From positions 1 through 64,000 of IMG/VR virus record IMGVR_UViG_3300032242_002636: a stretch of 64,000 nt of DNA; one strand, given 5' to 3'. Source of the stretch: a virus. Within the stretch, counting starts at the first letter, position 1. Each line of letters begins with the position of its first letter. Below, piece after piece: positions 1 through 64,000 of this stretch. A model generated the notes under the pieces. It was not told where the DNA came from. It did not search any database and saw only the letters and a program-made list of their open reading frames with translations. The position numbers and the translations under genes were made by a program.

Positions 1-37
1 TCTCTAGAGTAAAACTCAATACACAACCACTTTTTTC

Positions 38-66
38 TTGCAATTCTCAATAAAAAGTTATAAGAT
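38..66 (+). promoter_or_regulatory. promoter of the structured small RNA
   Basis: A TTGCAA -35-like hexamer and a TAAGAT -10-like hexamer are separated by exactly 17 nt. Initiation about 7 nt downstream would fall just before the terminal stem of the RNA. The -10 box matches consensus only moderately. Confidence 0.45.
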
Positions 67-72
67 ATAAAA

Positions 73-258
73 ATAGTCGATGTAATGCTACCATGCGCCT
101 GTCTCAAGTCAGGGGAGAGTTCGGATAACGAAGCCGATAGAAAAGCAGAGAGCATAGACTCGTCTGGTGTTACGATACCGAGGTACACGGTGAGCATTAG
201 ACGTTAAACAAACGAAATGAGGGATTGGGTATTAGTCATACTCAGTCCCTCATTTTTT
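73..258 (+). ncRNA. putative structured small RNA
   Basis: This stretch has no credible ORF but forms a closed secondary structure. A 7-bp terminal stem (83-89 with 193-199) extends through ACC/GGT with one bulge (90-92 with 189-191). Inside lie a CCTG/CAGG hairpin, a TTCG/CGAA hairpin and a GTGT-AC/GTACAC hairpin. It is followed at once by a strong intrinsic terminator and preceded by a promoter, which suggests an independent transcript of about 185 nt. Its base composition is more balanced than the flanks. I could not match it to 6S RNA, tmRNA, RNase P, a group I intron or a known riboswitch. A riboswitch-like leader for the downstream purine gene is less likely, because a new promoter follows the terminator. 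Confidence 0.5.
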
Positions 259-260
259 TT
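215..260 (+). terminator. strong intrinsic terminator
   Basis: An 18-bp stem, nearly perfect with G-U wobbles, pairs 215-232 with 238-255 around a TAGTC loop and ends in a run of eight T. The A-rich 5' side could let it act on the opposite strand too. Confidence 0.9.
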
Positions 261-289
261 ATTAGGTTGACTGCTTAAAAGGATAGATG

Positions 290-317
290 TTGAATATCAA
301 AGTTGTTGTGTTATAAT
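290..317 (+). promoter_or_regulatory. early-type promoter for the purA-like operon
   Basis: TTGAAT and TATAAT are separated by 16 nt, directly after the small-RNA terminator. Initiation near 324 would leave a short leader carrying an AAGGAG ribosome site for the next ORF. Confidence 0.55.
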
Positions 318-350
318 ATAAACAATTAGATGCGCTCAAAAAGGAGAGAA

Positions 351-509
351 TTGATTTCAAAACTTGGAATATGCCCACCAGAATTGGTAAAAGCATTTGC
401 TCCTGTTCGTGCTCGTATTAAAAGGGCTGTTGACAGTTGCTCTAAAACTGTTACACTAGAGCAAGCAATAGAACAAATAAAAAAATTCAATGAGACTAAA
501 ACAAATTGA
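351..509 (+). CDS. small hypothetical protein (52 aa)
   Basis: The reading frame is open from an ATG at 330, but that codon would lie only 12 nt after the promoter -10 box. A TTG at 351 follows an AAGGAG ribosome site by four nt, so I prefer it. The product is a basic helical peptide rich in Lys, Arg and Glu. Its last 20 nt overlap the start of the adenylosuccinate-synthetase gene, so translation may be coupled. No family is recognised. Codon choice looks like that of the neighbours, but a gene this short remains uncertain. Confidence 0.4.
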   Translation: MISKLGICPPELVKAFAPVRARIKRAVDSCSKTVTLEQAIEQIKKFNETKTN

Positions 510-1503
510 ACATGTAGATATTATTGTGGGTCTTGCTTGGGGAGATGAAGGCAAGGGAAAAATCTCAAGCGCACTTGCAAAGAACTATGATATGGTATGT
601 CGTTGGAATGGTGGACCTAATGCTGGTCATACTGTTTATATTGATGACAAGAAGTACAAGACTCATCTTATTCCATCTGGAGTATTTCATGGAAAGCCTT
701 CTATCATTGGTCCTAACTGTGTAGTTAATATCAGTAAATTTTGGGAGGAGATGGAATATCTTAAAGAGAACGGATTTGATACTTCTTTAGTAAAGATCCA
801 TCCTCATGCTCATATGATTACCAAAGATCATATTAAGTTTGATTTGGATTATCTCAAACCTAAATTAGGAACTACAGGTCAAGGTATTGCTCCTTGCTAT
901 GCAGCCAAGGCAAATCGTGTAGGAGTACAAATCAAAGATTCTTCCATAGATCCACAGTATTATTGGGATGGTCATCTTGAAGGAAAGATTCTCTGTGAAG
1001 GCGCACAAAGCATTTGGCTTGATGTGAACTATGGAGATTATCCTTATGTGACAAGTTCCGAGACCTTTCCTCATAATGCATGTTCTCTTGGATTCTCTCC
1101 TAAGAAGATTCGTAATATTATTGGTGTTGCAAAGATTTATGATACCAAGAGTGGAGTAGATCCTTTGTTTCCTGAGAGTCTTTGGGAGAATGAAGAACTC
1201 AATAAGATTATCGAAGAAGGCAAAGAATTTGGAACTACTACTGGTAGAAAGAGACTTGTAAATTATCTGAATATGCCAAAACTTTTACAGGCTATTAATC
1301 TCTCTGGAGTAAATAAACTTATCATCAATAAATGTGATGTCTTGGAAAAGTTAAATATTAATAAACTATGGATCAATCAGGTTCGCACCTACGGTTCCTT
1401 CGAAGAAGTAAAGGATGTAATAAGACTTTATATTTCTACAGGAAATGTTAATGGAATGAACGATTCTGATATTGTCTTTTCAGGAGATGTGACTAAAATA
1501 TAA
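490..1503 (+). CDS. purA: adenylosuccinate synthetase-family enzyme (PurA/PurZ type)
   Basis: PurA couples a purine monophosphate to aspartate using GTP. Visible motifs are GLAWGDEGKGK (14-24), NAGHT (44-48), the nucleotide loop starting GTTGQGIAP (127-), EGAQ...YPYVTSS (170-190), the aspartate loop GTTTGRKR (248-255) and the guanine-specificity motif NKCD (280-283). At 337 aa it matches the short archaeal/phage type rather than bacterial PurA of about 430 aa. Phage PurZ enzymes, which make 2-aminoadenine precursors, replace the catalytic Asp of WGDEGKG. Here Asp19 is kept, and NKxD argues for GTP as donor. Ordinary PurA chemistry or a PurZ0-like intermediate is therefore more likely than true PurZ. 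No MazZ, DatZ or DpoZ homologue is seen, and the DNA polymerase is a T4-type family B enzyme. Confidence 0.9.
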   Translation: MRLKQIEHVDIIVGLAWGDEGKGKISSALAKNYDMVCRWNGGPNAGHTVYIDDKKYKTHLIPSGVFHGKPSIIGPNCVVNISKFWEEMEYLKENGFDTSLVKIHPHAHMITKDHIKFDLDYLKPKLGTTGQGIAPCYAAKANRVGVQIKDSSIDPQYYWDGHLEGKILCEGAQSIWLDVNYGDYPYVTSSETFPHNACSLGFSPKKIRNIIGVAKIYDTKSGVDPLFPESLWENEELNKIIEEGKEFGTTTGRKRLVNYLNMPKLLQAINLSGVNKLIINKCDVLEKLNINKLWINQVRTYGSFEEVKDVIRLYISTGNVNGMNDSDIVFSGDVTKI

Positions 1504-1505
1504 AA

Positions 1506-2132
1506 ATGAGCAATTCAACATCAAGTGCATTTCATGGTCTGCCTTTCGAATCTGGAAAGCAAGGAGAAACTGTATCTGTTCCAAGCATTAGGGACTATCT
1601 AGAAGAGATTTCTAAAGATGATAATGTTAATGTTGATGAATATCTTTCCAATCCTGAAAATACAAAAGCAATAGAAATTAGGAGTAATATTAACATGCTT
1701 CCTGATATGTTACTAAATCCTAAAATGACCTATGATTGGAAAGATAGATTACTTTCGTTATGGATTCAGTTTAAAAATATAAAGTATTGTGGATATAACC
1801 CTTTTGATTTTGCTATATATCCAGAATATAATAACCTTTTCTATATATTTAAAAAATCTACTCCTTGGAATAGATTCAAATATTTTATAAGATCACAAAT
1901 ACGAGATTTAAGATGGGCATGGGATTATACTCCAGATCATATTGTTCATTATAATAAAAACAAGCCTAGAATAGGTTGGTTTGAAAATAAAATAAAAGAC
2001 TTGTTCTTTTTAAATTGGGATAATAATAAAAATCAAACAATAAAAGAATTAAAGGAAAAGGGATATCGTGTAGAAAATAATCGCATCTGGCATGAACCTA
2101 TTTCTATAAATGAGGATAAAAAAATAATTTAA
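1506..2132 (+). CDS. hypothetical protein (208 aa)
   Basis: It begins two nt after the purA-like stop codon and probably shares its transcript. The N-terminal 60 residues are polar and Ser/Asn/Glu-rich. The rest is rich in Trp, Tyr and Phe with many Lys/Asn, which suggests a folded alpha/beta protein. There is no signal peptide, membrane helix or recognisable catalytic motif. I do not recognise the family. Confidence 0.6.
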   Translation: MSNSTSSAFHGLPFESGKQGETVSVPSIRDYLEEISKDDNVNVDEYLSNPENTKAIEIRSNINMLPDMLLNPKMTYDWKDRLLSLWIQFKNIKYCGYNPFDFAIYPEYNNLFYIFKKSTPWNRFKYFIRSQIRDLRWAWDYTPDHIVHYNKNKPRIGWFENKIKDLFFLNWDNNKNQTIKELKEKGYRVENNRIWHEPISINEDKKII

Positions 2133-2138
2133 TTTTTT

Positions 2139-2207
2139 ACCCGATGGTGTAATGGTAACACTTCAGAATTTGGATCTGACATTCATGGTTCGAGTCCATG
2201 TCGGGTA
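2139..2207 (+). tRNA. tRNA-Gln (UUG)
   Basis: The acceptor ACCCGAT pairs with GTCGGGT, a D-loop GGTAA is present, the anticodon stem TCAGA/TCTGA encloses ATTTGGA (anticodon TTG), and the T-loop reads GGTTCGAGTCC. The discriminator is A and the 3' CCA is not encoded, unlike the other tRNAs here. Confidence 0.9.
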
Positions 2208-2209
2208 GT

Positions 2210-2632
2210 TTATTTTTTCTCTAGTATATTTTTAATTTCCTCTAGAAGAATTTTCATTTCTGCTCTTTCGTCTTTAGCCTTTAAAATATAATCCAAAGCA
2301 GTTTTATCTATCCTTATATCTTCTGCTAATTTTTTTATAATAATATTAGTTTCTTCATCTATTTGAACATCATGTATTAAATGCGTTCTATCTCTATCAC
2401 TTTGTCTATTAGATGACATTAAAATCAAAGGAGTAGCATAAGCAGCCTCAAATGAGAGAAAGAGATTGAGAAAAATAAAGGGATATGGATCAAAATTTAC
2501 AATCTTAAATGTATTTAAAGCTATCCAAAGAGTCAGTAGTATAGATTGAATTATAATAAATTTCCAAGAGCCTATAAATTCGGTTATTATATCGGCTAAT
2601 TTTATTCCAAATTCTTTTAGATTGACATTCAT
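2210..2632 (-). CDS. DUF1003-family membrane protein
   Basis: The 140-residue protein has two predicted transmembrane segments (about 22-45 and 50-72) joined by the family hallmark FDPYPFIFLN, followed by AAYATPLILMSSNRQSDRDR. After the membrane pair comes a charged, probably coiled-coil tail to the C terminus. This arrangement is characteristic of DUF1003 proteins, whose function is unknown. The gene ends against the tRNA-Gln gene on the opposite strand and diverges from the nucleotidase gene. A late-type element precedes it. Confidence 0.85.
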   Translation of the reverse strand: MNVNLKEFGIKLADIITEFIGSWKFIIIQSILLTLWIALNTFKIVNFDPYPFIFLNLFLSFEAAYATPLILMSSNRQSDRDRTHLIHDVQIDEETNIIIKKLAEDIRIDKTALDYILKAKDERAEMKILLEEIKNILEKK

Positions 2633-2649
2633 GATAATTATTATATACT
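2622..2649 (+). promoter_or_regulatory. early-type promoter for the HAD nucleotidase gene
   Basis: TTGACA and TATACT are separated by 16 nt, and the start codon follows the -10 box after 10 nt. The -35 box lies inside the divergent DUF1003 gene. Confidence 0.65.
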
Positions 2650-2652
2650 TAT
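2646..2652 (-). promoter_or_regulatory. late-type element (ATAAGTA)
   Basis: The element lies 13 nt before the DUF1003 start on the minus strand and overlaps the divergent early promoter. Confidence 0.4.
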
Positions 2653-2659
2653 TTTTTAT

Positions 2660-3199
2660 ATGAATTTTAAAGATTATTATAATAGAGAAAAACCTACTAT
2701 CTATGTTGATATGGATGGAGTTCTCTGTGATTTTAAGAATCCTATTACAAAAGCATTAGGAAAAATTTCCTATGATGAAGTAACCCAAGAAGATGTTAAT
2801 GAATACTTTAAGACAAATGATGTCAAAGATTTTTTTGCAAATTTACCAAAATATCCATATTCTGACTTTTTAATTAGATTTATCATCAATAAAGTAGGAA
2901 AATATAATATCTGTTCTCGTCCAATGGAAGAATATCCCAAGCCTACTATAGAAGGCAAAAACATATGGATTGATAGGGAACTGAGAGAAAAACCAGAACA
3001 GAGAATCTTTACCTTTAATAAAGAAGATTATGCAATTTCTGAATATGCTATGGGAAGTTCAAAGCCTAATATCCTAATTGATGATTGGTATAAAAATATA
3101 GATGCTTGGAAAAAGGCAGGTGGTATTGCTATTCAATATGATGCTGATGAGGATAGTATGGAAGATCTTATAAAAAAATTATATAAGTATATGGGATGA
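2660..3199 (+). CDS. 5'(3')-deoxyribonucleotidase-like HAD phosphatase
   Basis: HAD motif I appears as YVDMDGVLCDF (about 15-25), with the nucleophile Asp and the +2 Asp. The later NILIDDW motif supplies the acidic motif IV. Size (179 aa) and the downstream ICSRP segment fit the type C 5'-nucleotidases common in large phages, which dephosphorylate deoxynucleoside monophosphates. The role would be in balancing the dNTP pool with the dCMP deaminase, RNR and ThyX in this window. The N-terminus MNFKDYY resembles that of the Ntn-hydrolase-like protein (MQFNDYY) although the folds differ. The stop overlaps the next start as ATGA. Confidence 0.8.
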   Translation: MNFKDYYNREKPTIYVDMDGVLCDFKNPITKALGKISYDEVTQEDVNEYFKTNDVKDFFANLPKYPYSDFLIRFIINKVGKYNICSRPMEEYPKPTIEGKNIWIDRELREKPEQRIFTFNKEDYAISEYAMGSSKPNILIDDWYKNIDAWKKAGGIAIQYDADEDSMEDLIKKLYKYMG

Positions 3200-3396
3200 T
3201 ACACGAATTTAACCATCCTATACCAGTAGTAACTCCATTAGGTGATGCTTATGTGATTTATGTAACTCATAGTGGAATGTTTGAAAATGATGTGTTCACT
3301 GTTGCTCTTTGTGAAGATGGTCAGATAAGACATTTTGCTAGTGATCAGATCAAAATGTATATAAATGCAACCTTTGGTATAGGAAAAGGTAAATAA
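3196..3396 (+). CDS. hypothetical protein (66 aa)
   Basis: The start overlaps the nucleotidase stop as ATGA, so translation is probably coupled. The product is short and beta-rich (VIYVTHSG, FTVALCEDG), with no membrane segment or known motif. Its stop codon overlaps the late-type element of the next gene. Confidence 0.6.
   Translation: MIHEFNHPIPVVTPLGDAYVIYVTHSGMFENDVFTVALCEDGQIRHFASDQIKMYINATFGIGKGK
3389..3395 (+). promoter_or_regulatory. late-type element (GTAAATA)
   Basis: The element is 5 nt before the next start codon, and no ribosome site lies between. Confidence 0.45.
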
Positions 3397-3400
3397 TAAT

Positions 3401-3709
3401 ATGAATAAAAAAGATTTAACCTCATTAATGGAAGCATATGATACTTTGGCTACACCAAATGAACAAAATGCTACCTCTACAGAACTCTCAACAGTTGCCG
3501 ATGTAACAACACAGACAAGTTCAGAAGGCGATACACAAGAAGAAAGAAAGAGTATGATTGATTCCAACCTTAAGACTATTGGGCAACATCTTTCAGAAAT
3601 CGAACAAGCTATAGGACAAGGACATGAAGTAGAGCCTTGGATGGAAGAAAAGATTGCAGTTGCAACAGATTCAATAGTTAGAATCGCTAATGCAATTAGA
3701 AACCGATAA
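3401..3709 (+). CDS. small protein with targeting-like N-terminus (102 aa)
   Basis: The first residues, MNKKDLTSLMEAYDTL, form the amphipathic leader shared by several proteins here and contain an LME/A site of the (L/I)xE type cut by T4 prohead protease. A Thr/Ser-rich stretch follows (about 20-48), then a helical C-terminus. A late-type element precedes it. An internal or head-associated virion protein is an inference from these features. No family is recognised. Confidence 0.55.
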   Translation: MNKKDLTSLMEAYDTLATPNEQNATSTELSTVADVTTQTSSEGDTQEERKSMIDSNLKTIGQHLSEIEQAIGQGHEVEPWMEEKIAVATDSIVRIANAIRNR

Positions 3710-3845
3710 AGATCCAGAAACTAAAGCTAAACAACTTCAGGAAGTCCTAAAGGCAGTAGGTGATAAACTCAGAAGTGATCCCATTCGTCTAGAGGCATAT
3801 AGAAAATTTAAAGCTAATTTTCTAAAGAGAAGATATATTGGTTAA
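3690..3845 (+). CDS. small hypothetical protein (51 aa)
   Basis: This ORF starts at an ATG inside the end of the previous gene (20-nt overlap, +1 frame), runs without interruption and reads as a highly charged helical peptide ending FLKRRYIG. Its composition is protein-like and fills an otherwise empty 110 bp. Its 3' end overlaps the convergent HNH gene by 24 nt. There is no clear ribosome site, so translational coupling is likely. Function unknown. Confidence 0.55.
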   Translation: MQLETDKDPETKAKQLQEVLKAVGDKLRSDPIRLEAYRKFKANFLKRRYIG

Positions 3846-4358
3846 TTTTTTAATTCTGTATCTCTTATTATAAGATGATCTTTTGGTGTTTTTAGTATTT
3901 CTACCACAAAAAGTTTCGGTCTGAGAGTGACAATTAGGACAAAGCAATCTCAAATTTGATGGGAAATTATTATCAGAATTACCATCTATATGATCTACAT
4001 GTAAAGAAATTTCTTTATCCTGCCAATTCGATAGTTTACAAATTTCACACTTATATCCTTTTTTTTCACTTAAGTACTTTCTTAAAGTTTCTGAATGACA
4101 ACTTTCTCCGTTTTCTATTCTTTTTGTTGTATCGGTTTCGAATCTATATCTGCCACAACATTTATTACTGCAAAATTTTCCGTTTGATGATTTAACATGG
4201 TAAACAAACTCTTTTTTACATTGTAAACAAATAGATTCTTTACCTGTTTTTTTCCTTTTAGGATATTTCGAACCATTTAATTTAGCTGCACAAGATCTAT
4301 TGCAGAATTTTTTAGCATATTTGTTTGTTATTTCTTTATTACATGTTGCACATTTCAT
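3822..4358 (-). CDS. HNH homing-type endonuclease with zinc fingers
   Basis: The N-terminal half carries two Cys4-type zinc motifs (CATCNKEI...FCNRSC and CLQC...FCSNKC). The C-terminal half has an HNH core, HVDHIDGN...NLRLLCPNCH (about 118-142), with CEIC as the partner zinc pair. This resembles free-standing phage homing endonucleases and is likely a selfish gene inserted beside the tRNA cluster. It is oriented against its neighbours and has its own late-type element. Confidence 0.85.
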   Translation of the reverse strand: MKCATCNKEITNKYAKKFCNRSCAAKLNGSKYPKRKKTGKESICLQCKKEFVYHVKSSNGKFCSNKCCGRYRFETDTTKRIENGESCHSETLRKYLSEKKGYKCEICKLSNWQDKEISLHVDHIDGNSDNNFPSNLRLLCPNCHSQTETFCGRNTKNTKRSSYNKRYRIKKLTNISSL

Positions 4359-4363
4359 ATTAA

Positions 4364-4370
4364 TACTTAC
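4364..4370 (-). promoter_or_regulatory. late-type element (GTAAGTA)
   Basis: The element is 5 nt before the HNH endonuclease start on the minus strand. Confidence 0.45.
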
Positions 4371-4409
4371 AATAGTCTGTGTACATATTCAAATAGTCTG
4401 GGTTTTGAT

Positions 4410-4437
4410 TTGACATTTGTATTATATATGTTAATAT
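4410..4437 (+). promoter_or_regulatory. tRNA operon promoter
   Basis: A perfect TTGACA is followed after 16 nt by TAATAT. The first tRNA starts 16 nt after the -10 box. Nothing else is seen between the HNH gene and the tRNAs. Confidence 0.65.
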
Positions 4438-4453
4438 ATAAATATATAAACAT

Positions 4454-4527
4454 GGGAGGTTAGTTTATCGGTAAAACGCTTGGTTTACATCCATGAGTGA
4501 GTGGTTCGACTCCACTACTTCCTACCA
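4454..4527 (+). tRNA. tRNA-Val (UAC)
   Basis: The acceptor GGGAGGT pairs with ACTTCCT, and the anticodon loop TTTACAT gives TAC. The T-arm reads GTGGTTCGACTCCAC, and the 3' CCA is encoded. One anticodon-stem pair is a T-T mismatch. Confidence 0.88.
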
Positions 4528-4535
4528 CTTTAATA

Positions 4536-4612
4536 GGAACTGTAGCTCAATTGGATAGAGCATTTCGCTACGGACGAAAAGGTTAGAGGTTCGAGTCCTC
4601 TCAGTTCCGCCA
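4536..4612 (+). tRNA. tRNA-Arg (ACG)
   Basis: The acceptor GGAACTG pairs with CAGTTCC, and the anticodon stem TTTCG/CGAAA encloses CTACGGA (ACG). The T-loop reads GGTTCGAGTCC, and CCA is encoded. The A34 would need deamination to inosine. It lies 8 nt after tRNA-Val and is probably co-transcribed. Confidence 0.92.
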
Positions 4613-4618
4613 AAATAT

Positions 4619-4647
4619 TTGACAAGTATAAAAATAAGTGATATAAT
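4619..4647 (+). promoter_or_regulatory. consensus early promoter
   Basis: A perfect TTGACA and a perfect TATAAT are separated by 17 nt. The next start codon follows the -10 box after only 6 nt, so the ATG should be at or next to +1. Confidence 0.85.
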
Positions 4648-4653
4648 AGGAAA

Positions 4654-5172
4654 ATGTCTTCGTATATTTTAACTCCAGAAATAATTCAAATATGTGAAGA
4701 GTTTGCTGAAAATTGTTTTCCTACAAATAGGATACAGTACACAAAAAGAAATCAAACCAATCCTGAAAAAATAAAAAAAGATATTAGGATTGGAAAAATG
4801 GGAGAATTTGCTGTTTATAATTTAATGTTAGAAAAGAAGGTTAAGAACATCACTAAACCAGATTTAAAGATTTATTATGAACATAATAAGAGCTTTGATT
4901 CTGATTTAAAATGTGATAACTATAATCTTCATGTAAAATCACAATGTCTAGAATCTGCATCAAGATTTGGAATAAGTTGGACATTTCAAAAAAAAGATCC
5001 TATTGTTATCAGACCATCAATTTATGATTATTTTATAGGTACAATAGTTGATGAAAAGAATAAAAAAATAGAAATCAAGCTTTCAAAACCAGTTAAAAAC
5101 TTAATTTTTGGTGAACCTGTTTTAGATATTCTTAAGAAAACAAAAATTTGTGTATATCTAAAAGATAATTGA
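4654..5172 (+). CDS. possible PD-(D/E)XK nuclease-like protein
   Basis: Residues 45-110 carry GKMGEFAVYNLM, then SDLKCDNYNLHVKSQ. A Glu in a helix followed by D...(x)V-K-S fits the core of PD-(D/E)XK restriction-type nucleases, with Asp and Lys as metal-site residues. The C-terminal third looks beta-rich and carries no other motif. The gene has a perfect promoter and would be translated from a leaderless transcript, suggesting early expression. A role in host DNA breakdown or defence is inference. The fold assignment is tentative. Confidence 0.45.
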   Translation: MSSYILTPEIIQICEEFAENCFPTNRIQYTKRNQTNPEKIKKDIRIGKMGEFAVYNLMLEKKVKNITKPDLKIYYEHNKSFDSDLKCDNYNLHVKSQCLESASRFGISWTFQKKDPIVIRPSIYDYFIGTIVDEKNKKIEIKLSKPVKNLIFGEPVLDILKKTKICVYLKDN

Positions 5173-5196
5173 CATTTATAAAATTTCATCTATAAT
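5169..5196 (+). promoter_or_regulatory. consensus early promoter
   Basis: A perfect TTGACA and a perfect TATAAT are separated by 16 nt, and ATG follows after 6 nt. The -35 box overlaps the stop codon of the preceding gene. Confidence 0.85.
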
Positions 5197-5202
5197 ATAA
5201 GA

Positions 5203-5475
5203 ATGCCAACTATTAGAATTCCAGTACCTCTTAGAAAGATCACAAACGATCTAGAAGTTATATCAATAGAAGGATCTACTATTGGTGAAGTCTTAATGAT
5301 GCTTTGTTCAAGATATCCAGAATTATATGATAGGTTATTTGATACAGATTCAAATGTTCGTAGATTCATTAATATATTTCTTAATGATGAGGACATTAAG
5401 TTTCTTAAAGATCTTGATACAGAAGTTAAAGAAACTGATGAAATTTCTATAGTTCCAGCAATAGCAGGAGGCTAA
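5203..5475 (+). CDS. CysO/MoaD/ThiS-type ubiquitin-like sulfur carrier
   Basis: The 90-residue protein has the beta-grasp pattern of small sulfur carriers. RIPVPLRKIT starts the first hairpin, GSTIGEVLMMLCSRYPEL forms the helix, RRFINIFLNDEDIKFL follows, and the end is EISIVPAIAGG. The terminal Gly-Gly is the residue pair that is adenylated and thiocarboxylated in MoaD, ThiS and CysO. The loop wording is closest to CysO-type carriers of cysteine synthesis. No E1-like activating enzyme, JAMM protease or CysM is seen in this window, so it may use host partners or modify proteins. It has its own consensus promoter, with ATG 6 nt after the -10 box. Its last codons encode the AGGAGG ribosome site of the next gene. 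Confidence 0.85.
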   Translation: MPTIRIPVPLRKITNDLEVISIEGSTIGEVLMMLCSRYPELYDRLFDTDSNVRRFINIFLNDEDIKFLKDLDTEVKETDEISIVPAIAGG

Positions 5476-5478
5476 TTT

Positions 5479-5829
5479 ATGAAGAAAGTATTAAAACCAG
5501 CAGAAAGAGAAGAAGCGGCTTACTATTCCGATTTCACAGGAAAGCCTCTTAGTCAATGTAGACCAGAAGTTGATCTTAAAATGTCTTTTGGTTATGAATC
5601 AAAATATGATGGAGCACGTTTTACTCTTCATTTATCAGATGAAGATGCTGATCAGATTTTAAAGTTTCTATCTACCAAAATTTCTAATGATTGTAGGAAA
5701 GAGATACAAAAGAATCTAGAGCAGCTTGATGTTCAATATGATGATGCTATGGATTCTCGTGCGTGGGGAGAGTGTGATTTACTCCACAACAACAGAGAAG
5801 TCTATAAGAAACTTCTTAACCTTGAGTAA
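5479..5829 (+). CDS. hypothetical protein co-transcribed with the sulfur carrier
   Basis: A perfect AGGAGG (5466-5471) lies 7 nt before the ATG, within the end of the sulfur-carrier gene, so the two form one operon. The 116-residue protein is charged and alpha/beta, with a segment PEVDLKMSFGYESKYDGARFTLHLSDEDADQ and a helical C-terminus. It has no Cys pair, membrane segment or known motif. Close linkage makes it a candidate partner of the carrier, but this is inference. Confidence 0.65.
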   Translation: MKKVLKPAEREEAAYYSDFTGKPLSQCRPEVDLKMSFGYESKYDGARFTLHLSDEDADQILKFLSTKISNDCRKEIQKNLEQLDVQYDDAMDSRAWGECDLLHNNREVYKKLLNLE

Positions 5830-5832
5830 GTA
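5826..5832 (+). promoter_or_regulatory. late-type element (GTAAGTA)
   Basis: The element overlaps the stop of the preceding gene and lies 4 nt before a GTG start. Confidence 0.4.
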
Positions 5833-5836
5833 GTTC

Positions 5837-6751
5837 GTGCAGTTTAACGACTATTATAAAGCCAGTAACATCAATGAATGTACTTCTGTTGGTATCTCAA
5901 TAGAAGGTAAGGTTATTTTAACCAAGAACAGAGATCGTACATATTATCCTAGAATAAAAATTGTTAGAGAGTTAATAAATGGACTTGAAGTAGCCTATAT
6001 GTATGATGAGGATACTGACTATTCAGAGGGAATGAATGAAGCTCATATCGGTATTTTAAATACTACTCTTCAAGGTAAAAAAGATGAAAATGAAGGTAGT
6101 AGTAAAAACAAGGGAAAACGTCTTAGAAGATTAAGTGGTGATGGTCATAAAATTAGAACTGCTTTAGGATATACTGATCCTGAAAAGGTTGTAAAATCAT
6201 TAGATCTATTTGATAGAGGTCTTGGTGGTCATACTACTGTTGCATATGAGAATGGATTTATTTCAATTGAAAAGTTAAAATTTGGAAAACCAGTTATCAA
6301 AAAATATGATAAAAATGGTGTTATCGTAAGAGCCAATCATGGTATTGCATATCCAGATCAGGGATATCAATTTGGCAAAGATAGAGAGTCAACACTTTCC
6401 AGAGTATTTTGGGCTACCAAAGAAGCAAGACTTGCTATCAGTCCAGAAGATTTATTAAACAAAATGAGAGAACACCATCAAGGAGTTCATGGTTATCTTG
6501 AACCATATAGAACCAATTATAAAGTATGGACATCATCACAGATACTTTTAAATGTAACTGATTTACAAATGATATTTGTAGTTGATGAAAATGCTGATTT
6601 TATTGGAATTGAAGATAGAATTCCAAAAGGACATACACCTAAAATTGATATACAAATTCAGAAGTTAGAAACAAAATTTGTCACCAGAGATGCAAACTAT
6701 AAAGGTGACGAAAGAGAAAATACAGAAGATACTACAAATTTTAGCTTGTAA
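5837..6751 (+). CDS. Ntn-hydrolase-like protein
   Basis: The start codon is GTG. After 14 residues (MQFNDYYKASNINE) comes CTSVGISIEGKVILTKNRDR. A Cys followed by a beta-strand and N-R-D is the signature of N-terminal-nucleophile amidohydrolases such as the C45/C59/TANGO2-like groups. YSEGMNEAHIGILNTTL (about 62-78) matches their G-x-N-E segment. In such enzymes the Cys must become N-terminal, and here it follows INE, an (I/L)xE site like those cut by T4 prohead protease. The substrate is unknown; amide or acyl bonds are expected. The C-terminal 100 residues lack recognisable motifs. A late-type element precedes the gene. Confidence 0.5.
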   Translation: MQFNDYYKASNINECTSVGISIEGKVILTKNRDRTYYPRIKIVRELINGLEVAYMYDEDTDYSEGMNEAHIGILNTTLQGKKDENEGSSKNKGKRLRRLSGDGHKIRTALGYTDPEKVVKSLDLFDRGLGGHTTVAYENGFISIEKLKFGKPVIKKYDKNGVIVRANHGIAYPDQGYQFGKDRESTLSRVFWATKEARLAISPEDLLNKMREHHQGVHGYLEPYRTNYKVWTSSQILLNVTDLQMIFVVDENADFIGIEDRIPKGHTPKIDIQIQKLETKFVTRDANYKGDERENTEDTTNFSL

Positions 6752-6758
6752 TTCTTAA

Positions 6759-6765
6759 ATAAATA
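6759..6765 (+). promoter_or_regulatory. late-type element (ATAAATA)
   Basis: The element is 11 nt before the HNH protein start, in an otherwise empty 25-nt gap. Confidence 0.45.
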
Positions 6766-6776
6766 TCATATCATAT

Positions 6777-7376
6777 ATGGATATGAATCAACATTTACGT
6801 CAAGAAACGGTTTTGGTACTCAATAGATGCTGGCAAGCAATTCATGTAAAAAGTCCAGCAGAAGCGTTGTCGATGATGTATGATGATTCTGCAACAGGAT
6901 TGAATATCATAGGAAATGATTGTATGGTTCCTCTTCGTTGGACTGATTGGGTGAATCTTCCTTATGATGAAAATGACTTATATATTAAGACTGTTAATGG
7001 AAGTATTAAGATTCCAAAAGTAATAGTTCTTTCCAAGTTTGATAAGGTTCCTAGAAAGCGTCCTAAATTTACTACAAGAAATGTTTGGATTCGTGATAAC
7101 GGTACTTGTCAATATACAGGCAAAAAGCTTAATCATAGTGAGGGAAATATTGACCATGTACTTCCAAAGAGCCGTGGTGGTGTTACAAGCTGGACTAATT
7201 GCGTATTAGCGCATAAAGAAGTAAATGCTAAAAAAGCAGATAAGACTCCCGAAGAATCAGGTCTTAAACTTCTTCGTAAGCCTTCAGCACCCAAGGATAT
7301 GCCTGTTACTTTTTACATTAGGAATAAACATAATATCAGAGAATGGGAAATCTTCCTTAAAGATTTTACAAATTAA
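6777..7376 (+). CDS. HNH endonuclease-like protein
   Basis: The N-terminus VLVLNRCWQAIHVKSPAEAL and the HNH core IDHVLPKSRGG...WTN...NAKKADKTPEE (about 121-155) place it in the widespread McrA-like HNH family. The His/Asn catalytic residues are kept. The family's structural zinc site is eroded: CQYCG has become CQYTG, and the second Cys pair before NxxK is absent (LAHKEVN). It may fold without zinc. An alternative ATG lies two codons downstream. The role could be packaging-associated nicking or host DNA attack. Confidence 0.8.
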   Translation: MDMNQHLRQETVLVLNRCWQAIHVKSPAEALSMMYDDSATGLNIIGNDCMVPLRWTDWVNLPYDENDLYIKTVNGSIKIPKVIVLSKFDKVPRKRPKFTTRNVWIRDNGTCQYTGKKLNHSEGNIDHVLPKSRGGVTSWTNCVLAHKEVNAKKADKTPEESGLKLLRKPSAPKDMPVTFYIRNKHNIREWEIFLKDFTN

Positions 7377-7379
7377 TAT

Positions 7380-7808
7380 ATGGAAAAAAAACCTAATAGA
7401 TTATCATGGGAAGAATATGCATTAAAGATTGCTGAAGTAACGGCTCTTCGTTCTGAAGATCCTTATATGAAGGTAGGATCTTGTGTTCTTAATTCTGACA
7501 ATAGAATCATTGGTGTAGGATATAATGGTCTAGCTGCTGGTAAACATGTTACAGATGAATTCTGGAGCGATAGAGACCAACGTAGGAAGTATATGATACA
7601 TGCTGAAGCCAATGCTCTTTCTCTTATAGATCGTGGACAAGGTGTTCTACTTGCCTGTACTCTTCTCCCTTGTAGTTCATGTGCTACTTTAATAGCTGGA
7701 CACGCAATCAAAAAGGTAGTTTACAGAGAGACCTATAAGAGAGACGAATCAGCCTTAGAAATTTTTGATTTTTATGGTATCAAGTGTGAACAACACTTGT
7801 GGAGTTAA
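7380..7808 (+). CDS. dCMP deaminase
   Basis: The zinc-dependent deaminase signature is complete: HAEAN (74-78) supplies His and catalytic Glu, and PCSSC (97-101) supplies two Cys ligands. At 142 aa it fits phage dCMP deaminases (ComEB/T4 Cd type), which make dUMP for thymidylate synthesis. The matching ThyX is encoded further downstream. The gene begins three nt after the HNH gene and shares its transcript. It ends convergent to the operon on the other strand. Confidence 0.88.
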   Translation: MEKKPNRLSWEEYALKIAEVTALRSEDPYMKVGSCVLNSDNRIIGVGYNGLAAGKHVTDEFWSDRDQRRKYMIHAEANALSLIDRGQGVLLACTLLPCSSCATLIAGHAIKKVVYRETYKRDESALEIFDFYGIKCEQHLWS

Positions 7809-7820
7809 TATTAAACTCCA
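7800..7820. terminator. hairpin between convergent genes
   Basis: TGGAGTT and AACTCCA form a 7-bp stem around AATATTA, placed exactly over the two convergent stop codons. There is no T-run, so termination on either strand is only possible. Confidence 0.3.
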
Positions 7821-8302
7821 GCAGCAGTATATAAACGATAGAGAACATCTAAAGAAGAATTAAGATCTTCTCTGTTTATTATACTGTTAATGTGATCAAG
7901 AGTAGGAACATCATTAACATCCATATTGGCAGTTTTTCTGATAAAGTCTTTTAACTTTATAGGATCTACCTTATGGTATTTGAAAGGTGATGGATTTGTA
8001 AGATCAAGATCAAATTCTAATTCTACATCATCAATTAAATCTTTAATAGCCTGTCTATCAAGACCAACATGAATTCCTCTAAGTTTTTTTAACTTCTTAG
8101 GAGTTTCAATTTCATCTTCTTCTTGCTTGTAATTTTCACCTTTCATAACATTTTCAATGACATTATCAACGGTGCGTCTATTTTCCTTTACAAGCTTGGA
8201 ATATGGTGAATTTTTTAATAGAAAGGATTCCTCTACTGTAAGCTTCTTTCCAAAAAAGAAATGTTGTTCTGCTAATCTTTTTAAATATTTTCTGTTTTTC
8301 AT
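7811..8302 (-). CDS. hypothetical third gene of the MoxR-VWA operon
   Basis: The ATG at 8302 lies one nt after the MoxR stop, so I prefer it to an upstream ATG at 8314 that overlaps that gene. The 163-residue protein begins with a basic helical segment (MKNRKYLKRLAEQHFFFGKK) and continues with charged helices and a segment DLTNPSPFKYHKVDPIKLKDF. No family is recognised. Consistent linkage to the ATPase suggests it is a partner or substrate of that machine, which is inference. Confidence 0.65.
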   Translation of the reverse strand: MKNRKYLKRLAEQHFFFGKKLTVEESFLLKNSPYSKLVKENRRTVDNVIENVMKGENYKQEEDEIETPKKLKKLRGIHVGLDRQAIKDLIDDVELEFDLDLTNPSPFKYHKVDPIKLKDFIRKTANMDVNDVPTLDHINSIINREDLNSSLDVLYRLYTAAGV

Positions 8303-8303
8303 A

Positions 8304-10001
8304 TTATATTGCAAATTCTCCTAATTGTTCAAATACACCACCATCAGGATTTTTATCTGACTTTGGCTCATTGATATCTGCCTTGGTTGCTGGATCATAT
8401 GTACCATATTGTAAGAAGGCTATAAAAAGTCTCTTCTGTACTTCTGGGAATTGACTTAGAATACCTCTGAGTAAGATACCAGCCCATTCAATATTTGTTC
8501 TGGCTAATACTTTGGCAGCACCTTCAAATATCTTGAATACCTGTGGATCACTATTGATGTGATCATTTAGGAATTTAACTACTTCAGCTTCGTTCATTGT
8601 ATCTTCATCTAATTCATCAAGATGAACACCACTATTAACAAGTTTGTTTGCTGCTGTTCTTAGTCTTGATTTGATATTATAAATAATTTGTCCTAGTTTA
8701 GCTGTTTTAATAGTACCTCTATCTTTCTTTCCGAGATCCTTTTGTTTTAATACTTCATCAAGATTGAAATTCTTAATTTCATCTACCCAACTCATGAAAG
8801 CAGTGACCCATTTTCTACCAGTGATTTTTGCACCTCTTTCGATAACATATTTTTCAAAGGGATATTCAGGTTTTACACCACTTTGAATTGCTTTTTTATA
8901 ATCCTGAATTGCCTTTTTATACATCTTTGAAAATGCAACGAAAGCACGAGGAGAAGCAAATGGTCTTTGTTCAGATTGAATATCGGTTAGATTTTCTGTT
9001 GTGTAGAAATAATCATCTGGATTTTCCTTAATAAAGTTAATGACTCTTTCATCAACACCAACACTTTCTGCCCAATCACACCATCCATCAGGATCTACTG
9101 TTAAAATACCAATACCACCTGTCTGTCTACCTAAGAAGGCAGCACTAAGAGGTTCTGAATCAACACCTCTACCGGGGATGTTTGATGCTGCTACTATTGC
9201 AAGTCCTTGTGAAAGCTTGTCATCGGCTACTGTTCTCTTCTGAATAAGCTTGAGTAATGCACTTCTTACATCAACAGTACCTAAGTTAACTTCATCCAAG
9301 AAAATGAATCCTTCTAGATTCTTTCTTGTAATCAGATAAAGTTCCATTCCCTTTACATATTTCTGATAACCAGCTTCAGCCTTTCCTTGTTCAGGAAGAC
9401 CTTTAATATCAAGACGATCAAGTTCTGTAGCAGTTAATTCTAATACTACAAAATAGTTTTGTGGATTGTTTAATACTTCTAATTTCTTTTGTTCATCAAC
9501 TTCAGACCAATCCACATATTCTCTAACAGAAGAACCATTCTCTTCTGGTTGGTTTGCGTCAAACTTCTGTGTAGCAAAACTATAGTCACTTGGCTTTATG
9601 TATTCTCCCTTTGTTGAAGATCTTGCAATCTGTTCTGCAAATGATCTTACAGTATCACTCTTACCAATACCGGGATCACCAAGAATTAAAAGAGGTTCTT
9701 TTGTTACGAAAGCAGCATTGATTGCAAGATGTAGTGTTTTATATGACCATGTATCAAGATTAGGAGCGTCTGCAAGTGCCTTAGAAGTACCTAAATCTCT
9801 TTTGTATCCTGCTCTGGAAATAAGATCCAAATCTTCCATATCATCGGTTTCGTTAGGAGTTTGTTCAAGTGCTTTTAAATTACCACCAGCCATTTGATTA
9901 GCTTCCTGATCACTTGCAGCTTCTTTGAGAACTACTATATTAGAGAATACTTTGCTATATTCTTCCATTAAATTTTCTAAATCTTTATTCTTGATTGACA
10001 T
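8304..10001 (-). CDS. MoxR-type AAA+ ATPase
   Basis: Walker A GDPGIGKS (108-115), Walker B FIFLDE (232-237) and a sensor-1 region AIVAASNIPGRG (about 265) define a MoxR-family ATPase. Its partner, a metallopeptidase-VWA protein, is encoded directly upstream. Such pairs act as chaperones that remodel target proteins. The protein is long for the family (565 aa) because of an N-terminal extension and a long helical C-terminus. The extension starts with the shared leader (KDLENLMEEYSKVFSNIVVLKE, with LKE/A at about 27) and is acidic to residue 60. A late-type element sits 9 nt before the ATG. Confidence 0.88.
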   Translation of the reverse strand: MSIKNKDLENLMEEYSKVFSNIVVLKEAASDQEANQMAGGNLKALEQTPNETDDMEDLDLISRAGYKRDLGTSKALADAPNLDTWSYKTLHLAINAAFVTKEPLLILGDPGIGKSDTVRSFAEQIARSSTKGEYIKPSDYSFATQKFDANQPEENGSSVREYVDWSEVDEQKKLEVLNNPQNYFVVLELTATELDRLDIKGLPEQGKAEAGYQKYVKGMELYLITRKNLEGFIFLDEVNLGTVDVRSALLKLIQKRTVADDKLSQGLAIVAASNIPGRGVDSEPLSAAFLGRQTGGIGILTVDPDGWCDWAESVGVDERVINFIKENPDDYFYTTENLTDIQSEQRPFASPRAFVAFSKMYKKAIQDYKKAIQSGVKPEYPFEKYVIERGAKITGRKWVTAFMSWVDEIKNFNLDEVLKQKDLGKKDRGTIKTAKLGQIIYNIKSRLRTAANKLVNSGVHLDELDEDTMNEAEVVKFLNDHINSDPQVFKIFEGAAKVLARTNIEWAGILLRGILSQFPEVQKRLFIAFLQYGTYDPATKADINEPKSDKNPDGGVFEQLGEFAI

Positions 10002-10010
10002 ATTATCTAT

Positions 10011-10017
10011 TATTTAC
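10011..10017 (-). promoter_or_regulatory. late-type element (GTAAATA)
   Basis: The element is 9 nt before the MoxR ATPase start, in the 38-nt gap after the VWA gene. Confidence 0.5.
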
Positions 10018-10039
10018 ACTTATATTTACAAAATTTACG

Positions 10040-11839
10040 TTAATATTTGATATTAACTTCTACAACTCTTCCTGCATATTTTTCTAATATATCTGTTTTA
10101 CCACCGGGAGTGATCAAATATAGAATTCTATTCTGTTCTACTTTTGGTATGGAAGGATTTTCTTCTGTATGACCATCAGTAAAATATATAAGACCTTCTA
10201 TTTTCTTAATTTGCTTAGAATCTAAATATTGTTTAACACAGCTTAAATAAGTTCCTCCGTCATTTCTTATCTTCATTTTACCCAATTCTGCCTTAATCTT
10301 ATCAAGACTCATGGTTTTACTGTCGATATTAGTCTCTGTATAAACATCATCCATCCAGAAAAGAACCTTTAATTTTACGGTTTTTCTACTTGATACGATT
10401 GATGCTACTTCATTTAAGAATGTATGAATCTGATTTGATGATATAGAACCACTAGTATCAATAGCCACAATAAGGTCTAACTTGTCTTTTACAAGCTTTT
10501 CACTAGGCATATAGGTACTAGCACCCACCCAATAACGAGAACTTGGTCTTCTCCAATTCTGTTCCATAGTAGGAAGACCTCCTACGAAATTTCTTAATAA
10601 AGATTTCCAATCTGTTTTTGTTTTTAAAATTTCCTTTTTAATGAGTCCACCTGTTCCGCTTCCTGCACCTGTTCCACGACTAGCTGAACCCGGATTTTCT
10701 CTTAAAGTCTGATCATATGCTTTTTGTATTATGTCAGTAAGATCCTTTTCCTGTTGATCTAGATCCTTTTTAGAATCTGTTTCATTAGGTTCATATCTTT
10801 CATCGTTATTTGGTGCTTGTATAGGAGTAGGCTTCTTAGGCTTTTTTTTAGCTTCGGTTTCCTTTTGTTCCTCTGGTTTTCCACCACCGCCTCCACTACC
10901 TTCGCCTTCTTGCTCACTCTCACCGCTTCCGCTTCCCTTACCTTTGCCCTTTCCTTCTCCCTCACCTTCACCTTCACCTTCACCTTCTCCCTCACCTTCG
11001 CCTTTATCTCCCTTGCCTTTTCCCTTGCCTTTGCCTTCCTTATCACCAGATTCTCCCTCTCCCTCTCCCTCTCCCTCTTCCTCCCCTTCACCTTCACCTT
11101 CACCTTCAGAATCGCCCTCACCTTCCTGCCCCTCTCCTTCGCCCTCTTGTTCATCCTCTTCACCAGTAGGATCAATAGGCTGATCGAACTTTTCTGAAGA
11201 TTCAATATCATCCTGAACCTTGTCAGGATCTTTCTTTTGCCAATTTTCAATGAAAGTATACATCTTTTCTGCTGTAAAATCAGTAATATCCACATTACCA
11301 TATTTTTCGATACGCCATCTTCCATCTGTTCCTTTTCTTGGTAATAGTGCTCTAAAATCATCACTATCAGGAAGCTTAAATCCATCTTCTGAAAGATCTC
11401 TATTGATAATATAATCTGTAGCTACATTCCATAGTTGATGGTTTCTTGATCCTTTTCTGAAAAAGGATAGACCAACAACATGACCGCATTCATGAACTAA
11501 AACTGCTGTAACTCCATCTTGATCAAGATTTTTTGTAGCAAAAATTGGATTGATATAGATATTTCCTATAGCATCAACAGCCATAGTATCGACATCATAA
11601 GTCATTACTGTCTTTAATGTGTTTAAAATTCTCCAATAGAAAGGGAAAGTCTTCTGGAGAACATATCTAGAACGAGCCAATCTAAGATCAAGTTCTTTGA
11701 AAGTTTCATCGTCAATAGTAGGTGCATTCTTTTCCTTTTGCTCCTTTATAAGTCTTTTGGGCTTTTGTTGAATACGATTTTTTTCTATAACCGAAAGGTA
11801 TCTTTCGAAAATCTGATTCATGTCCTTATCGTATATCAT
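10040..11839 (-). CDS. metallopeptidase-like / VWA-domain protein (DUF2201 type)
   Basis: Three parts are visible. An N-terminal domain carries HECGH (116-120) followed by NVATDYIIN (138-146), as in the putative metallopeptidase domain of DUF2201-type proteins. A low-complexity Gly/Glu/Lys linker spans about 227-320. A C-terminal von Willebrand A domain has the MIDAS motif DTSGS (461-465). The family pairs with MoxR ATPases, as here. The N-terminus ([15 protein letters not shown]) resembles the leader of other likely virion proteins. Intracellular action as a MoxR adaptor or protease is expected; the target is unknown. Confidence 0.88.
10880..11161 (-). repeat. low-complexity Gly-Glu/Gly-Lys linker repeat
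   Basis: A run of GAA/GGN-type codons encodes alternating Gly-Glu, then Gly-Lys, within the VWA protein. The repeat creates long Ser/Pro-rich open frames on the other strand, which are artefacts. It is likely prone to length change by slippage. Confidence 0.9.
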
Positions 11840-11845
11840 ATTACC

Positions 11846-11852
11846 TATTTAT
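11846..11852 (-). promoter_or_regulatory. late-type element (ATAAATA)
   Basis: The element is 6 nt before the start of the VWA gene, heading the three-gene operon. Confidence 0.5.
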
Positions 11853-11894
11853 CAGATTTAAATACTTTTACACTAAATAATAGATATTTTTTGG

Positions 11895-11901
11895 ATAAGT
11901 T
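11895..11901 (+). promoter_or_regulatory. late-type element, near match (ATAAGTT)
   Basis: This near match (one substitution) lies 6 nt before the next start codon. Confidence 0.3.
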
Positions 11902-11907
11902 ATTATT

Positions 11908-12483
11908 ATGAACAATTTATCAGAAAACGTACAGATGAGAAAACCAGAACATACAATGAATACTATGGTTGTTCCTTCTATTAACATTAGCCCAAGTGTA
12001 GTTAATATAGGAGAAAATATCAATAAAGCATTTGAGGAAAGAGCAAATAGATTCAGAAGACCTGTTCCTTCCGAGGAAAATATAAAGAGCCAAATTGCAA
12101 AACTTGTTGGTGATAGATTGAAATATTATTATGAAAATATTGAAGCACATCCTTCTGAAATGGGATTTCCTAAAGATTGGAAAGTAGAACAAGTTAAGGC
12201 TGATTATATTAATGGATATTATGTTTATGCGTGTATTGTATTAAACACAGAAGAAAATAATCGTTGGTTTGTTTTCTTTGATGCAAAATCAAATGCTTCC
12301 AAAAACATTGATCCTCACTATTTTAACATCAAAACAAAACATTTCAATATTGATAAGTTCCCTATGGACATGATTGTAAATGCTCCTCAAGAAGCAAAGG
12401 GAAAAGCAATAGAAATGACCGAGAAGCAATTTGCTGATACAGTTGGATCTAAGAGAGTTGGTGGTATTCTTTCTAAGCTTTAA
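11908..12483 (+). CDS. hypothetical protein (191 aa)
   Basis: The N-terminal 50 residues look disordered and polar. Residues 55-191 form an alpha/beta region with YYVYACIVLNTEENNRWFVFFDAKSNA, suggesting a compact beta-sheet domain. There is no signal peptide, membrane segment or catalytic motif. The gene stands alone on the + strand between two minus-strand blocks. Confidence 0.6.
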   Translation: MNNLSENVQMRKPEHTMNTMVVPSINISPSVVNIGENINKAFEERANRFRRPVPSEENIKSQIAKLVGDRLKYYYENIEAHPSEMGFPKDWKVEQVKADYINGYYVYACIVLNTEENNRWFVFFDAKSNASKNIDPHYFNIKTKHFNIDKFPMDMIVNAPQEAKGKAIEMTEKQFADTVGSKRVGGILSKL

Positions 12484-12484
12484 T

Positions 12485-12682
12485 CTAAGCTGTTATAATT
12501 GTAAATTTAAAAAGAAATAATCCGTGAGATTTTCCTTTAGTTAATTCTTTTTTAGCACTTACGATTAATTTATTTTTTGCTAGTAATAGTCTTTTCTGTT
12601 CTAATGCAGAATCTGCTTCTTCTGGAGTTCCAAAGAAGCCGCTCCATTTAATTACGTTGCTATCGTATTTTGGAACATCCAT
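12485..12682 (-). CDS. small hypothetical protein (65 aa)
   Basis: A short lysine-rich, helical protein containing GFFGTPEEADSALEQKRLLLAKNKL. It ends two nt from the convergent gene. A near match to the late-type element (TTAAGTA) precedes its ATG. No family is recognised. Confidence 0.55.
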   Translation of the reverse strand: MDVPKYDSNVIKWSGFFGTPEEADSALEQKRLLLAKNKLIVSAKKELTKGKSHGLFLFKFTIITA

Positions 12683-12690
12683 ACATATAA

Positions 12691-12697
12691 TACTTAA
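12691..12697 (-). promoter_or_regulatory. late-type element, near match (TTAAGTA)
   Basis: The element is 8 nt before the start of the small convergent gene. Confidence 0.3.
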
Positions 12698-12730
12698 TAT
12701 ATGTATGATACTAGTTTTCTAGAAAAAAAA

Positions 12731-12817
12731 TGGTGGGCAGAGAAGGACTCGAACCTTCGATGTCATTTAAGACGGGAAATTTACAGTCTCCTGCAATAGC
12801 CACTATGCGATCTACCC
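12731..12817 (-). tRNA. tRNA-Tyr (GUA)
   Basis: The acceptor GGGTAGA pairs with TCTGCCC, and the anticodon stem GGAGA/TTTCC encloses CTGTAAA (GTA). A long class II variable arm is present, the T-loop reads GGTTCGAGTCC, and CCA is encoded. The long arm is expected for bacterial tRNA-Tyr. Confidence 0.92.
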
Positions 12818-12828
12818 ATTATAAAATT

Positions 12829-13104
12829 TTAATCTTCTTTTAAAGCTTCTTCGAGAAGAATGTTGAATGTATCATTGATGGTACAATCATTATCCAAAGA
12901 ATGTTTAATAAGAAATAAAAGAAGTTCTTTTGGATATTCATCTAATTCAACATCAAGCTTCTTCCATTTTCTGAGAAAGACAGAACCATCTTCCTGAATC
13001 TCCCATGTAAACTTATCACCTTTGTTAAGACCATACTCTTGCATTTCCTCATCGGTAAACTCAAGGTATGCTTCTTCTCTAGTTTTGATTTCTTTATATT
13101 TCAT
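12829..13104 (-). CDS. AbrB/MazE-like small protein
   Basis: Residues 14-45 read as LEFTDEEMQEYGLNKGDKF followed by WEIQEDGSVFLRKW. The GL-x-x-GDK-x-x-W pattern with two strands resembles the swapped-hairpin AbrB/MazE DNA-binding fold. The C-terminal half is helical and acidic. It could be a transcription regulator or the antitoxin half of a pair, but no toxin-like partner is evident beside it. It has its own early-type promoter with only 4 nt between the -10 box and ATG. Confidence 0.5.
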   Translation of the reverse strand: MKYKEIKTREEAYLEFTDEEMQEYGLNKGDKFTWEIQEDGSVFLRKWKKLDVELDEYPKELLLFLIKHSLDNDCTINDTFNILLEEALKED

Positions 13105-13108
13105 TTTT

Positions 13109-13137
13109 ATATATTAACATTATGACCTAATAATGTC
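13109..13137 (-). promoter_or_regulatory. early-type promoter for the AbrB-like gene
   Basis: A perfect TTGACA and TAATAT are separated by 17 nt, with ATG 4 nt further on. It overlaps the 3' end of the upstream gene. Confidence 0.7.
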
Positions 13138-13524
13138 AACAAATTCTTTTGGAAGAACTACATTTAAAGGATATCCTTCAAATAAAGGTGCAATATCTTC
13201 TTCTTTATAAGAAGCCAAACCACATCCTATTTTTGTTACAAGAAAAGTAAAGTCAGGATTTTGTTCTGCATAAATAAGAAATTCATTAACATAATCTTTA
13301 ATCTCTATTAAATCCAAAGTTTTAATAACATAGTCTTTGGTAGGTATGGCATAGGTTTTTCCTTGATGACCAACGCCAATTCCCCATACTGCACCGAATC
13401 TATCAAATGCAAGTTTGGCTGCTCCTGCTCCGTGTATTCCAGCTTCATTAGAACCGAATACAAAGATTTCATCATTTTCTAGATGTGATATATTGTTAGG
13501 TGTAAATCTCATATTTTTTGACAA
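13120..13524 (-). CDS. macro-like phage non-structural protein (A1S_2505 type)
   Basis: The sequence RFTPNNISHL...EIFVFGSNEAGIHGAGAAKLAFDRFGA...YAIPTKD is characteristic of the A1S_2505 family of phage non-structural proteins, which look like compact macro-domain relatives. Macro domains bind or hydrolyse ADP-ribose derivatives. The glycine-rich GSN-x-x-G-x-HGAGAA loop (about 24-37) is the expected binding loop. A role in NAD or ADP-ribose metabolism during infection is inference. Confidence 0.75.
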   Translation of the reverse strand: MSKNMRFTPNNISHLENDEIFVFGSNEAGIHGAGAAKLAFDRFGAVWGIGVGHQGKTYAIPTKDYVIKTLDLIEIKDYVNEFLIYAEQNPDFTFLVTKIGCGLASYKEEDIAPLFEGYPLNVVLPKEFVDIIRS

Positions 13525-13570
13525 TATCTGGATGATGTTTAATACGATCTATTGTATATACCAATTTTCA

Positions 13571-13589
13571 TTCCTATATACTATAGGAA
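13571..13589. terminator. short intergenic inverted repeat
   Basis: TTCCTATA and TATAGGAA form perfect 8-bp arms around TAC, in the gap between two minus-strand genes. There is no T-run, so it could equally be a protein-binding site. Confidence 0.25.
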
Positions 13590-13602
13590 ATAACCAAAAA
13601 GA

Positions 13603-13845
13603 TCAAGAAGTTTTTTCTACTCTTTTTAGTTTTGTGTAGTATTTAGGATCTTCAAACAGATGATCCATAGCAATTGTTTTTGCTGTTTCTTCGTCTTGAG
13701 TATGCTCTCTTTCTACCTCAAGACCCGCATTTAATTCGCTCTGAAGCTCTTCTAAACTTACATTATGCTTAGTAGCAAGGCTCTCAATAGTCTGACCTTT
13801 TGCCAGACCATTTAAAACATTTTCTACTAAAGTATTGAACTTCAT
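13603..13845 (-). CDS. DUF5661-like small protein
   Basis: The 80-residue protein has a helical N-terminus (MKFNTLVENVLNGLAKG), then a helix-turn-helix-like stretch, ESLATKHNVSLEELQSEL. It ends with GLEVEREHTQDEETAKTIAMDHLFEDPKYYTKL, as in DUF5661-type proteins of phages and bacteria. The biochemical role is unknown. The N-terminus contains an LVE/N site and resembles the shared leader. A late-type element lies 5 nt before the ATG. Confidence 0.6.
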   Translation of the reverse strand: MKFNTLVENVLNGLAKGQTIESLATKHNVSLEELQSELNAGLEVEREHTQDEETAKTIAMDHLFEDPKYYTKLKRVEKTS

Positions 13846-13850
13846 AAAAT

Positions 13851-13857
13851 TACTTAC
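13851..13857 (-). promoter_or_regulatory. late-type element (GTAAGTA)
   Basis: The element is 5 nt before the DUF5661-like start, and the intervening bases form the AATTTTATG start context also seen at nrdA and nrdB. Confidence 0.45.
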
Positions 13858-14102
13858 TAAAATTCTATCTTAAAATTAGTATATGTTCTATTATTTAAGT
13901 TTTTATCTGTTTCTTTTACTACTTGACCAGTTAGGATTAATCCTAACTTTTTGAATAAAGTCAGTTTATAATTTTCTTGTAAATGTTTATTAATAACATC
14001 AATATTAGGATTATCTACATAACCTTCCTGATTGGGTTTGGCTGTTTGTGCAGAACAAACACCAATCAGAAATAAGAATATTATGCTTCGCAGGATTTGC
14101 AT
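13857..14102 (-). CDS. small secreted protein with signal peptide (81 aa)
   Basis: MQILRSIIFLFLIGVCSAQT is a typical signal peptide: a short basic start, a hydrophobic core and a CSA/Q cleavage site. The residue before the Cys is Val, so a lipobox is not met. The mature part of about 60 residues is polar with no known motif. The start lies inside the end of nrdA (22-nt overlap). Export to the periplasm or membrane suggests a role in superinfection exclusion or lysis, but this is inference. Confidence 0.55.
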   Translation of the reverse strand: MQILRSIIFLFLIGVCSAQTAKPNQEGYVDNPNIDVINKHLQENYKLTLFKKLGLILTGQVVKETDKNLNNRTYTNFKIEF

Positions 14103-15757
14103 GTCATAATTGAACGAGCAAGTTCCTTTGCTGGATTGGTTGATCTTTGATAATAGAGACTCTTAATACCCTGTTCCCATGCAAAAATGATAAGTTCATT
14201 AACAGCCTTTGGTGGTGTTCCAGCAGGAATAAGCATGTTTAAACTCTGCCCCTGATCAATATACTTTTGACGAGAAGCAGCCTGAATAATAATTTCCTTC
14301 TGAGAAGTCTCTTCAAATGTCTTAAAAACATCTTTCTCTTCTTGGGTGAGGAAATCAACATGCTGAACCGATCCACTATGCTTGAGAATGTCCATCCAAG
14401 TGTCATCATCATTCTTACCTTTTTCTTTTAAGAGCTTCTTGAGATAGGGATTCTTATATGAGAACTTTCCTTTGGCAAGATCCTTAACATAATAGTTACT
14501 ATTATTTGGTTCAATAGACGGACTAACCTGACCTAAGATAAATGAGGATGACGTTGTAGGAGCAACAGCAAGTGTAGTAGTATTTCTGCGACCATAACCT
14601 TTAAGAAGTTCTGGTTCACCAATTAATTCGGAAAGTTCTTTAGTTGCTTTGTCTGCTCTTTCACGAATGGTTTTCCAAATGGTAGTGTTTAGAAGTTTTG
14701 CTTCCATTGATTCAAATGCGATCATCTTTGATTGGAGAAGGGAATGCCACCCAAGAACACCAAGACCTAAAGCACGATGACGCATAGCAAACTTTCTAGG
14801 AGCTTCCATAAACTTCATACCATCAGTCTTGTTGATGAATTCTGACATAACAGCATCCAAGAAATAAATCATAGTCTCTACTGCATCAGTATCTTTCCAC
14901 TCTTCCCATCTCTCTAAATTCATTGAAGATAGATCACAAACAAATGATTCATCATCACTATTTGGAAGCATGATTTCTGTACAAAGATTTGATTGAGTAA
15001 TCTTTAATTTCTTATCCTTATAAACTTGTGGTGCTTGATTGTTTACATTATCGGTAAAGAAAATATAAGGATAACCAGACTCAAATCTCTTCTTGAGTAC
15101 CAATCCCCAAATTCTTCTCTTCTCTTTGTCACCATCAAGCATGGACTTCATCCAAGCATCAGTAATAGTGACACCAATTGAAAGATCTTGGATCTCGTTA
15201 CCTTCACCACGAATCTTTAAAAACTCTTCAATATCACCATGATCAATTGGAAGATAGGCTGCGAAAGATCCACGACGAACATTACCTTGCGATACAACGC
15301 TCATAAGCTTATTATAAAGCTCCATGAAATGAATTGATCCAGTAGACTCACCACCAGATGAAATCTCCGTTCCTCTTGCTCTCAAGTCACCAAAATAAGC
15401 AGAAGTACCTCCACCATTCTTTGTCATGATTCCAACTTCAGCAACCTTCTCAAGAATTCCTGCCATTGTGTCAGGAATATGAGAACCAAAACAAGAAATA
15501 GGAAGACCTCTTTTGCGACCAAAGTTTGACCAGATAGGAGAAGCTAGAGAATAAAATCCTCTGTGCATATAACCTTCAAACTTTTTTGCAAACTTTGTAT
15601 CACCTGTAAACTCTACTAAAAGTTTCTGTGCAGTTTTTGCAATATCAGAAATTCTCTGTTCTGGTGTTTCACCTTCTAACAAATATCCTCTTTGAAGGAA
15701 TTTTCTTGAATCTTTGTTAAGCCAATAAATCTCTGATTGATGCGTTTCGTTACTCAT
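14081..15757 (-). CDS. nrdA: ribonucleotide reductase large (alpha) subunit
   Basis: Class I alpha-subunit features are present. The active-site N-x-C-x-E appears as NLCTE, redox cysteines occur in LPISCFG and FVCDLSSMNL, the radical-relay tyrosine pair is in SLYYQRST, and a C-terminal CKSC tail serves reduction by thioredoxin or glutaredoxin. At 558 aa it is shorter than E. coli NrdA and lacks the N-terminal ATP-cone, so dATP feedback inhibition through that domain should be absent, as is common in phages. The beta-subunit gene lies upstream, separated by a homing endonuclease and one small gene. Confidence 0.93.
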   Translation of the reverse strand: MSNETHQSEIYWLNKDSRKFLQRGYLLEGETPEQRISDIAKTAQKLLVEFTGDTKFAKKFEGYMHRGFYSLASPIWSNFGRKRGLPISCFGSHIPDTMAGILEKVAEVGIMTKNGGGTSAYFGDLRARGTEISSGGESTGSIHFMELYNKLMSVVSQGNVRRGSFAAYLPIDHGDIEEFLKIRGEGNEIQDLSIGVTITDAWMKSMLDGDKEKRRIWGLVLKKRFESGYPYIFFTDNVNNQAPQVYKDKKLKITQSNLCTEIMLPNSDDESFVCDLSSMNLERWEEWKDTDAVETMIYFLDAVMSEFINKTDGMKFMEAPRKFAMRHRALGLGVLGWHSLLQSKMIAFESMEAKLLNTTIWKTIRERADKATKELSELIGEPELLKGYGRRNTTTLAVAPTTSSSFILGQVSPSIEPNNSNYYVKDLAKGKFSYKNPYLKKLLKEKGKNDDDTWMDILKHSGSVQHVDFLTQEEKDVFKTFEETSQKEIIIQAASRQKYIDQGQSLNMLIPAGTPPKAVNELIIFAWEQGIKSLYYQRSTNPAKELARSIMTCKSCEA

Positions 15758-15829
15758 AAAATTGATATATCTATCTTATCAAATTACTGACGAATAGCAA
15801 TCAAATTATAAATTTATTTTTATGAAATT

Positions 15830-16147
15830 TTAGAAACCAATGTTGGTATCATCTCCACCTTCGTATGAACCACCAGATGAGAAACTACCAGATAATTTAT
15901 CATTTCTATATAAACTACTATCTTTAAAAGATTTAGCAAATGCATCAATTCTTTTTTCGATGGCACTGTGTTGATCATACATATTCATATCGCTTCTTGT
16001 TGCGATTTCTTTTATCTGGTCGATCATTAACTTTGCTTTAGTTTCAAGACTGCTTAAAAAATTTTGAGTTGGCTGATCTATTTGGTCTTCTTTTAATAAA
16101 ACTTTTTTAAAAGCTTCTTCTAATAAAATTGTATCTTTATTTCTCAT
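15830..16147 (-). CDS. small protein with targeting-like N-terminus (105 aa)
   Basis: The first 22 residues, ending KKVLLKEDQ, contain the shared leader pattern (LLEEAFKKVLLKE) with an LKE/D site. A helical middle and a Gly/Ser-rich C-terminus follow. It lies between the homing endonuclease and nrdA, and a late-type element is 6 nt before the ATG. It may be a virion protein unrelated to RNR. Confidence 0.55.
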   Translation of the reverse strand: MRNKDTILLEEAFKKVLLKEDQIDQPTQNFLSSLETKAKLMIDQIKEIATRSDMNMYDQHSAIEKRIDAFAKSFKDSSLYRNDKLSGSFSSGGSYEGGDDTNIGF

Positions 16148-16153
16148 ATTTAA

Positions 16154-16160
16154 TATTTAC
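16154..16160 (-). promoter_or_regulatory. late-type element (GTAAATA)
   Basis: The element is 6 nt before the start of the 105-residue protein. Confidence 0.5.
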
Positions 16161-16176
16161 CAAAAAAAAAACATTT

Positions 16177-16893
16177 TTATGAAATTTTTAATTTTTCTTT
16201 TCTTTTAGCCCAAGCTAGTTTCATCTTTTCTTTGGTTGATTCTTTATGCTTTTTACCAAACATATTATTATTTTCACCAGAATTAACATCTTTTAATTTC
16301 TTTCTGGTTTCTTCAGAAATTGAATTTTTCTTATAGAATTCTACCATTCTAAGTCTTTGTTCTTCTTTTGTTTTTTCGTTCCAATATCTTTTGTTGAATT
16401 CTTTTCTTTGTTGTCTTTGTTCATCTGAAACCCAAGGTAAACCTTTTTTTCTGCGAGTTTCTACCATTTTTTTCCAAGACTCTTTATTTCTTTTCTTTAA
16501 AGCTTCTTTCATTTTTCTTATGGTTTCTTCTGATTTTGGTTTTCTCATTTTATTTTTGGTAGCTTCGGTTAATCTATAACTTCCTTTGTTTACAAAGTTT
16601 TTGCCACCATTATGTTTGTTGAAAAATCTTGGATTTTCAGCAGCATTTACTTTCATTAAGAATCTTGATTCATATAATAAAGTTTCTTCTGATGTTTTAA
16701 AATGTTTTATTTTTAATATTTCAAATGCAACTAATCCATCTTTCTCTATTAAATCTTTAATGACTTTTGAAGTGGTTTTATAACCAGCTTCGGTCATTAA
16801 ATTTGAGGAATCTGCGGAAGCATTTATTTTACAACCAGCATAATATTTGTTGGATAGTTTATGTTTTATAATATAAAAATACGGATTTCCCAT
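16177..16893 (-). CDS. GIY-YIG homing endonuclease
   Basis: The N-terminus FYIIKHKLSNKYYAGCK is a GIY-YIG variant (YII...YYAG), followed by an expected Glu-containing segment (LLYESRFLMK). The C-terminal half holds repeated SEETxxKMK / SEETRKKLKD / STKEKMKLAW motifs, the NUMOD3-type modules that bind DNA in Seg-like enzymes. It lies between nrdB and nrdA and has its own late-type element, so it is a free-standing intergenic homing gene. T4 carries a homing endonuclease (mobE) at the same kind of place. Confidence 0.8.
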   Translation of the reverse strand: MGNPYFYIIKHKLSNKYYAGCKINASADSSNLMTEAGYKTTSKVIKDLIEKDGLVAFEILKIKHFKTSEETLLYESRFLMKVNAAENPRFFNKHNGGKNFVNKGSYRLTEATKNKMRKPKSEETIRKMKEALKKRNKESWKKMVETRRKKGLPWVSDEQRQQRKEFNKRYWNEKTKEEQRLRMVEFYKKNSISEETRKKLKDVNSGENNNMFGKKHKESTKEKMKLAWAKRKEKLKIS

Positions 16894-16898
16894 ATTTA

Positions 16899-16905
16899 TA
16901 CTTAC
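16899..16905 (-). promoter_or_regulatory. late-type element (GTAAGTA)
   Basis: The element is 5 nt before the GIY-YIG endonuclease start. Confidence 0.5.
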
Positions 16906-16925
16906 TTCACTAGACCAGTGGAATA

Positions 16926-17897
16926 TTAAAATAATTCAGATTCATCAAAACATTGATTCTTTTTTGCGTATTCTGTTGGACGCTGGTGGAAAAAATCGGT
17001 CATGTTATTGCCAAGTAGTTCTTCTTCGAACCATTTAGTTTTACTTAATAGTTCCTTATCAACTTCAAACACAGGCTTGAATTTAATTTGAATTAGAGAA
17101 TCGTTGATACGATTTTTAATAAACTCTTTGAGAATAGGAGCAGTTAAATTTTCTTCTTTAATTCCATTAACCATCCAATCGACAATTTCTGATTCAGACT
17201 TAAATGCTTCTTTTGCTTCATGAGCAATCTTAGCTTCAAGTTCCTCATCAAATAATTCTGGATACTCTTCTCTAATTGTATTAATGATTCTAGTGCCAAC
17301 AAGACCATGAATCTGTTCTTCGTTACGAGTATATTTTACTTGTTGATCTGTGTCTTTAAGAACGTTCTTAAAACGAGCAAACCAATTGATGACATAAAAT
17401 TGTGAAAACAAACTAACATTCTCAACAAACAATGTGAATAAAATCAAAGCATAGAGATATTGTTTCTTAGAATCCTTATAAAATCTGTGAGTATATTTTC
17501 TAAGATATTTCACTCTTCCTTCGATCCAATCTAGCTTTAAATTCTTTTCAAAAATATCTTCAAGACCAAGAGCAGAAATTAATCTTTCGTATGCATTATT
17601 GTGAATAACTTCAACATTTGCCATTACATATCCAAGATCCGAAAGTGATGGATGGGGAAGATTTTCTCCAAGCTTTGCCCAAAATGTTTTGACTGCAATT
17701 TCAATCTGACCAATTGCAGAAAGAGTACGAATGACAATTTCTCTTTCTTGATCATTCAAATTTACTTTGAATTGTTGAACATCAGATTTAAAATTAAATT
17801 CTTTGTCTGTCCAAAAGCCATTGTGCATTGCTTCGATGAATTCTTCTGTCCAAGGATAGTTGTTAGGTTTACGGCTTATTTGTTCTTCGAATATCAT
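16926..17897 (-). CDS. nrdB: ribonucleotide reductase small (beta) subunit
   Basis: Di-iron ligand motifs are visible: EVIHNNAY provides Glu, His and, at His+4, the radical Tyr in the position of E. coli Y122. The later VENVSLFSQFY supplies a Glu, and NEEQIHG supplies the second E-x-x-H. The first ligand region reads IGQIEIAV, with Glu where E. coli has Asp84. Length (323 aa) is normal. The enzyme makes the tyrosyl radical for the alpha subunit. An 11-bp inverted repeat and a late-type element precede the gene. Confidence 0.92.
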   Translation of the reverse strand: MIFEEQISRKPNNYPWTEEFIEAMHNGFWTDKEFNFKSDVQQFKVNLNDQEREIVIRTLSAIGQIEIAVKTFWAKLGENLPHPSLSDLGYVMANVEVIHNNAYERLISALGLEDIFEKNLKLDWIEGRVKYLRKYTHRFYKDSKKQYLYALILFTLFVENVSLFSQFYVINWFARFKNVLKDTDQQVKYTRNEEQIHGLVGTRIINTIREEYPELFDEELEAKIAHEAKEAFKSESEIVDWMVNGIKEENLTAPILKEFIKNRINDSLIQIKFKPVFEVDKELLSKTKWFEEELLGNNMTDFFHQRPTEYAKKNQCFDESELF

Positions 17898-17929
17898 AAA
17901 ATTGTACTTCTATTTACAACAATTTTATG
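17895..17929. promoter_or_regulatory. inverted repeat at the nrdB start with late-type element in its loop
   Basis: CATAAAATTGT and ACAATTTTATG are perfect 11-bp arms around 13 nt. The inner arm contains the nrdB start codon, and the loop holds GTAAATA (minus strand, 17911-17917). The outer arm overlaps the stop of the upstream gene. It could be an operator, an RNA hairpin hiding the start, or a weak terminator. Confidence 0.5.
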
Positions 17930-18332
17930 ATTTTCTTTGACGTTTGACAACTCTTTTATTTTTATTTTTTTTGTATTTTCGTTTTCTCTTCTCCATCAAA
18001 CTTTTATATAATTCTGCTTTATATAGTTTATTTGAAAGATCTCTCAAAAAGCGTGTTGTATCTAATAAAGATATGTTATTTATGAGACGAGATTCGGTGT
18101 ATATTACTTTGGTTTCACTCCAAGAAGGATATAGGTAATGGACACATTCATGATATGCGGTTCTTAAAAAGTCTTTGCGATGATCAAATTCTAAAATTTC
18201 CATCTCATAATCACAAATTCCATGACAGGCTCTCATTTTCCTAAAAAGGAAGAATTCAGGCGGTTTTCTCTTTACCAACCTTAAGCACTGGTTATAAATG
18301 GATGCTAGATCCCTTTTAGATAGTTTTTCCAT
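17925..18332 (-). CDS. small HExxH metalloprotease-like protein
   Basis: The 135-residue protein contains TAYHECVHYLYP (about 59-70), a zinc-protease HExxH, followed by WSETKVIYTESRL, which could give the third ligand Glu. The N-terminus is basic, and the last 25 residues are almost all Lys and Arg, suggesting nucleic-acid binding. It is shorter than SprT proteins, and I cannot assign a family. It has its own early-type promoter, divergent from the AAA+ ATPase gene. Confidence 0.55.
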   Translation of the reverse strand: MEKLSKRDLASIYNQCLRLVKRKPPEFFLFRKMRACHGICDYEMEILEFDHRKDFLRTAYHECVHYLYPSWSETKVIYTESRLINNISLLDTTRFLRDLSNKLYKAELYKSLMEKRKRKYKKNKNKRVVKRQRKS

Positions 18333-18344
18333 AGATACCTAATA

Positions 18345-18372
18345 ATTATAGACAAAAACAATATCATGTAAA
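18345..18372 (-). promoter_or_regulatory. early-type promoter, minus strand
   Basis: TTTACA and TATAAT are separated by 16 nt, and the ATG is 12 nt after the -10 box. It is divergent from the promoter at 18407-18434. Confidence 0.6.
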
Positions 18373-18406
18373 GAACTTTTTTCCTTTACTCTGACAAAAA
18401 TATTTC

Positions 18407-18434
18407 TTGCATATAGAGTTGTTTTAGGTATACT
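18407..18434 (+). promoter_or_regulatory. early-type promoter, plus strand
   Basis: TTGCAT and TATACT are separated by 16 nt, and ATG follows after 6 nt. Confidence 0.65.
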
Positions 18435-18440
18435 AATAGG

Positions 18441-19673
18441 ATGTTCTTGCAGAAAAAAGATAAAATACAATCACTGAGGATTTCTGGAAATGAAGATCCT
18501 TTTTATAATGTCATTAATGACAACGAGTTCCCTATAAGGAGATATATCGAAAAAAAATATGGAACTTCTATAGGATTGTTCTATACAGATGATGAATATA
18601 CAGGTGATATATTCAAGTTTTTGATGGATAATTCCAAGCTTCTTTCATATACCTCTGTAGGAAAGCTTTCCTTGGTTATAAAGGATACTTATAGAGGAAT
18701 GAGAGGCGGTACATTTTGGTTTTACTATAAAAACGTATATATTCGCATTTCTTTAAAAGACCAACCAGATGATGTAGAGACGGCATTTGCAAATTCCAGT
18801 TTATCAATTCCTCCGGGTTCCTTAAATGTTTTTACCGAAAGTGAAGAAGAAAAGGAATATAATCCTGATAATAAAATATTTACATTAACCTTTGCAGCAC
18901 CAGTTACAGTTGATAAATTTCCTATTGAAGATTTTGAGAAATTTATTCTTCAGAAAACCAAAGGAAGAGTTCATATCTTTATTAAGAATCAATACGGAGA
19001 ATATGACTTTGAACCTATCAAGTTAGATACAATAAAAGATATGGATCTTGTTTTAAATTATGGTGAAAAGTTCACAGGGATTAATGATATTGTAACTACC
19101 AGATTAAAAGAAAAACCTAGTGGTCTTTATATGTTTCATGGATCACCCGGCACAGGTAAAACTACATATATTAAATATCTAGCAAATATAGTTGATAGAG
19201 ACTTTATTTATGTCCCTACTAACATGCTTGAATATTTTACAACAGATCCTAATAGTCTTTCTATTCTTTTACGCAAACCCAATTCGGTTCTTGTTCTAGA
19301 AGATGCTGAAAAGGCTATTATGAAGCGTGAAGACGGTGGAAGCAATTCTTCTGTATCTTCTCTTCTCAATCTTTCTGATGGTATCATGAGTGATATCATG
19401 AAGACTGCAATTATTCTTACATATAATTGTGCTAAACAAGATATTGATGAGGCTCTTCGTCGTAAGGGAAGACTTCAGATTGACTATGAATTCACTCCTC
19501 TTACTAAGAAGGATGCTATTAGACTTGCAGAAACCTTAAACTATCCAAAAAATTTCATTAAAGAAGAGATTAAAGATTCTATGTCTCTCGCAGACATTTA
19601 CAATCTTCAGACTAAGATTGAATTCCAAGAAAAGAAAGAGAAACATGATCGTGTTGTAGGATTTGGAAAATGA
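18441..19673 (+). CDS. AAA+ ATPase (BCS1-like)
   Basis: Walker A is GSPGTGKT (234-241), Walker B is in SVLVLEDAEK (about 285), and a second-region arginine lies in DEALRRKGR (about 345). The DGIMSD...TYN segment and the single AAA module near the C-terminus resemble BCS1-type ATPases. The N-terminal 200 residues are a separate beta-rich domain with no recognised motif. It overlaps the nuclease gene by 4 nt (ATGA), so the pair probably works together, perhaps in DNA processing. Confidence 0.82.
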   Translation: MFLQKKDKIQSLRISGNEDPFYNVINDNEFPIRRYIEKKYGTSIGLFYTDDEYTGDIFKFLMDNSKLLSYTSVGKLSLVIKDTYRGMRGGTFWFYYKNVYIRISLKDQPDDVETAFANSSLSIPPGSLNVFTESEEEKEYNPDNKIFTLTFAAPVTVDKFPIEDFEKFILQKTKGRVHIFIKNQYGEYDFEPIKLDTIKDMDLVLNYGEKFTGINDIVTTRLKEKPSGLYMFHGSPGTGKTTYIKYLANIVDRDFIYVPTNMLEYFTTDPNSLSILLRKPNSVLVLEDAEKAIMKREDGGSNSSVSSLLNLSDGIMSDIMKTAIILTYNCAKQDIDEALRRKGRLQIDYEFTPLTKKDAIRLAETLNYPKNFIKEEIKDSMSLADIYNLQTKIEFQEKKEKHDRVVGFGK

Positions 19674-20485
19674 TAAATTTTAATCCTCCAAATTTACAAA
19701 CTCTTATAGAGTTATATGATTCGTTTTCTTCTGTTAGATTTTTTGATAAAGATCATAATTATGAAATTGATGGAGAGAAAGCTATAACTTCTGTTTCTGG
19801 TCTTATAGGAAGATATGAGAAGCCTTTTGATACACAAAAGATAGCGGAGCGTGTTGCCAATAAACAAGGAGTTTCTGTTAAACAAATCATTGAACAATGG
19901 GAATATAACAAAAATTATTCATGTCACAAAGGTTCTGAATTCCACCTTTATGTTGAGAATTTCTTGGAAAGAAGATTTGCTCCTTTGGATAGACAGGCAA
20001 TTATAAATTTTATTAGTGGTAGTGCAGGATATCATAAAGAAGATTTAGAAAAATATTACCAAGAAATGGCTTTGTTTATCAGGAACTTTAAGAATTTCTA
20101 TGATTGGTGGAAACAAGATCATATCCTTATTAAATCTGAGTTTGTAGTTGGTGATAAAAGATCAAAGGTTTGTGGAACTATTGATAACCTTTCCTTCAAT
20201 AAAAAAACCAATGAATTTGCTATCTTTGATTACAAAACAAATAAGAAAATTAATAGGAAAAATGATTATGGAGAAACTTTATTAGATCCGTATGATTACA
20301 TTCCTAAATGCGAATTGTCAAAGTATAGTCTACAGCTTTGGCTTTACAAATTAATCATCGAAAGAAATTCACCATTTCAAGTAGGAGAGTTGGGGATAGT
20401 TTGGGTAGCTGGTGAAGATGATTATGAACTGATTAAACCAGTTGATTATAGAAAAGAAGCTGCACAAATGCTAGAAAGCGTCTGA
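19670..20485 (+). CDS. RecB/Cas4-like PD-(D/E)XK exonuclease
   Basis: The core motifs are in order: GSEFH (88-92), Glu157 in KSEFVVG, CGTIDNLSF (Asp172), and FAIFDYKTNK (Asp187 and Lys189), then a C-terminal QLWLYKL helix. This is the signature of RecB-type single-metal nucleases. It is translationally coupled to the AAA+ gene. A role in recombination or host DNA degradation is likely. No four-Cys iron-sulfur cluster is seen, which argues against classical Cas4. Confidence 0.8.
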   Translation: MINFNPPNLQTLIELYDSFSSVRFFDKDHNYEIDGEKAITSVSGLIGRYEKPFDTQKIAERVANKQGVSVKQIIEQWEYNKNYSCHKGSEFHLYVENFLERRFAPLDRQAIINFISGSAGYHKEDLEKYYQEMALFIRNFKNFYDWWKQDHILIKSEFVVGDKRSKVCGTIDNLSFNKKTNEFAIFDYKTNKKINRKNDYGETLLDPYDYIPKCELSKYSLQLWLYKLIIERNSPFQVGELGIVWVAGEDDYELIKPVDYRKEAAQMLESV

Positions 20486-20492
20486 TTGATTT

Positions 20493-20499
20493 GTAAGTA
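20493..20499 (+). promoter_or_regulatory. late-type element (GTAAGTA)
   Basis: The element is 11 nt before the start of the small basic protein. Confidence 0.5.
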
Positions 20500-20510
20500 G
20501 GTCTACATAT

Positions 20511-20711
20511 ATGAATAAACAAGACCTAGTATTATTAGAAAGCCTTTATGAAAAGGTTGTAGAAGAAGCCAAGAAAAAGATAAATCCTTGGGCTGTTTGT
20601 GGTAAGATCGAAAACAAACCTAAAAAGGAAAGATGTGTAAAAGATGTAAAAAAGAGTGCAAAGAAATACGGCAAAAAGATTACATCTAAAGCAGTAAAGA
20701 AAAAGAAATAA
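20511..20711 (+). CDS. small basic protein with targeting-like N-terminus (66 aa)
   Basis: MNKQDLVLLESLYEKVVEE is the shared leader with an LLE/S site. The remaining 45 residues are strongly basic with one Cys pair and a KKKK end, consistent with DNA binding. A late-type element precedes it. An internal head or DNA-packaged protein is inferred. Confidence 0.6.
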   Translation: MNKQDLVLLESLYEKVVEEAKKKINPWAVCGKIENKPKKERCVKDVKKSAKKYGKKITSKAVKKKK

Positions 20712-20742
20712 ATAAAATTTATTGAATTGTATTCAAACGAAG

Positions 20743-20749
20743 GTAAATA
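20743..20749 (+). promoter_or_regulatory. late-type element (GTAAATA)
   Basis: The element is 12 nt before the start of the acidic core-like protein. Confidence 0.5.
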
Positions 20750-20761
20750 ATATTACAACAT

Positions 20762-21586
20762 ATGTCATTCATTCAATCATACCTCTCAGTATTAAACGAA
20801 GATACCACAAAGAAGAACTCCAGCGTTGCAGTTGACAATACCGGAGAGCTTGAAGGTGCAGAAAAGGCAAAATCCCTCTCAAAGGATTCTGGTCCTGAGT
20901 CTGTCAAGGAAGTCGAAAAGCCTGTTAAGGGACCACATTCCGAACAGGATGCCGATGCTCTTCCAAAGGCAGTAAGCAGTGAGTCAAAGAATCCATTTGA
21001 TCTTCTCTACAATAAAATCCTTGCACAAGAAGCTTTCGGTGACGAAGCTGGTGACTCATTTGACTTCGAAGGTAAGATCGAAGATCACGGTGATGACACA
21101 GGACTTGATCTTGAAATGGGTGATAAAGAAGAGTCTGAAGAAGGCGAAGAGGAAGGCGAAGAGCACAGTCTTCAATCTGTATTAGATCATCTTAAATCCG
21201 CTGTTGAAGCTTTAGAAGCACTTGCAGCACACGAAGAATCCGAAGAAGAATCTGAAGAGTCTGAGGAAGGCGAAGAAGAAGGTTCTGAGGATGAGTCTGA
21301 GGAAGAAGAAGCTGAAGAAATTCCTTTTGCAAATGAAGCTGTAGAAGCTGAAATAGAGGGACACGCTTTAGTTGATCAAGAAAAGCTAGAAAAGGGTCTT
21401 ACAAAGGCTTCTAGCCACACAGTAAAAGGTGCAGTTCCTGTAACCAAGAAGAAAGCTGAAGTTGTTAAGGGTAAGAAGGTTGACGGCAAGCCAGAAGAAC
21501 TTCACGCTGATTGTGAGTCTCTTACAGGTAAAAGTAAGCAGAATGTTGGTGGAGTAACTGCTGGTAAAGGTCTTTTTGATCAGTAA
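20762..21586 (+). CDS. acidic prohead core/scaffold-like protein
   Basis: The start MSFIQSYLSVLNED carries an LNE/D site of prohead-protease type. The middle (about 110-205) is extremely acidic, with long Glu/Ser/Gly runs and one helix, HSLQSVLDHLKSAVEAL. The C-terminus is basic with GKGLFDQ at the end. Composition and leader fit a scaffold or internal head protein. Codon choice is richer in C and G than in the flanking genes, suggesting strong expression. No homology is evident, so the function is inferred. Confidence 0.5.
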   Translation: MSFIQSYLSVLNEDTTKKNSSVAVDNTGELEGAEKAKSLSKDSGPESVKEVEKPVKGPHSEQDADALPKAVSSESKNPFDLLYNKILAQEAFGDEAGDSFDFEGKIEDHGDDTGLDLEMGDKEESEEGEEEGEEHSLQSVLDHLKSAVEALEALAAHEESEEESEESEEGEEEGSEDESEEEEAEEIPFANEAVEAEIEGHALVDQEKLEKGLTKASSHTVKGAVPVTKKKAEVVKGKKVDGKPEELHADCESLTGKSKQNVGGVTAGKGLFDQ

Positions 21587-21613
21587 TAATAGTATAAAAT
21601 AATAATAACGAAA

Positions 21614-21645
21614 AAAATTCCGTCCTTGTGACGGAATTTTTTTTT
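21614..21645 (+). terminator. strong intrinsic terminator
   Basis: AAAATTCCGTC pairs with GACGGAATTTT (11 bp) around CTTGT and runs into a T-tract. It isolates the core-like gene from the next, which has its own late-type element. Confidence 0.9.
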
Positions 21646-21652
21646 GTAAGTA
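21646..21652 (+). promoter_or_regulatory. late-type element (GTAAGTA)
   Basis: The element is directly after the terminator T-tract and 11 nt before the next ATG. A second TAAGTA copy overlaps it. Confidence 0.55.
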
Positions 21653-21663
21653 AGTATATAAAC

Positions 21664-22014
21664 ATGGAAAATTTTTCAAAATTCTTTAGTGCTTCTAAGG
21701 AAAGGTTTACTCCTAATACAAGAAAGCATCATCAAAATCCTATTCGTTCTACTAATAGGAAACATCAAAATCAGGTTGCTAGGTTTTATGGATCTGCTGG
21801 TAAAAAGGATGATCCTGTTATTGATAATATTGTTAAGAACAATAAAAAAGGAAAATGGAACATCAATGCTCCTTCTGCACATAGAATTCTAAAGACATAT
21901 AGAATAAATCATATTCCTGATAAATCATACACTAAGGCTATTAATAAAACAGGCATCAATATAAATTATGATGCCAATACTAAGCTTTTTACTTTAAGTA
22001 GGTTAACGAACTAA
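21664..22014 (+). CDS. basic hypothetical protein (116 aa)
   Basis: I choose the ATG at 21664 because the in-frame upstream ATG at 21628 lies within the terminator. The product MENFSKFFSASKERF... is rich in Lys, Arg, Asn and His, with an aromatic N-terminus and no membrane segment. It is probably a virion or DNA-associated protein, by composition only. Confidence 0.6.
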   Translation: MENFSKFFSASKERFTPNTRKHHQNPIRSTNRKHQNQVARFYGSAGKKDDPVIDNIVKNNKKGKWNINAPSAHRILKTYRINHIPDKSYTKAINKTGININYDANTKLFTLSRLTN

Positions 22015-22021
22015 GAGTAAT

Positions 22022-22678
22022 ATGGAGACCTTAAGATATCTTAATAAACAAGAAAACCAATCACAAAGAAAACTTTTTTCTGATTGGTGGAAAGAGCAAA
22101 TTGAAATCAACGGTCAAGAAATTCTCTATTATACAAATACCACAACATTATCTTCTTCTAATTTTCTTTATGGTGAAGATCCTATAGCAGGATTTGGTGC
22201 TGGTAATAAAATGATAGTTTTGTTAAATCTTAACAATGATGCTTTGCTTCTTTCTAAATTTGGAATTTTAGCAGATAGTGATATGTCAGGTGTTATTCAT
22301 CCTAATCATTTTACAATGATTTATGGATTGTCTTCTGAACCTAAATCAGGAGATGTAATGACACTTTCTGAATATGGAGCCGATAGATTAAATTATCCAA
22401 AAAGAGGTCCAACTGTTTATCAACTAACAGAAGTAATTGATGAATTTCAAGGCAATCCTCTAGGAGGTCATTATGTATGGTTCTTTAAGGCTAAGAGATT
22501 TGACTATAGCTTTGAGACAGGAACCTCAACAGATAACTTTGGAACAGTTGCACCAAATGCAGGTGCAGGAAATAATCAACTTGATGATAATGACAAAGCC
22601 AATGAAGCTGGTCTTAATAATTTCGATTATATAAGTGATAATCCTTGTGATAATACTTCTGTTTACGGAAATTATTGA
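22022..22678 (+). CDS. possible neck/head-completion protein (gp14-like)
   Basis: Residues 20-60 read as SDWWKEQIEINGQEILYYTNTTT... then FLYGEDP. A Trp/Ile helix, G-x-x-I-YY and an acidic D/E-P segment resemble the conserved start of T4-type gp14 neck proteins. Length (218 aa) is a little below T4 gp14. The Asn/Gly-rich C-terminus is unusual. Its 3' end overlaps a convergent gene by 7 nt. The assignment rests on a weak pattern and size. Confidence 0.5.
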   Translation: METLRYLNKQENQSQRKLFSDWWKEQIEINGQEILYYTNTTTLSSSNFLYGEDPIAGFGAGNKMIVLLNLNNDALLLSKFGILADSDMSGVIHPNHFTMIYGLSSEPKSGDVMTLSEYGADRLNYPKRGPTVYQLTEVIDEFQGNPLGGHYVWFFKAKRFDYSFETGTSTDNFGTVAPNAGAGNNQLDDNDKANEAGLNNFDYISDNPCDNTSVYGNY

Positions 22679-22974
22679 ATAATATCAATCTCTAAATTGG
22701 AATTTGGCTCTTCCTCGGAGTAACAAATTTCAATATTATAGTCTTCCTGAAGAATCTTTTTTAGAATAATATCTTGAGTTGCTGTAATATAATCACGAAT
22801 AGGTTTTGGTTTATAAACAATATCATTAGGAGCAATTCCTCTTTGTTCTGCTTTTTCTGCTACGATATTAACTGCTTCATATAATGCTATCCATTTAGCT
22901 AACATTGATGCTTCATTATTAGTTTTCTCCCACCAAGAAAGTGTCTGTTGAGGTTTGTTTTTTGTTATTTTCAT
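22672..22974 (-). CDS. hypothetical protein (100 aa)
   Basis: A helical protein with QTLSWWEKTNNEASMLAKWIALYEAVN and an acidic C-terminus. There is no signal, membrane or catalytic motif. It is the last gene of a minus-strand group downstream of phoH and convergent with the neck-like gene. Confidence 0.55.
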   Translation of the reverse strand: MKITKNKPQQTLSWWEKTNNEASMLAKWIALYEAVNIVAEKAEQRGIAPNDIVYKPKPIRDYITATQDIILKKILQEDYNIEICYSEEEPNSNLEIDIIQ

Positions 22975-22979
22975 TTTTT

Positions 22980-23435
22980 TTATTCCTTAGAAACTGGAAT
23001 TGTTGGAACACTAGGATCAGGGATCGTAGGAGTTAATGTAAGAGGTTCTGTAACTCTGGCTACTGTGAAATTGATATTTACATAGTTTTTCTTTTCACAA
23101 CTTTCACATATAAACTCAACTCTTTCATTCTCATCTGGAATAAAGGTCATAACATTATGTTTTTTACAGTATGCACATTCAAGAATAGTTGATAACTGCT
23201 CAAGTTTATCAAGCTCCTTTTGTCGTGTAATCTGATTAAAATAATTATTTATGATACTACCAATAAATCCAAATAGAATATATTGAATACTAAATGCAAG
23301 AACGAAACCAGCAATATAATTTCCATTTAGCATCCATATGGATAAGGAAATAAGTGCTGATGTGATCAACACTGTAATTGTAGATCGAATGAATAATACT
23401 GTTTCTTTTGTAACTTTCATGCCTATAGTATGCAT
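22980..23435 (-). CDS. membrane protein with zinc ribbon (151 aa)
   Basis: Two hydrophobic helices (about 13-34 and 37-62) are followed by a cytosolic-type domain with CAYC (about 87-90) and CESC (about 109-112), a four-Cys zinc ribbon. The tail is Pro/Thr-rich (TIPDPSVPTIPVSKE). A second in-frame ATG lies five codons in. Membrane location is supported by the sequence; function is unknown. Confidence 0.65.
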   Translation of the reverse strand: MHTIGMKVTKETVLFIRSTITVLITSALISLSIWMLNGNYIAGFVLAFSIQYILFGFIGSIINNYFNQITRQKELDKLEQLSTILECAYCKKHNVMTFIPDENERVEFICESCEKKNYVNINFTVARVTEPLTLTPTIPDPSVPTIPVSKE

Positions 23436-23462
23436 GAAATAACTAATAATGTAAAGAACTTT

Positions 23463-23915
23463 TTAATATTTTTCGCCTGTTATAGGGGATTGGGGAGGCA
23501 ATTCTTCTGCTAAATTAGCTACTGTTATTATATTTGCTCCTATAACTTCTATACGTTTTAGAGATTCATTTGCAATATTCATGAGTGATTTTACAGCACT
23601 TTTTTGTTTTTCATTCAATGAAGGATTTTCCTTTATACATCTTTCCATCTTCTTAACAGCTGCTAAAAGATATACAAAACTGTCTGATAAATCATCAGTA
23701 ACAGTATTTAAGGGCCAAGGAATAGATGGTGTATTTTGAGGATCTGGAGCAGTAGGAGGAAATACTGGAGGTGATCCAGCCTGATATGGGAAGGTATAAC
23801 CAGCACTACTTGAATAGGGCTGATAATCTTTACGAGGCATTTCACTTGTGCCACCGTATTGACGGTTATTCCACAAGCCATCTAAAGATTCTTCTAATAC
23901 CTTATTGAGATCCAT
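23463..23915 (-). CDS. hypothetical protein (150 aa)
   Basis: The N-terminus MDLNKVLEESLDGLW fits the shared leader (LEE/S). Then comes a Pro/Tyr-rich unstructured part (about 20-70) and helical segments with SFVYLLAAVKKMERC. The late-type element is weak here. A minor virion protein is one possibility. Confidence 0.55.
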   Translation of the reverse strand: MDLNKVLEESLDGLWNNRQYGGTSEMPRKDYQPYSSSAGYTFPYQAGSPPVFPPTAPDPQNTPSIPWPLNTVTDDLSDSFVYLLAAVKKMERCIKENPSLNEKQKSAVKSLMNIANESLKRIEVIGANIITVANLAEELPPQSPITGEKY

Positions 23916-23916
23916 A

Positions 23917-24099
23917 TTAACCTACTTTTCCCATCTTTACTAGATTACCACATCTTGCACAAACCCATCTACAAATGTTTTCTACGACTTTTGTATGAGG
24001 ATTCTGAACTGGAGTTACATTGCCCTGTACTTGAGCACCACAGAAGGAACATCCAACTGGTTTGTTTGTAACTGTATTATATGAAGGATTATTATTCAT
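23917..24099 (-). CDS. zinc-ribbon protein (60 aa)
   Basis: Two Cys pairs, CSFCGAQ (17-20) and CARCGN (48-51), make a compact four-Cys zinc ribbon. The gene starts 9 nt after phoH and ends two nt before the next gene. Nucleic-acid or protein binding is possible; no specific function can be given. Confidence 0.65.
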   Translation of the reverse strand: MNNNPSYNTVTNKPVGCSFCGAQVQGNVTPVQNPHTKVVENICRWVCARCGNLVKMGKVG

Positions 24100-24104
24100 A
24101 TTTC

Positions 24105-24111
24105 TATTTAC
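24105..24111 (-). promoter_or_regulatory. late-type element (GTAAATA)
   Basis: The element overlaps the phoH stop codon and lies 5 nt before the zinc-ribbon start. Confidence 0.4.
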
Positions 24112-24956
24112 TTAGAATCTGTTGGTTTCCAAGTATTTTCATATGCCTTGGTTTGTTCGGTTGTCTGTAATTCCTTGAATTTATGGGTAATAAATTTACA
24201 AAGTTCAGAACGAACAATATCATCTTCGGTCAATTCCATGCAGAAAATACCATGTTCTTTTGCCTCATCATTATTGAAAAGGTTATACACTTTATCAAAA
24301 CCTGATTTACCAGCAGGTAAATCACTCTGCTCTGGATCACCACAGAGGAATACCTTTGAAAATTCACCGATACGACTCATAAGAGTATGTATTTCTCTTT
24401 TTGAGAAATTCTGAACCTCATCAGCACATACAAACTTTGCAGAGAAATGAAGACCTCTTGCAAAATTAATTGGACAAATTGTTAAACGATTATCTTTCTC
24501 AAGCCTGTCTAATTGGGCTTTACAGAGAAGTTCTTCGAATTTATCATGGAAAGGTGTCAGATAAACATTAAATTTTTCAGCAACATCACCGGGAAGAAAT
24601 CCAAGTTTTGAATCTGATGATTCAACTGCTGATCTCACAAGAACCATGTCGGATATTCTTCTCATATTAAGAAGAGTCAACCCACAATACATCGCAAGAG
24701 TTGTTTTGGATGTACCAGCCGGACCTTTAAGAAATAATACCTTTGTTTTCTTATCTAAGAAAGTAGCAATAATTTCTTTTTGCTTATCTGTCCAAGGTAA
24801 ATTTTTGATTGTTAAATCAAAAGATATTTTATCTCTTTGAAAGACATAAGGGGAATTATCTTCTGTCTTGCCAGCTTGAATTACGGTTGGCTCGTGGTTA
24901 ATTCTGCCAGATTGTTTTCTGTCAGACTGTCTCTTGGGACGAGTTTTTTTACTCAT
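24108..24956 (-). CDS. phoH: PhoH-like ATPase
   Basis: Walker A is GPAGTSKT (about 79-86), with Ser where most PhoH proteins have Gly. The MVLVRSAVESSDSKLGFLPGD segment and Walker B FVCADEVQNF (about 174-183) are typical of PhoH, as is FLCGDPEQSDLP. PhoH proteins are NTPases, probably RNA or DNA helicase-like, common in large phages. Length (282 aa) includes a basic N-terminal tail (TRPKRQSDRKQSGR). Confidence 0.88.
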   Translation of the reverse strand: MSKKTRPKRQSDRKQSGRINHEPTVIQAGKTEDNSPYVFQRDKISFDLTIKNLPWTDKQKEIIATFLDKKTKVLFLKGPAGTSKTTLAMYCGLTLLNMRRISDMVLVRSAVESSDSKLGFLPGDVAEKFNVYLTPFHDKFEELLCKAQLDRLEKDNRLTICPINFARGLHFSAKFVCADEVQNFSKREIHTLMSRIGEFSKVFLCGDPEQSDLPAGKSGFDKVYNLFNNDEAKEHGIFCMELTEDDIVRSELCKFITHKFKELQTTEQTKAYENTWKPTDSK

Positions 24957-25024
24957 AGAATTTTACGCTTTAAGAATTTTATCTTAAAACGATTAATGTT
25001 TATTTCTAATATTTACTCTAAACA

Positions 25025-25459
25025 CTAAGCTTGTTTAAGAGGGTTATATTGAGTTGCATTTGGCTGATGTGTTGTCTGTGTACTTGTAGTTGTACCAGAT
25101 TCCCCTTCAGTCTCATCTGCTGTTTTTGTTGTAGAAGTTGTGGGCTGTTTTGGTTTTAATGTTTCAGCAGCAGAAAGGAAAGCTTCCTTTTCATGATCTT
25201 CTAAATTGGGATTATCAGGATTCATCTTGATTTTATTAAATGCACTATGAAGCGGATTATCCTCAATATCAGCAGGAGAACTGAACAACTGACTTGCTAA
25301 TGCTTTAGCATTTGGATTTGCATTAATAGCTCCACTATTATTAATAGCCTTGTCTATTGTTTGAACTGCTTGTTTTAAGATTGGGTTGTTTGGTGATTGA
25401 ATTCCAGCCTCATTTAATGATTCAAATGCTTTTTCTATTATTTTGGTAAAGTTGTTCAT
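25025..25459 (-). CDS. small protein with targeting-like N-terminus (144 aa)
   Basis: The ATG at 25459 is preferred because an upstream in-frame ATG at 25483 lies before the promoter -10 box. The N-terminus MNNFTKIIEKAFESLNEAGIQS carries an LNE/A site, an excellent match to T4-type targeting peptides. The rest is Asn/Pro/Thr-rich and looks disordered toward the C-terminus. A virion-internal protein is inferred. Confidence 0.55.
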   Translation of the reverse strand: MNNFTKIIEKAFESLNEAGIQSPNNPILKQAVQTIDKAINNSGAINANPNAKALASQLFSSPADIEDNPLHSAFNKIKMNPDNPNLEDHEKEAFLSAAETLKPKQPTTSTTKTADETEGESGTTTSTQTTHQPNATQYNPLKQA

Positions 25460-25469
25460 TCTACCTATA

Positions 25470-25497
25470 ATTATATGTGTCATATCAATTTTCTCAA
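25470..25497 (-). promoter_or_regulatory. early-type promoter, minus strand
   Basis: TTGAGA and TATAAT are separated by 16 nt, with the ATG 10 nt after the -10 box. Confidence 0.6.
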
Positions 25498-25528
25498 TAA
25501 AAAATGAGTAAATGGATATTGGTCAAAG

Positions 25529-25535
25529 GTAAATA
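25529..25535 (+). promoter_or_regulatory. late-type element of the tail sheath gene (GTAAATA)
   Basis: The element is 12 nt before the sheath start, with no ribosome site between. It is the best placed example for a gene that must be strongly expressed late. Confidence 0.55.
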
Positions 25536-25547
25536 GTATTATAATTT

Positions 25548-27746
25548 ATGGCAACAAGAACAATCACATCTCCCGGTGTACAAATTAATGAAGTAGATCT
25601 CAGTGTAATTGCAAGACCATCTGGCGCAACAAATGTTTTCGTTACAGGTTTTGCTGCACAAGGACCAACTGATGAAATTATCAATGTAGGAAGTATTTCA
25701 GAATACGAAAGTGTTTTTGGAACTCCTACAAATGCAGCAGAAAGATATCTCTATCACTCTGCTCGTCAGGTTCTAACTCAGTCACCAGCTAATCTCTTAG
25801 TAACCAGAATGCCATATGGATCTGGTTCAGGTGAAGGTTTTTCAAATCAGTATAGTGCATTAGTTTATCCTATTTCAAGTGATTCTGCCAAGTATGAGGA
25901 TTCCACAAATTTCCAAGTATTAGAACCTTATTCAGTTCTTTTAACCGATGAACAATATAAGAACATTGTAGAAAACAATGTAGTATGGGCTGATGGATAC
26001 ACAGATGGTACTATCTACATCGCTGATGATATCAAGTATGGTGGTATCGTAGTTCTTGATTCTGCTAAGACTTCAGTAAACAACCTTTATGAGGGATATT
26101 ATGTTGCATTAGCCGACAATTCAAACAACAATCCAGCTTCTGACTTCGATGCAATCCAAGGTGCAAAGGCTGCATATACAATCGATGATGGTACACATCA
26201 ATACTTCACAACTATTCCTGATGCTCGTCTAAACTTCAGCTTAACACAGGCTTACTCAGCAACAGGTACAAGCGTATCACAGACAATCGAACAATTCCCA
26301 AGAGATTATGATTTTGGAACTCCTTTCTACAATGATTGCTTAACCTTAATGGTATTTAAGCTTCGTACTTCTATCTATGCCCAAGACACAGTTGTTCTTG
26401 ATGCAGTAGTAACAGAAGGACACACTGGTTCACTCTACGGTCTCCGTACACAGAACAATAAGAACGGTGGAGCACCTATTTCATTCTTCTTGGATAATGT
26501 TACTAATCAGTCATCTTCAAATATCAAGGTTATAACAAATCCTTATATTTCAAATACTGGAAATTGGTTAACACCAGAAGGTATACCAGCCAAGACAGTA
26601 AGATTGGCTTCAGAAACAAAGAATATGTTCTCACAGGGCGTATATATTTCTGATACAAATACAGTAGCAGGTGATGTTGGTAACGTACCTCTCAAGCTCC
26701 AGAGAATTCTCAGTAACATCGACAATCTTGATTTAGAGCTTGATGTAACAGCAGAAGCTGGTCTAGGAACAATCTGGACAAGTGCCAAGGCAAGATGGTG
26801 TGATCCTAACTATGGAAATAGTAACTACATGGAGCCTAAAATCTTTGATGAGAATTATAACGTAAATATCTCTGTTCTTAAGACTCAGACAAATGATCCA
26901 GTTGGTGGTGTTGCCTCTGACTATCAGGATATTGCTGGACAATTCCTAGCCTTTGCTGATAATACAAGAAAGGATCATGTTTTTATTGCTGATTCTCTCA
27001 GAAATATCTTCGTACAAGGTTCAAACACAAAGGTAGCCAAGAATGCTGGATTCGTATTCTCATCTGATGTATATTGGCCCTTAAAGAACCTTTATGCTGG
27101 TAGTATTTCAAGCTATGCAACAGTATATGGTAACTGGCTCAAGACAAATGATGCAGCTTCTAACAAGCAAGTATGGGTTCCTGCTTCTGGTTGGGTTGCA
27201 GCAACATTTGCTACAGTATCTCAGAATAGCTATCCTTGGATTGCACCAGCAGGTTTCAGTCGTGGAGCACTCACAAACGTAACTGACGTAGGTATTAGTC
27301 CAACTCAGAAACAGCGTGATCTTCTCTACAGAATCAATGTAAACCCAATTGCATTCTTCCCCGGTGATGGTTATGTAATCTTCGGACAGAAGACACTCTA
27401 CACCAAGCCATCAGCATTCGACAGAATCAATGTAAGAAGACTCTTCCTCACATTAGAAAAGACAACAAAGAATGTCTTAAAGTTCTATGTGTTCGAGCCT
27501 AATACATTCACAACAAGAACTCGTTTAGCTAACGCACTCAAGCCAACATTCGATCAGGCTAAGACTTATGAAGGTCTTTATGACTACAAGATCGTATGTG
27601 ACGAGAGAAACAATACACCTGATGTCATAGACAACAATGAGTTAAGAGTTTCAATCTATATTCAACCAGTAAGAACTGCTGAATTTATATTGTGTGACTT
27701 CATCGCAACACGCACTGGAGTTAACTTTAATGAACTGATTGGCTAA
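25548..27746 (+). CDS. tail sheath protein (gp18-like)
   Basis: SPGVQINEVDLS at the start and the C-terminal NVRRLFLTLEKTTKNVLKFYVFEPN...VRTAEFILCDFIATRTG are hallmarks of contractile sheath proteins. At 732 aa it is somewhat longer than T4 gp18. Subunits stack around the tube and drive injection on contraction. The order sheath, tube, then initiator and baseplate genes matches T4-type tails. Codons are richer in C-ending forms than in the following baseplate genes, fitting a highly expressed structural gene. Confidence 0.93.
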   Translation: MATRTITSPGVQINEVDLSVIARPSGATNVFVTGFAAQGPTDEIINVGSISEYESVFGTPTNAAERYLYHSARQVLTQSPANLLVTRMPYGSGSGEGFSNQYSALVYPISSDSAKYEDSTNFQVLEPYSVLLTDEQYKNIVENNVVWADGYTDGTIYIADDIKYGGIVVLDSAKTSVNNLYEGYYVALADNSNNNPASDFDAIQGAKAAYTIDDGTHQYFTTIPDARLNFSLTQAYSATGTSVSQTIEQFPRDYDFGTPFYNDCLTLMVFKLRTSIYAQDTVVLDAVVTEGHTGSLYGLRTQNNKNGGAPISFFLDNVTNQSSSNIKVITNPYISNTGNWLTPEGIPAKTVRLASETKNMFSQGVYISDTNTVAGDVGNVPLKLQRILSNIDNLDLELDVTAEAGLGTIWTSAKARWCDPNYGNSNYMEPKIFDENYNVNISVLKTQTNDPVGGVASDYQDIAGQFLAFADNTRKDHVFIADSLRNIFVQGSNTKVAKNAGFVFSSDVYWPLKNLYAGSISSYATVYGNWLKTNDAASNKQVWVPASGWVAATFATVSQNSYPWIAPAGFSRGALTNVTDVGISPTQKQRDLLYRINVNPIAFFPGDGYVIFGQKTLYTKPSAFDRINVRRLFLTLEKTTKNVLKFYVFEPNTFTTRTRLANALKPTFDQAKTYEGLYDYKIVCDERNNTPDVIDNNELRVSIYIQPVRTAEFILCDFIATRTGVNFNELIG

Positions 27747-27755
27747 TACTATAGG

Positions 27756-27762
27756 ATAAATA
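27756..27762 (+). promoter_or_regulatory. late-type element of the tail tube gene (ATAAATA)
   Basis: The element is 10 nt before the tube start. Confidence 0.5.
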
Positions 27763-27772
27763 TTTAAAACAT

Positions 27773-28333
27773 ATGGGAAACTTATTCGCAAACCAAGACA
27801 TTGATGCATTCTTCCAGACTGCAATTAACAGAGACTTTGCTCGTCAAAATCTCTTCCGTGTACTCTACATAAACTCAGGTGCAACAAACATCGTATTCGA
27901 TCAGAACGACTTGGTTTATGTAACCTCAACCTCTCTCCCACAGAGAGCTATCACAAACATTTCAGTTCCTTTCATGGGTCTGAAGTTCAATGTTCCCGGT
28001 ACAGCTACATATCCCGGTAGTGAATCATGGAATGTTACATTCCGTATGCCACAGGATCTTGGAATTCGTCAAAAGCTCGAACTCTGGACTCGTGGTACAT
28101 TCGATGATGCTACAAGTACAGGTGCTTATGAAGTCAAGGATCTTGGTGGAGTAGGATTAGCTCTTATGGGCAAAGGTGGACAGGTTCTTAGAGTTTATAA
28201 CCTTGTTGGTGCATACTGCACAAACATTGGACAATATACACTCAATAGCACAACCGCTGGTGAAATCGTAGAACTACAAGCAACAATCGCTTACCAATTC
28301 TGGATTCAGCCAGAAGCTTCTCCAATAGGATAA
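27773..28333 (+). CDS. tail tube protein (gp19-like)
   Basis: The 186-residue protein has the gp19-type pattern NLFRVLYIN...DLVYVTSTSLPQRAITNISVPFMGLKFNVPG...WNVTFRMPQ and the final GEIVELQATIAYQFW. It follows the sheath and would form the inner tube. Strong, C-rich codon choice is shared with the sheath gene. The start context lacks a ribosome site, and a late-type element precedes it. Confidence 0.92.
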   Translation: MGNLFANQDIDAFFQTAINRDFARQNLFRVLYINSGATNIVFDQNDLVYVTSTSLPQRAITNISVPFMGLKFNVPGTATYPGSESWNVTFRMPQDLGIRQKLELWTRGTFDDATSTGAYEVKDLGGVGLALMGKGGQVLRVYNLVGAYCTNIGQYTLNSTTAGEIVELQATIAYQFWIQPEASPIG

Positions 28334-28341
28334 CTTATCTA

Positions 28342-28392
28342 AATAACCGTAGGGATAAGTATTCTAAATGGCTACTAGTCCCTACCGTTATT
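28342..28392 (+). repeat. inverted repeat spanning the next start codon
   Basis: AATAACCGTAGGGA and TCCCTACCGTTATT are 14-nt arms with one mismatch, separated by 23 nt that contain the late-type element and the ATG of the next gene. The right arm is coding. An mRNA hairpin or an operator is possible. Confidence 0.6.
28355..28361 (+). promoter_or_regulatory. late-type element (ATAAGTA)
   Basis: The element is 6 nt before the next start and lies in the loop of an inverted repeat. Confidence 0.5.
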
Positions 28393-29321
28393 ATTTAGAT
28401 GTAATAAGCAATTGGCCCACAGCCATTGCACCTGAGAGTCAGTGGTTTATAAACTTTGATCTTCCTACTGTAGGAGCATTAAAAAATATTTCTAATATAC
28501 AGAAATATGATAGCGGAAGTGGTTCTGATACTGTTTGGAATATACCACAAGGAACAGTAAACACTCTTATTGCCAAAGAAAATCAATTTGCTACTGATAA
28601 TCTTATTGGTTGTGTATTTGCTAGAGAAGTAACAGTACCCGGTGAGACTATTGATGCAGGAAATGTTGGTTTAGATTATGGTGGTTATCAAGCACCAGCT
28701 ACTTCTAATGGTAGAAATAAATACGGAAAACTCCATGTAGTATTCAGTGAAACCAACAGCTCTTTTTTAGATTTTGTTATCAGACCTTGGACAATTTTAG
28801 TAGGATATTATGGGCTTTTAGCAAGAGCAGAAAATTCTCCTAAAAAAGTAAAATGTAACTATGCTGATGTTGTATACATAGCTAAAACTGGACCTTATAG
28901 CCCTTCTATACAGAGAAAAATAATAAGATATTTTAACATAGCTCCTGTTTCTATAGGTGCAATATCAAACACTTATGCTAGTGAAGGTATGCAATATAAA
29001 GGTGTAGATTTTGTTTACGATTCTTATAGTGTATTAGATCCTTCAAGTGGATCAAGCGGAACATTAAATCCAGCATTAAACGCAACAAAAACTAATAATC
29101 CAAATTCTACTGTAAAGGTAGCTCCTATAAACCAACCAAATCCTGTTCAGTACCAAAATCCTAATATAACAAATCCATTAGAGTATAGTCAATCATTTAA
29201 GCTACCTACTGCTAATCTTTCAAGTAGTTCAGTTACTCCACAAGGGGATATATACATTAACCAAATTTCTGGATCTATACCATCTAATAATCCTTTCAAT
29301 ACTATAAATTTAAACAAGTAA
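28368..29321 (+). CDS. tail tube initiator-like baseplate protein (gp54-like)
   Basis: The first 200 residues resemble a tube fold: WFINFDLPTVGALK...FVIRPWTILVGYYGLLAR...VYIAKTGPYSPSIQRKIIRYFNIAPVSIGAI. The following segment SEGMQYKGVDFVYDSY is typical of tube-derived baseplate proteins such as gp54. The C-terminal 100 residues are Asn/Pro/Ser-rich. It likely templates the first tube ring on the baseplate. Confidence 0.65.
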   Translation: MATSPYRYYLDVISNWPTAIAPESQWFINFDLPTVGALKNISNIQKYDSGSGSDTVWNIPQGTVNTLIAKENQFATDNLIGCVFAREVTVPGETIDAGNVGLDYGGYQAPATSNGRNKYGKLHVVFSETNSSFLDFVIRPWTILVGYYGLLARAENSPKKVKCNYADVVYIAKTGPYSPSIQRKIIRYFNIAPVSIGAISNTYASEGMQYKGVDFVYDSYSVLDPSSGSSGTLNPALNATKTNNPNSTVKVAPINQPNPVQYQNPNITNPLEYSQSFKLPTANLSSSSVTPQGDIYINQISGSIPSNNPFNTINLNK

Positions 29322-29323
29322 GG

Positions 29324-29330
29324 TTAAATA
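29324..29330 (+). promoter_or_regulatory. late-type element, near match (TTAAATA)
   Basis: The element is 6 nt before the next start codon and has one substitution. Confidence 0.3.
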
Positions 29331-29336
29331 GGATAG

Positions 29337-30296
29337 ATGGAGTATTACATATATTCAGTTGAATTGCCGTTTTCTGGTGTAGAGCTTTTTTACAGAGAAC
29401 TTAATACGAAGGAACAATTGATATTAGCAAAGTCTAATACCTTTCTTCCCTCTGGAGACGAATTTGATTCTGATTATGCTAGAGTGCTCCGAAATATAAT
29501 ATCAAATTGTGTAGAAAACAAAGAAGATTTTTACAGATTAAATATAATTGATTATATTTTATTTTTAACAAAATTAAGAATAGTAACATTAGGAGCAAAT
29601 TTAGATGTTCATTTTGAAAACAAATCTAATCCTTCTGACCTTAAATCAAAAATAACATTAGATCTTAATACATTCATGAAGCTTCTTTATGAAGCTGCTT
29701 CAGAAGCACTAGATAATGATGAATTAGATTCTGGTAAAATAAAGATAAAATTAGGTTGGCCCAATATAAGATCAGAAAATATTTTTCTTTCTAAAAATAA
29801 TGAAGAAGGTGTTGAAAAAATATTAACAACTCTTCCTGAATATATAAAAACAATTTATATATCAGATGATAATATCATTAATTTAGATTATTTTAACACA
29901 AAAGAAAAGAAAGAAATATACGAAAGAATGCCTGTATCTCTGAGAACAAATATACAAATAAAGGTATTAAATTATATTAAAATATTAGCATCAAAAAATT
30001 TATTTAATATACCTAAAATGGAGTATTTTAAGCTTAATTTTTATAATAAATCATATTTAGATTTAGTTAGATTGTTCTTTTCAGGAGAACTAAAATCTAT
30101 ATACAATGACTATTACATATTAGCATCTAAAAATATAAATCCAGAATATGTAGATAATATGCCTATAACAGATAGAAAAGTATTTTGTTCCTTTATAGAT
30201 GAAGAAATAAAAGCTAAATCTGCTAATGGTACTAATATACCTACAACAGGAGATTCTACTCAATTACAGGATTTAATAGATGAATTTGAGGGATAG
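29337..30296 (+). CDS. baseplate-associated protein (319 aa)
   Basis: The N-terminus YYIYSVELPFSGVELFYRELNTKEQLILAK resembles T4 baseplate assembly proteins (gp26/T4_baseplate type), in which a short beta region precedes K-E-x-x-L-x-x-A. The rest is helical and Lys/Asn/Ile-rich. It precedes a second protein of similar layout, so the two may be duplicated or sequential hub factors. Position between the tube initiator and tape measure supports a baseplate role. Confidence 0.5.
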   Translation: MEYYIYSVELPFSGVELFYRELNTKEQLILAKSNTFLPSGDEFDSDYARVLRNIISNCVENKEDFYRLNIIDYILFLTKLRIVTLGANLDVHFENKSNPSDLKSKITLDLNTFMKLLYEAASEALDNDELDSGKIKIKLGWPNIRSENIFLSKNNEEGVEKILTTLPEYIKTIYISDDNIINLDYFNTKEKKEIYERMPVSLRTNIQIKVLNYIKILASKNLFNIPKMEYFKLNFYNKSYLDLVRLFFSGELKSIYNDYYILASKNINPEYVDNMPITDRKVFCSFIDEEIKAKSANGTNIPTTGDSTQLQDLIDEFEG

Positions 30297-30306
30297 GTGA
30301 GTAATT

Positions 30307-31122
30307 ATGGTTATGTCAGAAGAAACTAAAAATATAAGCTTTAATGATGCTTTATCAATGTTAGATTCCGTTTCCAAGGAATCTTTCGTAACCGATGCTT
30401 GGATTCCCTCTCTTAACAGATCTATAAAGATCAAAGAAATAACAGCTAAACAACAAAAGACTATATTAGAATCTGCAATTGATTCTGCTGTATCAAAATC
30501 TACTTTTGGTAAAGTATTTTTTGAAATAATCACAGCAAATTGTTTAGAAGATAAAAATATTGTAGAAGGACTAACCATAGCAGATAAAGCTTCTATAGCC
30601 TTTACAATGAGATCACAGATTTCAGATACTTTGAAAGTAGTATTCAAAGAAGATCCCAAAGTAGAAAATAAAATTTCCCTTGATTCTATTTTAACTAAAT
30701 TTTCTACCTATGTACATCCAGTTAATGAAGTTTTAGAAGTATCTAAGAATGGTGTTAATATTAGTACAGAAATTGCTCTTCCAAATATATCTGATGAGTT
30801 TAAGTTTGATTCTCATCTATACGGTAAGAAAGCAAAGGAAGATCAGGTAGAAGAAGCAAAAGAAATTATAACAAGTGCATTTTTAGGAGAAGCTGCAAAG
30901 TATATAAAGGAAATAACCATTGATGGAATTCCTCTTGGTTATAATGGGTTAGGAGTAACTCAAAAATTAATGTTTGTGGAGAAATTATCTGCCACTCTGG
31001 TACAGAAGATATTAGAGAAAATAATAGCATGGAAAGCTGATTTGGATAAAGTCTACACTGTAAATCATGAAGGCATTGATAAGATCATTGAAATAGATAA
31101 TCTTCTTTTTCTAAGTAATTGA
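30307..31122 (+). CDS. baseplate hub assembly protein (T4_baseplate-like)
   Basis: Residues 25-75 read as DAWIPSLNRSIKIKEITAKQQKTILESAID...FEIITANC. An I-P-S-x(6)-IK-x-IT-x-K-x-x-x-IL pattern followed by a helix with a Cys matches the T4_baseplate (gp26/51-like) family. The C-terminus is helical. An AGGTGA ribosome-site-like sequence lies just before the ATG, unlike most starts here. A second ATG two codons in is possible. Confidence 0.55.
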   Translation: MVMSEETKNISFNDALSMLDSVSKESFVTDAWIPSLNRSIKIKEITAKQQKTILESAIDSAVSKSTFGKVFFEIITANCLEDKNIVEGLTIADKASIAFTMRSQISDTLKVVFKEDPKVENKISLDSILTKFSTYVHPVNEVLEVSKNGVNISTEIALPNISDEFKFDSHLYGKKAKEDQVEEAKEIITSAFLGEAAKYIKEITIDGIPLGYNGLGVTQKLMFVEKLSATLVQKILEKIIAWKADLDKVYTVNHEGIDKIIEIDNLLFLSN

Positions 31123-31142
31123 TCTAATAATATCCATATAGA

Positions 31143-31149
31143 TTAAGTA
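31143..31149 (+). promoter_or_regulatory. late-type element, near match (TTAAGTA)
   Basis: The element is 7 nt before the tape-measure-like start. Confidence 0.3.
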
Positions 31150-31156
31150 TTTCTAT

Positions 31157-33301
31157 ATGGAATTGAATGAACTTCAGCAAAGACTCCTAGAAAAACTAGA
31201 GAGTATAAGCACTGATGATATTTTAAGGGCTATCTTCTCTATAGAAGGTCAGCCTTCATATGCTTCCGTAAACAAAATAGAAGCACTCAGAGAGTCTATT
31301 TTAGGCAGTGCCGAACATATTGCAGAAGAAGTTTCTAAAAAGGCTAATAGCACTGATATTATATTCGATGCTCTAGGACTACCAAAAGACAATTCTAATG
31401 CAAAGGCACTTGATTTAATTCGTCAAGATACTTGGCAGCAAATAGCTGAAATTAATAAGAAAATTAGAGAAAAATATAACTTCTCAGATGAGGCTTTAAA
31501 GCACATGGCAGATCCCTTTGCTTTAAATGAAACAAGAGAAAATTCAAGAAAAGCATTAAATCAAAGATTTTTAGAAATAAAAGATAAACTGGAAAGTGTT
31601 GATTTGAGTATAGTTCCTTTTGAACTTATAAATCAACCCAAATTAAACCAGCTTGTTAAATACGAGCCAATAGAAGATGAAGAAAAAGAAAAGAAGATAC
31701 CTCCTTATGAAGTTAAGGAAATTCCTGTTTTAGATAAACTTAATGAGATTTATACAACAAAACTTGATGATATATTAAAGCTTTTAGAAGACAGACAGAA
31801 CAAGCTGTTAAAGGACAAGGAACCAGAAACAACTTCTGTTGGAATGAAGTTTTATGAACCAGAAGAGAAAACCTTTACACTAAACCAAAAACAATTTTCT
31901 GATATAATAAATGCTATTAATTTAAGCAGTCAAACACAGAAAAAAGTATTAGATGAAATATTGGACGTAGAAAAGGAAAGAAATACATCATCAAAAGATT
32001 TAGATTATTCTAAACCATCAGGATTTCTCGATAATCTATTGAAACTTGGAAGTATTTTATCTGCTGCTGCTCTTGGATTAGGAATTCTTGCAGAACCATT
32101 AGCTAAAATGGTTGATAGTATGTTTGGAACTAAACTTGAAACTATAGTAGAAAGAATAAAAAGCAATACTGGATTAGATCAAAGAAGATTTCTAGATATC
32201 GCAAAGTGGGCTTACTTAGGAATTAGAGGAGCAAAGAACGTAAAAAGAACAACAGGATCTTTAATGACTTCAGGAGGAAGAGAAGCTCTTCGTGAGGCAG
32301 GTGCTAAATCATTATCTAAAACAACTCCTAGATGGAAAGCTATAGGAAGAATGGTTACAGGAAAAGCAAAAGAAGAAGCTGTTATTGCTGAAGAATCTGC
32401 TGCTGCTGCTACAAGAGCTAGTAGTGCTGTAAAGGCTACTGGTGCTGTAGGAGAAACGGCAGTAAAAGCTAGTAAAACAGCTGGATTATTAAGTAAAATA
32501 ACTAGTCCTGCTACTACATCTTTACTTCGTGGAATTACAGGAGGATTTTTAAGAAAGATACCTATTTTAGGTGGTCTTATAGATTTAGGAATAGCAATGG
32601 ATTCTTTTAGTAAGGGAGATACAACAGGTGGTATTATAAGTGTTTTATCAGCTGCTACAAATCTTTTATATCTATTAGGTCCAGAAATGGCAGTAGTTGC
32701 TATTCCAATTCAAATGGGATTATCTGCTCTTGATTGGTTCTTAACAAGTCAAGCAGGAGGAGACATTAAACAAAAACAAAATGTAATTCCTAATATGATT
32801 AGTGGTTTTTTTGGAGGATCTAAAAAACCTAAAACAGAAAAACCTGATATGAAACCAAAGGCAAAGGAAATTTCTGTGACATCAGAAGAAAATAAACAAA
32901 TAGCTTCTCAAATATCTTCACAAGAAACTGAAGAAGTTATTGAAATGGGACCAGAAGGATCTAGAGTTATCACCAGACCTAAACTAATAAATCCAGAGAA
33001 TGAAAAAAATTATAGGATTTTAAAACCAATATCAGAACCTACTTCTCCTACTGTAAGGGATATAGCTTCTGTTCCACAACCTACTTTCTCTAGTACAGTT
33101 TCTTTAGATAATCAATCATTAGAAAAATTATCTTCTATGCTATCTAAAATGACTCCATCACCTGTAACTTCTGTAAATATTGGAGGTGGTGGAGGTGGAT
33201 CACAAGTAGCATTAAGTAGTGAAAGAGATGGTATCTATGAAGGAAGAAGAAGAAGAAAACCTCTTCATATCTGGGATACAACTAATCCTTCTACCTATTA
33301 A
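31157..33301 (+). CDS. tape measure-like protein (gp29-like)
   Basis: The 714-residue protein has a long helical, partly coiled-coil N-terminal half. Hydrophobic segments follow (about 298-315 LGSILSAAALGLGILAEPL, and 475-525 with GGLIDLGIAMD and LLYLLGPEMAVVAIPIQMG), then a Gly-rich, charged C-terminus (GGGGGG..., GRRRRKPLHIW). Hydrophobic helices inside a long helical protein located in the tail cluster fit a tape measure or hub chaperone protein. T4 gp29 is 590 aa. No enzymatic domain is seen. Confidence 0.65.
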   Translation: MELNELQQRLLEKLESISTDDILRAIFSIEGQPSYASVNKIEALRESILGSAEHIAEEVSKKANSTDIIFDALGLPKDNSNAKALDLIRQDTWQQIAEINKKIREKYNFSDEALKHMADPFALNETRENSRKALNQRFLEIKDKLESVDLSIVPFELINQPKLNQLVKYEPIEDEEKEKKIPPYEVKEIPVLDKLNEIYTTKLDDILKLLEDRQNKLLKDKEPETTSVGMKFYEPEEKTFTLNQKQFSDIINAINLSSQTQKKVLDEILDVEKERNTSSKDLDYSKPSGFLDNLLKLGSILSAAALGLGILAEPLAKMVDSMFGTKLETIVERIKSNTGLDQRRFLDIAKWAYLGIRGAKNVKRTTGSLMTSGGREALREAGAKSLSKTTPRWKAIGRMVTGKAKEEAVIAEESAAAATRASSAVKATGAVGETAVKASKTAGLLSKITSPATTSLLRGITGGFLRKIPILGGLIDLGIAMDSFSKGDTTGGIISVLSAATNLLYLLGPEMAVVAIPIQMGLSALDWFLTSQAGGDIKQKQNVIPNMISGFFGGSKKPKTEKPDMKPKAKEISVTSEENKQIASQISSQETEEVIEMGPEGSRVITRPKLINPENEKNYRILKPISEPTSPTVRDIASVPQPTFSSTVSLDNQSLEKLSSMLSKMTPSPVTSVNIGGGGGGSQVALSSERDGIYEGRRRRKPLHIWDTTNPSTY

Positions 33302-33304
33302 TAT

Positions 33305-34318
33305 ATGAACGGAAAAACTACATCACTTTATAAAATAGAACCTAAAACAGAAACTGCTCTTTTTGGTATTAATTTTGATTATCCAAAAATAACACCAGCA
33401 GGTGATTCTGGATTCGGTGGTAATATTGATATTTTAAATAAATTTAGATGGAAAACTAATGATGGTTTAACTGATGAAGTTCCTTATGTAATATTAATGG
33501 AATATGAACTTCCTTATGGAATGTGGACTTCTAGATTAACTAATATACTTGATTCTGTAAAATCTGCTTTATATTCAGGGGATTCTGATCCTTATATAAA
33601 ATTATATACAGGAACAGCTACAGGATTCTCATATGTTCTGCCATATCTATTAAAAAATGGAGATAGTGTAAGAGGAAGTGGTGTAAAAAATGCATGGAAG
33701 GAAGTTGATATAACACAATCAGTAGGAAAAGTTCCTTTAGTAGGTAGAGATTTAGCTGGTATAGGTAAGAGTATTTCAGATACTTTGCAAGTAGTGGGAG
33801 AAACCTTTTCACCCGGCTATGGTACTGAAAAAATAATGAATTATTCCAGTACTGAAAGAAAATCTATAACAATAACATTTCCTTTGTACAATACCGTTGA
33901 TGAAGGAGAAGCTATTAATAATTTTGATTTTGTAAATCTTTTTGCTTTGCAAAATTTAAAAACAAGAACTAGTTGGCTTACCTTTGTTCCTCCTAAATTA
34001 TATGTAGTAGAAGGAGTGGGTCTTGGTGGAATATATATGCCAGCATGTTATGTTTCTAATTATGATTTCAAAGCAATAGGAACAACAAGATATGTAAAAG
34101 CATATGGTAATAGTGGAAAAGATTATTTAATTCCAGAAGCGTATAAAGTATCTATAACACTAACAGAACTTGTTCCTGAAAGTAGTAACATAATGTGGGG
34201 AGCATTAGGAGGTCCAAAGGTTCAAATAATAAATAGTCCTGCTTCTGTAGAACAAACAAGAGCTACTATAAGTGTGAGAGAAAATAATATCATACAGCCG
34301 GGTAATTTAGTTGCTTAA
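33305..34318 (+). CDS. baseplate tail-tube cap protein (gp48-like)
   Basis: The segment SWLTFVPPKLYVVEGVGLGG...PACYVSNYDFKAIGTTRYV, followed by IPEAYKVSITLTELVPESSNIMWGAL, is characteristic of T4-type gp48, a tube-like protein that caps the baseplate hub. Length (337 aa) is close to T4 gp48. Its stop overlaps the region before the gp53-like start. Confidence 0.8.
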   Translation: MNGKTTSLYKIEPKTETALFGINFDYPKITPAGDSGFGGNIDILNKFRWKTNDGLTDEVPYVILMEYELPYGMWTSRLTNILDSVKSALYSGDSDPYIKLYTGTATGFSYVLPYLLKNGDSVRGSGVKNAWKEVDITQSVGKVPLVGRDLAGIGKSISDTLQVVGETFSPGYGTEKIMNYSSTERKSITITFPLYNTVDEGEAINNFDFVNLFALQNLKTRTSWLTFVPPKLYVVEGVGLGGIYMPACYVSNYDFKAIGTTRYVKAYGNSGKDYLIPEAYKVSITLTELVPESSNIMWGALGGPKVQIINSPASVEQTRATISVRENNIIQPGNLVA

Positions 34319-34322
34319 TATT

Positions 34323-34679
34323 ATGAAACAAAGTGAATATCCAGATCTACCAGTAATTTCTTCATATAGATATGAAAATTTTTTTAATGTCTATACAGAT
34401 GGAAATGATTTCAAATTTTACAATTTGTTAAGATCTATTAACCTTTTTCCTGCTAATAATTCAGAAGTAGAAGATGTTTATAATACCACATTTAATGATA
34501 CATGGCATTTAATATCATACAAGTATTATAATACTATAGATCTTTGGTGGTTAGTATGTGCATATAATGAAATACAAAATCCTGTAAAAATGCCTGAACC
34601 CGGTACTCAGATAAAACTATTAAAATCTAACTATGTTTCAGATATCATTTCTGAGTTAAACAAGCAGATTAAGCAATAG
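34323..34679 (+). CDS. baseplate wedge protein (gp53-like)
   Basis: The ATG at 34323 is used; a TTG frame opening at 34311 lies inside the previous gene. The segment DTWHLISYKYYNTIDLWWLVCAYNEIQNP followed by KMPEPGTQIKLL is the conserved core of gp53-type wedge proteins (YY-x-T-x-x-LWW...NP...MP-x-PG). At 118 aa it is shorter than T4 gp53. Confidence 0.8.
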   Translation: MKQSEYPDLPVISSYRYENFFNVYTDGNDFKFYNLLRSINLFPANNSEVEDVYNTTFNDTWHLISYKYYNTIDLWWLVCAYNEIQNPVKMPEPGTQIKLLKSNYVSDIISELNKQIKQ

Positions 34680-34697
34680 ATAAAATTTGGTACATTC

Positions 34698-34704
34698 ATA
34701 AGTA
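34698..34704 (+). promoter_or_regulatory. late-type element of the terminase gene (ATAAGTA)
   Basis: The element is 11 nt before the terminase start. Confidence 0.5.
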
Positions 34705-34715
34705 CCTATTAAACA

Positions 34716-37625
34716 ATGGCAAAGAAGAAAGAACAGGAAAGTAATTCTTTAGATGAGTTAACTATGGATGATATTTTGGTAGATGGAAAATTCTATCAAG
34801 GCAATGAGAATATCCTTCGTAAGGATGCTACATTTAAATGGACAGAAGAGATGTTGGCAGAGCTTAAACTCTGTGCCAAGAGTATTCTTCATTTTGCAGA
34901 AAACCATTTCTATATTATTACCGAAGACGGTAAAAGAAAGATTGAATTATACAAATATCAAAAAAGACTTTTAAAGGCTTTTAAATCTAATAGATTCAAT
35001 GTAATCCTATCTAGCCGTCAAAGTGGTAAGGCATTGGCTTTGAATACGCCCATACCAACACCTAATGGTTATGTTATGATGGGTGATCTTAAAGACGGAG
35101 ATCAAATATTTGGATCAGATGGTAATATATATAACATAAAAAAAGCACACGAAATTCTTAATCATAGAGAATGTTATAAACTAACATTTGATAACGGGGA
35201 ATCTATAGTTGCAGATGCTGAACACCTTTGGTTTACGCAGACAAAAAAAGATAGAAAAAGAAAATATAATAGAGAAGGTAGCGTAAAAACTACCAAAGAA
35301 ATTTTTAATAGTTTATTTTATACTTCCAATAACGAGCCTAATCATAGAATACCTATGTGTTTGAATGGTATAGAGTTTGAAGAAAAAAATCTACCAATAT
35401 CTCCATATATTCTTGGACTTTGGTTAGGGGACGGTGCAACTGATGGCTCAAGAATAACTGTTGGTAAAAGAGATATAAAATATATTATTGATATTTTAGA
35501 AAAAAATCAAGAATTCAAAATTATAAAAGTTCAAGAAGATAAAAATAGTGTTTTTGCTATAAATTTAACAAATGAAGAGAGAAAAAAAGATTCTTTACAC
35601 ACAAAATTAAGATTAAATGCTTTATTGGGAAATAAACACATCCCAGAATTATATCTATTATCTTCTAGAGAGCAAAGATTAGAATTATTAAAAGGATTGA
35701 TGGATTCTGATGGTTATATAACACCTAAAGGTCATGCATATTTTTATAATACCAATTTAAAATTGGTCAAACAAGTTCAATCTCTTATAACTAGTTTAGG
35801 ATATAAAGCCTTTTATAAAGAGAAAATAGCAAAAATAAATGGAGTGGAGTGTGGTCTTGTTGGAAGTGTTTACTTTAAACCAAGAGAATTTGTTGTTAAA
35901 TTACCATTTAAAGTAGATAGATTAAAAGATAATTTAAGCATTGTATCAGAATCAAATAGAAACCAATATCATTATATTAAAAATATAGAAAAAACAGAAA
36001 GTGTTCCTGTTAGGTGTATAACCGTTGATAGTCCAAATTCTCTATATCTTTGTGGTAGAAACTTCATACCAACTCATAATACAACTACAATTACCATTTA
36101 CGCTCTTTGGTTGGTGTGTTTCCAATCAGACAAGAGAATTACTATTGTAGCTAACAAGGAATCAACTGCAAAGGAAATCTTTGCTAGAATCAAGATGGCA
36201 TATGAACAGCTTCCGATTTACATGAAGCCAAATATTAAGTCTTGGAGAAAAGATGGCTTTGTTCTTGGTAATGATTCTGCAATTACTATTAGTACAACAT
36301 CATCATCTGGTCCTCGTGGTACTACCAGTAATCTTCTCATCATTGATGAGATGGCTCATTGTCCTGATGATCTCATGAGAGAACTTTGGAAATCTGCTAT
36401 TCCTATTATTTCTTCGATGAAGAAATCACAGGTTGTAGTCATTAGTACTCCTAATGGTAAGAATAATAAATTTTATGATCTTTATGAGGATAGTAAGAAG
36501 GAAGGAAGTGAGTGGAATCTAGAAGTTGTTAACTATTGGGATGTACCGGGTCGTGATGAGGAGTGGGTAAAAAAGACAATGGCAATGATGGGATCAAAAG
36601 ATGATTTTGATCAGGAATATTGTAATGTTTTCCATGATCCTAATAAAAGTGTGATTGATGAAGAGTATCTTACTAAATTAAAAGGTGAATGCCCAGAACC
36701 AGTTTTAGTATTGGAAGATGGTGCTTACAAGATATTTGAGCTTCCAAATCCAGATAGTTTTTATGTTATAGGTGTTGACGTTGGTGAAGGTATAGGAAGA
36801 ACAAATACTGTTGCTCAAATTTTAGATGTTTCTAATCTACAAAATATTAAACAAGTAGCTATATTTGCTTCTAATAATATAAATCCATTTCATTTTGGAA
36901 CACGACTAATGGGTGTTCTTCAGGATTGGGGAAGACCTCCTATCTTGGTTGAAAATAATAACAACGGACAGCAAATTTTGGACGTTCTTTGCCAGACTCA
37001 TAACTATGAGAATGTAGTATCATATCACTTTGAAGGTTTTAGTAAGCACTATAATAATACTCATAGATACGGTATACATAATCATACTAATACTAGATAT
37101 AAAGGTATAACAAACTTTAGATATTGGGTCAATAGTTTAAAAGCTGTTAAGCTCAATGACATGGATACTATCTTAGAGATAAACAGTTTTGTTCGTCTTC
37201 CAAATTATACATATACAAAGAAAAATGAAAAGGATCTTGATGATCGTGTATTTGGTCTTATATGGGCATTATTCATTCTTGATCCTTCCTTGGTAGCTAG
37301 ATACTTTACAATACAAGAATTAGACGATCAAGGTCGCCCAATGAAAATTTTTCCTCTTAGTGATAATAAGGATCTTATAAAGAATAGTCCATTACTAATA
37401 GGAGGTGGTGCTAGTATAGTAAAGAAACCTTCGGTTAATACTCCTTATTCTCATGTAGGTGGAATGGATATGGCTACTGGATTTGACCTTTTCTCTGATG
37501 ACAGAGCAAATTTACTAAGATGGATGTTAGAAACAGAGGAAGCTGATAGGATGTTACCTCCACAAATTGATGATAATTCGGATAAGTCTTCTATGGACAC
37601 TTATCATCCAACTATAATATTTTAA
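34716..37625 (+). CDS. large terminase subunit (gp17-like) precursor with intein
   Basis: The 969-residue precursor would give a 619-residue terminase after splicing. The Walker A sequence SSRQSGKT is split between Lys105 and the next extein Thr. Walker B is LLIIDE (540-545), with a coupling motif STTSSSGPRGTTS before it. The C-terminal nuclease begins YVIGVDVGEG (about 685), with further acidic residues in LVENNNNG and LDDRVFGL. It packages DNA into the prohead using ATP. The intein must splice before ATPase activity is possible. Confidence 0.93.
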   Translation: MAKKKEQESNSLDELTMDDILVDGKFYQGNENILRKDATFKWTEEMLAELKLCAKSILHFAENHFYIITEDGKRKIELYKYQKRLLKAFKSNRFNVILSSRQSGKALALNTPIPTPNGYVMMGDLKDGDQIFGSDGNIYNIKKAHEILNHRECYKLTFDNGESIVADAEHLWFTQTKKDRKRKYNREGSVKTTKEIFNSLFYTSNNEPNHRIPMCLNGIEFEEKNLPISPYILGLWLGDGATDGSRITVGKRDIKYIIDILEKNQEFKIIKVQEDKNSVFAINLTNEERKKDSLHTKLRLNALLGNKHIPELYLLSSREQRLELLKGLMDSDGYITPKGHAYFYNTNLKLVKQVQSLITSLGYKAFYKEKIAKINGVECGLVGSVYFKPREFVVKLPFKVDRLKDNLSIVSESNRNQYHYIKNIEKTESVPVRCITVDSPNSLYLCGRNFIPTHNTTTITIYALWLVCFQSDKRITIVANKESTAKEIFARIKMAYEQLPIYMKPNIKSWRKDGFVLGNDSAITISTTSSSGPRGTTSNLLIIDEMAHCPDDLMRELWKSAIPIISSMKKSQVVVISTPNGKNNKFYDLYEDSKKEGSEWNLEVVNYWDVPGRDEEWVKKTMAMMGSKDDFDQEYCNVFHDPNKSVIDEEYLTKLKGECPEPVLVLEDGAYKIFELPNPDSFYVIGVDVGEGIGRTNTVAQILDVSNLQNIKQVAIFASNNINPFHFGTRLMGVLQDWGRPPILVENNNNGQQILDVLCQTHNYENVVSYHFEGFSKHYNNTHRYGIHNHTNTRYKGITNFRYWVNSLKAVKLNDMDTILEINSFVRLPNYTYTKKNEKDLDDRVFGLIWALFILDPSLVARYFTIQELDDQGRPMKIFPLSDNKDLIKNSPLLIGGGASIVKKPSVNTPYSHVGGMDMATGFDLFSDDRANLLRWMLETEEADRMLPPQIDDNSDKSSMDTYHPTIIF
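35031..36080 (+). mobile_element. class 3 intein with LAGLIDADG-type endonuclease
   Basis: The 350-residue insert starts with Ala instead of Cys/Ser and ends THN before Thr+1. Trp67 lies in ADAEHLWFT, and Cys329 lies in VPVRCITV. With Thr+1 they form the W-C-T triad of class 3 inteins, in which the block-F Cys starts splicing. Two dodecapeptide motifs, LGLWLGDGATDG and LLKGLMDSDGYIT, mark a LAGLIDADG homing endonuclease. Insertion exactly within G-K/T of Walker A is a typical conserved site. Confidence 0.95.
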
Positions 37626-37627
37626 CT

Positions 37628-38227
37628 ATGAATCAAGCCGTTTTAAATAGATCTAGAAGCGATAAATTTGCATTTGTTTTAGAGTTGCCTAAAGCACTAA
37701 AACAACAACAAGATGTCGTTTTACAGAAGGAATATAATGCAGATAGTGTACAATTTACTACCTATGGATCACCAGTTCCTACAATTAATATACCTGAAAT
37801 AAAGGTTCCTTTTGGAGGACAGGTTTATAATACTTCTAGTATTTCTCGTCCAGCATATCCACCAATATCACTTAAATTTTTAGTAGATAATGGTTATCAA
37901 AACTATTGGATTTTATGGAAATGGTTGAATCTTTTTAATGATAATAAAGAAGGAACAACCAATTTAAATTCTCCTTTAAATTCAAGAAAAGATGATATTA
38001 TTTTAACTAATCCTATTACTGAATATGCTGCTAATTTTAGCTTATTTGGTTTAGATGAATTTAATAATCGAATTATATCATTCAATTATACACAGGCATT
38101 TATAACAGGATTAAGTCCAATTGAATTTTCATTCCAAAATCCTGCTGAAATCACTTGTACTGCTACATTCGTATTCAATCAATTGCAAATAAATCTTATT
38201 AAAGATATTAATGTATCTTCTTGTTAA
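37628..38227 (+). CDS. tail tube-like structural protein (199 aa)
   Basis: The pattern SDKFAFVLELPKALK...VPFGGQVYNTSSISRPAYPPISLKFLVDNGYQNYWILWKWLNLF resembles the fold of gp19-family tube proteins: paired strands with a central aromatic helix. It starts three nt after the terminase gene and is followed by a hub protein. It may be an adaptor ring of the tail. The assignment is by pattern only. Confidence 0.55.
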   Translation: MNQAVLNRSRSDKFAFVLELPKALKQQQDVVLQKEYNADSVQFTTYGSPVPTINIPEIKVPFGGQVYNTSSISRPAYPPISLKFLVDNGYQNYWILWKWLNLFNDNKEGTTNLNSPLNSRKDDIILTNPITEYAANFSLFGLDEFNNRIISFNYTQAFITGLSPIEFSFQNPAEITCTATFVFNQLQINLIKDINVSSC

Positions 38228-38229
38228 TT

Positions 38230-39951
38230 ATGGCTGAGTTTAATGTTCCATATAAACCAGTTTTTCAGAATCCTATTAGCCCTAATAAAGGACAATCGGA
38301 TACTCCTAGTAATGATTCTACTGCTGGAACAAATATTGATCAAAGATTTATACACCAAATCAGAGATCAGCTTTTCCATATAGAAATATGGATGTATAAT
38401 CAGTTAGATAAATTCGATCCATTTCCTATACCTTTTTTCTTTGTTGAGGGATTATGTATAGAAGAAACATTAATGAATTGGATAACAAAAGGTTGGTTAG
38501 TGTTATCTAATGACTATGAAATTATAGAAAGAGGTTCTTTATCATTTAAAAATGATAAAACTTTTATAGAACAAATAAAAGCACCTTTCATGTTTAGATC
38601 CGATGGTAGAAATAAAATATCAATAAAGATAAAACCAATCAATACATCTAATAATAGTATAAATGATGACTTACCTAAAGAACAGTGGGAAATGCAATAC
38701 GATTTTGTTATCTATGATATAGAAGATCTTCCTACTGAGACAGCTGCTAGAAAACTTAGAAAATTTTATTTTTGGGAAGAAAGATATCAAATATTCTTAG
38801 AAAGAAATATTGAATGGTCTACTGCAAAATATGCAAAAGGATCTTATGATATTGAAAGAACACTTCCTGTAGGAGGTTTACAAGAAACTAGTAATAAAGG
38901 AGAAAATGTACACGGAGCTATTGAATCTATTATAAGAGCAGCTGCTTCTCATACATCAGATCCATTTTTTCCTGATATAAAAATAGGAAGTAAAGAAGGA
39001 CCAAAGGGAATAGACAATCCTTATTTCCCTTTAGATAACTTTGATAAAGAAAATTGGGATGCAGGTTCTCCTGATAGTAGAGTATTTTATACTTCTCCTG
39101 CTAATAGTTGTGTATTAAAAGATTTGAGTTATGTAATGGGTTCATTAAAGGCTTCTGATGGAAGTCCTTTGTTCTTAACACTAGATAGATATTATAGAGA
39201 TGATGGTAAGAAATGGCAATTAATTTCTATGAGTAAATTTTTCATTGATGCAAAAAAGAATCAAGTAGAAAGATTACTAATAGAAGACAATCAAGATCCT
39301 GTAGGTGCTCCTCCATATCATGCCAGAGCACCACAGGAAGAAGAAAGCACTATTAGAAATTTCCAATCAGGAATAGCTTCTAGAATATTAACATATAATT
39401 TTGCACCTATGGCTTCTACGGATGATTTAATCTTTACCAATTGTCCTGTACATACTTTTGATTTTTCTAATTCAACTTTTAATATTGGGTTTGAAGGAAA
39501 TACAGTAAAAGATCTTTTAAAGAATATGAAAGAAATGGCAGATAAGGGACTTTATTCTTATAAAAATGAAAAACAATTGTTAATGAATGTTAATAAGACC
39601 AAGTATACAGGACTCATGACTTCTAATAACATGGTTACAAGGAGATTTTTTCCTAGTGATATTTCATATGTTTCTATGGCAAAAGAATTTTTATTTTTAA
39701 ATCAAGCAGTTAATTTTACTGCTTATGGATTAACATTAAGAACTCCGGGCAAGTTTATTTTTATAGATCGTGCAGTTTCTACATTAGAAAGAAATCCTTT
39801 TGATGATAGATTTTTAGGACAATGGATGATGATAAAAGTAGTTCATTTATTCACAAAGGAAAAATATATGAATGATGTATTAGCAACTAAGATAGATTCA
39901 TATAATAGATGGTTTGCTGAAGTAGATAAAGACGATCCTAAATATTATTAA
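38230..39951 (+). CDS. baseplate hub protein (gp27-like)
   Basis: The ATG at 38230 is chosen; an upstream TTG lies inside the previous gene's stop region. The 573-residue protein has the tail-hub layout: an early beta-rich domain with GWLVLSNDYEIIERGSLSF, a long middle region, and a final domain with NFTAYGLTLRTPGKFIFIDRAVS...FLGQWMMIKVVHLFTKEKYMNDVLATKID, which is typical of hub proteins that end in a gp27/VgrG-like beta barrel. It would hold the spike protein encoded two genes later. Confidence 0.65.
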   Translation: MAEFNVPYKPVFQNPISPNKGQSDTPSNDSTAGTNIDQRFIHQIRDQLFHIEIWMYNQLDKFDPFPIPFFFVEGLCIEETLMNWITKGWLVLSNDYEIIERGSLSFKNDKTFIEQIKAPFMFRSDGRNKISIKIKPINTSNNSINDDLPKEQWEMQYDFVIYDIEDLPTETAARKLRKFYFWEERYQIFLERNIEWSTAKYAKGSYDIERTLPVGGLQETSNKGENVHGAIESIIRAAASHTSDPFFPDIKIGSKEGPKGIDNPYFPLDNFDKENWDAGSPDSRVFYTSPANSCVLKDLSYVMGSLKASDGSPLFLTLDRYYRDDGKKWQLISMSKFFIDAKKNQVERLLIEDNQDPVGAPPYHARAPQEEESTIRNFQSGIASRILTYNFAPMASTDDLIFTNCPVHTFDFSNSTFNIGFEGNTVKDLLKNMKEMADKGLYSYKNEKQLLMNVNKTKYTGLMTSNNMVTRRFFPSDISYVSMAKEFLFLNQAVNFTAYGLTLRTPGKFIFIDRAVSTLERNPFDDRFLGQWMMIKVVHLFTKEKYMNDVLATKIDSYNRWFAEVDKDDPKYY

Positions 39952-39952
39952 T

Positions 39953-40264
39953 ATGAATAGAGATTCACTAAGACAAAGTTTACAGAATAATAGAATTCAA
40001 AGATTAGAGTCTTCCAATAAGCCAAATATGCCATCTATATCTACGATGGCATCTAATGCCGCACAAGCAGTTGTTAGAAATGTACAAAGTGTTGCTGCTG
40101 GAAATGATCTAAGACTATCCTCTGATGAGGCAAATGCTCGTCTTTCTGTCTGTAAAGGATGTGAATTTTTTGATAAAAATCAAGAGAGGTGTGGTAAATG
40201 CGGTTGTTTCATGGCACTTAAAACATATCTCAAGGCTGAGAGATGCCCTGTAGGTAAGTGGTAA
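39953..40264 (+). CDS. zinc-finger protein (103 aa)
   Basis: A polar helical N-terminus is followed by CKGCEFFDKNQERCGKCGCFM...RCPVGKW (about 67-103), six cysteines in a compact zinc ribbon. The position between hub and spike genes may mean a structural role. Its 3' end overlaps the convergent kinase gene by 35 nt. Confidence 0.65.
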   Translation: MNRDSLRQSLQNNRIQRLESSNKPNMPSISTMASNAAQAVVRNVQSVAAGNDLRLSSDEANARLSVCKGCEFFDKNQERCGKCGCFMALKTYLKAERCPVGKW

Positions 40265-40844
40265 CAACCTTTTCTACCTTATCATTGATATAGACACAAT
40301 AATCTGTCATATCTTTAAAATTAGGAATTTCAAAGACAAAATCTGCTTCTTCCTTTAGTAGAATATTGTTTTTTTCTTCGAATTCATTGGCTGGTTTTAT
40401 TCCATTTCGCTCCAAGAATATAAGAATTCCTTTCTTTTCATTTTTTAACCAGTATAATTCATCCTTTTCAAACTCTGCATACCTAATATCTGGAATAATA
40501 GGAACAAAATTCTTTGCAAATTGTTTATTTTTGTTCAATGTTTCAATAAAATAGCGTCCTTCGGTCTGATTCCTCATATAACGTCCATATTCGACCATTA
40601 AAGGGCGTAGAAGCGTCTTTTGTAGGTATTCTGTTGGATCTACCTCAACATCCAATTTCTTTAAAATAAGCTCTTTTAAGTCCTTTCTAATGACATCACC
40701 TGCTATAGAACACCTCTTAGCCTTTATTTTATTCTGACTTTTAAGCTCAAAATACATACTTAAACAAGAACAAAAGGTATCTTTACCTACTAAAGCGGCT
40801 CCAGATATCCCAATTGGTGGATAGTAAATTGGTGTTTTAGGCAT
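40230..40844 (-). CDS. deoxynucleoside monophosphate kinase-like (gp1 type)
   Basis: The N-terminal P-loop is GISGAALVGKDTF (about 12-24), the G-x-x-G...GKDT form seen in dNMP and dephospho-CoA kinases. Length (204 aa), the LRPLMVEYGRYMR segment and a late FEIPN strand resemble phage dNMP kinase (T4 gp1), which phosphorylates dNMPs to dNDPs. It stands alone on the minus strand within the tail module, with a TATAAT-like box 5 nt before its ATG. Confidence 0.75.
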   Translation of the reverse strand: MPKTPIYYPPIGISGAALVGKDTFCSCLSMYFELKSQNKIKAKRCSIAGDVIRKDLKELILKKLDVEVDPTEYLQKTLLRPLMVEYGRYMRNQTEGRYFIETLNKNKQFAKNFVPIIPDIRYAEFEKDELYWLKNEKKGILIFLERNGIKPANEFEEKNNILLKEEADFVFEIPNFKDMTDYCVYINDKVEKVVTTYLQGISQP

Positions 40845-40865
40845 AAGTTATTATAGTAACATATT

Positions 40866-42188
40866 ATGGCAACAAATCAAACAAATTCTGGTGAGTTAAA
40901 AAAACTTGAATTGGCTTGTGGTATAACATTGGATACTACACCTAATTTAAAAGATTTTTATTGCATGGGTGATAGAAATCATTATGCGGCTAATTTAGAT
41001 ATGTTGGTTAATGGTTTTAATTCTATAGGACATCAATGGATTGTAGAAGCAGGAGATCCTTATATAATAACACCGGGTGATACAGGAACATATGTTAACT
41101 TTGTTAAATGGCTTAATGCTAATAAAATTTTAGAAGCATGTCAAAAACTTACACCAGCAGGACAAAGAGGTGAATTGGTTACTGGTGGATTATTAGGTAT
41201 AAATCTGATTTCTACTTCTATGATGACAAGGAATCCTATAACAGGACCAGGTCAAAATACTCACAATTTAACCGTAAATGCTTTAAACAGTATTGATCCA
41301 AATATGGTTACAAAAATAGAAAATGTTTGTAATATAATCCGTACAAGATCATATTTAAGTTTACCTGCTGCTGGATTTGGAAGTTTACAAAGCTTACTTT
41401 ATAAAGCACAAGGAGCAGTTCAAGGGCTTGCTCAATATCTATATAATATATATCATGGAGTTCTTGCAATGATGCAAAAATTTGCAAGAATGATTAATGG
41501 TATTATTCAATCATTAAATCAAATTATTTATGATTATATAAATCAACATATATTACCTTTAGATTTGATATGTGCTATATTAGGTGCTTTTCAATCATTA
41601 GTAGATGATGTTGCATTTTTTGCTCAATTATTTGATGGTGGAGATGCGGTATTTAATGCTATTAATGCTGTTCAAACTGGAATTAACTATGCTGTACAAG
41701 GGTTGAATTATATTGCTAATCCAATTTCTCTTGCTGGTTTAATTCCGGGTATAAATGATGTTTTCACAGCTTTAAATGAATTATCAAGTGATCCTGAAGC
41801 ATTCATGGGTCATTTGATTACTCATTTTAATCTTACTGCTGGTCAAAATAATAAAGCAATACAAATAGCAAATGCTATTTTATTACGTTATGGGTTAGAA
41901 GGACAGCTTGGTCCTTTAGGTCCGTTATTATTAAGTCAAGGTGTTGCAGGAAATAGTAGTGATTGGTATAAAACAGGAAATACTGGAACAGGAAATTTTG
42001 GAAATCTTGCTACTGGAAATGTTACTCCAAATCAAGGTTATTTTGATCCAGATAATCCATTAGAATTCTTAGATGTTAATTCTAATCAATATTTTAATGC
42101 TGCTAAAACTAATTTGGCAGATTTTACAGATAATGCTAAAGCAATACCCGGAGCATTTTCTACATTCATAGCAAATCCTTTAAAGTAA
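40866..42188 (+). CDS. hydrophobic virion protein (440 aa)
   Basis: The middle of the protein (about 180-300) is rich in Ala, Ile, Leu, Gln and Asn. Long amphipathic or hydrophobic stretches include LICAILGAFQSLVDDVAFFAQLF and GINYAVQGLNYIANPISLAGLI. Gly/Asn-rich segments follow. It lies between the hub-side genes and the spike. A membrane-active or pilot protein of the tail tip is an inference. No family is recognised. Confidence 0.55.
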   Translation: MATNQTNSGELKKLELACGITLDTTPNLKDFYCMGDRNHYAANLDMLVNGFNSIGHQWIVEAGDPYIITPGDTGTYVNFVKWLNANKILEACQKLTPAGQRGELVTGGLLGINLISTSMMTRNPITGPGQNTHNLTVNALNSIDPNMVTKIENVCNIIRTRSYLSLPAAGFGSLQSLLYKAQGAVQGLAQYLYNIYHGVLAMMQKFARMINGIIQSLNQIIYDYINQHILPLDLICAILGAFQSLVDDVAFFAQLFDGGDAVFNAINAVQTGINYAVQGLNYIANPISLAGLIPGINDVFTALNELSSDPEAFMGHLITHFNLTAGQNNKAIQIANAILLRYGLEGQLGPLGPLLLSQGVAGNSSDWYKTGNTGTGNFGNLATGNVTPNQGYFDPDNPLEFLDVNSNQYFNAAKTNLADFTDNAKAIPGAFSTFIANPLK

Positions 42189-42192
42189 TATT

Positions 42193-43311
42193 ATGGAACC
42201 TGTTTATGGAATACATTTAGGATTAGTAGTTAGTAGTTCAACAGATCCAGAAAATAGAAATAGAGTTCAAGTATGGATTCCTTATCTTACCAATACACTT
42301 TATAAATCATTAAATTCAAAATTAACAGATTTAACATTTAAAGGACCAGAAGATTTAAATTTAAAAGATCCTTTAATTTTACAAACCTTACAAAAAATAC
42401 TACCTTGGGCAGAATATGCTGCTCCTTTACTAGGTGGTTCTAGTGGTGTATTCAATACTTCTACAGGAAAAACAGCAACAAATGCAGGTTCTACTATACA
42501 ACAATATAAGAATCCTGATATAACTTTAACAAATATAACATTTAATTTTAATCATCAAGGAGATAAACTAGCAGACACTAAAATACAAAACGGAGCAGGA
42601 TTTGAAGCAGGTACTGCTTCTCCATTTACTGGTACAGCAGGAGGAATAGGAAATAATTGGGCAGGTTCCTTGCCTAAATTACAAGCAATCTTACCACAAA
42701 ATCAAACATATGACCCTTCTAGCCAAAAAAGAGATAGACAAAACACATCTTCTGGTTTTATATCAGATCATTATGCTGGAAATTCATCTGCATATGCTGT
42801 AGATTTAGGATTGAATTCACAATTCAAAAATAGTACACAAGCTGCAACACAAACTGCAATAGATACTGTAAATAACATTAGAACAGCAAATGGACAAACT
42901 CCTATAACATCTTGGAGTCAAGTTCCTAATGGAGTTTATAATGGAACTACTCCAGATGGATTTAGAGTGCAAGTATTATGGCAAACAAATGTAGGAGGAA
43001 ATCATTTTGATCATGTTCATGTAGGTGTTAAAAATATAGGAAGTGGAAATACAAATTCATATGAAACTACTTCCGTAAAAACTCCCACAGAAAAAAGCTC
43101 TGGACCTAATCCAGTTCCTATAATAGATAGATCTGCTGTTGTAGGATCGGTTCCTACTAATATAGGAACACCAGGATCAGCAGTTGGTTCTTTTTCTACA
43201 CCTAATGCAGGATCAAAAGTTTGGGTATTCTTCTTAGGAGGAGATATTCAGCGTCCAGTATATTTTGCTCAATCACCAAATCCTAGTGATATAGCTGCTT
43301 TGACTTCTTAA
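42193..43311 (+). CDS. baseplate spike protein (gp5 OB-fold) with inserted M15-type peptidase
   Basis: The ends form a gp5-type OB fold. YGIHLGLVVSS...RNRVQVWIPYL (5-32) and PWAEYAAPLLGG (71-82) are at the N-terminus, and AGSKVWVFFLGGDIQRPVYFAQ at 339-360. Between them sits a zinc peptidase-like domain with SDHYAGNSSAYAVDL (191-205) and HFDHVHVGV (271-279), the H...D...HxH pattern of M15-type D-Ala-D-Ala or endopeptidases. T4 gp5 carries a lysozyme instead. The domain would open peptidoglycan at the tail tip. Confidence 0.8.
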   Translation: MEPVYGIHLGLVVSSSTDPENRNRVQVWIPYLTNTLYKSLNSKLTDLTFKGPEDLNLKDPLILQTLQKILPWAEYAAPLLGGSSGVFNTSTGKTATNAGSTIQQYKNPDITLTNITFNFNHQGDKLADTKIQNGAGFEAGTASPFTGTAGGIGNNWAGSLPKLQAILPQNQTYDPSSQKRDRQNTSSGFISDHYAGNSSAYAVDLGLNSQFKNSTQAATQTAIDTVNNIRTANGQTPITSWSQVPNGVYNGTTPDGFRVQVLWQTNVGGNHFDHVHVGVKNIGSGNTNSYETTSVKTPTEKSSGPNPVPIIDRSAVVGSVPTNIGTPGSAVGSFSTPNAGSKVWVFFLGGDIQRPVYFAQSPNPSDIAALTS

Positions 43312-43319
43312 TAATTAAA

Positions 43320-43326
43320 ATAAATA
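43320..43326 (+). promoter_or_regulatory. late-type element (ATAAATA)
   Basis: The element is 6 nt before the spike/needle gene start. Confidence 0.4.
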
Positions 43327-43332
43327 AAATAT

Positions 43333-45351
43333 ATGCCATTTTCAAACGAAACTAGTACTAATGCTCAAAAATCTACAACTGCTGTACAAGGACCAGAAAG
43401 CGGTGTTCAATTTGTAGAAAACAAATCAGTAGATCCAAACGGATCACAACTTCTTACTGATAGATGTTTTGCAGCCATACAAAACTCTTGGAAATCATTA
43501 GTTAAAATTTTTCAAGGTAATGTTTTTATAAAAGGACATGGTAATGTTAGTATAAATGCTGGACATGATGTTCATGTAACTGCTCAAAATAAACAAGAAA
43601 CTACATATGGTTCCAATAATACATATAATAGAGGTGGTGGAAATACTGTAAAGGGTGAATTAAGCAAAGAACATAGTAAACAAGTAGACGAATATACACA
43701 ACACTTAGAATCCATTGATAAAGCAAAAATGGATGCAATGAAAGCAACAAAAGCAGAAAAAGTTGTATGCGCTAATTGTAATCAAGTTCACTTGGTGGAT
43801 GATAAAAGTGATAATTGGAGTATTATTTTAGATGAAGTAAGAAAAAAGATAGATGGGATGCCGTATCTACAAGGTCCTTTTTCTGTTTTAAGATGGTTGG
43901 TTCAAAAGGTTTATGTAGCATTACATGGCACTAAAAGTAATATAGATCTTAATATGGGAAAAGGGTGCGGACCCGGATGTGATGCTGGACTTAGAGACGG
44001 ATTATCTTTAAAATTTCAAGCTGGTGAGGAGGCTGCTAAGAAAGAAATGGAAAGATTGTCCGAAACAATGAATAAACTTACAGCAAATATGCCTAGTAAT
44101 TCTTCTGGTGCAGAAGTACATGCACTAGGATATGCTTTTGTATTTGGACAACCATCTGTTCCTAAAAATGTTCCATATCAGAATCATGGTGATTATCATC
44201 AATTAGCAATGAATCTTAGAGTTTCTGATGCTCTTAGAAATAAATTAAGAGTAACAACAGAAGGAAATTGCAAAAGAATAGTTTATCACCCACCCGAAAG
44301 TTCACCTTTTGGTAATTTATTAATTAATATACAAAATAATTTTAAAATTACATCAGGTAATAATGGTATGGATTTTATTTCTACTGGAGAAATTGCAATA
44401 AAAGGAGGTTCTGTTCATATTAATGGAAGTCAGGGAGAAGTTTCTTTAACCTCTGGAAATCTTACTACTATTGGTGGTGCAAACGTTTTAATATCTGCTG
44501 ATAATAAATCAGGAGAATCGGGTGTCCATATAGATTCTAAACGCACTTATATAGGAGGTTCATTTAACGTAAACGGAGATTCTGCAATGTTAGGTTCATT
44601 AAGAGTCGATGGTGCTTTATCTGTAGATTATATTAATTGTCCTACTATGGCTGCGCCATCAACTATAAATGGTAATGATAATTTTGTAACTCATCATTCA
44701 AATTGGCAATATGTAGCAGGTGGTCTAAATGGTGCTAATCTTGCTTTAAAATTGGGAACAAAATTTGCATTACAACCTTGGATGTTAATGTTACCAACTG
44801 GTATATTAGAATTGTTTTTAGAACATTACAACATTGCAATGATGTCTCTTCCTATAGAAATTCTTCCTACTGGTGTATTTTGGGGCTATAGTTGGGGAGT
44901 AGGAGTAGGAACCTGTGCTGGTTGGATTTGGAATTATCCACACAATCATACAAGAACACCTGAAGAACATGGACATGAAACACCAGTTCCTAATGGAGGA
45001 TATTGGAGAAAATCATCTGGAGCAGGACAAGCAAATACTGCTGGTAATCCTGCACCTACTCCTATACCAACAAGCGGTACATATCCAAAACCCGGACCTA
45101 GAACGTGGGGAGGTGGTTGTGGTGGTGGTGGTTTATATTCTAAGGTTCGTAATCAAAAATACGGAATCAATAGTGATGATGCATTTAACGGAGGAAATTA
45201 TGTAACAACTACTGTAGTTAGAAATGCGGATGGTTCTATATACCCAACACCTGATTTAACTTATAGATATGTTAAAGACAATGGTTCTAATGCCACTGTA
45301 GATACTAATACAGGTACTGTATCATATCCTCTCACAGGTATTAACTGTTAA
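43333..45351 (+). CDS. spike needle/beta-helix-like tail-tip protein (672 aa)
   Basis: An early segment GNVFIKGHGNVSINAGHDVHVTAQNKQETTYG reads like the repeating strands of a gp5 C-terminal beta-prism needle. A second repeat region (about 340-425) with IAIKGGSVHINGSQGEVSLTSGNL is similar. Between them is a helical domain with CANC and CGPGC cysteine pairs. The C-terminal 200 residues are Gly/Pro/Tyr-rich with a hydrophobic core. It may extend the spike and bind the host or metal. It overlaps the convergent gene by 4 nt. Confidence 0.6.
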   Translation: MPFSNETSTNAQKSTTAVQGPESGVQFVENKSVDPNGSQLLTDRCFAAIQNSWKSLVKIFQGNVFIKGHGNVSINAGHDVHVTAQNKQETTYGSNNTYNRGGGNTVKGELSKEHSKQVDEYTQHLESIDKAKMDAMKATKAEKVVCANCNQVHLVDDKSDNWSIILDEVRKKIDGMPYLQGPFSVLRWLVQKVYVALHGTKSNIDLNMGKGCGPGCDAGLRDGLSLKFQAGEEAAKKEMERLSETMNKLTANMPSNSSGAEVHALGYAFVFGQPSVPKNVPYQNHGDYHQLAMNLRVSDALRNKLRVTTEGNCKRIVYHPPESSPFGNLLINIQNNFKITSGNNGMDFISTGEIAIKGGSVHINGSQGEVSLTSGNLTTIGGANVLISADNKSGESGVHIDSKRTYIGGSFNVNGDSAMLGSLRVDGALSVDYINCPTMAAPSTINGNDNFVTHHSNWQYVAGGLNGANLALKLGTKFALQPWMLMLPTGILELFLEHYNIAMMSLPIEILPTGVFWGYSWGVGVGTCAGWIWNYPHNHTRTPEEHGHETPVPNGGYWRKSSGAGQANTAGNPAPTPIPTSGTYPKPGPRTWGGGCGGGGLYSKVRNQKYGINSDDAFNGGNYVTTTVVRNADGSIYPTPDLTYRYVKDNGSNATVDTNTGTVSYPLTGINC

Positions 45352-46076
45352 GAAGATTGATTGAAAATCATAGGAGTACTTTTTAATAAAGCTAAAAAGT
45401 CTTTAGGCTCATCAGTAGTATCTATGATATTATTATCGTTTACATCACTTTCTGTTAAAGGAATTTGTAAAGAAGATGAAATATAATTCTTTTGATCATA
45501 GAAATATTTAAAATATACATTAGAACTATTTGCTTTTTTTAACTTTATTACAAATTGATTAACAAAAAGCATATCATATAAAATAGCAGTCCATCCATTG
45601 TTTAAATAATTAACATTTAAAAAATTAACAAAAGCATCTGCTTCTGCTATTAATGCATTATTGAAAGATGTTTTAGTAAATTCTTCAACTTCTTTAGGTT
45701 TAATAACTTCAATATTAACTCCGGGTTTACAATTAACAGAAGCCTTTACAATAGGATTTCCATCACTATCACATATATAGTTATTAATAATTTGACAACC
45801 TCCTGCATCTACTACTTCTTGATATGCTAATTGACGAGGAAGAAATGTATCAAACATAGCTTTTGTTGCTACATTTAAAGGATATCTAGGATCTCCTGAT
45901 CCTTTAAAATTATCAGGATCAAATGGATATGTTGGAATATCTATAGGATTATTTCTAACCCATCCATCCCATGAATCATTTCCTGCTGCATTTGCCATAT
46001 CAGATACAAATTGTTTGGCATTAAATTTAAGAGGATCTGCTGTAGCAGAGGGCCAACTTGTTGATAAATTATTCAT
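45348..46076 (-). CDS. hypothetical protein (242 aa)
   Basis: The protein begins MNNLSTSWPSATADPL and has an aromatic, Asn-rich composition with one Cys in VDAGGCQIINNYICDSDG. There is no signal or membrane segment. It is convergent with the needle gene and first of a long minus-strand group toward the replication genes, which points to a structural protein rather than an enzyme, though this is inference. Confidence 0.55.
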   Translation of the reverse strand: MNNLSTSWPSATADPLKFNAKQFVSDMANAAGNDSWDGWVRNNPIDIPTYPFDPDNFKGSGDPRYPLNVATKAMFDTFLPRQLAYQEVVDAGGCQIINNYICDSDGNPIVKASVNCKPGVNIEVIKPKEVEEFTKTSFNNALIAEADAFVNFLNVNYLNNGWTAILYDMLFVNQFVIKLKKANSSNVYFKYFYDQKNYISSSLQIPLTESDVNDNNIIDTTDEPKDFLALLKSTPMIFNQSS

Positions 46077-46080
46077 ATAA

Positions 46081-46485
46081 TTAATTATCCTCCTCGTCTA
46101 TATCTAGGAAGTTTTCATGCTGCTGCTTAAGGAATATTGTCTTAAGAAATTCCATCATAGCATCACGATCTTTGGCATTTTTAAAGTGCTGAATTATGGT
46201 TCTATCTCCTTGTGTACTATATCCAAAAAGAATATAAGCATCCAGATATTCAGTTATAATTGACTTCAGAATATTTAAATCCCTCATGACAATCTTATTG
46301 TCTTGATAATTTTTCTTAAGCCAAATATCTAAAGCCTTTTCTAGCTCTAGGTTATTAAGAGAAGAAAATACCTTTTCCCTAATCTCCCCTAAAGAAGGTT
46401 CTTCTATAGGAGCTTGTAATCCTGTGGAGGATAGAGAAGGGACAGAAGTATTTTTCTTTATTGTTCTTTTTTTAGGCTCCGACAT
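46081..46485 (-). CDS. hypothetical protein near the clamp gene (134 aa)
   Basis: The start is taken at MSEPKKRTIKKN, 14 nt inside the preceding gene. An upstream in-frame ATG at 46623 would add 46 residues fully overlapping that gene. The protein is basic at the N-terminus and helical after residue 40, with an acidic end, LDIDEEDN. Position beside the sliding clamp and its acidic/hydrophobic end recall T4 late-transcription coactivator gp33, but no motif confirms this. Confidence 0.55.
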   Translation of the reverse strand: MSEPKKRTIKKNTSVPSLSSTGLQAPIEEPSLGEIREKVFSSLNNLELEKALDIWLKKNYQDNKIVMRDLNILKSIITEYLDAYILFGYSTQGDRTIIQHFKNAKDRDAMMEFLKTIFLKQQHENFLDIDEEDN

Positions 46486-46795
46486 AAGTTGAGGCTTTGT
46501 TATTAATGCCAAACTTAACAAGGTATTCAATAACAACCTCAATGGAGCTAGTCTTGATCTTAAAACGATCTGGAATGAACTGTCCTCCGTCATGCAGTTC
46601 GAAGTATTCCTCACCCATTTCATTATGATTATTATAACAAGTGATGATTACCGATGCTACATTAGGATCTACTACTACAGTCCAACTACGAGGATCTGTA
46701 TAAGCATATTCACCGAATAGTTTATCTACTACATAACCGCTGTCACGAAGACGCTTAATAAAGTAGCTGCATGTTGTTATTTTATTCTTTGACAT
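46472..46795 (-). CDS. conserved T4-like hypothetical protein (107 aa)
   Basis: The sequence CSYFIKRLRDSGYVVDKLF...DPRSWTVVVDPNVASVIITCYNN...FELHDGGQFIPDRFKIKTSS looks like a conserved small protein found near replication genes of T4-like phages. It has no known function. A late-type element lies 8 nt before the ATG, and the gene overlaps the next by 14 nt. Confidence 0.6.
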   Translation of the reverse strand: MSKNKITTCSYFIKRLRDSGYVVDKLFGEYAYTDPRSWTVVVDPNVASVIITCYNNHNEMGEEYFELHDGGQFIPDRFKIKTSSIEVVIEYLVKFGINNKASTYVGA

Positions 46796-46803
46796 ATCGT
46801 TTT

Positions 46804-46810
46804 TATTTAT
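46804..46810 (-). promoter_or_regulatory. late-type element (ATAAATA)
   Basis: The element is 8 nt before the start of the 107-residue protein, in the gap after the clamp gene. Confidence 0.4.
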
Positions 46811-46820
46811 TGAAATGTTT

Positions 46821-47573
46821 TTATTTTACAAGTGCAGAAACAATATACTTTAATTCAACATCACTATCATCTTTATTCTGAAATACAAATACTTTATACT
46901 GATTATTGATCTTTACCTTTACATCATTGCGACATGTAGCAAGATTCTTGAATACTTCAGTATTAATAGGAAGTGCTTCAGGAATTGGTTGACCATCAAA
47001 TTCTTCAGATATTTTTAAAGTAATATTATCAACATTCTGTAGTGTATGATCATTAATTTCAGCACATATTCTTCCTTCACTGGTATAGAAATAAATCTTA
47101 GTAAGATCGGATGCAAATGCATATCCAGCCATGATTTGTTTGAGTTTTGCAGTTGTTATAGAAAATTCTGTATCAAAGTTTAATTGTGCAATTTTACTGA
47201 TATTAACAGGACATTCCCTAACAACAGTATCATCAACAAGATGATATTTAAAATGAGTATTTTCATTATCAGGAGCTTTATTAAGACACTTGATGTTATT
47301 ATGATTTAATTCTATAGAAAATTCACCATTGTCACCCAAGCATTCAAGACCAGATAAAAGCTTCTTGATACTAATAATGTTCAGTCTGATAGGCTTTTCA
47401 ATCTTAAGAGGAAGTTTAATCCTAGCATATAAGATTACTGTATTATCAGGTGATGAACAGATAGTATAAAGACCTTCTGTATCAGTCTTTAATACACAAC
47501 TCTCTGAGAGTCTGTTTACAGGCTTCAAAAGCTTTTCTAAAAAAACCTTTGGGATAGGGATTAATTCACTCAT
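46821..47573 (-). CDS. sliding clamp (gp45-like)
   Basis: The 250-residue protein has the length and layout of T4 gp45, a trimeric DNA clamp. A first module contains LKPVNRLSESCVLKT, the middle LNIISIKKLLSGLECL, and a second module contains ITTAKLKQIMAGYAFASDLTKIYFYTSEG. No catalytic residues are expected. The polymerase here ends in a putative clamp-binding peptide. It overlaps the upstream gene by 8 nt and lies in the SSB-led replication group. Confidence 0.82.
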   Translation of the reverse strand: MSELIPIPKVFLEKLLKPVNRLSESCVLKTDTEGLYTICSSPDNTVILYARIKLPLKIEKPIRLNIISIKKLLSGLECLGDNGEFSIELNHNNIKCLNKAPDNENTHFKYHLVDDTVVRECPVNISKIAQLNFDTEFSITTAKLKQIMAGYAFASDLTKIYFYTSEGRICAEINDHTLQNVDNITLKISEEFDGQPIPEALPINTEVFKNLATCRNDVKVKINNQYKVFVFQNKDDSDVELKYIVSALVK

Positions 47574-48027
47574 ATTTGGTTAGTTTGCTATTTTGAAGTA
47601 ATTTTAGCATACCAGCCAATGTTTTGTCGATATTTTTTAGAGAATTTCTGATACTATCCACATCACTGCGACTAATCAATACCTCTCCACTATCCTTTCT
47701 AATCTTTAAAGGAGCCTGTGGGTGCGCTACAGACGCAGGGAGAGGCGTTCCTACTAATGGAGCATGAGCATTGATGGGTTCTGGAATCGACTGCAAAGCC
47801 AATTCATTAACACCTTCATAAGCTTTTCTCACATCAGCAGGAACTTCTGCCTCAAAAGAAGTTTTTTGAATCTGCTGTCCAACAAGAGGAGCAACAAAAT
47901 TCTGCATATTGATTTTGTTTGCACTATTATTAGAACGCTCGACAGTTAATGAATCCACACCGCTTAAGTGTGAACCAACCATTCTGGCAAGCATTGCTGC
48001 TTCAATAACTTCTTCTCTATTCTGCAT
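47566..48027 (-). CDS. hypothetical replication-cluster protein (153 aa)
   Basis: Placed between the SSB and clamp genes with minimal spacing. The N-terminal 25 residues form a helix (EEVIEAAMLARMVGSHL), the middle is Pro/Ala-rich and flexible (about 85-105), and the C-terminus is a coiled-coil-like helix (SIRNSLKNIDKTLAGMLKLL). No enzymatic motif is visible. It may be an accessory replication or structural factor. Confidence 0.55.
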   Translation of the reverse strand: MQNREEVIEAAMLARMVGSHLSGVDSLTVERSNNSANKINMQNFVAPLVGQQIQKTSFEAEVPADVRKAYEGVNELALQSIPEPINAHAPLVGTPLPASVAHPQAPLKIRKDSGEVLISRSDVDSIRNSLKNIDKTLAGMLKLLQNSKLTKYE

Positions 48028-48028
48028 T

Positions 48029-48889
48029 TTAGAGATCCTTCAGGATATCTTGGATTCTATCGTCCTGTGCTTGTGCTTCTGTAAGCTCTTCCTTCTCAGA
48101 AGAAACAGAAGATGTCTTGTTGACGATGGGAGCAACGTACTCCTCTTCTTCCTTATAAGAAGTAGGAACAGAAGTCTCAGAAACTTCCTCACCCAAGAAG
48201 TGAACCTTCAGCATCTTGGAGATTTCGTCTCTAGTCTTGTGTTCAAAGACACCATCAAGATCCTTTGCAGATGCATAGATCTCTTCGACATTATCAACAC
48301 CTTCCAGTGCTGAAGGAGACATGAACTTAGAAGCTGTGTAGGTAGGATAACCACCTTCATTCGACTCTACCTTAATACGAAGACTGCATCCCTTCTCAGA
48401 AAGATCAAAGATCTTGGAACCAAACTCTTCAGCATCATCACCATTTATGGCTTCAGAAATAATCTTGAAGAGTTGCTTACCAAAGCGAAGAACCTTGGTC
48501 TGTCCCTGATTATCGGGATTGGTAGGATCTTTAACAACATAAGCGTTGCAAAGCCAACTTTCGTTTCTCTTCAGAGGCTTGATGCGCTCAATCTCACCTT
48601 CATTCTTGGTGTTATAAATCTTGGAACGATACTCATCAATAGGGCATCCCTCTCCATATGTATTAGGACAGAGGACAGAAACCAACTGATTAGTGATGAC
48701 ACTCTTCCAGATATGATGGAAATAGTGGAATAGAGTTCTCTCTGGATTCTCAAGATTTGGAATCAGACGAACTACATATGTATTTCCGATCTCAAGCTTC
48801 ATGAAATCACGATAGCCAGCATTATCGGAGGTTGTCTTCTTGTTAAGAGCCTCTTTAATAGACTCGAATAGGTTGTTTGTATACTTCAT
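48029..48889 (-). CDS. single-stranded DNA-binding protein (gp32-like)
   Basis: The 286-residue protein has the T4 gp32 plan. YRDFMKLEIGNTYVVRLIPN opens the core. A zinc site is formed by His residues in YFHHIW and Cys residues in CPNTYGEGC (about 53-80). The acidic C-terminal tail ends DRIQDILKDL. It coats and melts ssDNA in replication and recombination. The gene heads the clamp operon and has a distinctive A/C-rich leader that suggests autoregulation. The N-terminus (MKYTNNLFESIKEALNKK) also fits the shared leader pattern. Confidence 0.85.
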   Translation of the reverse strand: MKYTNNLFESIKEALNKKTTSDNAGYRDFMKLEIGNTYVVRLIPNLENPERTLFHYFHHIWKSVITNQLVSVLCPNTYGEGCPIDEYRSKIYNTKNEGEIERIKPLKRNESWLCNAYVVKDPTNPDNQGQTKVLRFGKQLFKIISEAINGDDAEEFGSKIFDLSEKGCSLRIKVESNEGGYPTYTASKFMSPSALEGVDNVEEIYASAKDLDGVFEHKTRDEISKMLKVHFLGEEVSETSVPTSYKEEEEYVAPIVNKTSSVSSEKEELTEAQAQDDRIQDILKDL

Positions 48890-48932
48890 AATTTAGTTTT
48901 GTTTGTTTTTGTTTGTTTTTGTTTTCTATGCT
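48890..48932 (-). promoter_or_regulatory. A/C-rich unstructured leader, putative SSB translational operator
   Basis: The RNA-sense leader is almost only A and C, with repeated AAACAAAAAC units (48901-48920) and no pairing potential or ribosome site. T4 gp32 represses its own translation by binding an unstructured leader, so this is a strong candidate for the same control. Confidence 0.6.
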
Positions 48933-48938
48933 TCTAAT

Positions 48939-48967
48939 ATAATAGCTCAAACTGACGCAGTTTGCAA
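48939..48967 (-). promoter_or_regulatory. early-type promoter of the SSB gene
   Basis: TTGCAA and TATTAT are separated by 17 nt. Unlike other promoters here it leaves a leader of about 42 nt. It overlaps the end of the upstream gene. Confidence 0.6.
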
Positions 48968-49603
48968 CTCTTTTTTTAGAAATTCTTTTATTTTCTTAAT
49001 AGCCTCTTTTACAAGAGTTTTTGTCTTTTCACTAGTATAGTAGCGTGTTTTATAAGAATCAATTCGATCAAAAAAGTCACCAGACCAGATTATTCTTTCC
49101 TCTTCATTCATCATTCTAAATCGATCTAGATTACCAAGACCAATCAAAGCATAAGGATTTACATTATGCTCTCTATAATGCTGCATCCATGTAGGCATTG
49201 ATCTGATTTTATGGTTTAAATAGTCATCAAGCTGTATTCTATTTTTTAAACAGAACATAGCAATGTAGTGAAAACTCTCTTTGATTTTATCCAATTGCTT
49301 TTCAGGAGACTCGTCTTCTCTTTTCTTCATAGCAAGAGAATATGCTCTGATTGCTGGTCTAGTTATAAAGAATTGGATAGGGGGACAATCTTCGTCTGGA
49401 TGTAGCTCTCTAGGTGCTCCAAAAAAATCATCAGGAGTTATATGAGGAAACTTTGAGAAAAATGCATTTAGTTTACGCAGTTGAACTACCAGAGTAGGAC
49501 TTATGTTTGAGAAGTCCTTTCTAGGTTGATACGGTAGTCCATTACGGAAATACTTTAAGAAACAATTGTATATGTTCTTTTCTTGCTGTGAAATATTGCT
49601 CAA
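48947..49603 (-). CDS. hypothetical replication-cluster protein (218 aa)
   Basis: A helical, aromatic protein with LRKLNAFFSKFPHITPDDFFGAPRELHPDEDCPPIQFFITRPAIRAYSLAMKKRE. Its size equals that of T4 helicase loader gp59, and it lies between SSB and the helicase, but the sequence does not show the gp59 pattern. It overlaps the upstream gene by 4 nt. A helicase-loading or structural role is possible. Confidence 0.55.
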   Translation of the reverse strand: MSNISQQEKNIYNCFLKYFRNGLPYQPRKDFSNISPTLVVQLRKLNAFFSKFPHITPDDFFGAPRELHPDEDCPPIQFFITRPAIRAYSLAMKKREDESPEKQLDKIKESFHYIAMFCLKNRIQLDDYLNHKIRSMPTWMQHYREHNVNPYALIGLGNLDRFRMMNEEERIIWSGDFFDRIDSYKTRYYTSEKTKTLVKEAIKKIKEFLKKELQTASV

Positions 49604-49908
49604 GGATTGTCGGAAGTTTTTTTGTTAAGTTTTGATCTGAAAATTTTCTTATAGATATTGGGTGTGCTACTAAGATAAGCCTTTATTACGTTTTGTAAAT
49701 TATTTTCTCCTAAAAGTTCAAAATAAATTTTCTGTGTCTTCTTATCTTCTATCAGGAACTTTAAGAAGTTCAAGAAATTAAATTTCTTTTTTCTGGATAT
49801 ACAGACAAAAGAACCGAATTTAAGAGTAATATCCTCAAATTCGGATAAATCAAATACGTTTGATGGGTTTACGATTTCTTCTACTTGTTGTGTGGATGTG
49901 ATGATCAT
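49600..49908 (-). CDS. hypothetical protein (102 aa)
   Basis: It overlaps both neighbours by 4 nt, so it is translationally coupled in the replication operon. The protein is lysine- and phenylalanine-rich (CISRKKKFNFLNFLKFL) and helical toward the end, with no motif. Basic, aromatic composition is compatible with nucleic-acid binding. Confidence 0.55.
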   Translation of the reverse strand: MIITSTQQVEEIVNPSNVFDLSEFEDITLKFGSFVCISRKKKFNFLNFLKFLIEDKKTQKIYFELLGENNLQNVIKAYLSSTPNIYKKIFRSKLNKKTSDNP

Positions 49909-50792
49909 AGTGGTTTTAAATTCTTTGTTATCTCCATGAATATAGGAGTTATCTTTCCTGCTGAAGCATTCGGATGTCCTCCTCCTTCACAGACTTTTTC
50001 AGCAAAAGCACCACAATCAATAGGATTTTCTTGGGTGCATTGTCTTATGGAAACTTTTTCATTCTTTACATTGATAAAGAAAAATAGGTCAGGAGAATAC
50101 TTTTTAATCAGAATCTCCATAACCTGTGGAACTATACGTTCTACCATAGCCGCACAGGTTTTTTTTACCTTTCCACCGATGTTTATCTCACCATAATAGA
50201 CAGGAATCTTTGATGCTTCATCAGCTGCTTCTTTTTTAATAAAGGCTATGGCTCTCTTTTGCTTATCGGTAAATGGTTTCCATCCATTATAGTAATCTTT
50301 TATGAAATCAGAGAATCTATTCTGATATTCACTCCAGAATAAAATATTCAGATCATATGAATAAGGAATCTGTAACTTATAAGAATCAAAGTCATCAATG
50401 ATGGCAACAAGTGTTTTCTGTGCTTCTGTTGCTGTGATGGTTTCTTTGAATAATTTATAGGTTAAAAGTGTATTTGATGAATATTCCTTGTATAAGATTT
50501 TAGCCTTTTTAAACTTTTCTACAAAGGTTTCAGAAGATTTATGATGGTCTATGAATGTTATATGTGACTGATCAAGTTCAGGTAGAAATTCTTCCCTTAA
50601 ACCCAAATCTAACACAAAAGTCTCTGATGGATTATGAGTATTTGTAATCTCCCTTTTCAGTTTTGGGATCTCCATATTAGAAATAGGAGTATACTGAAAT
50701 GAGTCTTCCTGTGGTTTGCTCCACATATAAGCCAGAATACTTCCTGCTCCGTCTAGATCATTGTGAGAGAATAAATGGTGACATTTTGCCAT
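49905..50792 (-). CDS. DHH-family phosphoesterase
   Basis: The N-terminal DHH motifs are FSHNDLDGAGS (8-18) and FIDHHKS (about 80-86), with DDFDSY further on. The DHHA1-like end has EGGGHPNASAGK (about 269-280). This is the plan of RecJ/nanoRNase-type phosphodiesterases, which cleave nucleic acids or short oligonucleotides. Length (295 aa) fits a nanoRNase rather than full RecJ. The context suggests recycling of short oligonucleotides or 5'-end processing. Confidence 0.85.
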   Translation of the reverse strand: MAKCHHLFSHNDLDGAGSILAYMWSKPQEDSFQYTPISNMEIPKLKREITNTHNPSETFVLDLGLREEFLPELDQSHITFIDHHKSSETFVEKFKKAKILYKEYSSNTLLTYKLFKETITATEAQKTLVAIIDDFDSYKLQIPYSYDLNILFWSEYQNRFSDFIKDYYNGWKPFTDKQKRAIAFIKKEAADEASKIPVYYGEINIGGKVKKTCAAMVERIVPQVMEILIKKYSPDLFFFINVKNEKVSIRQCTQENPIDCGAFAEKVCEGGGHPNASAGKITPIFMEITKNLKPL

Positions 50793-50801
50793 ATGGTGTA
50801 C

Positions 50802-50808
50802 TATTTAC
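50802..50808 (-). promoter_or_regulatory. late-type element (GTAAATA)
   Basis: The element is 9 nt before the DHH phosphoesterase start. Confidence 0.4.
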
Positions 50809-50818
50809 AGAGATACTA

Positions 50819-52201
50819 TTAATTGTCATCTGTACTATCTAAATTTTCAATTGCATTAAGAGTATCTGCTATACTATTACTTTTACCATTTTTGAACTTA
50901 TCGGACACAAACATCAAAGATACGTTATCAGGATCTTTGATACTGAGAGTGGGATAATCAATCTCCAAAACAGTGTTACAATCTTTTCTACCGAATCGGT
51001 TCTTCGTGATACCAAGATGGATTATACCAGCATCAAAATCACCATCTTCAGACCAAATAGAGAATTGAGCATCAGCAGTATGAGCAAGACCCATAGATTC
51101 ACTCATCGTTTCTAGACCCGGATTTGCTTCTCCATAAGCACTTCTGTTGGTTTGAGTGGCACTAATCACAGGACACTCAAAATGATATGACATGGCTCTT
51201 ACATGCTCCGTAACAGCCTTAACAGACTCATATGAATTCTTACCTTTCTCAGGTGGAGCAATAAGATTTAGATAGTCGATAACAATTACATCTGGCTTGA
51301 TTCCCTTTCTTACCAATTTGTCTATATATGCCTTAATATGAGCAGGAGTTACTGTCTGTGGAGGAAATTCCTTAACAATAAGCTTTGCTTCACTATGCTT
51401 TGCTTTATAGGAATTTACTTGCTTCTTAAGTGGTTCAATATTAAAAGGCAATTCCTTCTGTGCAATGTTAGAAAACAAGGAACTCATTCGCTTTGAGTAA
51501 ACTTGTTCTGACATTTCCAAAGAGATCAAAACTACTGTTTTATTTTGATTAAGAATATTAGCAGCTATGTTACCCAAAAAGATAGATTTTCCTGAATTTG
51601 TCGTTCCATAGAATACATATAATGCCCTTCCATCAGAAAGGAATCCACCACCAATATGATCATCAAGCCATTTCCAACCAGTAGAAAGTGTTTTGGTAAT
51701 CTTTAAGAGTTCTTTACAATGCTCATCAATATTCTCAAAGTAATCAAATCCGATATTATCAATAAGAGAAATTCCACATGCCTTTTCAAAATCTTCAAGA
51801 ATCTGAGTCGTATTGATAGTTCCAGATTGGACATCGACCGATGTTTTTAGAACAGTATTATAAACTGCTTTCTCTTTCAAGAATCTTTCTGTATTCTTGA
51901 GAAGAACATCTCTGTCATAAGTTTTGTCAATATCAGCAAAACTAAGAGCAACATTTCTAAGTGCCAGTTTTCTTTCAGGTTCTACTAAATGTGCTTTAAG
52001 TTCTGTGATATTTGGTACTTTTCCATGAGCATAAAAATATTGATGAAGAGTCTCAAATACAATTCTAATGTCTTTGTTTTTAAAGTATGAAGGTTTTGCA
52101 TACTCTATAATACTTTCTAGATAGATAGAATCAAAAATAGCATTATAGATCATCATCCTCTCAAAGAGGTCGAAGTCTAAAGGGAGAGTATTTTTTACCA
52201 T
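50819..52201 (-). CDS. replicative DNA helicase (gp41/DnaB-like)
   Basis: Walker A is YGTTNSGKS (about 198-206), with LISLEMSEQVYSKR behind it. Walker B is in DVIVIDYLNLI (about 303-313), and ATQTNRSAYG and the arginine-rich KNRFGRK segment complete the RecA-like core. An N-terminal helical domain of about 170 residues corresponds to the DnaB/gp41 collar region. It unwinds the fork as a hexamer. The gene has its own early-type promoter 8 nt from the ATG. Confidence 0.9.
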   Translation of the reverse strand: MVKNTLPLDFDLFERMMIYNAIFDSIYLESIIEYAKPSYFKNKDIRIVFETLHQYFYAHGKVPNITELKAHLVEPERKLALRNVALSFADIDKTYDRDVLLKNTERFLKEKAVYNTVLKTSVDVQSGTINTTQILEDFEKACGISLIDNIGFDYFENIDEHCKELLKITKTLSTGWKWLDDHIGGGFLSDGRALYVFYGTTNSGKSIFLGNIAANILNQNKTVVLISLEMSEQVYSKRMSSLFSNIAQKELPFNIEPLKKQVNSYKAKHSEAKLIVKEFPPQTVTPAHIKAYIDKLVRKGIKPDVIVIDYLNLIAPPEKGKNSYESVKAVTEHVRAMSYHFECPVISATQTNRSAYGEANPGLETMSESMGLAHTADAQFSIWSEDGDFDAGIIHLGITKNRFGRKDCNTVLEIDYPTLSIKDPDNVSLMFVSDKFKNGKSNSIADTLNAIENLDSTDDN

Positions 52202-52209
52202 ATCAGCAT

Positions 52210-52238
52210 ATTATAGATTGCTTTGATGATATTAACAA
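52210..52238 (-). promoter_or_regulatory. early-type promoter of the helicase gene
   Basis: TTGTTA and TATAAT are separated by 17 nt, with ATG 8 nt after the -10 box. Confidence 0.7.
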
Positions 52239-52243
52239 CGCTT

Positions 52244-53341
52244 TTATTCTTCTCTCTTAAATTTAAGCTCTGATTGGAGTTTTTCTTCTAGCTTTGGAAG
52301 AATCTTTGCCCAAGCAGCATCATCATCTTTCCAATCCTTGTAAAATCCAAGGACTTCCTCACCGACAACATAACGATGACCTTGCTTTGTAATAACACCA
52401 TATCCCTCTGCCATCTCAAGAAGACCAGAATACTTTGAAATTCCAGTTCGGAAGTTCAGATACATTTCAGCCTCAAGGAAAGGAGGAACAAAGCGATTCT
52501 TGGTAGTCAATGCCCTCATGGTAAGTCCATTAACATCCTTGGAGAGAGGAGTAGTTTCGTCTGAAGCATTCTTGTTGTCAGATTTTCCCACACGCTCTTG
52601 CTTGGTTGCCATCTGAACTAGCACAGAGGACATATACAGAGGTCCAGAACCACCAGACTGACTCTTTATTAGTGTAGGATAAAGAGCACCGGGATTGTCA
52701 TATGTATGATTGGTAAAGACAACAGGGCAATTAGCTTTAGCAGCAGCATGAGTAATTGCTCTAAGCATACTCTTGAGAGAGACTGCTCTTGCTCCCATGT
52801 CAGCAGAATCTTTACCGTCTTCAATAACCTTTGCCTCTCTTGCAGAAATAAGATTACCAAGAGAGTCGATTGCAATCATCACCTTTCCCTGAAGTTTATT
52901 TTCAACAACAGTCTTTAAGAATTTAACAATCTGATTACGACACTCCTCAATAATCTCAATAGGACAATGCTTAATCTTTGCAGGATCACAACCAAGACTC
53001 TCGGCAGTATCCTTGTCCAAAGCATTTTCTGTATCAAAGTAGACTACATGCATACTTTTCTTCTGAGCATTAGCCATGATCTTATTAACCATGAGAGTCT
53101 TTCCGCAAGCCTGTGGACCTGCAAAACCAATAATTCTTCCCATAGGAATTCCACCATAGAGAGAACCTGAAATAATTGCATTAAGAGCCATACAACCTGT
53201 ATCAATCCACTCCTTAACGGTGGACAAGGTATTCTCATCCAAAAATTGAGCATCGGGATTAAGATCATCTAGGATCTTAAATGCATCTTTAATATCACCA
53301 CTGAACTCTGTATCTTCTGTTTCGTTTTTCTTTTTAGCCAT
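52244..53341 (-). CDS. uvsX: RecA/UvsX-like recombinase
   Basis: Walker A is GPQACGKT (75-82), Walker B lies in VMIAIDSLGNL (about 152), and DMGARAVSLKSMLRAI and QSGGSGPLYMSS complete the RecA core. The start is MAKKKNETED. An in-frame ATG nine codons earlier would lie in the promoter -10/spacer region and is rejected. At 365 aa it is slightly shorter than T4 UvsX. It forms filaments for strand exchange in recombination-dependent replication. Confidence 0.9.
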   Translation of the reverse strand: MAKKKNETEDTEFSGDIKDAFKILDDLNPDAQFLDENTLSTVKEWIDTGCMALNAIISGSLYGGIPMGRIIGFAGPQACGKTLMVNKIMANAQKKSMHVVYFDTENALDKDTAESLGCDPAKIKHCPIEIIEECRNQIVKFLKTVVENKLQGKVMIAIDSLGNLISAREAKVIEDGKDSADMGARAVSLKSMLRAITHAAAKANCPVVFTNHTYDNPGALYPTLIKSQSGGSGPLYMSSVLVQMATKQERVGKSDNKNASDETTPLSKDVNGLTMRALTTKNRFVPPFLEAEMYLNFRTGISKYSGLLEMAEGYGVITKQGHRYVVGEEVLGFYKDWKDDDAAWAKILPKLEEKLQSELKFKREE

Positions 53342-53347
53342 ATCAAT

Positions 53348-53375
53348 ATAATAACACAAAATCCACAAAAGTCAA
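53348..53375 (-). promoter_or_regulatory. early-type promoter of uvsX
   Basis: TTGACT and TATTAT are separated by 16 nt, with ATG 6 nt after the -10 box. The -35 box lies in the loop of a terminator hairpin. Confidence 0.75.
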
Positions 53376-53391
53376 AGACCTTTGTGGATTT
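53359..53391 (-). terminator. hairpin terminator overlapping the uvsX promoter
   Basis: AAATCCACAAA and TTTGTGGATTT are perfect 11-bp arms around an 11-nt loop, followed on the minus strand by a T-rich tract. It can terminate the upstream gene while the same bases hold the -35 box and spacer of uvsX. Confidence 0.7.
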
Positions 53392-53424
53392 GTACTGGTT
53401 TCTTTTTTTGGATGCGATTACGAA

Positions 53425-53829
53425 TTACTCATCAAAAAGGTTTATGATAGCTGGATTAGCTTGTGTTGCTCCAGCAGGTGTTACCTCACCAGCGGTGGGT
53501 GGTACAAAGATGTTGCTCTTGTTGAACATCTGATCATACTGAGCCTTCAGACGGAAATCAAAAGCCTCAATATCGGTCTCGGTGATGCTATTCTTCTTGA
53601 ATGAGAAGATAACATCTCCACTCTTATCTGCTAAGAACTCACGGAAGAAGATAGGAAGAAGCTGAACTGACATTCTTCCACTCTGGTCTTGTGGTACTAC
53701 ATGGAGTACAACTGGATTCTTAACAGCCAAGACTGTTTCAGTGGTTTTACTTGCATCCTTTTCGCCTACAATCGTTCTACCGACTGTATCAAGGAATGTT
53801 ACTATGGTTGTTGTTTCTGTTTCGCTCAT
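53425..53829 (-). CDS. conserved small beta-rich phage protein (134 aa)
   Basis: The sequence TFLDTVGRTIVGE...TVLAVKNPVVLHVVPQDQSGRMSVQLLPIFFREFLADK reads like a small beta-barrel (Lsm-like) conserved protein found in many phages, with a flexible Pro/Ala-rich end. Function is unknown. It lies between ThyX and UvsX and has an early-type promoter. Confidence 0.65.
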   Translation of the reverse strand: MSETETTTIVTFLDTVGRTIVGEKDASKTTETVLAVKNPVVLHVVPQDQSGRMSVQLLPIFFREFLADKSGDVIFSFKKNSITETDIEAFDFRLKAQYDQMFNKSNIFVPPTAGEVTPAGATQANPAIINLFDE

Positions 53830-53838
53830 ATGTTTTAT

Positions 53839-53866
53839 ATTTTACTACAAGTTAGTTATAAGTCAA
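53839..53866 (-). promoter_or_regulatory. early-type promoter
   Basis: TTGACT and TAAAAT are separated by 16 nt, with ATG 9 nt after the -10 box. It overlaps the thyX stop region. Confidence 0.6.
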
Positions 53867-54512
53867 CTGACTTTTTCCAATTTAATGCTTCACTAGTATT
53901 AGGAAATATATCAATTAATATATCTTTAATAGCAATAGCAATCTCTCTATGTTCTAATTGAGTATCTTCGTTTGATCTAAGATCAACATAATGTGTCCAG
54001 CTTCTAAGGTTTCCTGTCATGTACATAGTTGTTTGTGTACAAAGAGGAAGAATCATACGAGCACATTCTTTTGCTGCACCTTTCTTTATAAGTTTATCAT
54101 ACAATTCAGCACCAGTTACCAAATAATTTTTAAGATTTTCCAAATCATTATCACTAAGATCCATTAAATCTGCACTGGATTGTCTGTTTTTATCTGCTTG
54201 CTTCCTTACTTGGAAAGATTCAAAGTCTGTAACCTCACTATATCTCTGACTAAATTCTTGAAAGCAAAAACTTCTATGACGAAGAATCTGTGCAGCAATT
54301 GCTCTTGAGGTGACAATTTGAAACGTCAAAGAAACTTGTTCAAATGGCGACCAGTGCTTATGTTTTATAAGATAAGCAAGTAACTTTGGTGCTGTTTCGG
54401 TATTCATCTGATTAGATGGATTGGAAACTCTTGCTATGTAGCTTATAAGATCTTCAGGGGAAAGAATACCTTCGATTACTGGTTGAGTTAGACTTATTAA
54501 TTTTACGTTCAT
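53856..54512 (-). CDS. thyX: flavin-dependent thymidylate synthase ThyX
   Basis: The family motif RHR-x7-S is exact: RHRSFCFQEFS (78-88), followed by QRYSE. HWSPFEQVSLTFQI (about 53-66) precedes it, and the C-terminal WTHYVDLRSNEDTQLEHREIA completes the fold. ThyX methylates dUMP to dTMP using folate and FAD/NADPH and fits with the dCMP deaminase and RNR here. It has a TTGATT/TATAAT promoter with ATG 6 nt after the -10 box. Confidence 0.93.
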   Translation of the reverse strand: MNVKLISLTQPVIEGILSPEDLISYIARVSNPSNQMNTETAPKLLAYLIKHKHWSPFEQVSLTFQIVTSRAIAAQILRHRSFCFQEFSQRYSEVTDFESFQVRKQADKNRQSSADLMDLSDNDLENLKNYLVTGAELYDKLIKKGAAKECARMILPLCTQTTMYMTGNLRSWTHYVDLRSNEDTQLEHREIAIAIKDILIDIFPNTSEALNWKKSVDL

Positions 54513-54518
54513 ACCAAT

Positions 54519-54546
54519 ATTATAAACTATTATGAGAATAAATCAA
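54519..54546 (-). promoter_or_regulatory. early-type promoter of thyX
   Basis: TTGATT and TATAAT are separated by 16 nt, with ATG after 6 nt. The -35 box is inside the end of the polymerase gene. Confidence 0.75.
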
Positions 54547-57103
54547 TAAGATCAGTATGAACTTGCATGGTAACTTGAGGAAGATCCCATCCTATACAAT
54601 CATATAATCTTTCAATCGGAGGAGTTACGCTTTTATTAAACATTTTTTCGTAATCTATCGTGAAAACATCAGAAAGTTCTTTAGGAAATTCGTCTAAGAA
54701 TGCCATTGAACTAAAATTAAAAGGATTTCTAGCAGGATAAAACCATTTTATTTTAATACCACTTCCAATAGACTCATATTTTGATGTTAAATCATAATGT
54801 TTCAACATTTCATTGAAATGAATGGCTCCTTTTGAATGTACAGGAGTTCCTTTTCCAATTTTTCCATCATCTCCAATCTTTCTTTCCTGTTTTCCTAGAT
54901 CTGAAATGTTACTACGGAAAGAAATATCTTGAATAGGCATACTACAAAACTTGTCATATGCCTCTTTTAAGATTTTATTGGATGCTGACTTGTCTTGAGA
55001 AAGAATCGCAAGCTCAATAACATTTTTAATCAGGCTTTTTGTGGCTTCTGAGAAAGAAGAACGCACAACTTCAACACCTACATATTTAAATGGATTTTTA
55101 GGAACAACTCCTTCTGATTCCAGAACATGCATAATGTATCTCTTCTTTTCCATGAAGACCGCAACATCACAAACAGCTTCTTGTTTGAAAATAAATCTAG
55201 GATCTATGGATTTAAGATCAATCTTTGCCCAATCAATGATTTCTTTATTAAGATAATTACCAATATCTTTAATAACCTTACGAGCTTCATCGGTTATCTT
55301 TCCGTTTTCCAATAATTTTATGTTTAGATGATTTAGAATAGGTTGGAAAGAGAAGTAAGCACTATCAGTATCACCATATTTGTAAATATCCTTCTTTTCA
55401 CAAGACAATCCTTGGTTTAACGCATAGTTATATACGATTTCAGATGCTTGTTTAACGACTGATTGACCAGTTAAGGTGATACTTGCGGCATGATCAATGT
55501 CATATAAAGGAGAATAACGCTGTCCAAAGACACCATAGATGGAGTTTAGAATGAGTTTATAGACGTTTTGGATGGTATCTAGGTCTAGAATCCTCTCTTC
55601 TATCTTTTCAAGCTGAGAGGGATCTTTAATTTTCTTAGATTCCTTCTTTAATTCGATCATTTTGTTCTTTGCATCAACACGTTCCGTATAAAGACGATCA
55701 ATAAACTTAGGAACAACACCTTGAAACTTCTGTGTGTACAGAACATTATACTTTGAAACAGAAAGTTGTTCCTTTTTTACAAGTCTTTGGAACTTTTCTT
55801 CTTCTAAAGTAACTATTTTGTTGTTTGAAAGTCTTAATGTATAGTTTCCATCCTCTACAAGAGTGATTTTACCTATTTTTGTCTCTGGAGAGACGTTAAG
55901 GGAGATGATTGTGTTAGGATATAGACTGTTTGCATCATAACTAACGACTGCTTTACTCAAACCACGCTCTGGTTCATGTACATATCCACCTACATAATCA
56001 GTTTCTCCTTCATCTAGCTTGAATGTAGGTATAATCATACCATCTTTTGATGCCTGATGAGCGATTGCACCAGTAATAAGTGACACTTTACCTAATGATT
56101 GCTCAAAAGGAATGAATCCTTTGTATGAAAGTGTACGAATTAGTTTGATATACTTGAGCTTTTCATCAAGTTTTACCAGCAATCTTACGTCTTGGATGTT
56201 GTAATCAACGAATTTTTTCCAATCAGTATCAGAAAGTGTTGATAAATTGGTTGCTCCGATATCAACCTTAGTCTCTCCAAGCTCATATTGACCAATATAA
56301 CCCAATTTATATGACTCTCTATCACTCCTTGCAAAGGATTTATAGGCTTCCATGTAATCAATACAGCTTAATCCTCTGATATACCAGCGATTGATTACTT
56401 TTCCGAACTTATCTACACCAACATTCTCTCTATAAAAGATAGAATTAACAGGAGAAAGTCTTGCTGCATCCTCTGAACTGAGGACATTATGCAAACGAGT
56501 CATGATATATGGAATATCGAACCCACTTGAGTTCCATCCAACCAATATATCAGGTGGATCTGCTTCCCAAAACATCAAGAATCGTTGAATTAATTCTATC
56601 TCAGACTTACAATGAAAGTATTTTACATTAGAATCCGAAGGAGTATACGGCTTAAGTCCCCATGTATAGTAGGTATCATTAAGAGTATTGTAAATTGTGA
56701 TGAGATTTATAGGATCTTCTGCTTTTTCTGGAACAGGAAATGATCCTGTTGAGTAGGTTTCGATATCGAAGAAGTAAACCTTAAGAGGAAACTGTCCAAA
56801 GTTTGGGTTATCTATCTCATCTTTGTATGTACTGAGAAGAAAGTCTTGGTCACAACCTATGTTATGGAACAATCTCTTTATAGGAGTCTCGTTTACAAAT
56901 TTATTCCTTTCAAATTGATTCTTGAAAGTCAGTTTTCTCAATGGAGTATTGAAAATAGAGACTCCATCTGTTGCTTTGGGTGACTCTACAAACAGATGAG
57001 GCTCATAACTACTTTCAATCTTAATACGATTACCGTTTTCATCCCATGTCCAGAGATGAATTAACTGGTTTTTGCTATCGTAATATACATTTCTCCACGC
57101 CAT
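54530..57103 (-). CDS. family B DNA polymerase (gp43-like)
   Basis: All core motifs are present. Exo I is FFDIETYSTG (about 110), exo II NSSGFDIPYI, exo III YNIQDVRLL, polymerase A SYDANSLYPNTI, B KLILNSIYGVFG and C YGDTDSAYF. At 857 aa it is close to T4 gp43 (898 aa). The end, HTDLIDLFS, looks like a clamp-binding peptide. The 3'-5' exonuclease is complete, so it should proofread. A perfect 9-bp palindrome with a -10 box lies just before the ATG. Confidence 0.94.
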   Translation of the reverse strand: MAWRNVYYDSKNQLIHLWTWDENGNRIKIESSYEPHLFVESPKATDGVSIFNTPLRKLTFKNQFERNKFVNETPIKRLFHNIGCDQDFLLSTYKDEIDNPNFGQFPLKVYFFDIETYSTGSFPVPEKAEDPINLITIYNTLNDTYYTWGLKPYTPSDSNVKYFHCKSEIELIQRFLMFWEADPPDILVGWNSSGFDIPYIMTRLHNVLSSEDAARLSPVNSIFYRENVGVDKFGKVINRWYIRGLSCIDYMEAYKSFARSDRESYKLGYIGQYELGETKVDIGATNLSTLSDTDWKKFVDYNIQDVRLLVKLDEKLKYIKLIRTLSYKGFIPFEQSLGKVSLITGAIAHQASKDGMIIPTFKLDEGETDYVGGYVHEPERGLSKAVVSYDANSLYPNTIISLNVSPETKIGKITLVEDGNYTLRLSNNKIVTLEEEKFQRLVKKEQLSVSKYNVLYTQKFQGVVPKFIDRLYTERVDAKNKMIELKKESKKIKDPSQLEKIEERILDLDTIQNVYKLILNSIYGVFGQRYSPLYDIDHAASITLTGQSVVKQASEIVYNYALNQGLSCEKKDIYKYGDTDSAYFSFQPILNHLNIKLLENGKITDEARKVIKDIGNYLNKEIIDWAKIDLKSIDPRFIFKQEAVCDVAVFMEKKRYIMHVLESEGVVPKNPFKYVGVEVVRSSFSEATKSLIKNVIELAILSQDKSASNKILKEAYDKFCSMPIQDISFRSNISDLGKQERKIGDDGKIGKGTPVHSKGAIHFNEMLKHYDLTSKYESIGSGIKIKWFYPARNPFNFSSMAFLDEFPKELSDVFTIDYEKMFNKSVTPPIERLYDCIGWDLPQVTMQVHTDLIDLFS

Positions 57104-57122
57104 AGAGAGTATTATACTCTCT
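57104..57122 (-). promoter_or_regulatory. palindrome at the DNA polymerase start, putative operator
   Basis: AGAGAGTAT and ATACTCTCT are perfect arms around one A, directly before the ATG. In RNA a 7-bp stem with an AUAAU loop can form. T4 gp43 represses its own translation by binding such a hairpin at the start. Confidence 0.6.
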
Positions 57123-57140
57123 GCTCTGGGTTATTTGCAA
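57111..57140 (-). promoter_or_regulatory. early-type promoter of the DNA polymerase gene
   Basis: TTGCAA and TATAAT are separated by 18 nt, with ATG 7 nt after the -10 box, which is the centre of the palindrome. Confidence 0.55.
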
Positions 57141-58425
57141 CTAAAATCTTTGATTTAGCGTTTCTTTCTTTAGATCCCCAAGCGGTTGTGTATATTGCTT
57201 CGTATTCATCCATATGATTTTCTAACCATAGACCTTCTGTAAAGGTTCTAGCCTTTCCAGACAGATCCATATAGCGATCAAAGTCAGAAGTAATATACTC
57301 TAACTGAGAAATTAGATCCTTACCATCCTTAAACGGACATTCTGCTCCCTCATAGGTGCAAAGATCCTGATAAGCACCGGGTAATCCGAATGCTCCTGCC
57401 TCAACCATCTTGATATTGCTCTTGGATTTGTTGAATACGTTATCAACGAGAGGTGCGAATACTGCATTGGCTCCTACATCGTGAATACTTTGTGGAAGAT
57501 CCATTAAAGGAGACCAATCAATGTATTCCATTTCACCATTATCAATGAATGGTTTGACTGCAAGTGGGTAGCATCCCTTCCATACAAACTTAAATTTCTT
57601 ACGAGCCTTGATAATTTCTTCTACTACATGAGAGAAATCATCTTTCATCCCTGTACGATTGGTTACATCAATGTGTGTTCCAGATCCAGCATAAAGAATA
57701 CGAGGACGCTTCTTATGTCTGTCATAGAGTTCTTCAACACGTTTCTTATCATAGAAACGATCAAGCCAAAACTTAGGAGGATAGTTAGGAATGACTGTAA
57801 TATTTTTATTACCTGTCTTATTGATGTAGTAATCTTTCATGTACTGACAGGTGACAGTTACTTCATCCATCATTCCCATGATTTCTAAGATACTTGAAAT
57901 GATATCTTGGCTTACGAATGCATCTTTACATCTATTATAGTCAGGAATATCATCCTTGAAGACGATATCATCGACTTCATAAATCAAACGATATCCCATC
58001 TGAGGCTTTGCCTTTACCAATTCTTTAATGAATGCATTCTGTACAGGTGTTGCCTGTCTTTGCATTCTGATTGCACTAATTCCTTGATAGAATCTAAGAT
58101 CCAAAACCATACAAGTAAGTCCTGAAATGACTGCCTTGTTATAACTATTTAAACAAAATTCGGGCCAAATCATTCTCCAATATCCACAGCCACCGTAATC
58201 AGCATAGTAATTGATAGCTCTAGGAAGGCTCATCTCTGGCATATCAATAGGAGGAGGCTCTGGAAGTTTTACAGGATTTGCGGCTACATAACTGTAGCTA
58301 GGCATACCCAAAGGAAGATTATTAGGAGCATTTGGAATACCGCTCTTGGTTGGCTTGTATTCGTATACAATGCTCTTTGAAGTATCTACAGGAGCAGGAG
58401 TATTAGAACCTTTTATCTTAATCAT
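57112..58425 (-). CDS. glycosyltransferase (GT4-like)
   Basis: The central part (about 185-410) has GT-B features: ITVIPNYPPKFW, RPRILYAGSGTH, FVWKGCYPLAV, MEYIDWSPLMDLPQSIHDVGA, and NVFNKSKSNIKMVEAGAFGLPGAYQD, with Glu in the donor-site EAGAFG. The N-terminal 60 residues are Pro-rich. It would transfer a sugar from a nucleotide donor, possibly to phage DNA or a virion glycan. Its last codons overlap the polymerase palindrome. Confidence 0.75.
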   Translation of the reverse strand: MIKIKGSNTPAPVDTSKSIVYEYKPTKSGIPNAPNNLPLGMPSYSYVAANPVKLPEPPPIDMPEMSLPRAINYYADYGGCGYWRMIWPEFCLNSYNKAVISGLTCMVLDLRFYQGISAIRMQRQATPVQNAFIKELVKAKPQMGYRLIYEVDDIVFKDDIPDYNRCKDAFVSQDIISSILEIMGMMDEVTVTCQYMKDYYINKTGNKNITVIPNYPPKFWLDRFYDKKRVEELYDRHKKRPRILYAGSGTHIDVTNRTGMKDDFSHVVEEIIKARKKFKFVWKGCYPLAVKPFIDNGEMEYIDWSPLMDLPQSIHDVGANAVFAPLVDNVFNKSKSNIKMVEAGAFGLPGAYQDLCTYEGAECPFKDGKDLISQLEYITSDFDRYMDLSGKARTFTEGLWLENHMDEYEAIYTTAWGSKERNAKSKILVANNPEQRV

Positions 58426-58458
58426 ATTATTTTATATTAACAAATGGTGTGTTATAAA

Positions 58459-60270
58459 TCAAGGTGCTATGGAAGTTTTACCGTCTTTCTTCTCTAACTT
58501 AATAATTGCATCAAAGTTAGAATTAACAGCAGCCTTATTATGAGATATGATATAAACAGCCTCATCATATTTGTCGGTTCTTTCTCTTAAAATCTCAAGA
58601 ATTTTGTTAACTCCCTTCTCATCTAAGGCAGAATCAAACAACTCATCATACATACTCAGATTGAAAGCAACACCTGTCTGCATTCTTAGTATATCTTGGA
58701 ACATAAAGAGGATAGCAATGTCTATTCTCTTTCTTTCACCACCACTAAAATTGAAATAGGAACATTCCTTGCCTTGTGTATTGTAGATTGTTTCTTCAAA
58801 CATCTCATTGAATTCACATGTACAAGGAGCATCAAGAGTTTTTAGATAGAAATTAAGCTGTGCATTCAGTACAGAAAGCATTTTCTTGACGATAAAAGTT
58901 TTAACACCTTCTTCAGATACAACAAACTTTGCAGTTTCTAAAACCAAAAGATGTTTTTGCAAATCAGAAATGTTTTTTTCCAGATTCTCTATTTTCTTTT
59001 GAGCATCTTCTATCTTTTTATCATCTTTGAACTCTTCCTTTTCTATCTCTTCGATGTTTTCTTGATACTCTTCTATTTTTTCCTCTAAGGATTTTATTTT
59101 CTGCTCATGTAAAGCAGAATTTGATATCTCATCCTTATAATCTTTGATCTCATCCTTAAGAGTTTCTATGTTATTGGTAATCTTTGAACCGAAAGCAGTT
59201 TTTTCAGATCCTATCTTCTTATTTTCATCATAGATGGGTTGGTTAATAGAAATTAACTCATCTAATTTTTTAATTTCACTTTCAATATACTGTAAATCAT
59301 CTTCACAATACTGTCTGTTGCAAGTAGGGCATACATTTCCCTTATCTAATATCTTTTGCTTCTCTTTTTTAGCTTGGTTTATAGTATTATAAGCTTCGGA
59401 TTTATTTTCTCCTATCTCTACTATTTCTCTGTTTGTTTCGATCAATAATTCTCTGAGCTTTTCAATCTTATCCTCATTATTCTTTATCTTTTCCTTTAAA
59501 GAAGAAATTTCAGGAATGTCTTTTTTTCTCAATGAGGCTAAATCATTTTTGGTAACATCAATTTTCTTATTAATACTCTCTATTCTTTCTGATTTGTTCT
59601 CATCAAATCCTTCCTTACTGTTTTCTAAAAACTCTAGTATTCTTTGTTCTGAAGAAAAATCTTTGGATAGGAATTCGTTTTCCTTTTTCTTTTCATTGTA
59701 GTCTGCTCTTGTCTTTAAAAGCATCTCACCAAAGATTCCAAGATTTAAAATACCTTCAACAAACTTTCTCTTATCAATCTTTTTCTGTGCCATGAAGGGC
59801 ATGGTATTATTTGCCGTCATGATCACAGCATTTTGAAATACTTCTTCGTTTGCTCCTATCAGTTGCTTGATATACTCATCAGTCTTCGGCATCGTAGAAA
59901 GAGAAATATCTTCTAAAGATAAGTCTCCATACTTCTCTAAGAGAAGTTTACTAGGCTCCAATGATCTAGTTAATTTATAAGATGTGGAAACCTTGCCGTC
60001 TTCAATAGCAAATTCCAAAACTACAACAGAACCTCCTTTGCTTTGGTTGTGTACTATCTTGTCCTTTTTAATATCTCTGATAGTAGAACCAAACAAAGCC
60101 CAATAAATTGACTCTATAAGAGAGCTTTTACCAACACCATTCCTGCCACCATTGTCTTTATTCTCTCCAGTTATCAGAGAGATTCCCTTCTTAAAATCTA
60201 AAGAGACTTCTTCTTTTCCTATAGATAGGAAATTCTTGATTGAAATACTATTAAACTTAATTTTTTTCAC
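58459..60270 (-). CDS. recombination endonuclease subunit (gp46/Rad50-like)
   Basis: The start codon is GTG, since the conserved MKKIKFNSISIKNFLSIG must be at the N-terminus. Walker A is GRNGVGKSS (about 42-50), a zinc-hook-like CPTCNRQYC (about 310) splits a long coiled coil, and the signature NFSGGERKRIDIA and Walker B SMYDELFDSALD end the ATPase. The partner nuclease (gp47-like) is not in this window. It processes DNA ends for recombination-dependent replication. Confidence 0.9.
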   Translation of the reverse strand: MKKIKFNSISIKNFLSIGKEEVSLDFKKGISLITGENKDNGGRNGVGKSSLIESIYWALFGSTIRDIKKDKIVHNQSKGGSVVVLEFAIEDGKVSTSYKLTRSLEPSKLLLEKYGDLSLEDISLSTMPKTDEYIKQLIGANEEVFQNAVIMTANNTMPFMAQKKIDKRKFVEGILNLGIFGEMLLKTRADYNEKKKENEFLSKDFSSEQRILEFLENSKEGFDENKSERIESINKKIDVTKNDLASLRKKDIPEISSLKEKIKNNEDKIEKLRELLIETNREIVEIGENKSEAYNTINQAKKEKQKILDKGNVCPTCNRQYCEDDLQYIESEIKKLDELISINQPIYDENKKIGSEKTAFGSKITNNIETLKDEIKDYKDEISNSALHEQKIKSLEEKIEEYQENIEEIEKEEFKDDKKIEDAQKKIENLEKNISDLQKHLLVLETAKFVVSEEGVKTFIVKKMLSVLNAQLNFYLKTLDAPCTCEFNEMFEETIYNTQGKECSYFNFSGGERKRIDIAILFMFQDILRMQTGVAFNLSMYDELFDSALDEKGVNKILEILRERTDKYDEAVYIISHNKAAVNSNFDAIIKLEKKDGKTSIAP

Positions 60271-60277
60271 TTTTATT

Positions 60278-60305
60278 AGTATATACTAAAATAAAGTAAT
60301 TTCAA
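60278..60305 (-). promoter_or_regulatory. early-type promoter of the gp46-like gene
   Basis: TTGAAA and TATACT are separated by 16 nt, with GTG 7 nt after the -10 box. Confidence 0.65.
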
Positions 60306-61045
60306 CCTGATAGTATATCTTTATTATTCCAATAAAATTTCTCATTAGGATATGAATTAATTGTTTTAAATTCTAATTTTCTAGGTTCTCCAAACATTCC
60401 CTCTATTCCAGAATCGGTCTTAGAATATTTCTTATTGAATATAAAGTCTCTGTTATATGCAGTATAGTGCATGATTCCTGTTTTAACACCACTTGGTTTA
60501 CTTCCATCATGTGCATTAATAATCCCACTCATCATTGGTTTATGAACCTTCTTACCTATCTCCTCTAGTCTCCAAAACATATCGGTATCTTCTTCTCCTA
60601 TTCCTAATAATCTTTCTTCAAACCATCCTACCTTTTCTACTAATTTTCTATTAATAAAATAATGCGACCAAGAACCATTTATGGCAAATGCTTCTGTATC
60701 TTTATGGTTATCTGCTATGTTAGATAAAGATTCAAAAGAAAAATTCCTATCTATAATAACATCATCATTTAGGATTAAATTCCAATCTTTAGGGCTATTT
60801 ATTAGGATTGTATTCCATAATTTAGCCAAGCTCCTGAATTCAGGAAACATAGAAACTATGCAATTAGGAGTTTCACTTGCTAGTTTCAATATTTTTTTCC
60901 TATAGTCTTCATCAATAGGTTGATTGTACTCTCCGTTAACAGCAAGTATTATAGTCCAATTACCTCTTTCTCTTATAGAAGATATTAGATTTTTAACTCT
61001 TTCAAATCTGGCTTTAAAGGTTGTTATTCCTATTGCAAAACTCAT
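60302..61045 (-). CDS. glycosyltransferase family 2-like protein
   Basis: The N-terminus FAIGITTFKARFERVKNLI is the usual GT2 opening. NLILNDDVIID (about 88-98) gives the DXD-type metal site, and VGWFEERLLGIGEEDTDMFWRL (about 132) is a typical acceptor-side segment with catalytic acid. Length is 247 aa, a single GT-A domain. It overlaps the next glycosyltransferase gene by 32 nt. Confidence 0.8.
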   Translation of the reverse strand: MSFAIGITTFKARFERVKNLISSIRERGNWTIILAVNGEYNQPIDEDYRKKILKLASETPNCIVSMFPEFRSLAKLWNTILINSPKDWNLILNDDVIIDRNFSFESLSNIADNHKDTEAFAINGSWSHYFINRKLVEKVGWFEERLLGIGEEDTDMFWRLEEIGKKVHKPMMSGIINAHDGSKPSGVKTGIMHYTAYNRDFIFNKKYSKTDSGIEGMFGEPRKLEFKTINSYPNEKFYWNNKDILSG

Positions 61046-61937
61046 AAAACTTATTTAGCACAGCATCGAATCTTTGGATTGATGTATGATTGTTTAAAAC
61101 ATTTTGATAGCCATTATTTGCTATTCTTTCTCTTTCTTTATCGTTCTTGGAATAGAAGTTTATTTTTTCTATGGCATCTTCCATGCTATCGTAAAAAACA
61201 ATATCCTCTCCATCGGTAAAGAGCGTGTCTAATCCTCTTTCAAAAGGAAGTCTGTCTGTCATCACCATTCTTTTACAATACATTCCTTCAAATATTCTTC
61301 TGGAAACTTCTCCGTATCTACTATTTTGAATTACAATTTTTCCTGTGCTAAGAAGATCTCTCTGTAGAATATTAAAGTCTCTTTTATTAGAGAATCTATT
61401 GCCTATTCTTGATTTAAGCTCATCTAGAAATGGTGTGTCTCCGTCTCCTCGTGTGCTTACGACATCATATGTTGGTTTGATATCAGGATTTTCTGAACCT
61501 TCTAATGCATCTGCAAAGTGTGTCCAGTAAATTGCATCTATATCTCTCTTTTTATACTCCTGTAATGAAACCAAATCAGGAGTCAGAACAAGATCAAAGT
61601 TCCATGCCTTATTAGAATTGTTACCAAAGCACTGAGGATCGTCTCCAGCTTCCATTACGGTATAGATGTCTGGAAAGTATTGCCTATCAAGTAAGGGATG
61701 ATTAAAAGCTCCATAATCCATATGGAAGATTATGTCTGGTTTATATTGACCACTTTGTATATGTTGGTATAAAGCAGTCAATCCAGATATTGAATACTGT
61801 TTATTCCTGTCATATAAAGAATATATACGACCTTTTATATTTCTTCTCTTGGATTCATTAACTATGGAGAGGGGAGTAGACCATCTCTCATCAGGCATCC
61901 ATGCAAAAAGAAAAGCTATGTTAAGATTATTTTCCAT
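61014..61937 (-). CDS. glycosyltransferase (CgeB/GT-B-like)
   Basis: Typical segments are IIFHMDYGAFNHPLL, VMEAGDDPQCF, FDLVLTPDLVSLQEY, and the donor-site region QNSRYGEVSRRIFEGMYCKRMVMTDRLPF with R-x-x-E-x-M. The C-terminus holds LNNHTSIQRFDAVL, as in CgeB-type proteins. It probably works with the adjacent GT-A enzymes to build a glycan. Confidence 0.75.
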   Translation of the reverse strand: MENNLNIAFLFAWMPDERWSTPLSIVNESKRRNIKGRIYSLYDRNKQYSISGLTALYQHIQSGQYKPDIIFHMDYGAFNHPLLDRQYFPDIYTVMEAGDDPQCFGNNSNKAWNFDLVLTPDLVSLQEYKKRDIDAIYWTHFADALEGSENPDIKPTYDVVSTRGDGDTPFLDELKSRIGNRFSNKRDFNILQRDLLSTGKIVIQNSRYGEVSRRIFEGMYCKRMVMTDRLPFERGLDTLFTDGEDIVFYDSMEDAIEKINFYSKNDKERERIANNGYQNVLNNHTSIQRFDAVLNKFYEFCNRNNNL

Positions 61938-62658
61938 CTATTCTATCATGACAGAATAATCCATCACCTGTTATTACATTAAAATCTTGATTACTCCACC
62001 AAGATGTTGCTGCTGTTTCTATGTCTGTATTATCAATACAGAATTGAGGAATGATATGCTTCTTATAAAAGTCCCTTCTAAAGATACAGGGATTGTTTGT
62101 AAAGTTAGCATTGGCTGATTTGAATTTATACCATATAGGAGATTCACTTATCTTCTTACAGTATTCAGGAAAATCTAAATCGGGTGTATCTCTCCAGTGT
62201 GTACATTCTGCCAAATGAGTCATGCATCTGTGTTCTTGACCAGTAAACCAAGATGAATACAAAGGATTACCGGGATTTTTTCTATGTCTGAGTCTTGCAA
62301 CATCCGCTATTTCATTGTTTATTAATTCTGTTCCTGTTTTTAAAATATCTATTACTTTCTGTTTATCTTTTTCTATGAGAAAAAAATCATCTTCCAATAA
62401 AAGAATATTATTAGATATACAATTTTCTACAAGCCATTTAAAACCAGCGGCTATCCATTTATTACTATCTGCTACATAAGTTTCTACATTAAAATCCTTG
62501 AGAACATCAACAGTCTCTTTTACTAAAGAAGAAGGATTAACATATACACTAATCTGTTTGAATTCTTCATTAATACCCTTTTCAAAAATACTGTTTAATG
62601 TATTTCTAAGAGTATTTGGAGCATTATAAGTTAAAATTCCTAAAGTTAAATCATTCAT
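61927..62658 (-). CDS. glycosyltransferase family 2-like protein
   Basis: LTLGILTYNAPNTLRNTLNSIF is the GT-A start, and LLLEDDFFLIEKD (about 87-99) carries the acidic metal-site motif. A Trp-rich acceptor half follows, with HWRDTPD and ATSWWSNQDFNVI. Single GT-A domain of 243 aa. It overlaps both neighbours by a few nt, so the group is one operon. Confidence 0.72.
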   Translation of the reverse strand: MNDLTLGILTYNAPNTLRNTLNSIFEKGINEEFKQISVYVNPSSLVKETVDVLKDFNVETYVADSNKWIAAGFKWLVENCISNNILLLEDDFFLIEKDKQKVIDILKTGTELINNEIADVARLRHRKNPGNPLYSSWFTGQEHRCMTHLAECTHWRDTPDLDFPEYCKKISESPIWYKFKSANANFTNNPCIFRRDFYKKHIIPQFCIDNTDIETAATSWWSNQDFNVITGDGLFCHDRIDGK

Positions 62659-63914
62659 AGAGGTGTTGTAGTGATATCGTCATTATAGATATATGTATGA
62701 ATGACTTTATCTATATGATACTCTGTTTTAGCCTCTTTTGCAAGTTGTTCTGCCCAAAACCAATCTTCTGAATAGTTCTTATCACTAAAAGTATATTTTT
62801 TTCCTAATTCAGATTTCCATGCACATACATGGAAAGGAACTCTGTTAATATATCCATCGGGATAATACTCTTCATTAATTTTATTGTTAAGAGAAAAGTT
62901 TATAACCGATACTGGTTTGTCATTTACATAGCAATATTGTTTGAACGTAACAACATCAGGATTATGTTTTATTCCTTCTAGGAGTGAATCTACATAATCA
63001 TCAGATATATCATCATCATCATCTACGAATGCCATGTATCTTCCGTTAGCCATCTGAACCAATGTTTCTCTTTTGGCTCCTATACTTCTCTTCCTATTAT
63101 CAAGGAAAACAAGATGCTCTACTTTTTTATCTCCTATTTGGTTTTTTATCTTCTCTATCAGTTTTTTAAGATGGGAATCTACTCTTTCGTAAACAGAAGG
63201 TGTTAATATAGAAAGCAAAGGTTTATTCAAATCAAGATCAAATTTTCTTTCTTTTCTTTTCTCGTAGGTTTCTCTGTCTATGTTAAAATAAGATTCGTTT
63301 CTAATATATAACTCATCATAATTTGTCTTTTGATAGACAGGATGTTGATGTTCAATGATGACTTTATCAGAACGATAAACCTTTTTAAGCTGAATGGAAA
63401 CATCGGTGAATTCGTTGTCACACCAGAGACTGATATAATCTGGATGGTAGATATAACCAAAGTGGTCATAGTATTTTTTACCTAAAATACAAAGAGTATT
63501 GATATTGTTCTGTCCACCATCGCTATACCAGAGAACTCCATCGGTATCTCTAAAGTATTCATTCATATCCTTTCGGATAATGTCATCATATCCTTTTATT
63601 ACAGGAATCATGTCATCGGATGCTAGTAAAACTATATCCCAACCATTAATTTTTTCCATATCAGCATTAATGGCTTGCATCTTTGTTTTACTATTACCAA
63701 AGAAGTATGCAATCTTATATTTCTCTTTGTATGAATCTAATCTACTTCTAATAATAAGATTGTTCATACTAGAATCATCATCATCCAATGAAATCAGAAA
63801 GGCTATCTTCGATGGATCGGTAGCCATTTCAATATATCTATTCAATACATTAAAAAACTTTTCTGGTCTTCCTCTAGTTGGAAACTTAATTAATATTTTT
63901 AAATTCTTATGCAT
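62655..63914 (-). CDS. two-domain glycosyltransferase (tandem GT-A)
   Basis: Residues 1-205 and 230-419 each look like a GT-A domain. The first has LKILIKFPTRGRPEKF and SLDDDDS; the second has LLSILTPSVYERVDSHL and MAFVDDDDDISDDY. Tandem domains suggest a processive or bifunctional enzyme. A perfect AGGAGG 9 nt upstream, inside the end of the preceding gene, is one of the few clear ribosome sites here. Confidence 0.78.
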   Translation of the reverse strand: MHKNLKILIKFPTRGRPEKFFNVLNRYIEMATDPSKIAFLISLDDDDSSMNNLIIRSRLDSYKEKYKIAYFFGNSKTKMQAINADMEKINGWDIVLLASDDMIPVIKGYDDIIRKDMNEYFRDTDGVLWYSDGGQNNINTLCILGKKYYDHFGYIYHPDYISLWCDNEFTDVSIQLKKVYRSDKVIIEHQHPVYQKTNYDELYIRNESYFNIDRETYEKRKERKFDLDLNKPLLSILTPSVYERVDSHLKKLIEKIKNQIGDKKVEHLVFLDNRKRSIGAKRETLVQMANGRYMAFVDDDDDISDDYVDSLLEGIKHNPDVVTFKQYCYVNDKPVSVINFSLNNKINEEYYPDGYINRVPFHVCAWKSELGKKYTFSDKNYSEDWFWAEQLAKEAKTEYHIDKVIHTYIYNDDITTTPL

Positions 63915-63917
63915 ATT

Positions 63918-64000
63918 TTAACCTCCTGATGGATAGTAGTAGTAAATTGGTCCTTTAATATAGACTTCTGTTTTTAATTTTCCTTTGAGTGCTTCAGAAA
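63918..64000 (-). CDS. partial gene, C-terminal end only
   Basis: Only the last 26 codons are visible, reading SEALKGKLKTEVYIKGPIYY then YYPSGG. The gene enters from beyond the right edge and ends four nt before the tandem glycosyltransferase start. Its last codons encode the AGGAGG ribosome site of that gene. No function can be given. Confidence 0.5.
   Translation of the reverse strand, partial: SEALKGKLKTEVYIKGPIYYYYPSGG

Follow-up and report, generated by a model that had tools for sequence, protein, structure and literature searches.

A putative divergent twister ribozyme that may form the 3′ end of a longer phage non-coding RNA

A 107-kb phage record has, at its left end, a structured stretch, positions 73-258 of the window (the 64,000 nucleotides of DNA analysed here). 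In a first-pass annotation it had been described as a discrete orphan RNA, about 185 nt long, with a promoter of its own, a closed terminal stem, a strong terminator and some likeness to 6S RNA. What kind of RNA is encoded here, where does it begin and end, and what could it do for the phage? We find that positions 75-160 are probably a twister ribozyme of type P1, without P3 and with P5, acting as the 3′-end module of a longer RNA.

Over positions 73-262, the predicted fold reached −64 kcal/mol (z = −4.67), and none of 200 shuffled sequences was equally good. The terminator segment (209-258) gave z = −8.65 and the hairpin at 161-203 was of moderate stability (z = −2.90), while segment 75-160 was ordinary (z = −0.58; equalled by 54 of 200 shuffles). 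Since the terminator supplies most of the stability, 161-203 a part of it and 75-160 none, positions 73-258 are not one closed RNA. The strong terminator was borne out and a stably folded non-coding stretch is present, although its stability is mostly that of the terminator; the proposed closing stem also exists (75-82 with 153-160, one G·A mismatch), but it closes the first half only.

The promoter fared worse. A consensus scan of the window found no −35/−10 site with at least 9 of 12 matching positions before position 73. In a relative, IMG/VR 3300032236_001514 (L006; 96.5% identity over window 1-510), the spacer before the ribozyme holds a weak promoter-like site (9/12), and some 200 nt upstream of it, at L006 4346-4373, TTGACA-16-TATAAT matches the consensus at 12/12 positions and carries a TG element. 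This second site stands just 5′ of an RNA, here called X, whose final ∼30 nt match window 1-30; for scale, shuffled sequences contained a mean of 1.9 and 1.4 promoter-like sites per 600 nt in two scans. Because of these L006 sites, with the 12/12 match upstream of X, the 5′ boundary of the transcript probably lies outside the window. A discrete RNA of ∼185 nt driven by a promoter of its own is thus unlikely: in relatives the block makes up the 3′-terminal part of a longer RNA, and the cleavage predicted at 83|84 would divide it.

At Rfam gathering thresholds the window yielded tRNAs alone. In a permissive search of positions 1-600, the best match was twister-P1 (RF03160) at 79-156, with 27.5 bits and E = 0.00099 over 4227 families; searched alone against the whole 107-kb record, the same model gave E = 4.3e-5, a search in which 3 of 14 control genomes also matched at a loose E of 1, none above the cut-off. 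The covariance search proposed in the first-pass annotation recovered a known class, with a score under the gathering cut-off (27.5 of 67.2 bits). That cut-off is a database threshold and no anatomical feature. Six viral twister loci used as controls scored 37-68 bits with RF03160, five of them under the gathering score, so that missing it is not telling. Members of the window's own subfamily (defined below) scored 22-32 bits, and for two of them, L204 and L263, no twister match was listed at E up to 0.05 and 0.5, respectively. The Rfam cut-off, these scores show, hides a phage twister subfamily. The permissive search ruled out 6S, HDV-like, hammerhead and other Rfam classes (for 6S and HDV-like models, no match at E up to 10 in 1-600). 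Weak matches to MIR405, Yfr19 and patAB all fell on the terminator hairpin and were taken as chance effects of its long stem. The RNA is thus no orphan: best match, core, pseudoknots and cleavage motif all point to a twister.

All three essential stems pair in the window (Table 1): P1; P2 (86-88 with 145-147, plus 89-144); and P4 (98-101 with 110-113, the pair 101-110 being the extending G-C pair). P5 pairs 122-124 with 134-136, plus 121-137. The conserved residues of L4 (GUCUCAAGUC) and L1 (GAGAG) are present, and both pseudoknots can form, T1 through C103-G152, U104-A151 and C105-G150, and T2 through C91-G108 and A90-U109. Pseudoknots go unscored in a covariance model. The Rfam consensus has CCC/GGG for T1 and GC/GC for T2, whereas the window has CUC/GAG and AC/GU; as both sides differ from the consensus and still pair, T1 and T2 have changed in a compensated manner. 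A UAA at 83-85 directly follows P1 and supplies the U-A cleavage step, with the cut predicted between U83 and A84. As far as they can be checked, the features of sequence and pairing expected of a twister are all there. The layout agrees with the anatomy given in the part of PMC5408937 drawn on here, according to which P3 is dispensable, with a short junction taking its place in about 20% of twisters, a G-C pair extends P4, T1 and T2 link L4 to L1 and L2, and cleavage takes place at a U-A step beside P1. From its sequence, we would class the ribozyme as a divergent member of this known class.

Table 1. Features at the left end of the window
Feature	Position	Strand	Remarks
3′ tail of RNA X	1-30	+	remainder beyond the left end of the record; 96.5% identity to L006
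AU-rich spacer, X to ribozyme	31-74	+	missing from relatives other than L006; earlier read as promoter
Putative twister ribozyme, type P1, no P3, with P5	75-160	+	Rfam match, descriptor, alignment, covariation
P1, 5′ strand	75-82	+	75-78 with 157-160, 80-82 with 153-155; 79·156 is G·A
Loop L4	101-110	+	T1, 103-105 with 150-152; T2, 108-109 with 90-91
L1, 3′ segment (GAGAG)	148-152	+	T1 partner
Hairpin B	161-203	+	recurs 3′ of twisters; internal loop 5′ NNYGAU / 3′ GAG
Intrinsic terminator	214-256	+	19 pairs; fold z of 209-258
Promoter-like site, 10/12 with TG	290-317	+	consensus match only; 3′ of terminator, for genes leading to purA

When run on 9.6 Mb of first-order random sequence, a twister descriptor, set up after the match was known, had no match; among the window and the loci first examined, it found solely copies of the window and of L006. 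L006 differs from the window mainly in P5, the P3 junction and the outer P2 pair, and by eye one P5 pair has changed from U-A to A-U. Two consensus patterns retrieved 75 and 100 viral stretches from IMG/VR, and 99 of these 175 passed the descriptor (33 of 75 and 63 of 100 in a recount with slightly different limits). Five viral stretches (L208, L233, L184, L138 and L181) carry two or three separate descriptor matches each. Some passing stretches share the layout of the window and form a subfamily; a pattern with two fixed 10-mers, TAATGCTACC and GTCTCAAGTC, drew 24 viral stretches from IMG/VR, and in all 24 the 3′ half of the twister continues.

We aligned the window with 13 of these 24, leaving out nine that repeat the twister of a row already kept (L217, L218, L229, L253, L259, L260, L280, L298, L299) and two without P5 (L269, L284). 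In the 14 sequences, 88.4% of paired cells were compatible with pairing, versus 33-47% with slid partners, and both sides had changed in seven of eight P1 pairs and three of four P4 pairs. P2 was invariant except for its outer (fourth) pair, which forms in the window alone (1 of 14), and the residues of P2 and of L1 (GAGAG) that the search pattern had left free were invariant. T2, T1 and P2 pairs lying wholly or half inside the search pattern are constrained in their variation and were not counted as support. Relatives that covary were the test named in the first-pass annotation for a functional structured RNA, which is supported on this point. The relatives are all metagenome contigs. Beyond the subfamily, searches returned little. 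By blastn, window 1-520 gave short, weak matches alone among named phages, the best to staphylococcal phage PB50 (E = 0.1, covering 31-76), and the X-twister regions of L204, L006 and L257 matched none. Other twister parts were found around none of the six viral stretches with the pattern TNTCAAGTCAGGNGAGAG and none of ten stretches from a scan of bacterial genomes. Model R1 found nothing beyond L006 in 46 records of DNA-polymerase/purA relatives, nor did RF03160 in 50, the latter a weak absence as no control matched.

In 19 of the 24 stretches, the ribozyme directly follows RNA X (for L217, X was counted from L303, the adjoining piece of its contig). X ends about a dozen bases before the cut, except in L006 with its spacer of ∼45 nt. 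The window's X is truncated by the end of the record; its upstream part can be seen in L006, which has the whole of X 3′ of the 12/12 promoter. Five twisters lack X in front: L294 and L299 have a different closed module in its place, L295 has another RNA, and in L269 and L284 nothing was recognised. Conversely, a 24-nt pattern from the second hairpin of X matched 21 stretches, i.e. 18 copies of X and three chance matches (L300, L302, L305). All 16 copies with enough sequence are followed by a twister, its loop 198-223 nt further on; the other two (L303, L304) run out of sequence. Eleven distinct X sequences, aligned without L006 and the later-found copies, had a mean identity of 79% and both-side changes in 12 of 39 consensus pairs. 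Rfam gave no match for X in the relatives' loci checked, and none for the L006 X at E up to 10. The latter resembled other X sequences beyond all 60 shuffles in two of five pairwise comparisons (score 42 versus a best shuffle of 26 for L297, and 39 versus 23 for L207; the values were 30/31 for L216, 23/23 for L296 and 19/28 for L257). Its fold alone was no better than that of shuffles (z = −0.47). Judged by sequence, it is a diverged, shorter form of X.

At the level of predicted structure, these comparisons establish a twister core with both pseudoknots, covariation and a terminator, and, in relatives, the order X, twister, hairpin, terminator. The best explanation would be that 75-160 is the 3′-end module of a longer phage ncRNA. 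Transcription would start upstream of X and run through twister, hairpin B and terminator; the twister would then fold and cleave itself at U83|A84. X would end in a 2′,3′-cyclic phosphate, and a piece of ∼175 nt with a 5′-OH would be released. X would thereby gain a defined 3′ end and be rid of its terminator. That the same arrangement occurs in other tRNA-rich phages suggests that X owes its end to the cut.

Could the useful product instead be the piece downstream of the cut? Cleavage might trim a small RNA, 84-258, at its 5′ side; this RNA would be made from its own weak promoter and comprise the ribozyme core, hairpin B and the terminator. The 9/12 site in the L006 spacer lends this reading some weight. 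So does hairpin B, which stands right behind the twister in L254, L301/L306, L197 and L296/L298 and recurs behind twisters in five distinct sequences. (Its loop consensus was read from the printed sequences because MAFFT shifts the 3′ side of the alignment; by eye, a kink-turn-like internal loop was considered. A pattern search for hairpin B matched the L006 contig alone.) However, in most relatives a short GAGTTCGAACTC hairpin or a different module takes its place while X is conserved, relatives other than L006 have no spacer, and the window's promoter match is below 9/12. Because the downstream piece varies and X does not, we regard such a product as fairly unlikely. A GC-rich hairpin and a T stretch come next in many relatives; 14 of the 24 stretches contain a T run of the type sought, that of L211 being too distant to belong, and L204, L207 and L257 have a shorter one after a strong hairpin. 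The module that replaces hairpin B in L263, L294, L297, L299, L269 and L247 reads CCCTGTG...TTGCAA...CTCGACGGAG...GCAGGGA and had no Rfam match in L263, L294 or L297.

A regulatory role, in which the twister or hairpin B acts as a sensor and cleavage or termination controls transcription into the genes leading to purA, seems quite unlikely. Its appeal is that the terminator stands between the ribozyme and the next genes, and that artificial twister switches are described as functional in the part of PMC5052635 at hand. Against it, a separate promoter-like site follows the terminator, the RNA occurs in L006 only among seven purA relatives, and other genes come next in other loci. The simpler idea of a purA leader was rejected, as the RNA is missing from purA relatives other than L006. 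The purA-like gene itself (490-1503) encodes a protein of 337 aa that matches Pfam Adenylsucc_synt and a PHROG described as 2-aminooxy adenylosuccinate synthetase, so that, by sequence similarity, a PurZ-like enzyme is possible. Elsewhere in the window, the large terminase gene (34716-37625) contains a LAGLIDADG match, which suggests an intein.

A decayed, inactive twister in a phage RNA cluster would account for the low Rfam score and for the absence of the outer P2 pair from 13 of 14 sequences, and is very unlikely given the compensatory changes in P1, P4, T1 and T2 and the invariance, over 14 sequences, of the pattern-free residues of L1 (GAGAG) and P2. That another fold merely resembles a twister is hardly credible: although the score lies under the Rfam cut-off and ribozyme activity is predicted from sequence, the whole conserved core with compensated pseudoknots is present, and the twister 3′ half in 24 of 24 relatives.

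The preferred reading, of a twister that makes the 3′ end of X, directs attention to X itself. Its neighbours in the loci examined are tRNAs, tmRNA and group I introns, and tRNA-Met is often found upstream. Exchangeable closed modules, such as GACTAG...CTAGTC and GATTACTG...CAGTAATC, occur between tRNA-Met and X or directly 5′ of the twister, e.g. at L257 900-1135, at about 5830-5700 on the minus strand of L204, and before X or the twister in L296 and L254. L006 also has a tRNA-Asn (gtt) gene at 3234-3491 with a 183-nt intron in the anticodon loop, for which Rfam gave no group I match at E up to 1. Whether X is a new modular class of phage ncRNA, combining exchangeable closed 5′ modules with a conserved core, commonly located near tRNA-Met, other tRNAs and tmRNA, and maturing through a built-in twister, we judge evenly balanced. 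Its fixed linkage to a twister appears to be new; a search of open-licence PMC articles, preprints not included, found no report of a phage RNA that ends in a twister, which is no proof of absence. If true, a natural twister would have a defined job, namely to form the 3′ terminus of a stable phage RNA. A 2023 paper states, in the part relied on, that it is still unknown what biological reason lies behind the genes with which bacterial twister and hammerhead ribozymes are associated (PMC10085705). The role of natural twisters is largely open, and a fixed place behind one conserved phage RNA makes the question directly testable. The finding also draws attention to an undescribed class of phage RNA next to tRNA and tmRNA genes.

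How does this locus compare with known systems? With 6S RNA it shares size and a closing stem, as had been remarked; the stem of 75-160 does not span the RNA, and the permissive search speaks against this kinship. With twister type P1 (RF03160) it shares the UAA cleavage motif, P1, P2, P4, L4, L1, T1 and T2, and it differs in having no P3 but a P5, in the bases of T1 and T2, and in score. X recalls GOLLD RNA (RF02032), a large structured phage RNA near tRNAs with a variable 5′ and a conserved 3′ part, one example of which lies 3′ of a Met-tRNA; unlike X, GOLLD is linked to no twister in the portion of PMC12286853 from which this is taken. X was rejected as a GOLLD member: none of 15 records scored above the cut-off or over noise, the weak matches in two of the 15 were located elsewhere, and 5 of 14 control genomes matched too. 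By analogy, the nearest precedent would be the HDV-like theta ribozymes of gut phages, which, in the part of PMC10879173 used here, likewise cleave themselves, lie beside phage tRNA genes and have a proposed role at an RNA 3′ end. Their fold is another, and the substrate postulated for them is the 3′ trailer of a tRNA, whereas here it would be an undescribed structured RNA.

Follow-up and report, generated by a model that had tools for sequence, protein, structure and literature searches.

A predicted zinc peptidase within the split OB fold of a gp5-like phage tail spike, in a loop that carries other domains in related phages

The DNA analysed here (the window, 64,000 nucleotides) is part of a 107,454-base IMG/VR virus record that carries T4-like sheath, tube, terminase and family-B polymerase genes. 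The gene of interest encodes a predicted central spike protein and belongs to a conserved gene order of tube-like protein, 576-aa ORF, 440-aa ORF, OB gene and needle gene, whose features are collected in Table 1. The original prediction, made by reading the sequence, was that a zinc peptidase interrupts the gp5-type OB fold of this protein; its coordinates, frame and motifs were found as described (PWAEYAAP at residue 71, SDHYAG at 191 with H193, AVDL at 202 with D204, GNHFDHVH at 269 and VWVFFLGGD at 343). A PHROGs search gave no match for the OB protein.

Table 1. Features of the spike locus, in window coordinates.
Feature	Coordinates	Strand	Basis
Tail-tube-like protein	37628..38227	+	PHROG 45, E 3e-18
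576-aa conserved neighbour, possible gp27-like hub	38221..39951	+	Synteny; no family match
440-aa conserved upstream neighbour, same baseplate block	40866..42188	+	Synteny, ~25 loci
Split-OB gp5-like central spike gene with inserted peptidase, 372 aa	42193..43311	+	
OB fold, N-terminal part, residues 1-83 (strands 8-12, 25-28, 72-75)	42193..42441	+	Phage_base_V, AF2, conservation in relatives
Inserted segment, residues 84-327, between OB strands 3 and 4	42442..43173	+	Absent from the 3 named-phage spikes inspected
MT3/VldE-type LAS zinc peptidase domain (predicted), residues ~154-282	42652..43038	+	VldE profile match; hhalign
S177-Q-K-R180, predicted transition-state Ser/Arg (VldE S291/R294)	42721..42732	+	Aligned to VldE SGYR
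H193, predicted Zn ligand (VldE H301)	42769..42771	+	Invariant in 8/8 rows of insert alignment
D204, predicted Zn ligand (VldE D308)	42802..42804	+	Invariant in eight-row insert alignment
H271-F-D273-H274-V-H276, predicted catalytic HxH block (VldE H370, D372, H373, H375)	43003..43020	+	Insert alignment
OB fold, C-terminal part, residues 328-361 (strands 342-347, 355-361)	43174..43275	+	Phage_base_V, AF2
Needle (beta-helix-like) part of spike, separate gene	43333..45351	+	Beta-helix read from sequence; no family match

Elsewhere in the window, the terminase large subunit (34716-37625) is unusually long at 969 aa and gave partial, separate matches that include helicase-loader and primase families. 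The product of 6777-7376 has an HNH domain resembling that of Cas9d/IscB (a match of about 57 aa in NCBIfam, E 4e-14, far under the family cut-off) and is probably a phage HNH endonuclease. An adenylosuccinate-synthetase-like gene lies at 490-1503 (Pfam E 1e-80; 337 aa, short for PurA); it scores higher to purA than to PurZ in NCBIfam, yet under the purA cut-offs. A reading of it as PurZ (2-aminoadenine) was set aside on this preference and on its WGDEGKG motif, in which the PurA aspartate is retained.

Some 245 residues are inserted into the OB fold between its third and fourth strands, at about positions 40/41 of the Phage_base_V profile. In Pfam the intact window protein matched Phage_base_V above the cut-off, with residues 328-357 covering profile positions 41-70 only (E 1.7e-7); the N-terminal part alone gave a weak match to positions 3-26 (E 0.18), and the score improved when the halves were joined (positions 31-70, E 2.6e-10). 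In the relative L008 the halves matched singly, the N-terminal one at positions 1-35 (E 1.6e-5) and the C-terminal one at 35-75 (E 5e-8). A scan of viral contigs found 14 loci with the protein as query and 79 with an alignment as query. The C-terminal OB motif is present in about 40 distinct ORFs, and both OB halves in 36 rows including the window (that is, about 35 relatives). Conservation across these rows covers the N-terminal end up to LPWAE..APxxGG and the C-terminal end from GS..G.FS.P..GSKVWVFFxGGDxQxPVYFA, and the middle segment between them ranges from 80 to 506 residues.

A profile of the joined halves had eight matches at E<0.1 in the PDB, seven of which are contractile spikes (Gp5, All3320, AlgoCIS, PVC, Afp8, the A-1(L) central spike and VgrG), and in the alignments shown the OB halves are colinear with these spikes. 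The joined consensus also matched 54 named phages, 43 of them in one piece with at least 80% of the consensus covered; in the three spikes inspected (Streptomyces phage BRock gp130, Rhizobium phage RHph_TM40 and Bacillus phage SP-15) the OB is uninterrupted and the corresponding loop is a few residues long (e.g. LPWVYPNQPTFQGGSGKGSQFSVPVIG). Searches of named phages by tblastn with the whole window protein, L008 and L011 gave no matches. By profile comparison the OB assignment of the window protein is above chance, and the splitting of the fold and the position of the slot are established at the level of sequence.

Structure prediction, which had been proposed as a check on closure of the OB fold, was run separately for the full-length rows (31 sequences) and for the insert alone (8 sequences). 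In the full-length AF2 model all five strands of Table 1 are present with pLDDT mostly 78-90 (78-89 in most of the three N-half strands and about 67-90 in the C half), so that both OB halves are confidently modelled, and the insert is below pLDDT 50. OB strands had been predicted on both sides of the insert and the profiles and model bear this out for both parts, with the correction that two strands and not one follow the insert. Foldseek comparison of the full model with PDB spikes returned short OB fragments only (the best, PVC 9qgm, is weak at E 0.35), and in BFVD an uncultured Caudovirales protein aligned over 386 columns (E 1e-4). Foldseek by itself is no proof of OB closure, and the case for it rests on the profiles. 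The insert-only model (pTM 0.73) gave chance matches only in Foldseek, none of them LAS or M15.

A homologue of the needle ORF lies downstream of the OB gene in almost all loci that are long enough, and in L030, L031, L032 and L063 the two genes are fused into one of about 1,220 aa. The linkage of the OB gene to the needle gene is thus seen in gene order and in fusions. The needle protein ends in YPHNHTRTPEEHGHE and beyond, with HNH and HGH clusters. Other phage spikes have metal-binding tips, and these clusters could be such a tip.

The insert is longer than its catalytic domain, and both of its ends are low-complexity linkers. It had been called M15-like, and this is apt for a zinc-peptidase-like insert with that chemistry; the profiles place the family as MT3/VldE, no Pfam M15 model was reached by the window protein, and membership of an M15 Pfam family is unsupported by the matches. 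The Pfam search of the window protein also gave no Phage_lysozyme match. A profile of the insert (8 sequences) matched PDB entries 9flh/9fln (E 9e-6), whose record is labelled as a LysM domain-containing protein. We identify these as the MT3 domain of pneumococcal VldE (Spr1875) by fit of description and not by code, because a LysM protein, six structures and an H373A variant fit the published account (PMC11667670). That domain has the LAS fold and cuts peptidoglycan, the tape-measure MT3 domain of mycobacteriophage TM4 also cuts peptidoglycan, and VldE is inactive as H301A, D308A, H370A, D372A, H373A or H375A (PMC11667670). All eight of the VldE residues compared are present in the window insert. 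In the eight-row insert alignment H271, F272, D273, H274 and H276 are invariant, as are all three predicted Zn ligands (H193, D204 and H276; 8/8 rows). The active site originally listed (H193, D204, H274 and H276) is therefore all present, and it had missed H271, D273 and R180, which have VldE equivalents.

Further relatives of the insert lie outside spike proteins: it aligns to L095 (37% over 107 aa), to hub-like L013, and to tape-measure-like L014 and L096-L098. A profile of the window protein, L095 and L013 compared by hhalign with the tape-measure-borne relatives gave probability 99.3 and a score of 116, where none of 100 shuffles of the columns exceeded 22.5; without the GNHFDHxH block the score was 58 against at most 13.9. 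The spacing between the first two ligands is H-x10-D in the window insert, L095 and L013, and H-x6-D in VldE. In L095 (3131-4279) the MT3 peptidase follows an SLT-like sequence (by motif reading) in one phage protein that has no OB fold. Kinship with T5-type M15C endolysins was set aside, since the hhalign score was within the shuffles and only the SxH..G..AxD motif aligned; a search of bacterial genomes with the insert gave no confirmed relatives. By profile homology and catalytic residues the insert is an MT3/VldE-type zinc peptidase of predicted LAS fold, clan MD.

The same loop holds other domains in related loci. In L024 a GH24 lysozyme lies between the OB halves (Pfam E 1e-13), and in L007 a Phage_lysozyme2 domain lies in the loop (E 3e-9), both above cut-off; under the curated cut-offs are an SLT-like insert in L042 (6e-4), a Tlde1-like one in copy 1 of L021 (2e-4) and a GH75-like one in L027 (1e-3). 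Inserts beyond the Pfam matches were classed by motif reading or by BLAST among themselves only: by motif, L026 is SleB-like, L001 cysteine-peptidase-like, L003 and L009 3D-like, and L005, L008 and L037 are other H..D..H peptidase-like inserts. By our own reading the loops of L030, L031, L032 and L063 hold two domains, of which the second is common to L030 and L032 and the first is not. No recognisable enzyme was found in the loops of L035, L039, L040, L043 and L011.

Pairs of closely related loci differ in this loop. The OB halves of L026 and L027 are identical at 117 of 118 residues (78/79 plus 39/39), and their DNA matches at 84% identity for 5.4 kb as far as position 5376 and again at 93% for 5.2 kb from position 5934; between these matching flanks the DNA is unrelated, as are the inserts. 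The pairs L001/L021, L030/L032, L031/L063 and L045/L052 likewise have different inserts between flanks that are about 70-86% identical, with breakpoints in the loop linkers. Exchange of cargo in the OB loop is, on these DNA alignments, evident. Tandem pairs of OB genes with different inserts occur in L001 (6001-8440) and L021 (5001-7351), and it is possible that such pairs give mixed trimers. We are moderately confident that the strand-3/4 loop is a dedicated socket whose unrelated wall hydrolases are exchanged through recombination in the conserved linkers, and that phages with tandem genes might build mixed spikes of two chemistries.

The reading that we hold to be very probable is that the ORF encodes a gp5*-like spike OB protein of a divergent T4-like phage, that the strand-3/4 loop is an exchange slot for peptidoglycan-cutting domains, and that the cargo here is an MT3/VldE-type zinc endopeptidase. 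The insert might instead be a maturation protease that processes the spike, or an inactive structural domain that binds wall or receptor. T4 gp5 does need cleavage between its enzyme and its needle (PMC3004832), but the window encodes the needle as a gene of its own. The unusual H-x10-D spacing and the enzyme-free loops of L035, L039 and L040 would fit an insert that does not cut the wall; against this, the alternative cargo of the slot is wall-directed (lysozyme and, more weakly, SLT, GH75 and Tlde1), both VldE, the nearest solved relative, and the TM4 MT3 domain cut peptidoglycan (PMC11667670), and L095 has its MT3 domain beside SLT-like sequence. We regard such a role as unlikely.

It is very improbable that the two halves do not form one OB barrel, either because an OB remnant is fused to a peptidase or because the C part is swapped between protomers. 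The AF2 model is of a monomer and the full-length Foldseek matches are weak and to OB fragments only, which leaves room for such an arrangement; however, both halves are conserved together in about 35 proteins around inserts of 80-506 aa, the profile score rises when they are joined, they are colinear with intact OB domains and the BFVD alignment spans 386 columns. Diversity of the inserts through divergence of one ancestral domain, and not through exchange, is hardly credible: many insert ends (the linkers) are homologous among relatives, as simple divergence would have it, but Pfam assigns the L024 and L007 inserts to separate families with scores that pass the cut-off, and other inserts less strongly, and over about 10 kb the DNA of L026 and L027 is 84-93% identical with the insert as the sole difference.

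Set beside T4 gp5, the locus has the same ensemble of OB domain, wall-cutting enzyme and needle in a baseplate block with tube proteins. In T4 a GH24 lysozyme lies between OB and beta-helix in one chain and is released by proteolysis, whereas the window protein has the Phage_base_V/gp5 OB domain with a zinc peptidase inside it, lacks GH24 between OB and beta-helix and leaves the needle to a separate gene. The contrast with T4 drawn originally was right in substance, and was wrong in placing the T4 lysozyme at the C terminus: the OB fold precedes it and the beta-helix follows it (PMC3004832). T4 arrives at a similar two-piece spike by cleavage of gp5 between lysozyme and needle (PMC3004832). 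VldE/Spr1875 (PDB 9flh-9fln) and TM4 tape-measure motif 3 share with the insert an MT3-type LAS zinc peptidase with H..D..H-x-D-H-x-H; the insert differs from them in its H-x10-D in place of H-x6-D and in its carrier, which is a spike OB and not LysM or a tape measure. The baseplate of Anabaena myophage A-1(L) also bears several wall-cutting domains, including a peptidase, at the tail tip, but there it is the hub, gp15, that carries the enzymes, and the OB domain of the spike is a plain one (PMC10966104). VgrG, PVC, AFP and AlgoCIS spikes have the same OB domain, with a short OB loop in those aligned. Evolved VgrGs bear their effectors in other parts of the chain, most often at the C-terminal end. 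Spikes with an OB domain, MT3 peptidases and tail lysins are each already known separately; a search of titles and abstracts, of incomplete coverage and missing subscription papers, gave nothing that describes an enzyme within the OB fold of a spike or an exchange of cargo at this loop.

We propose that the OB protein, as a presumed trimer, would cap the tube and hub and join the hub to the needle (the product of the ORF at 43333), as in T4. On contraction of the tail the OB spike would enter the periplasm, where up to three peptidase domains, held on linkers from the side loops, would cut peptide stems around the passing tube; the trimer, its place in the virion, the enzymatic activity, the bond cut and the timing are inferred. 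With the cargo in the loop, the connection of OB to needle would stay free, so that enzymes could be exchanged by linker recombination without rebuilding of the spike.

This would be a way of arming a contractile tail unlike that of T4, in which the enzyme is plugged into the loop of an OB adapter, and its chemistry could therefore be changed without touching needle or hub. OB proteins that have gone unassigned in annotation can now also be named, and L026/L027 and L001/L021 are natural matched pairs in which to ask whether cargo tracks the wall chemistry of the host.
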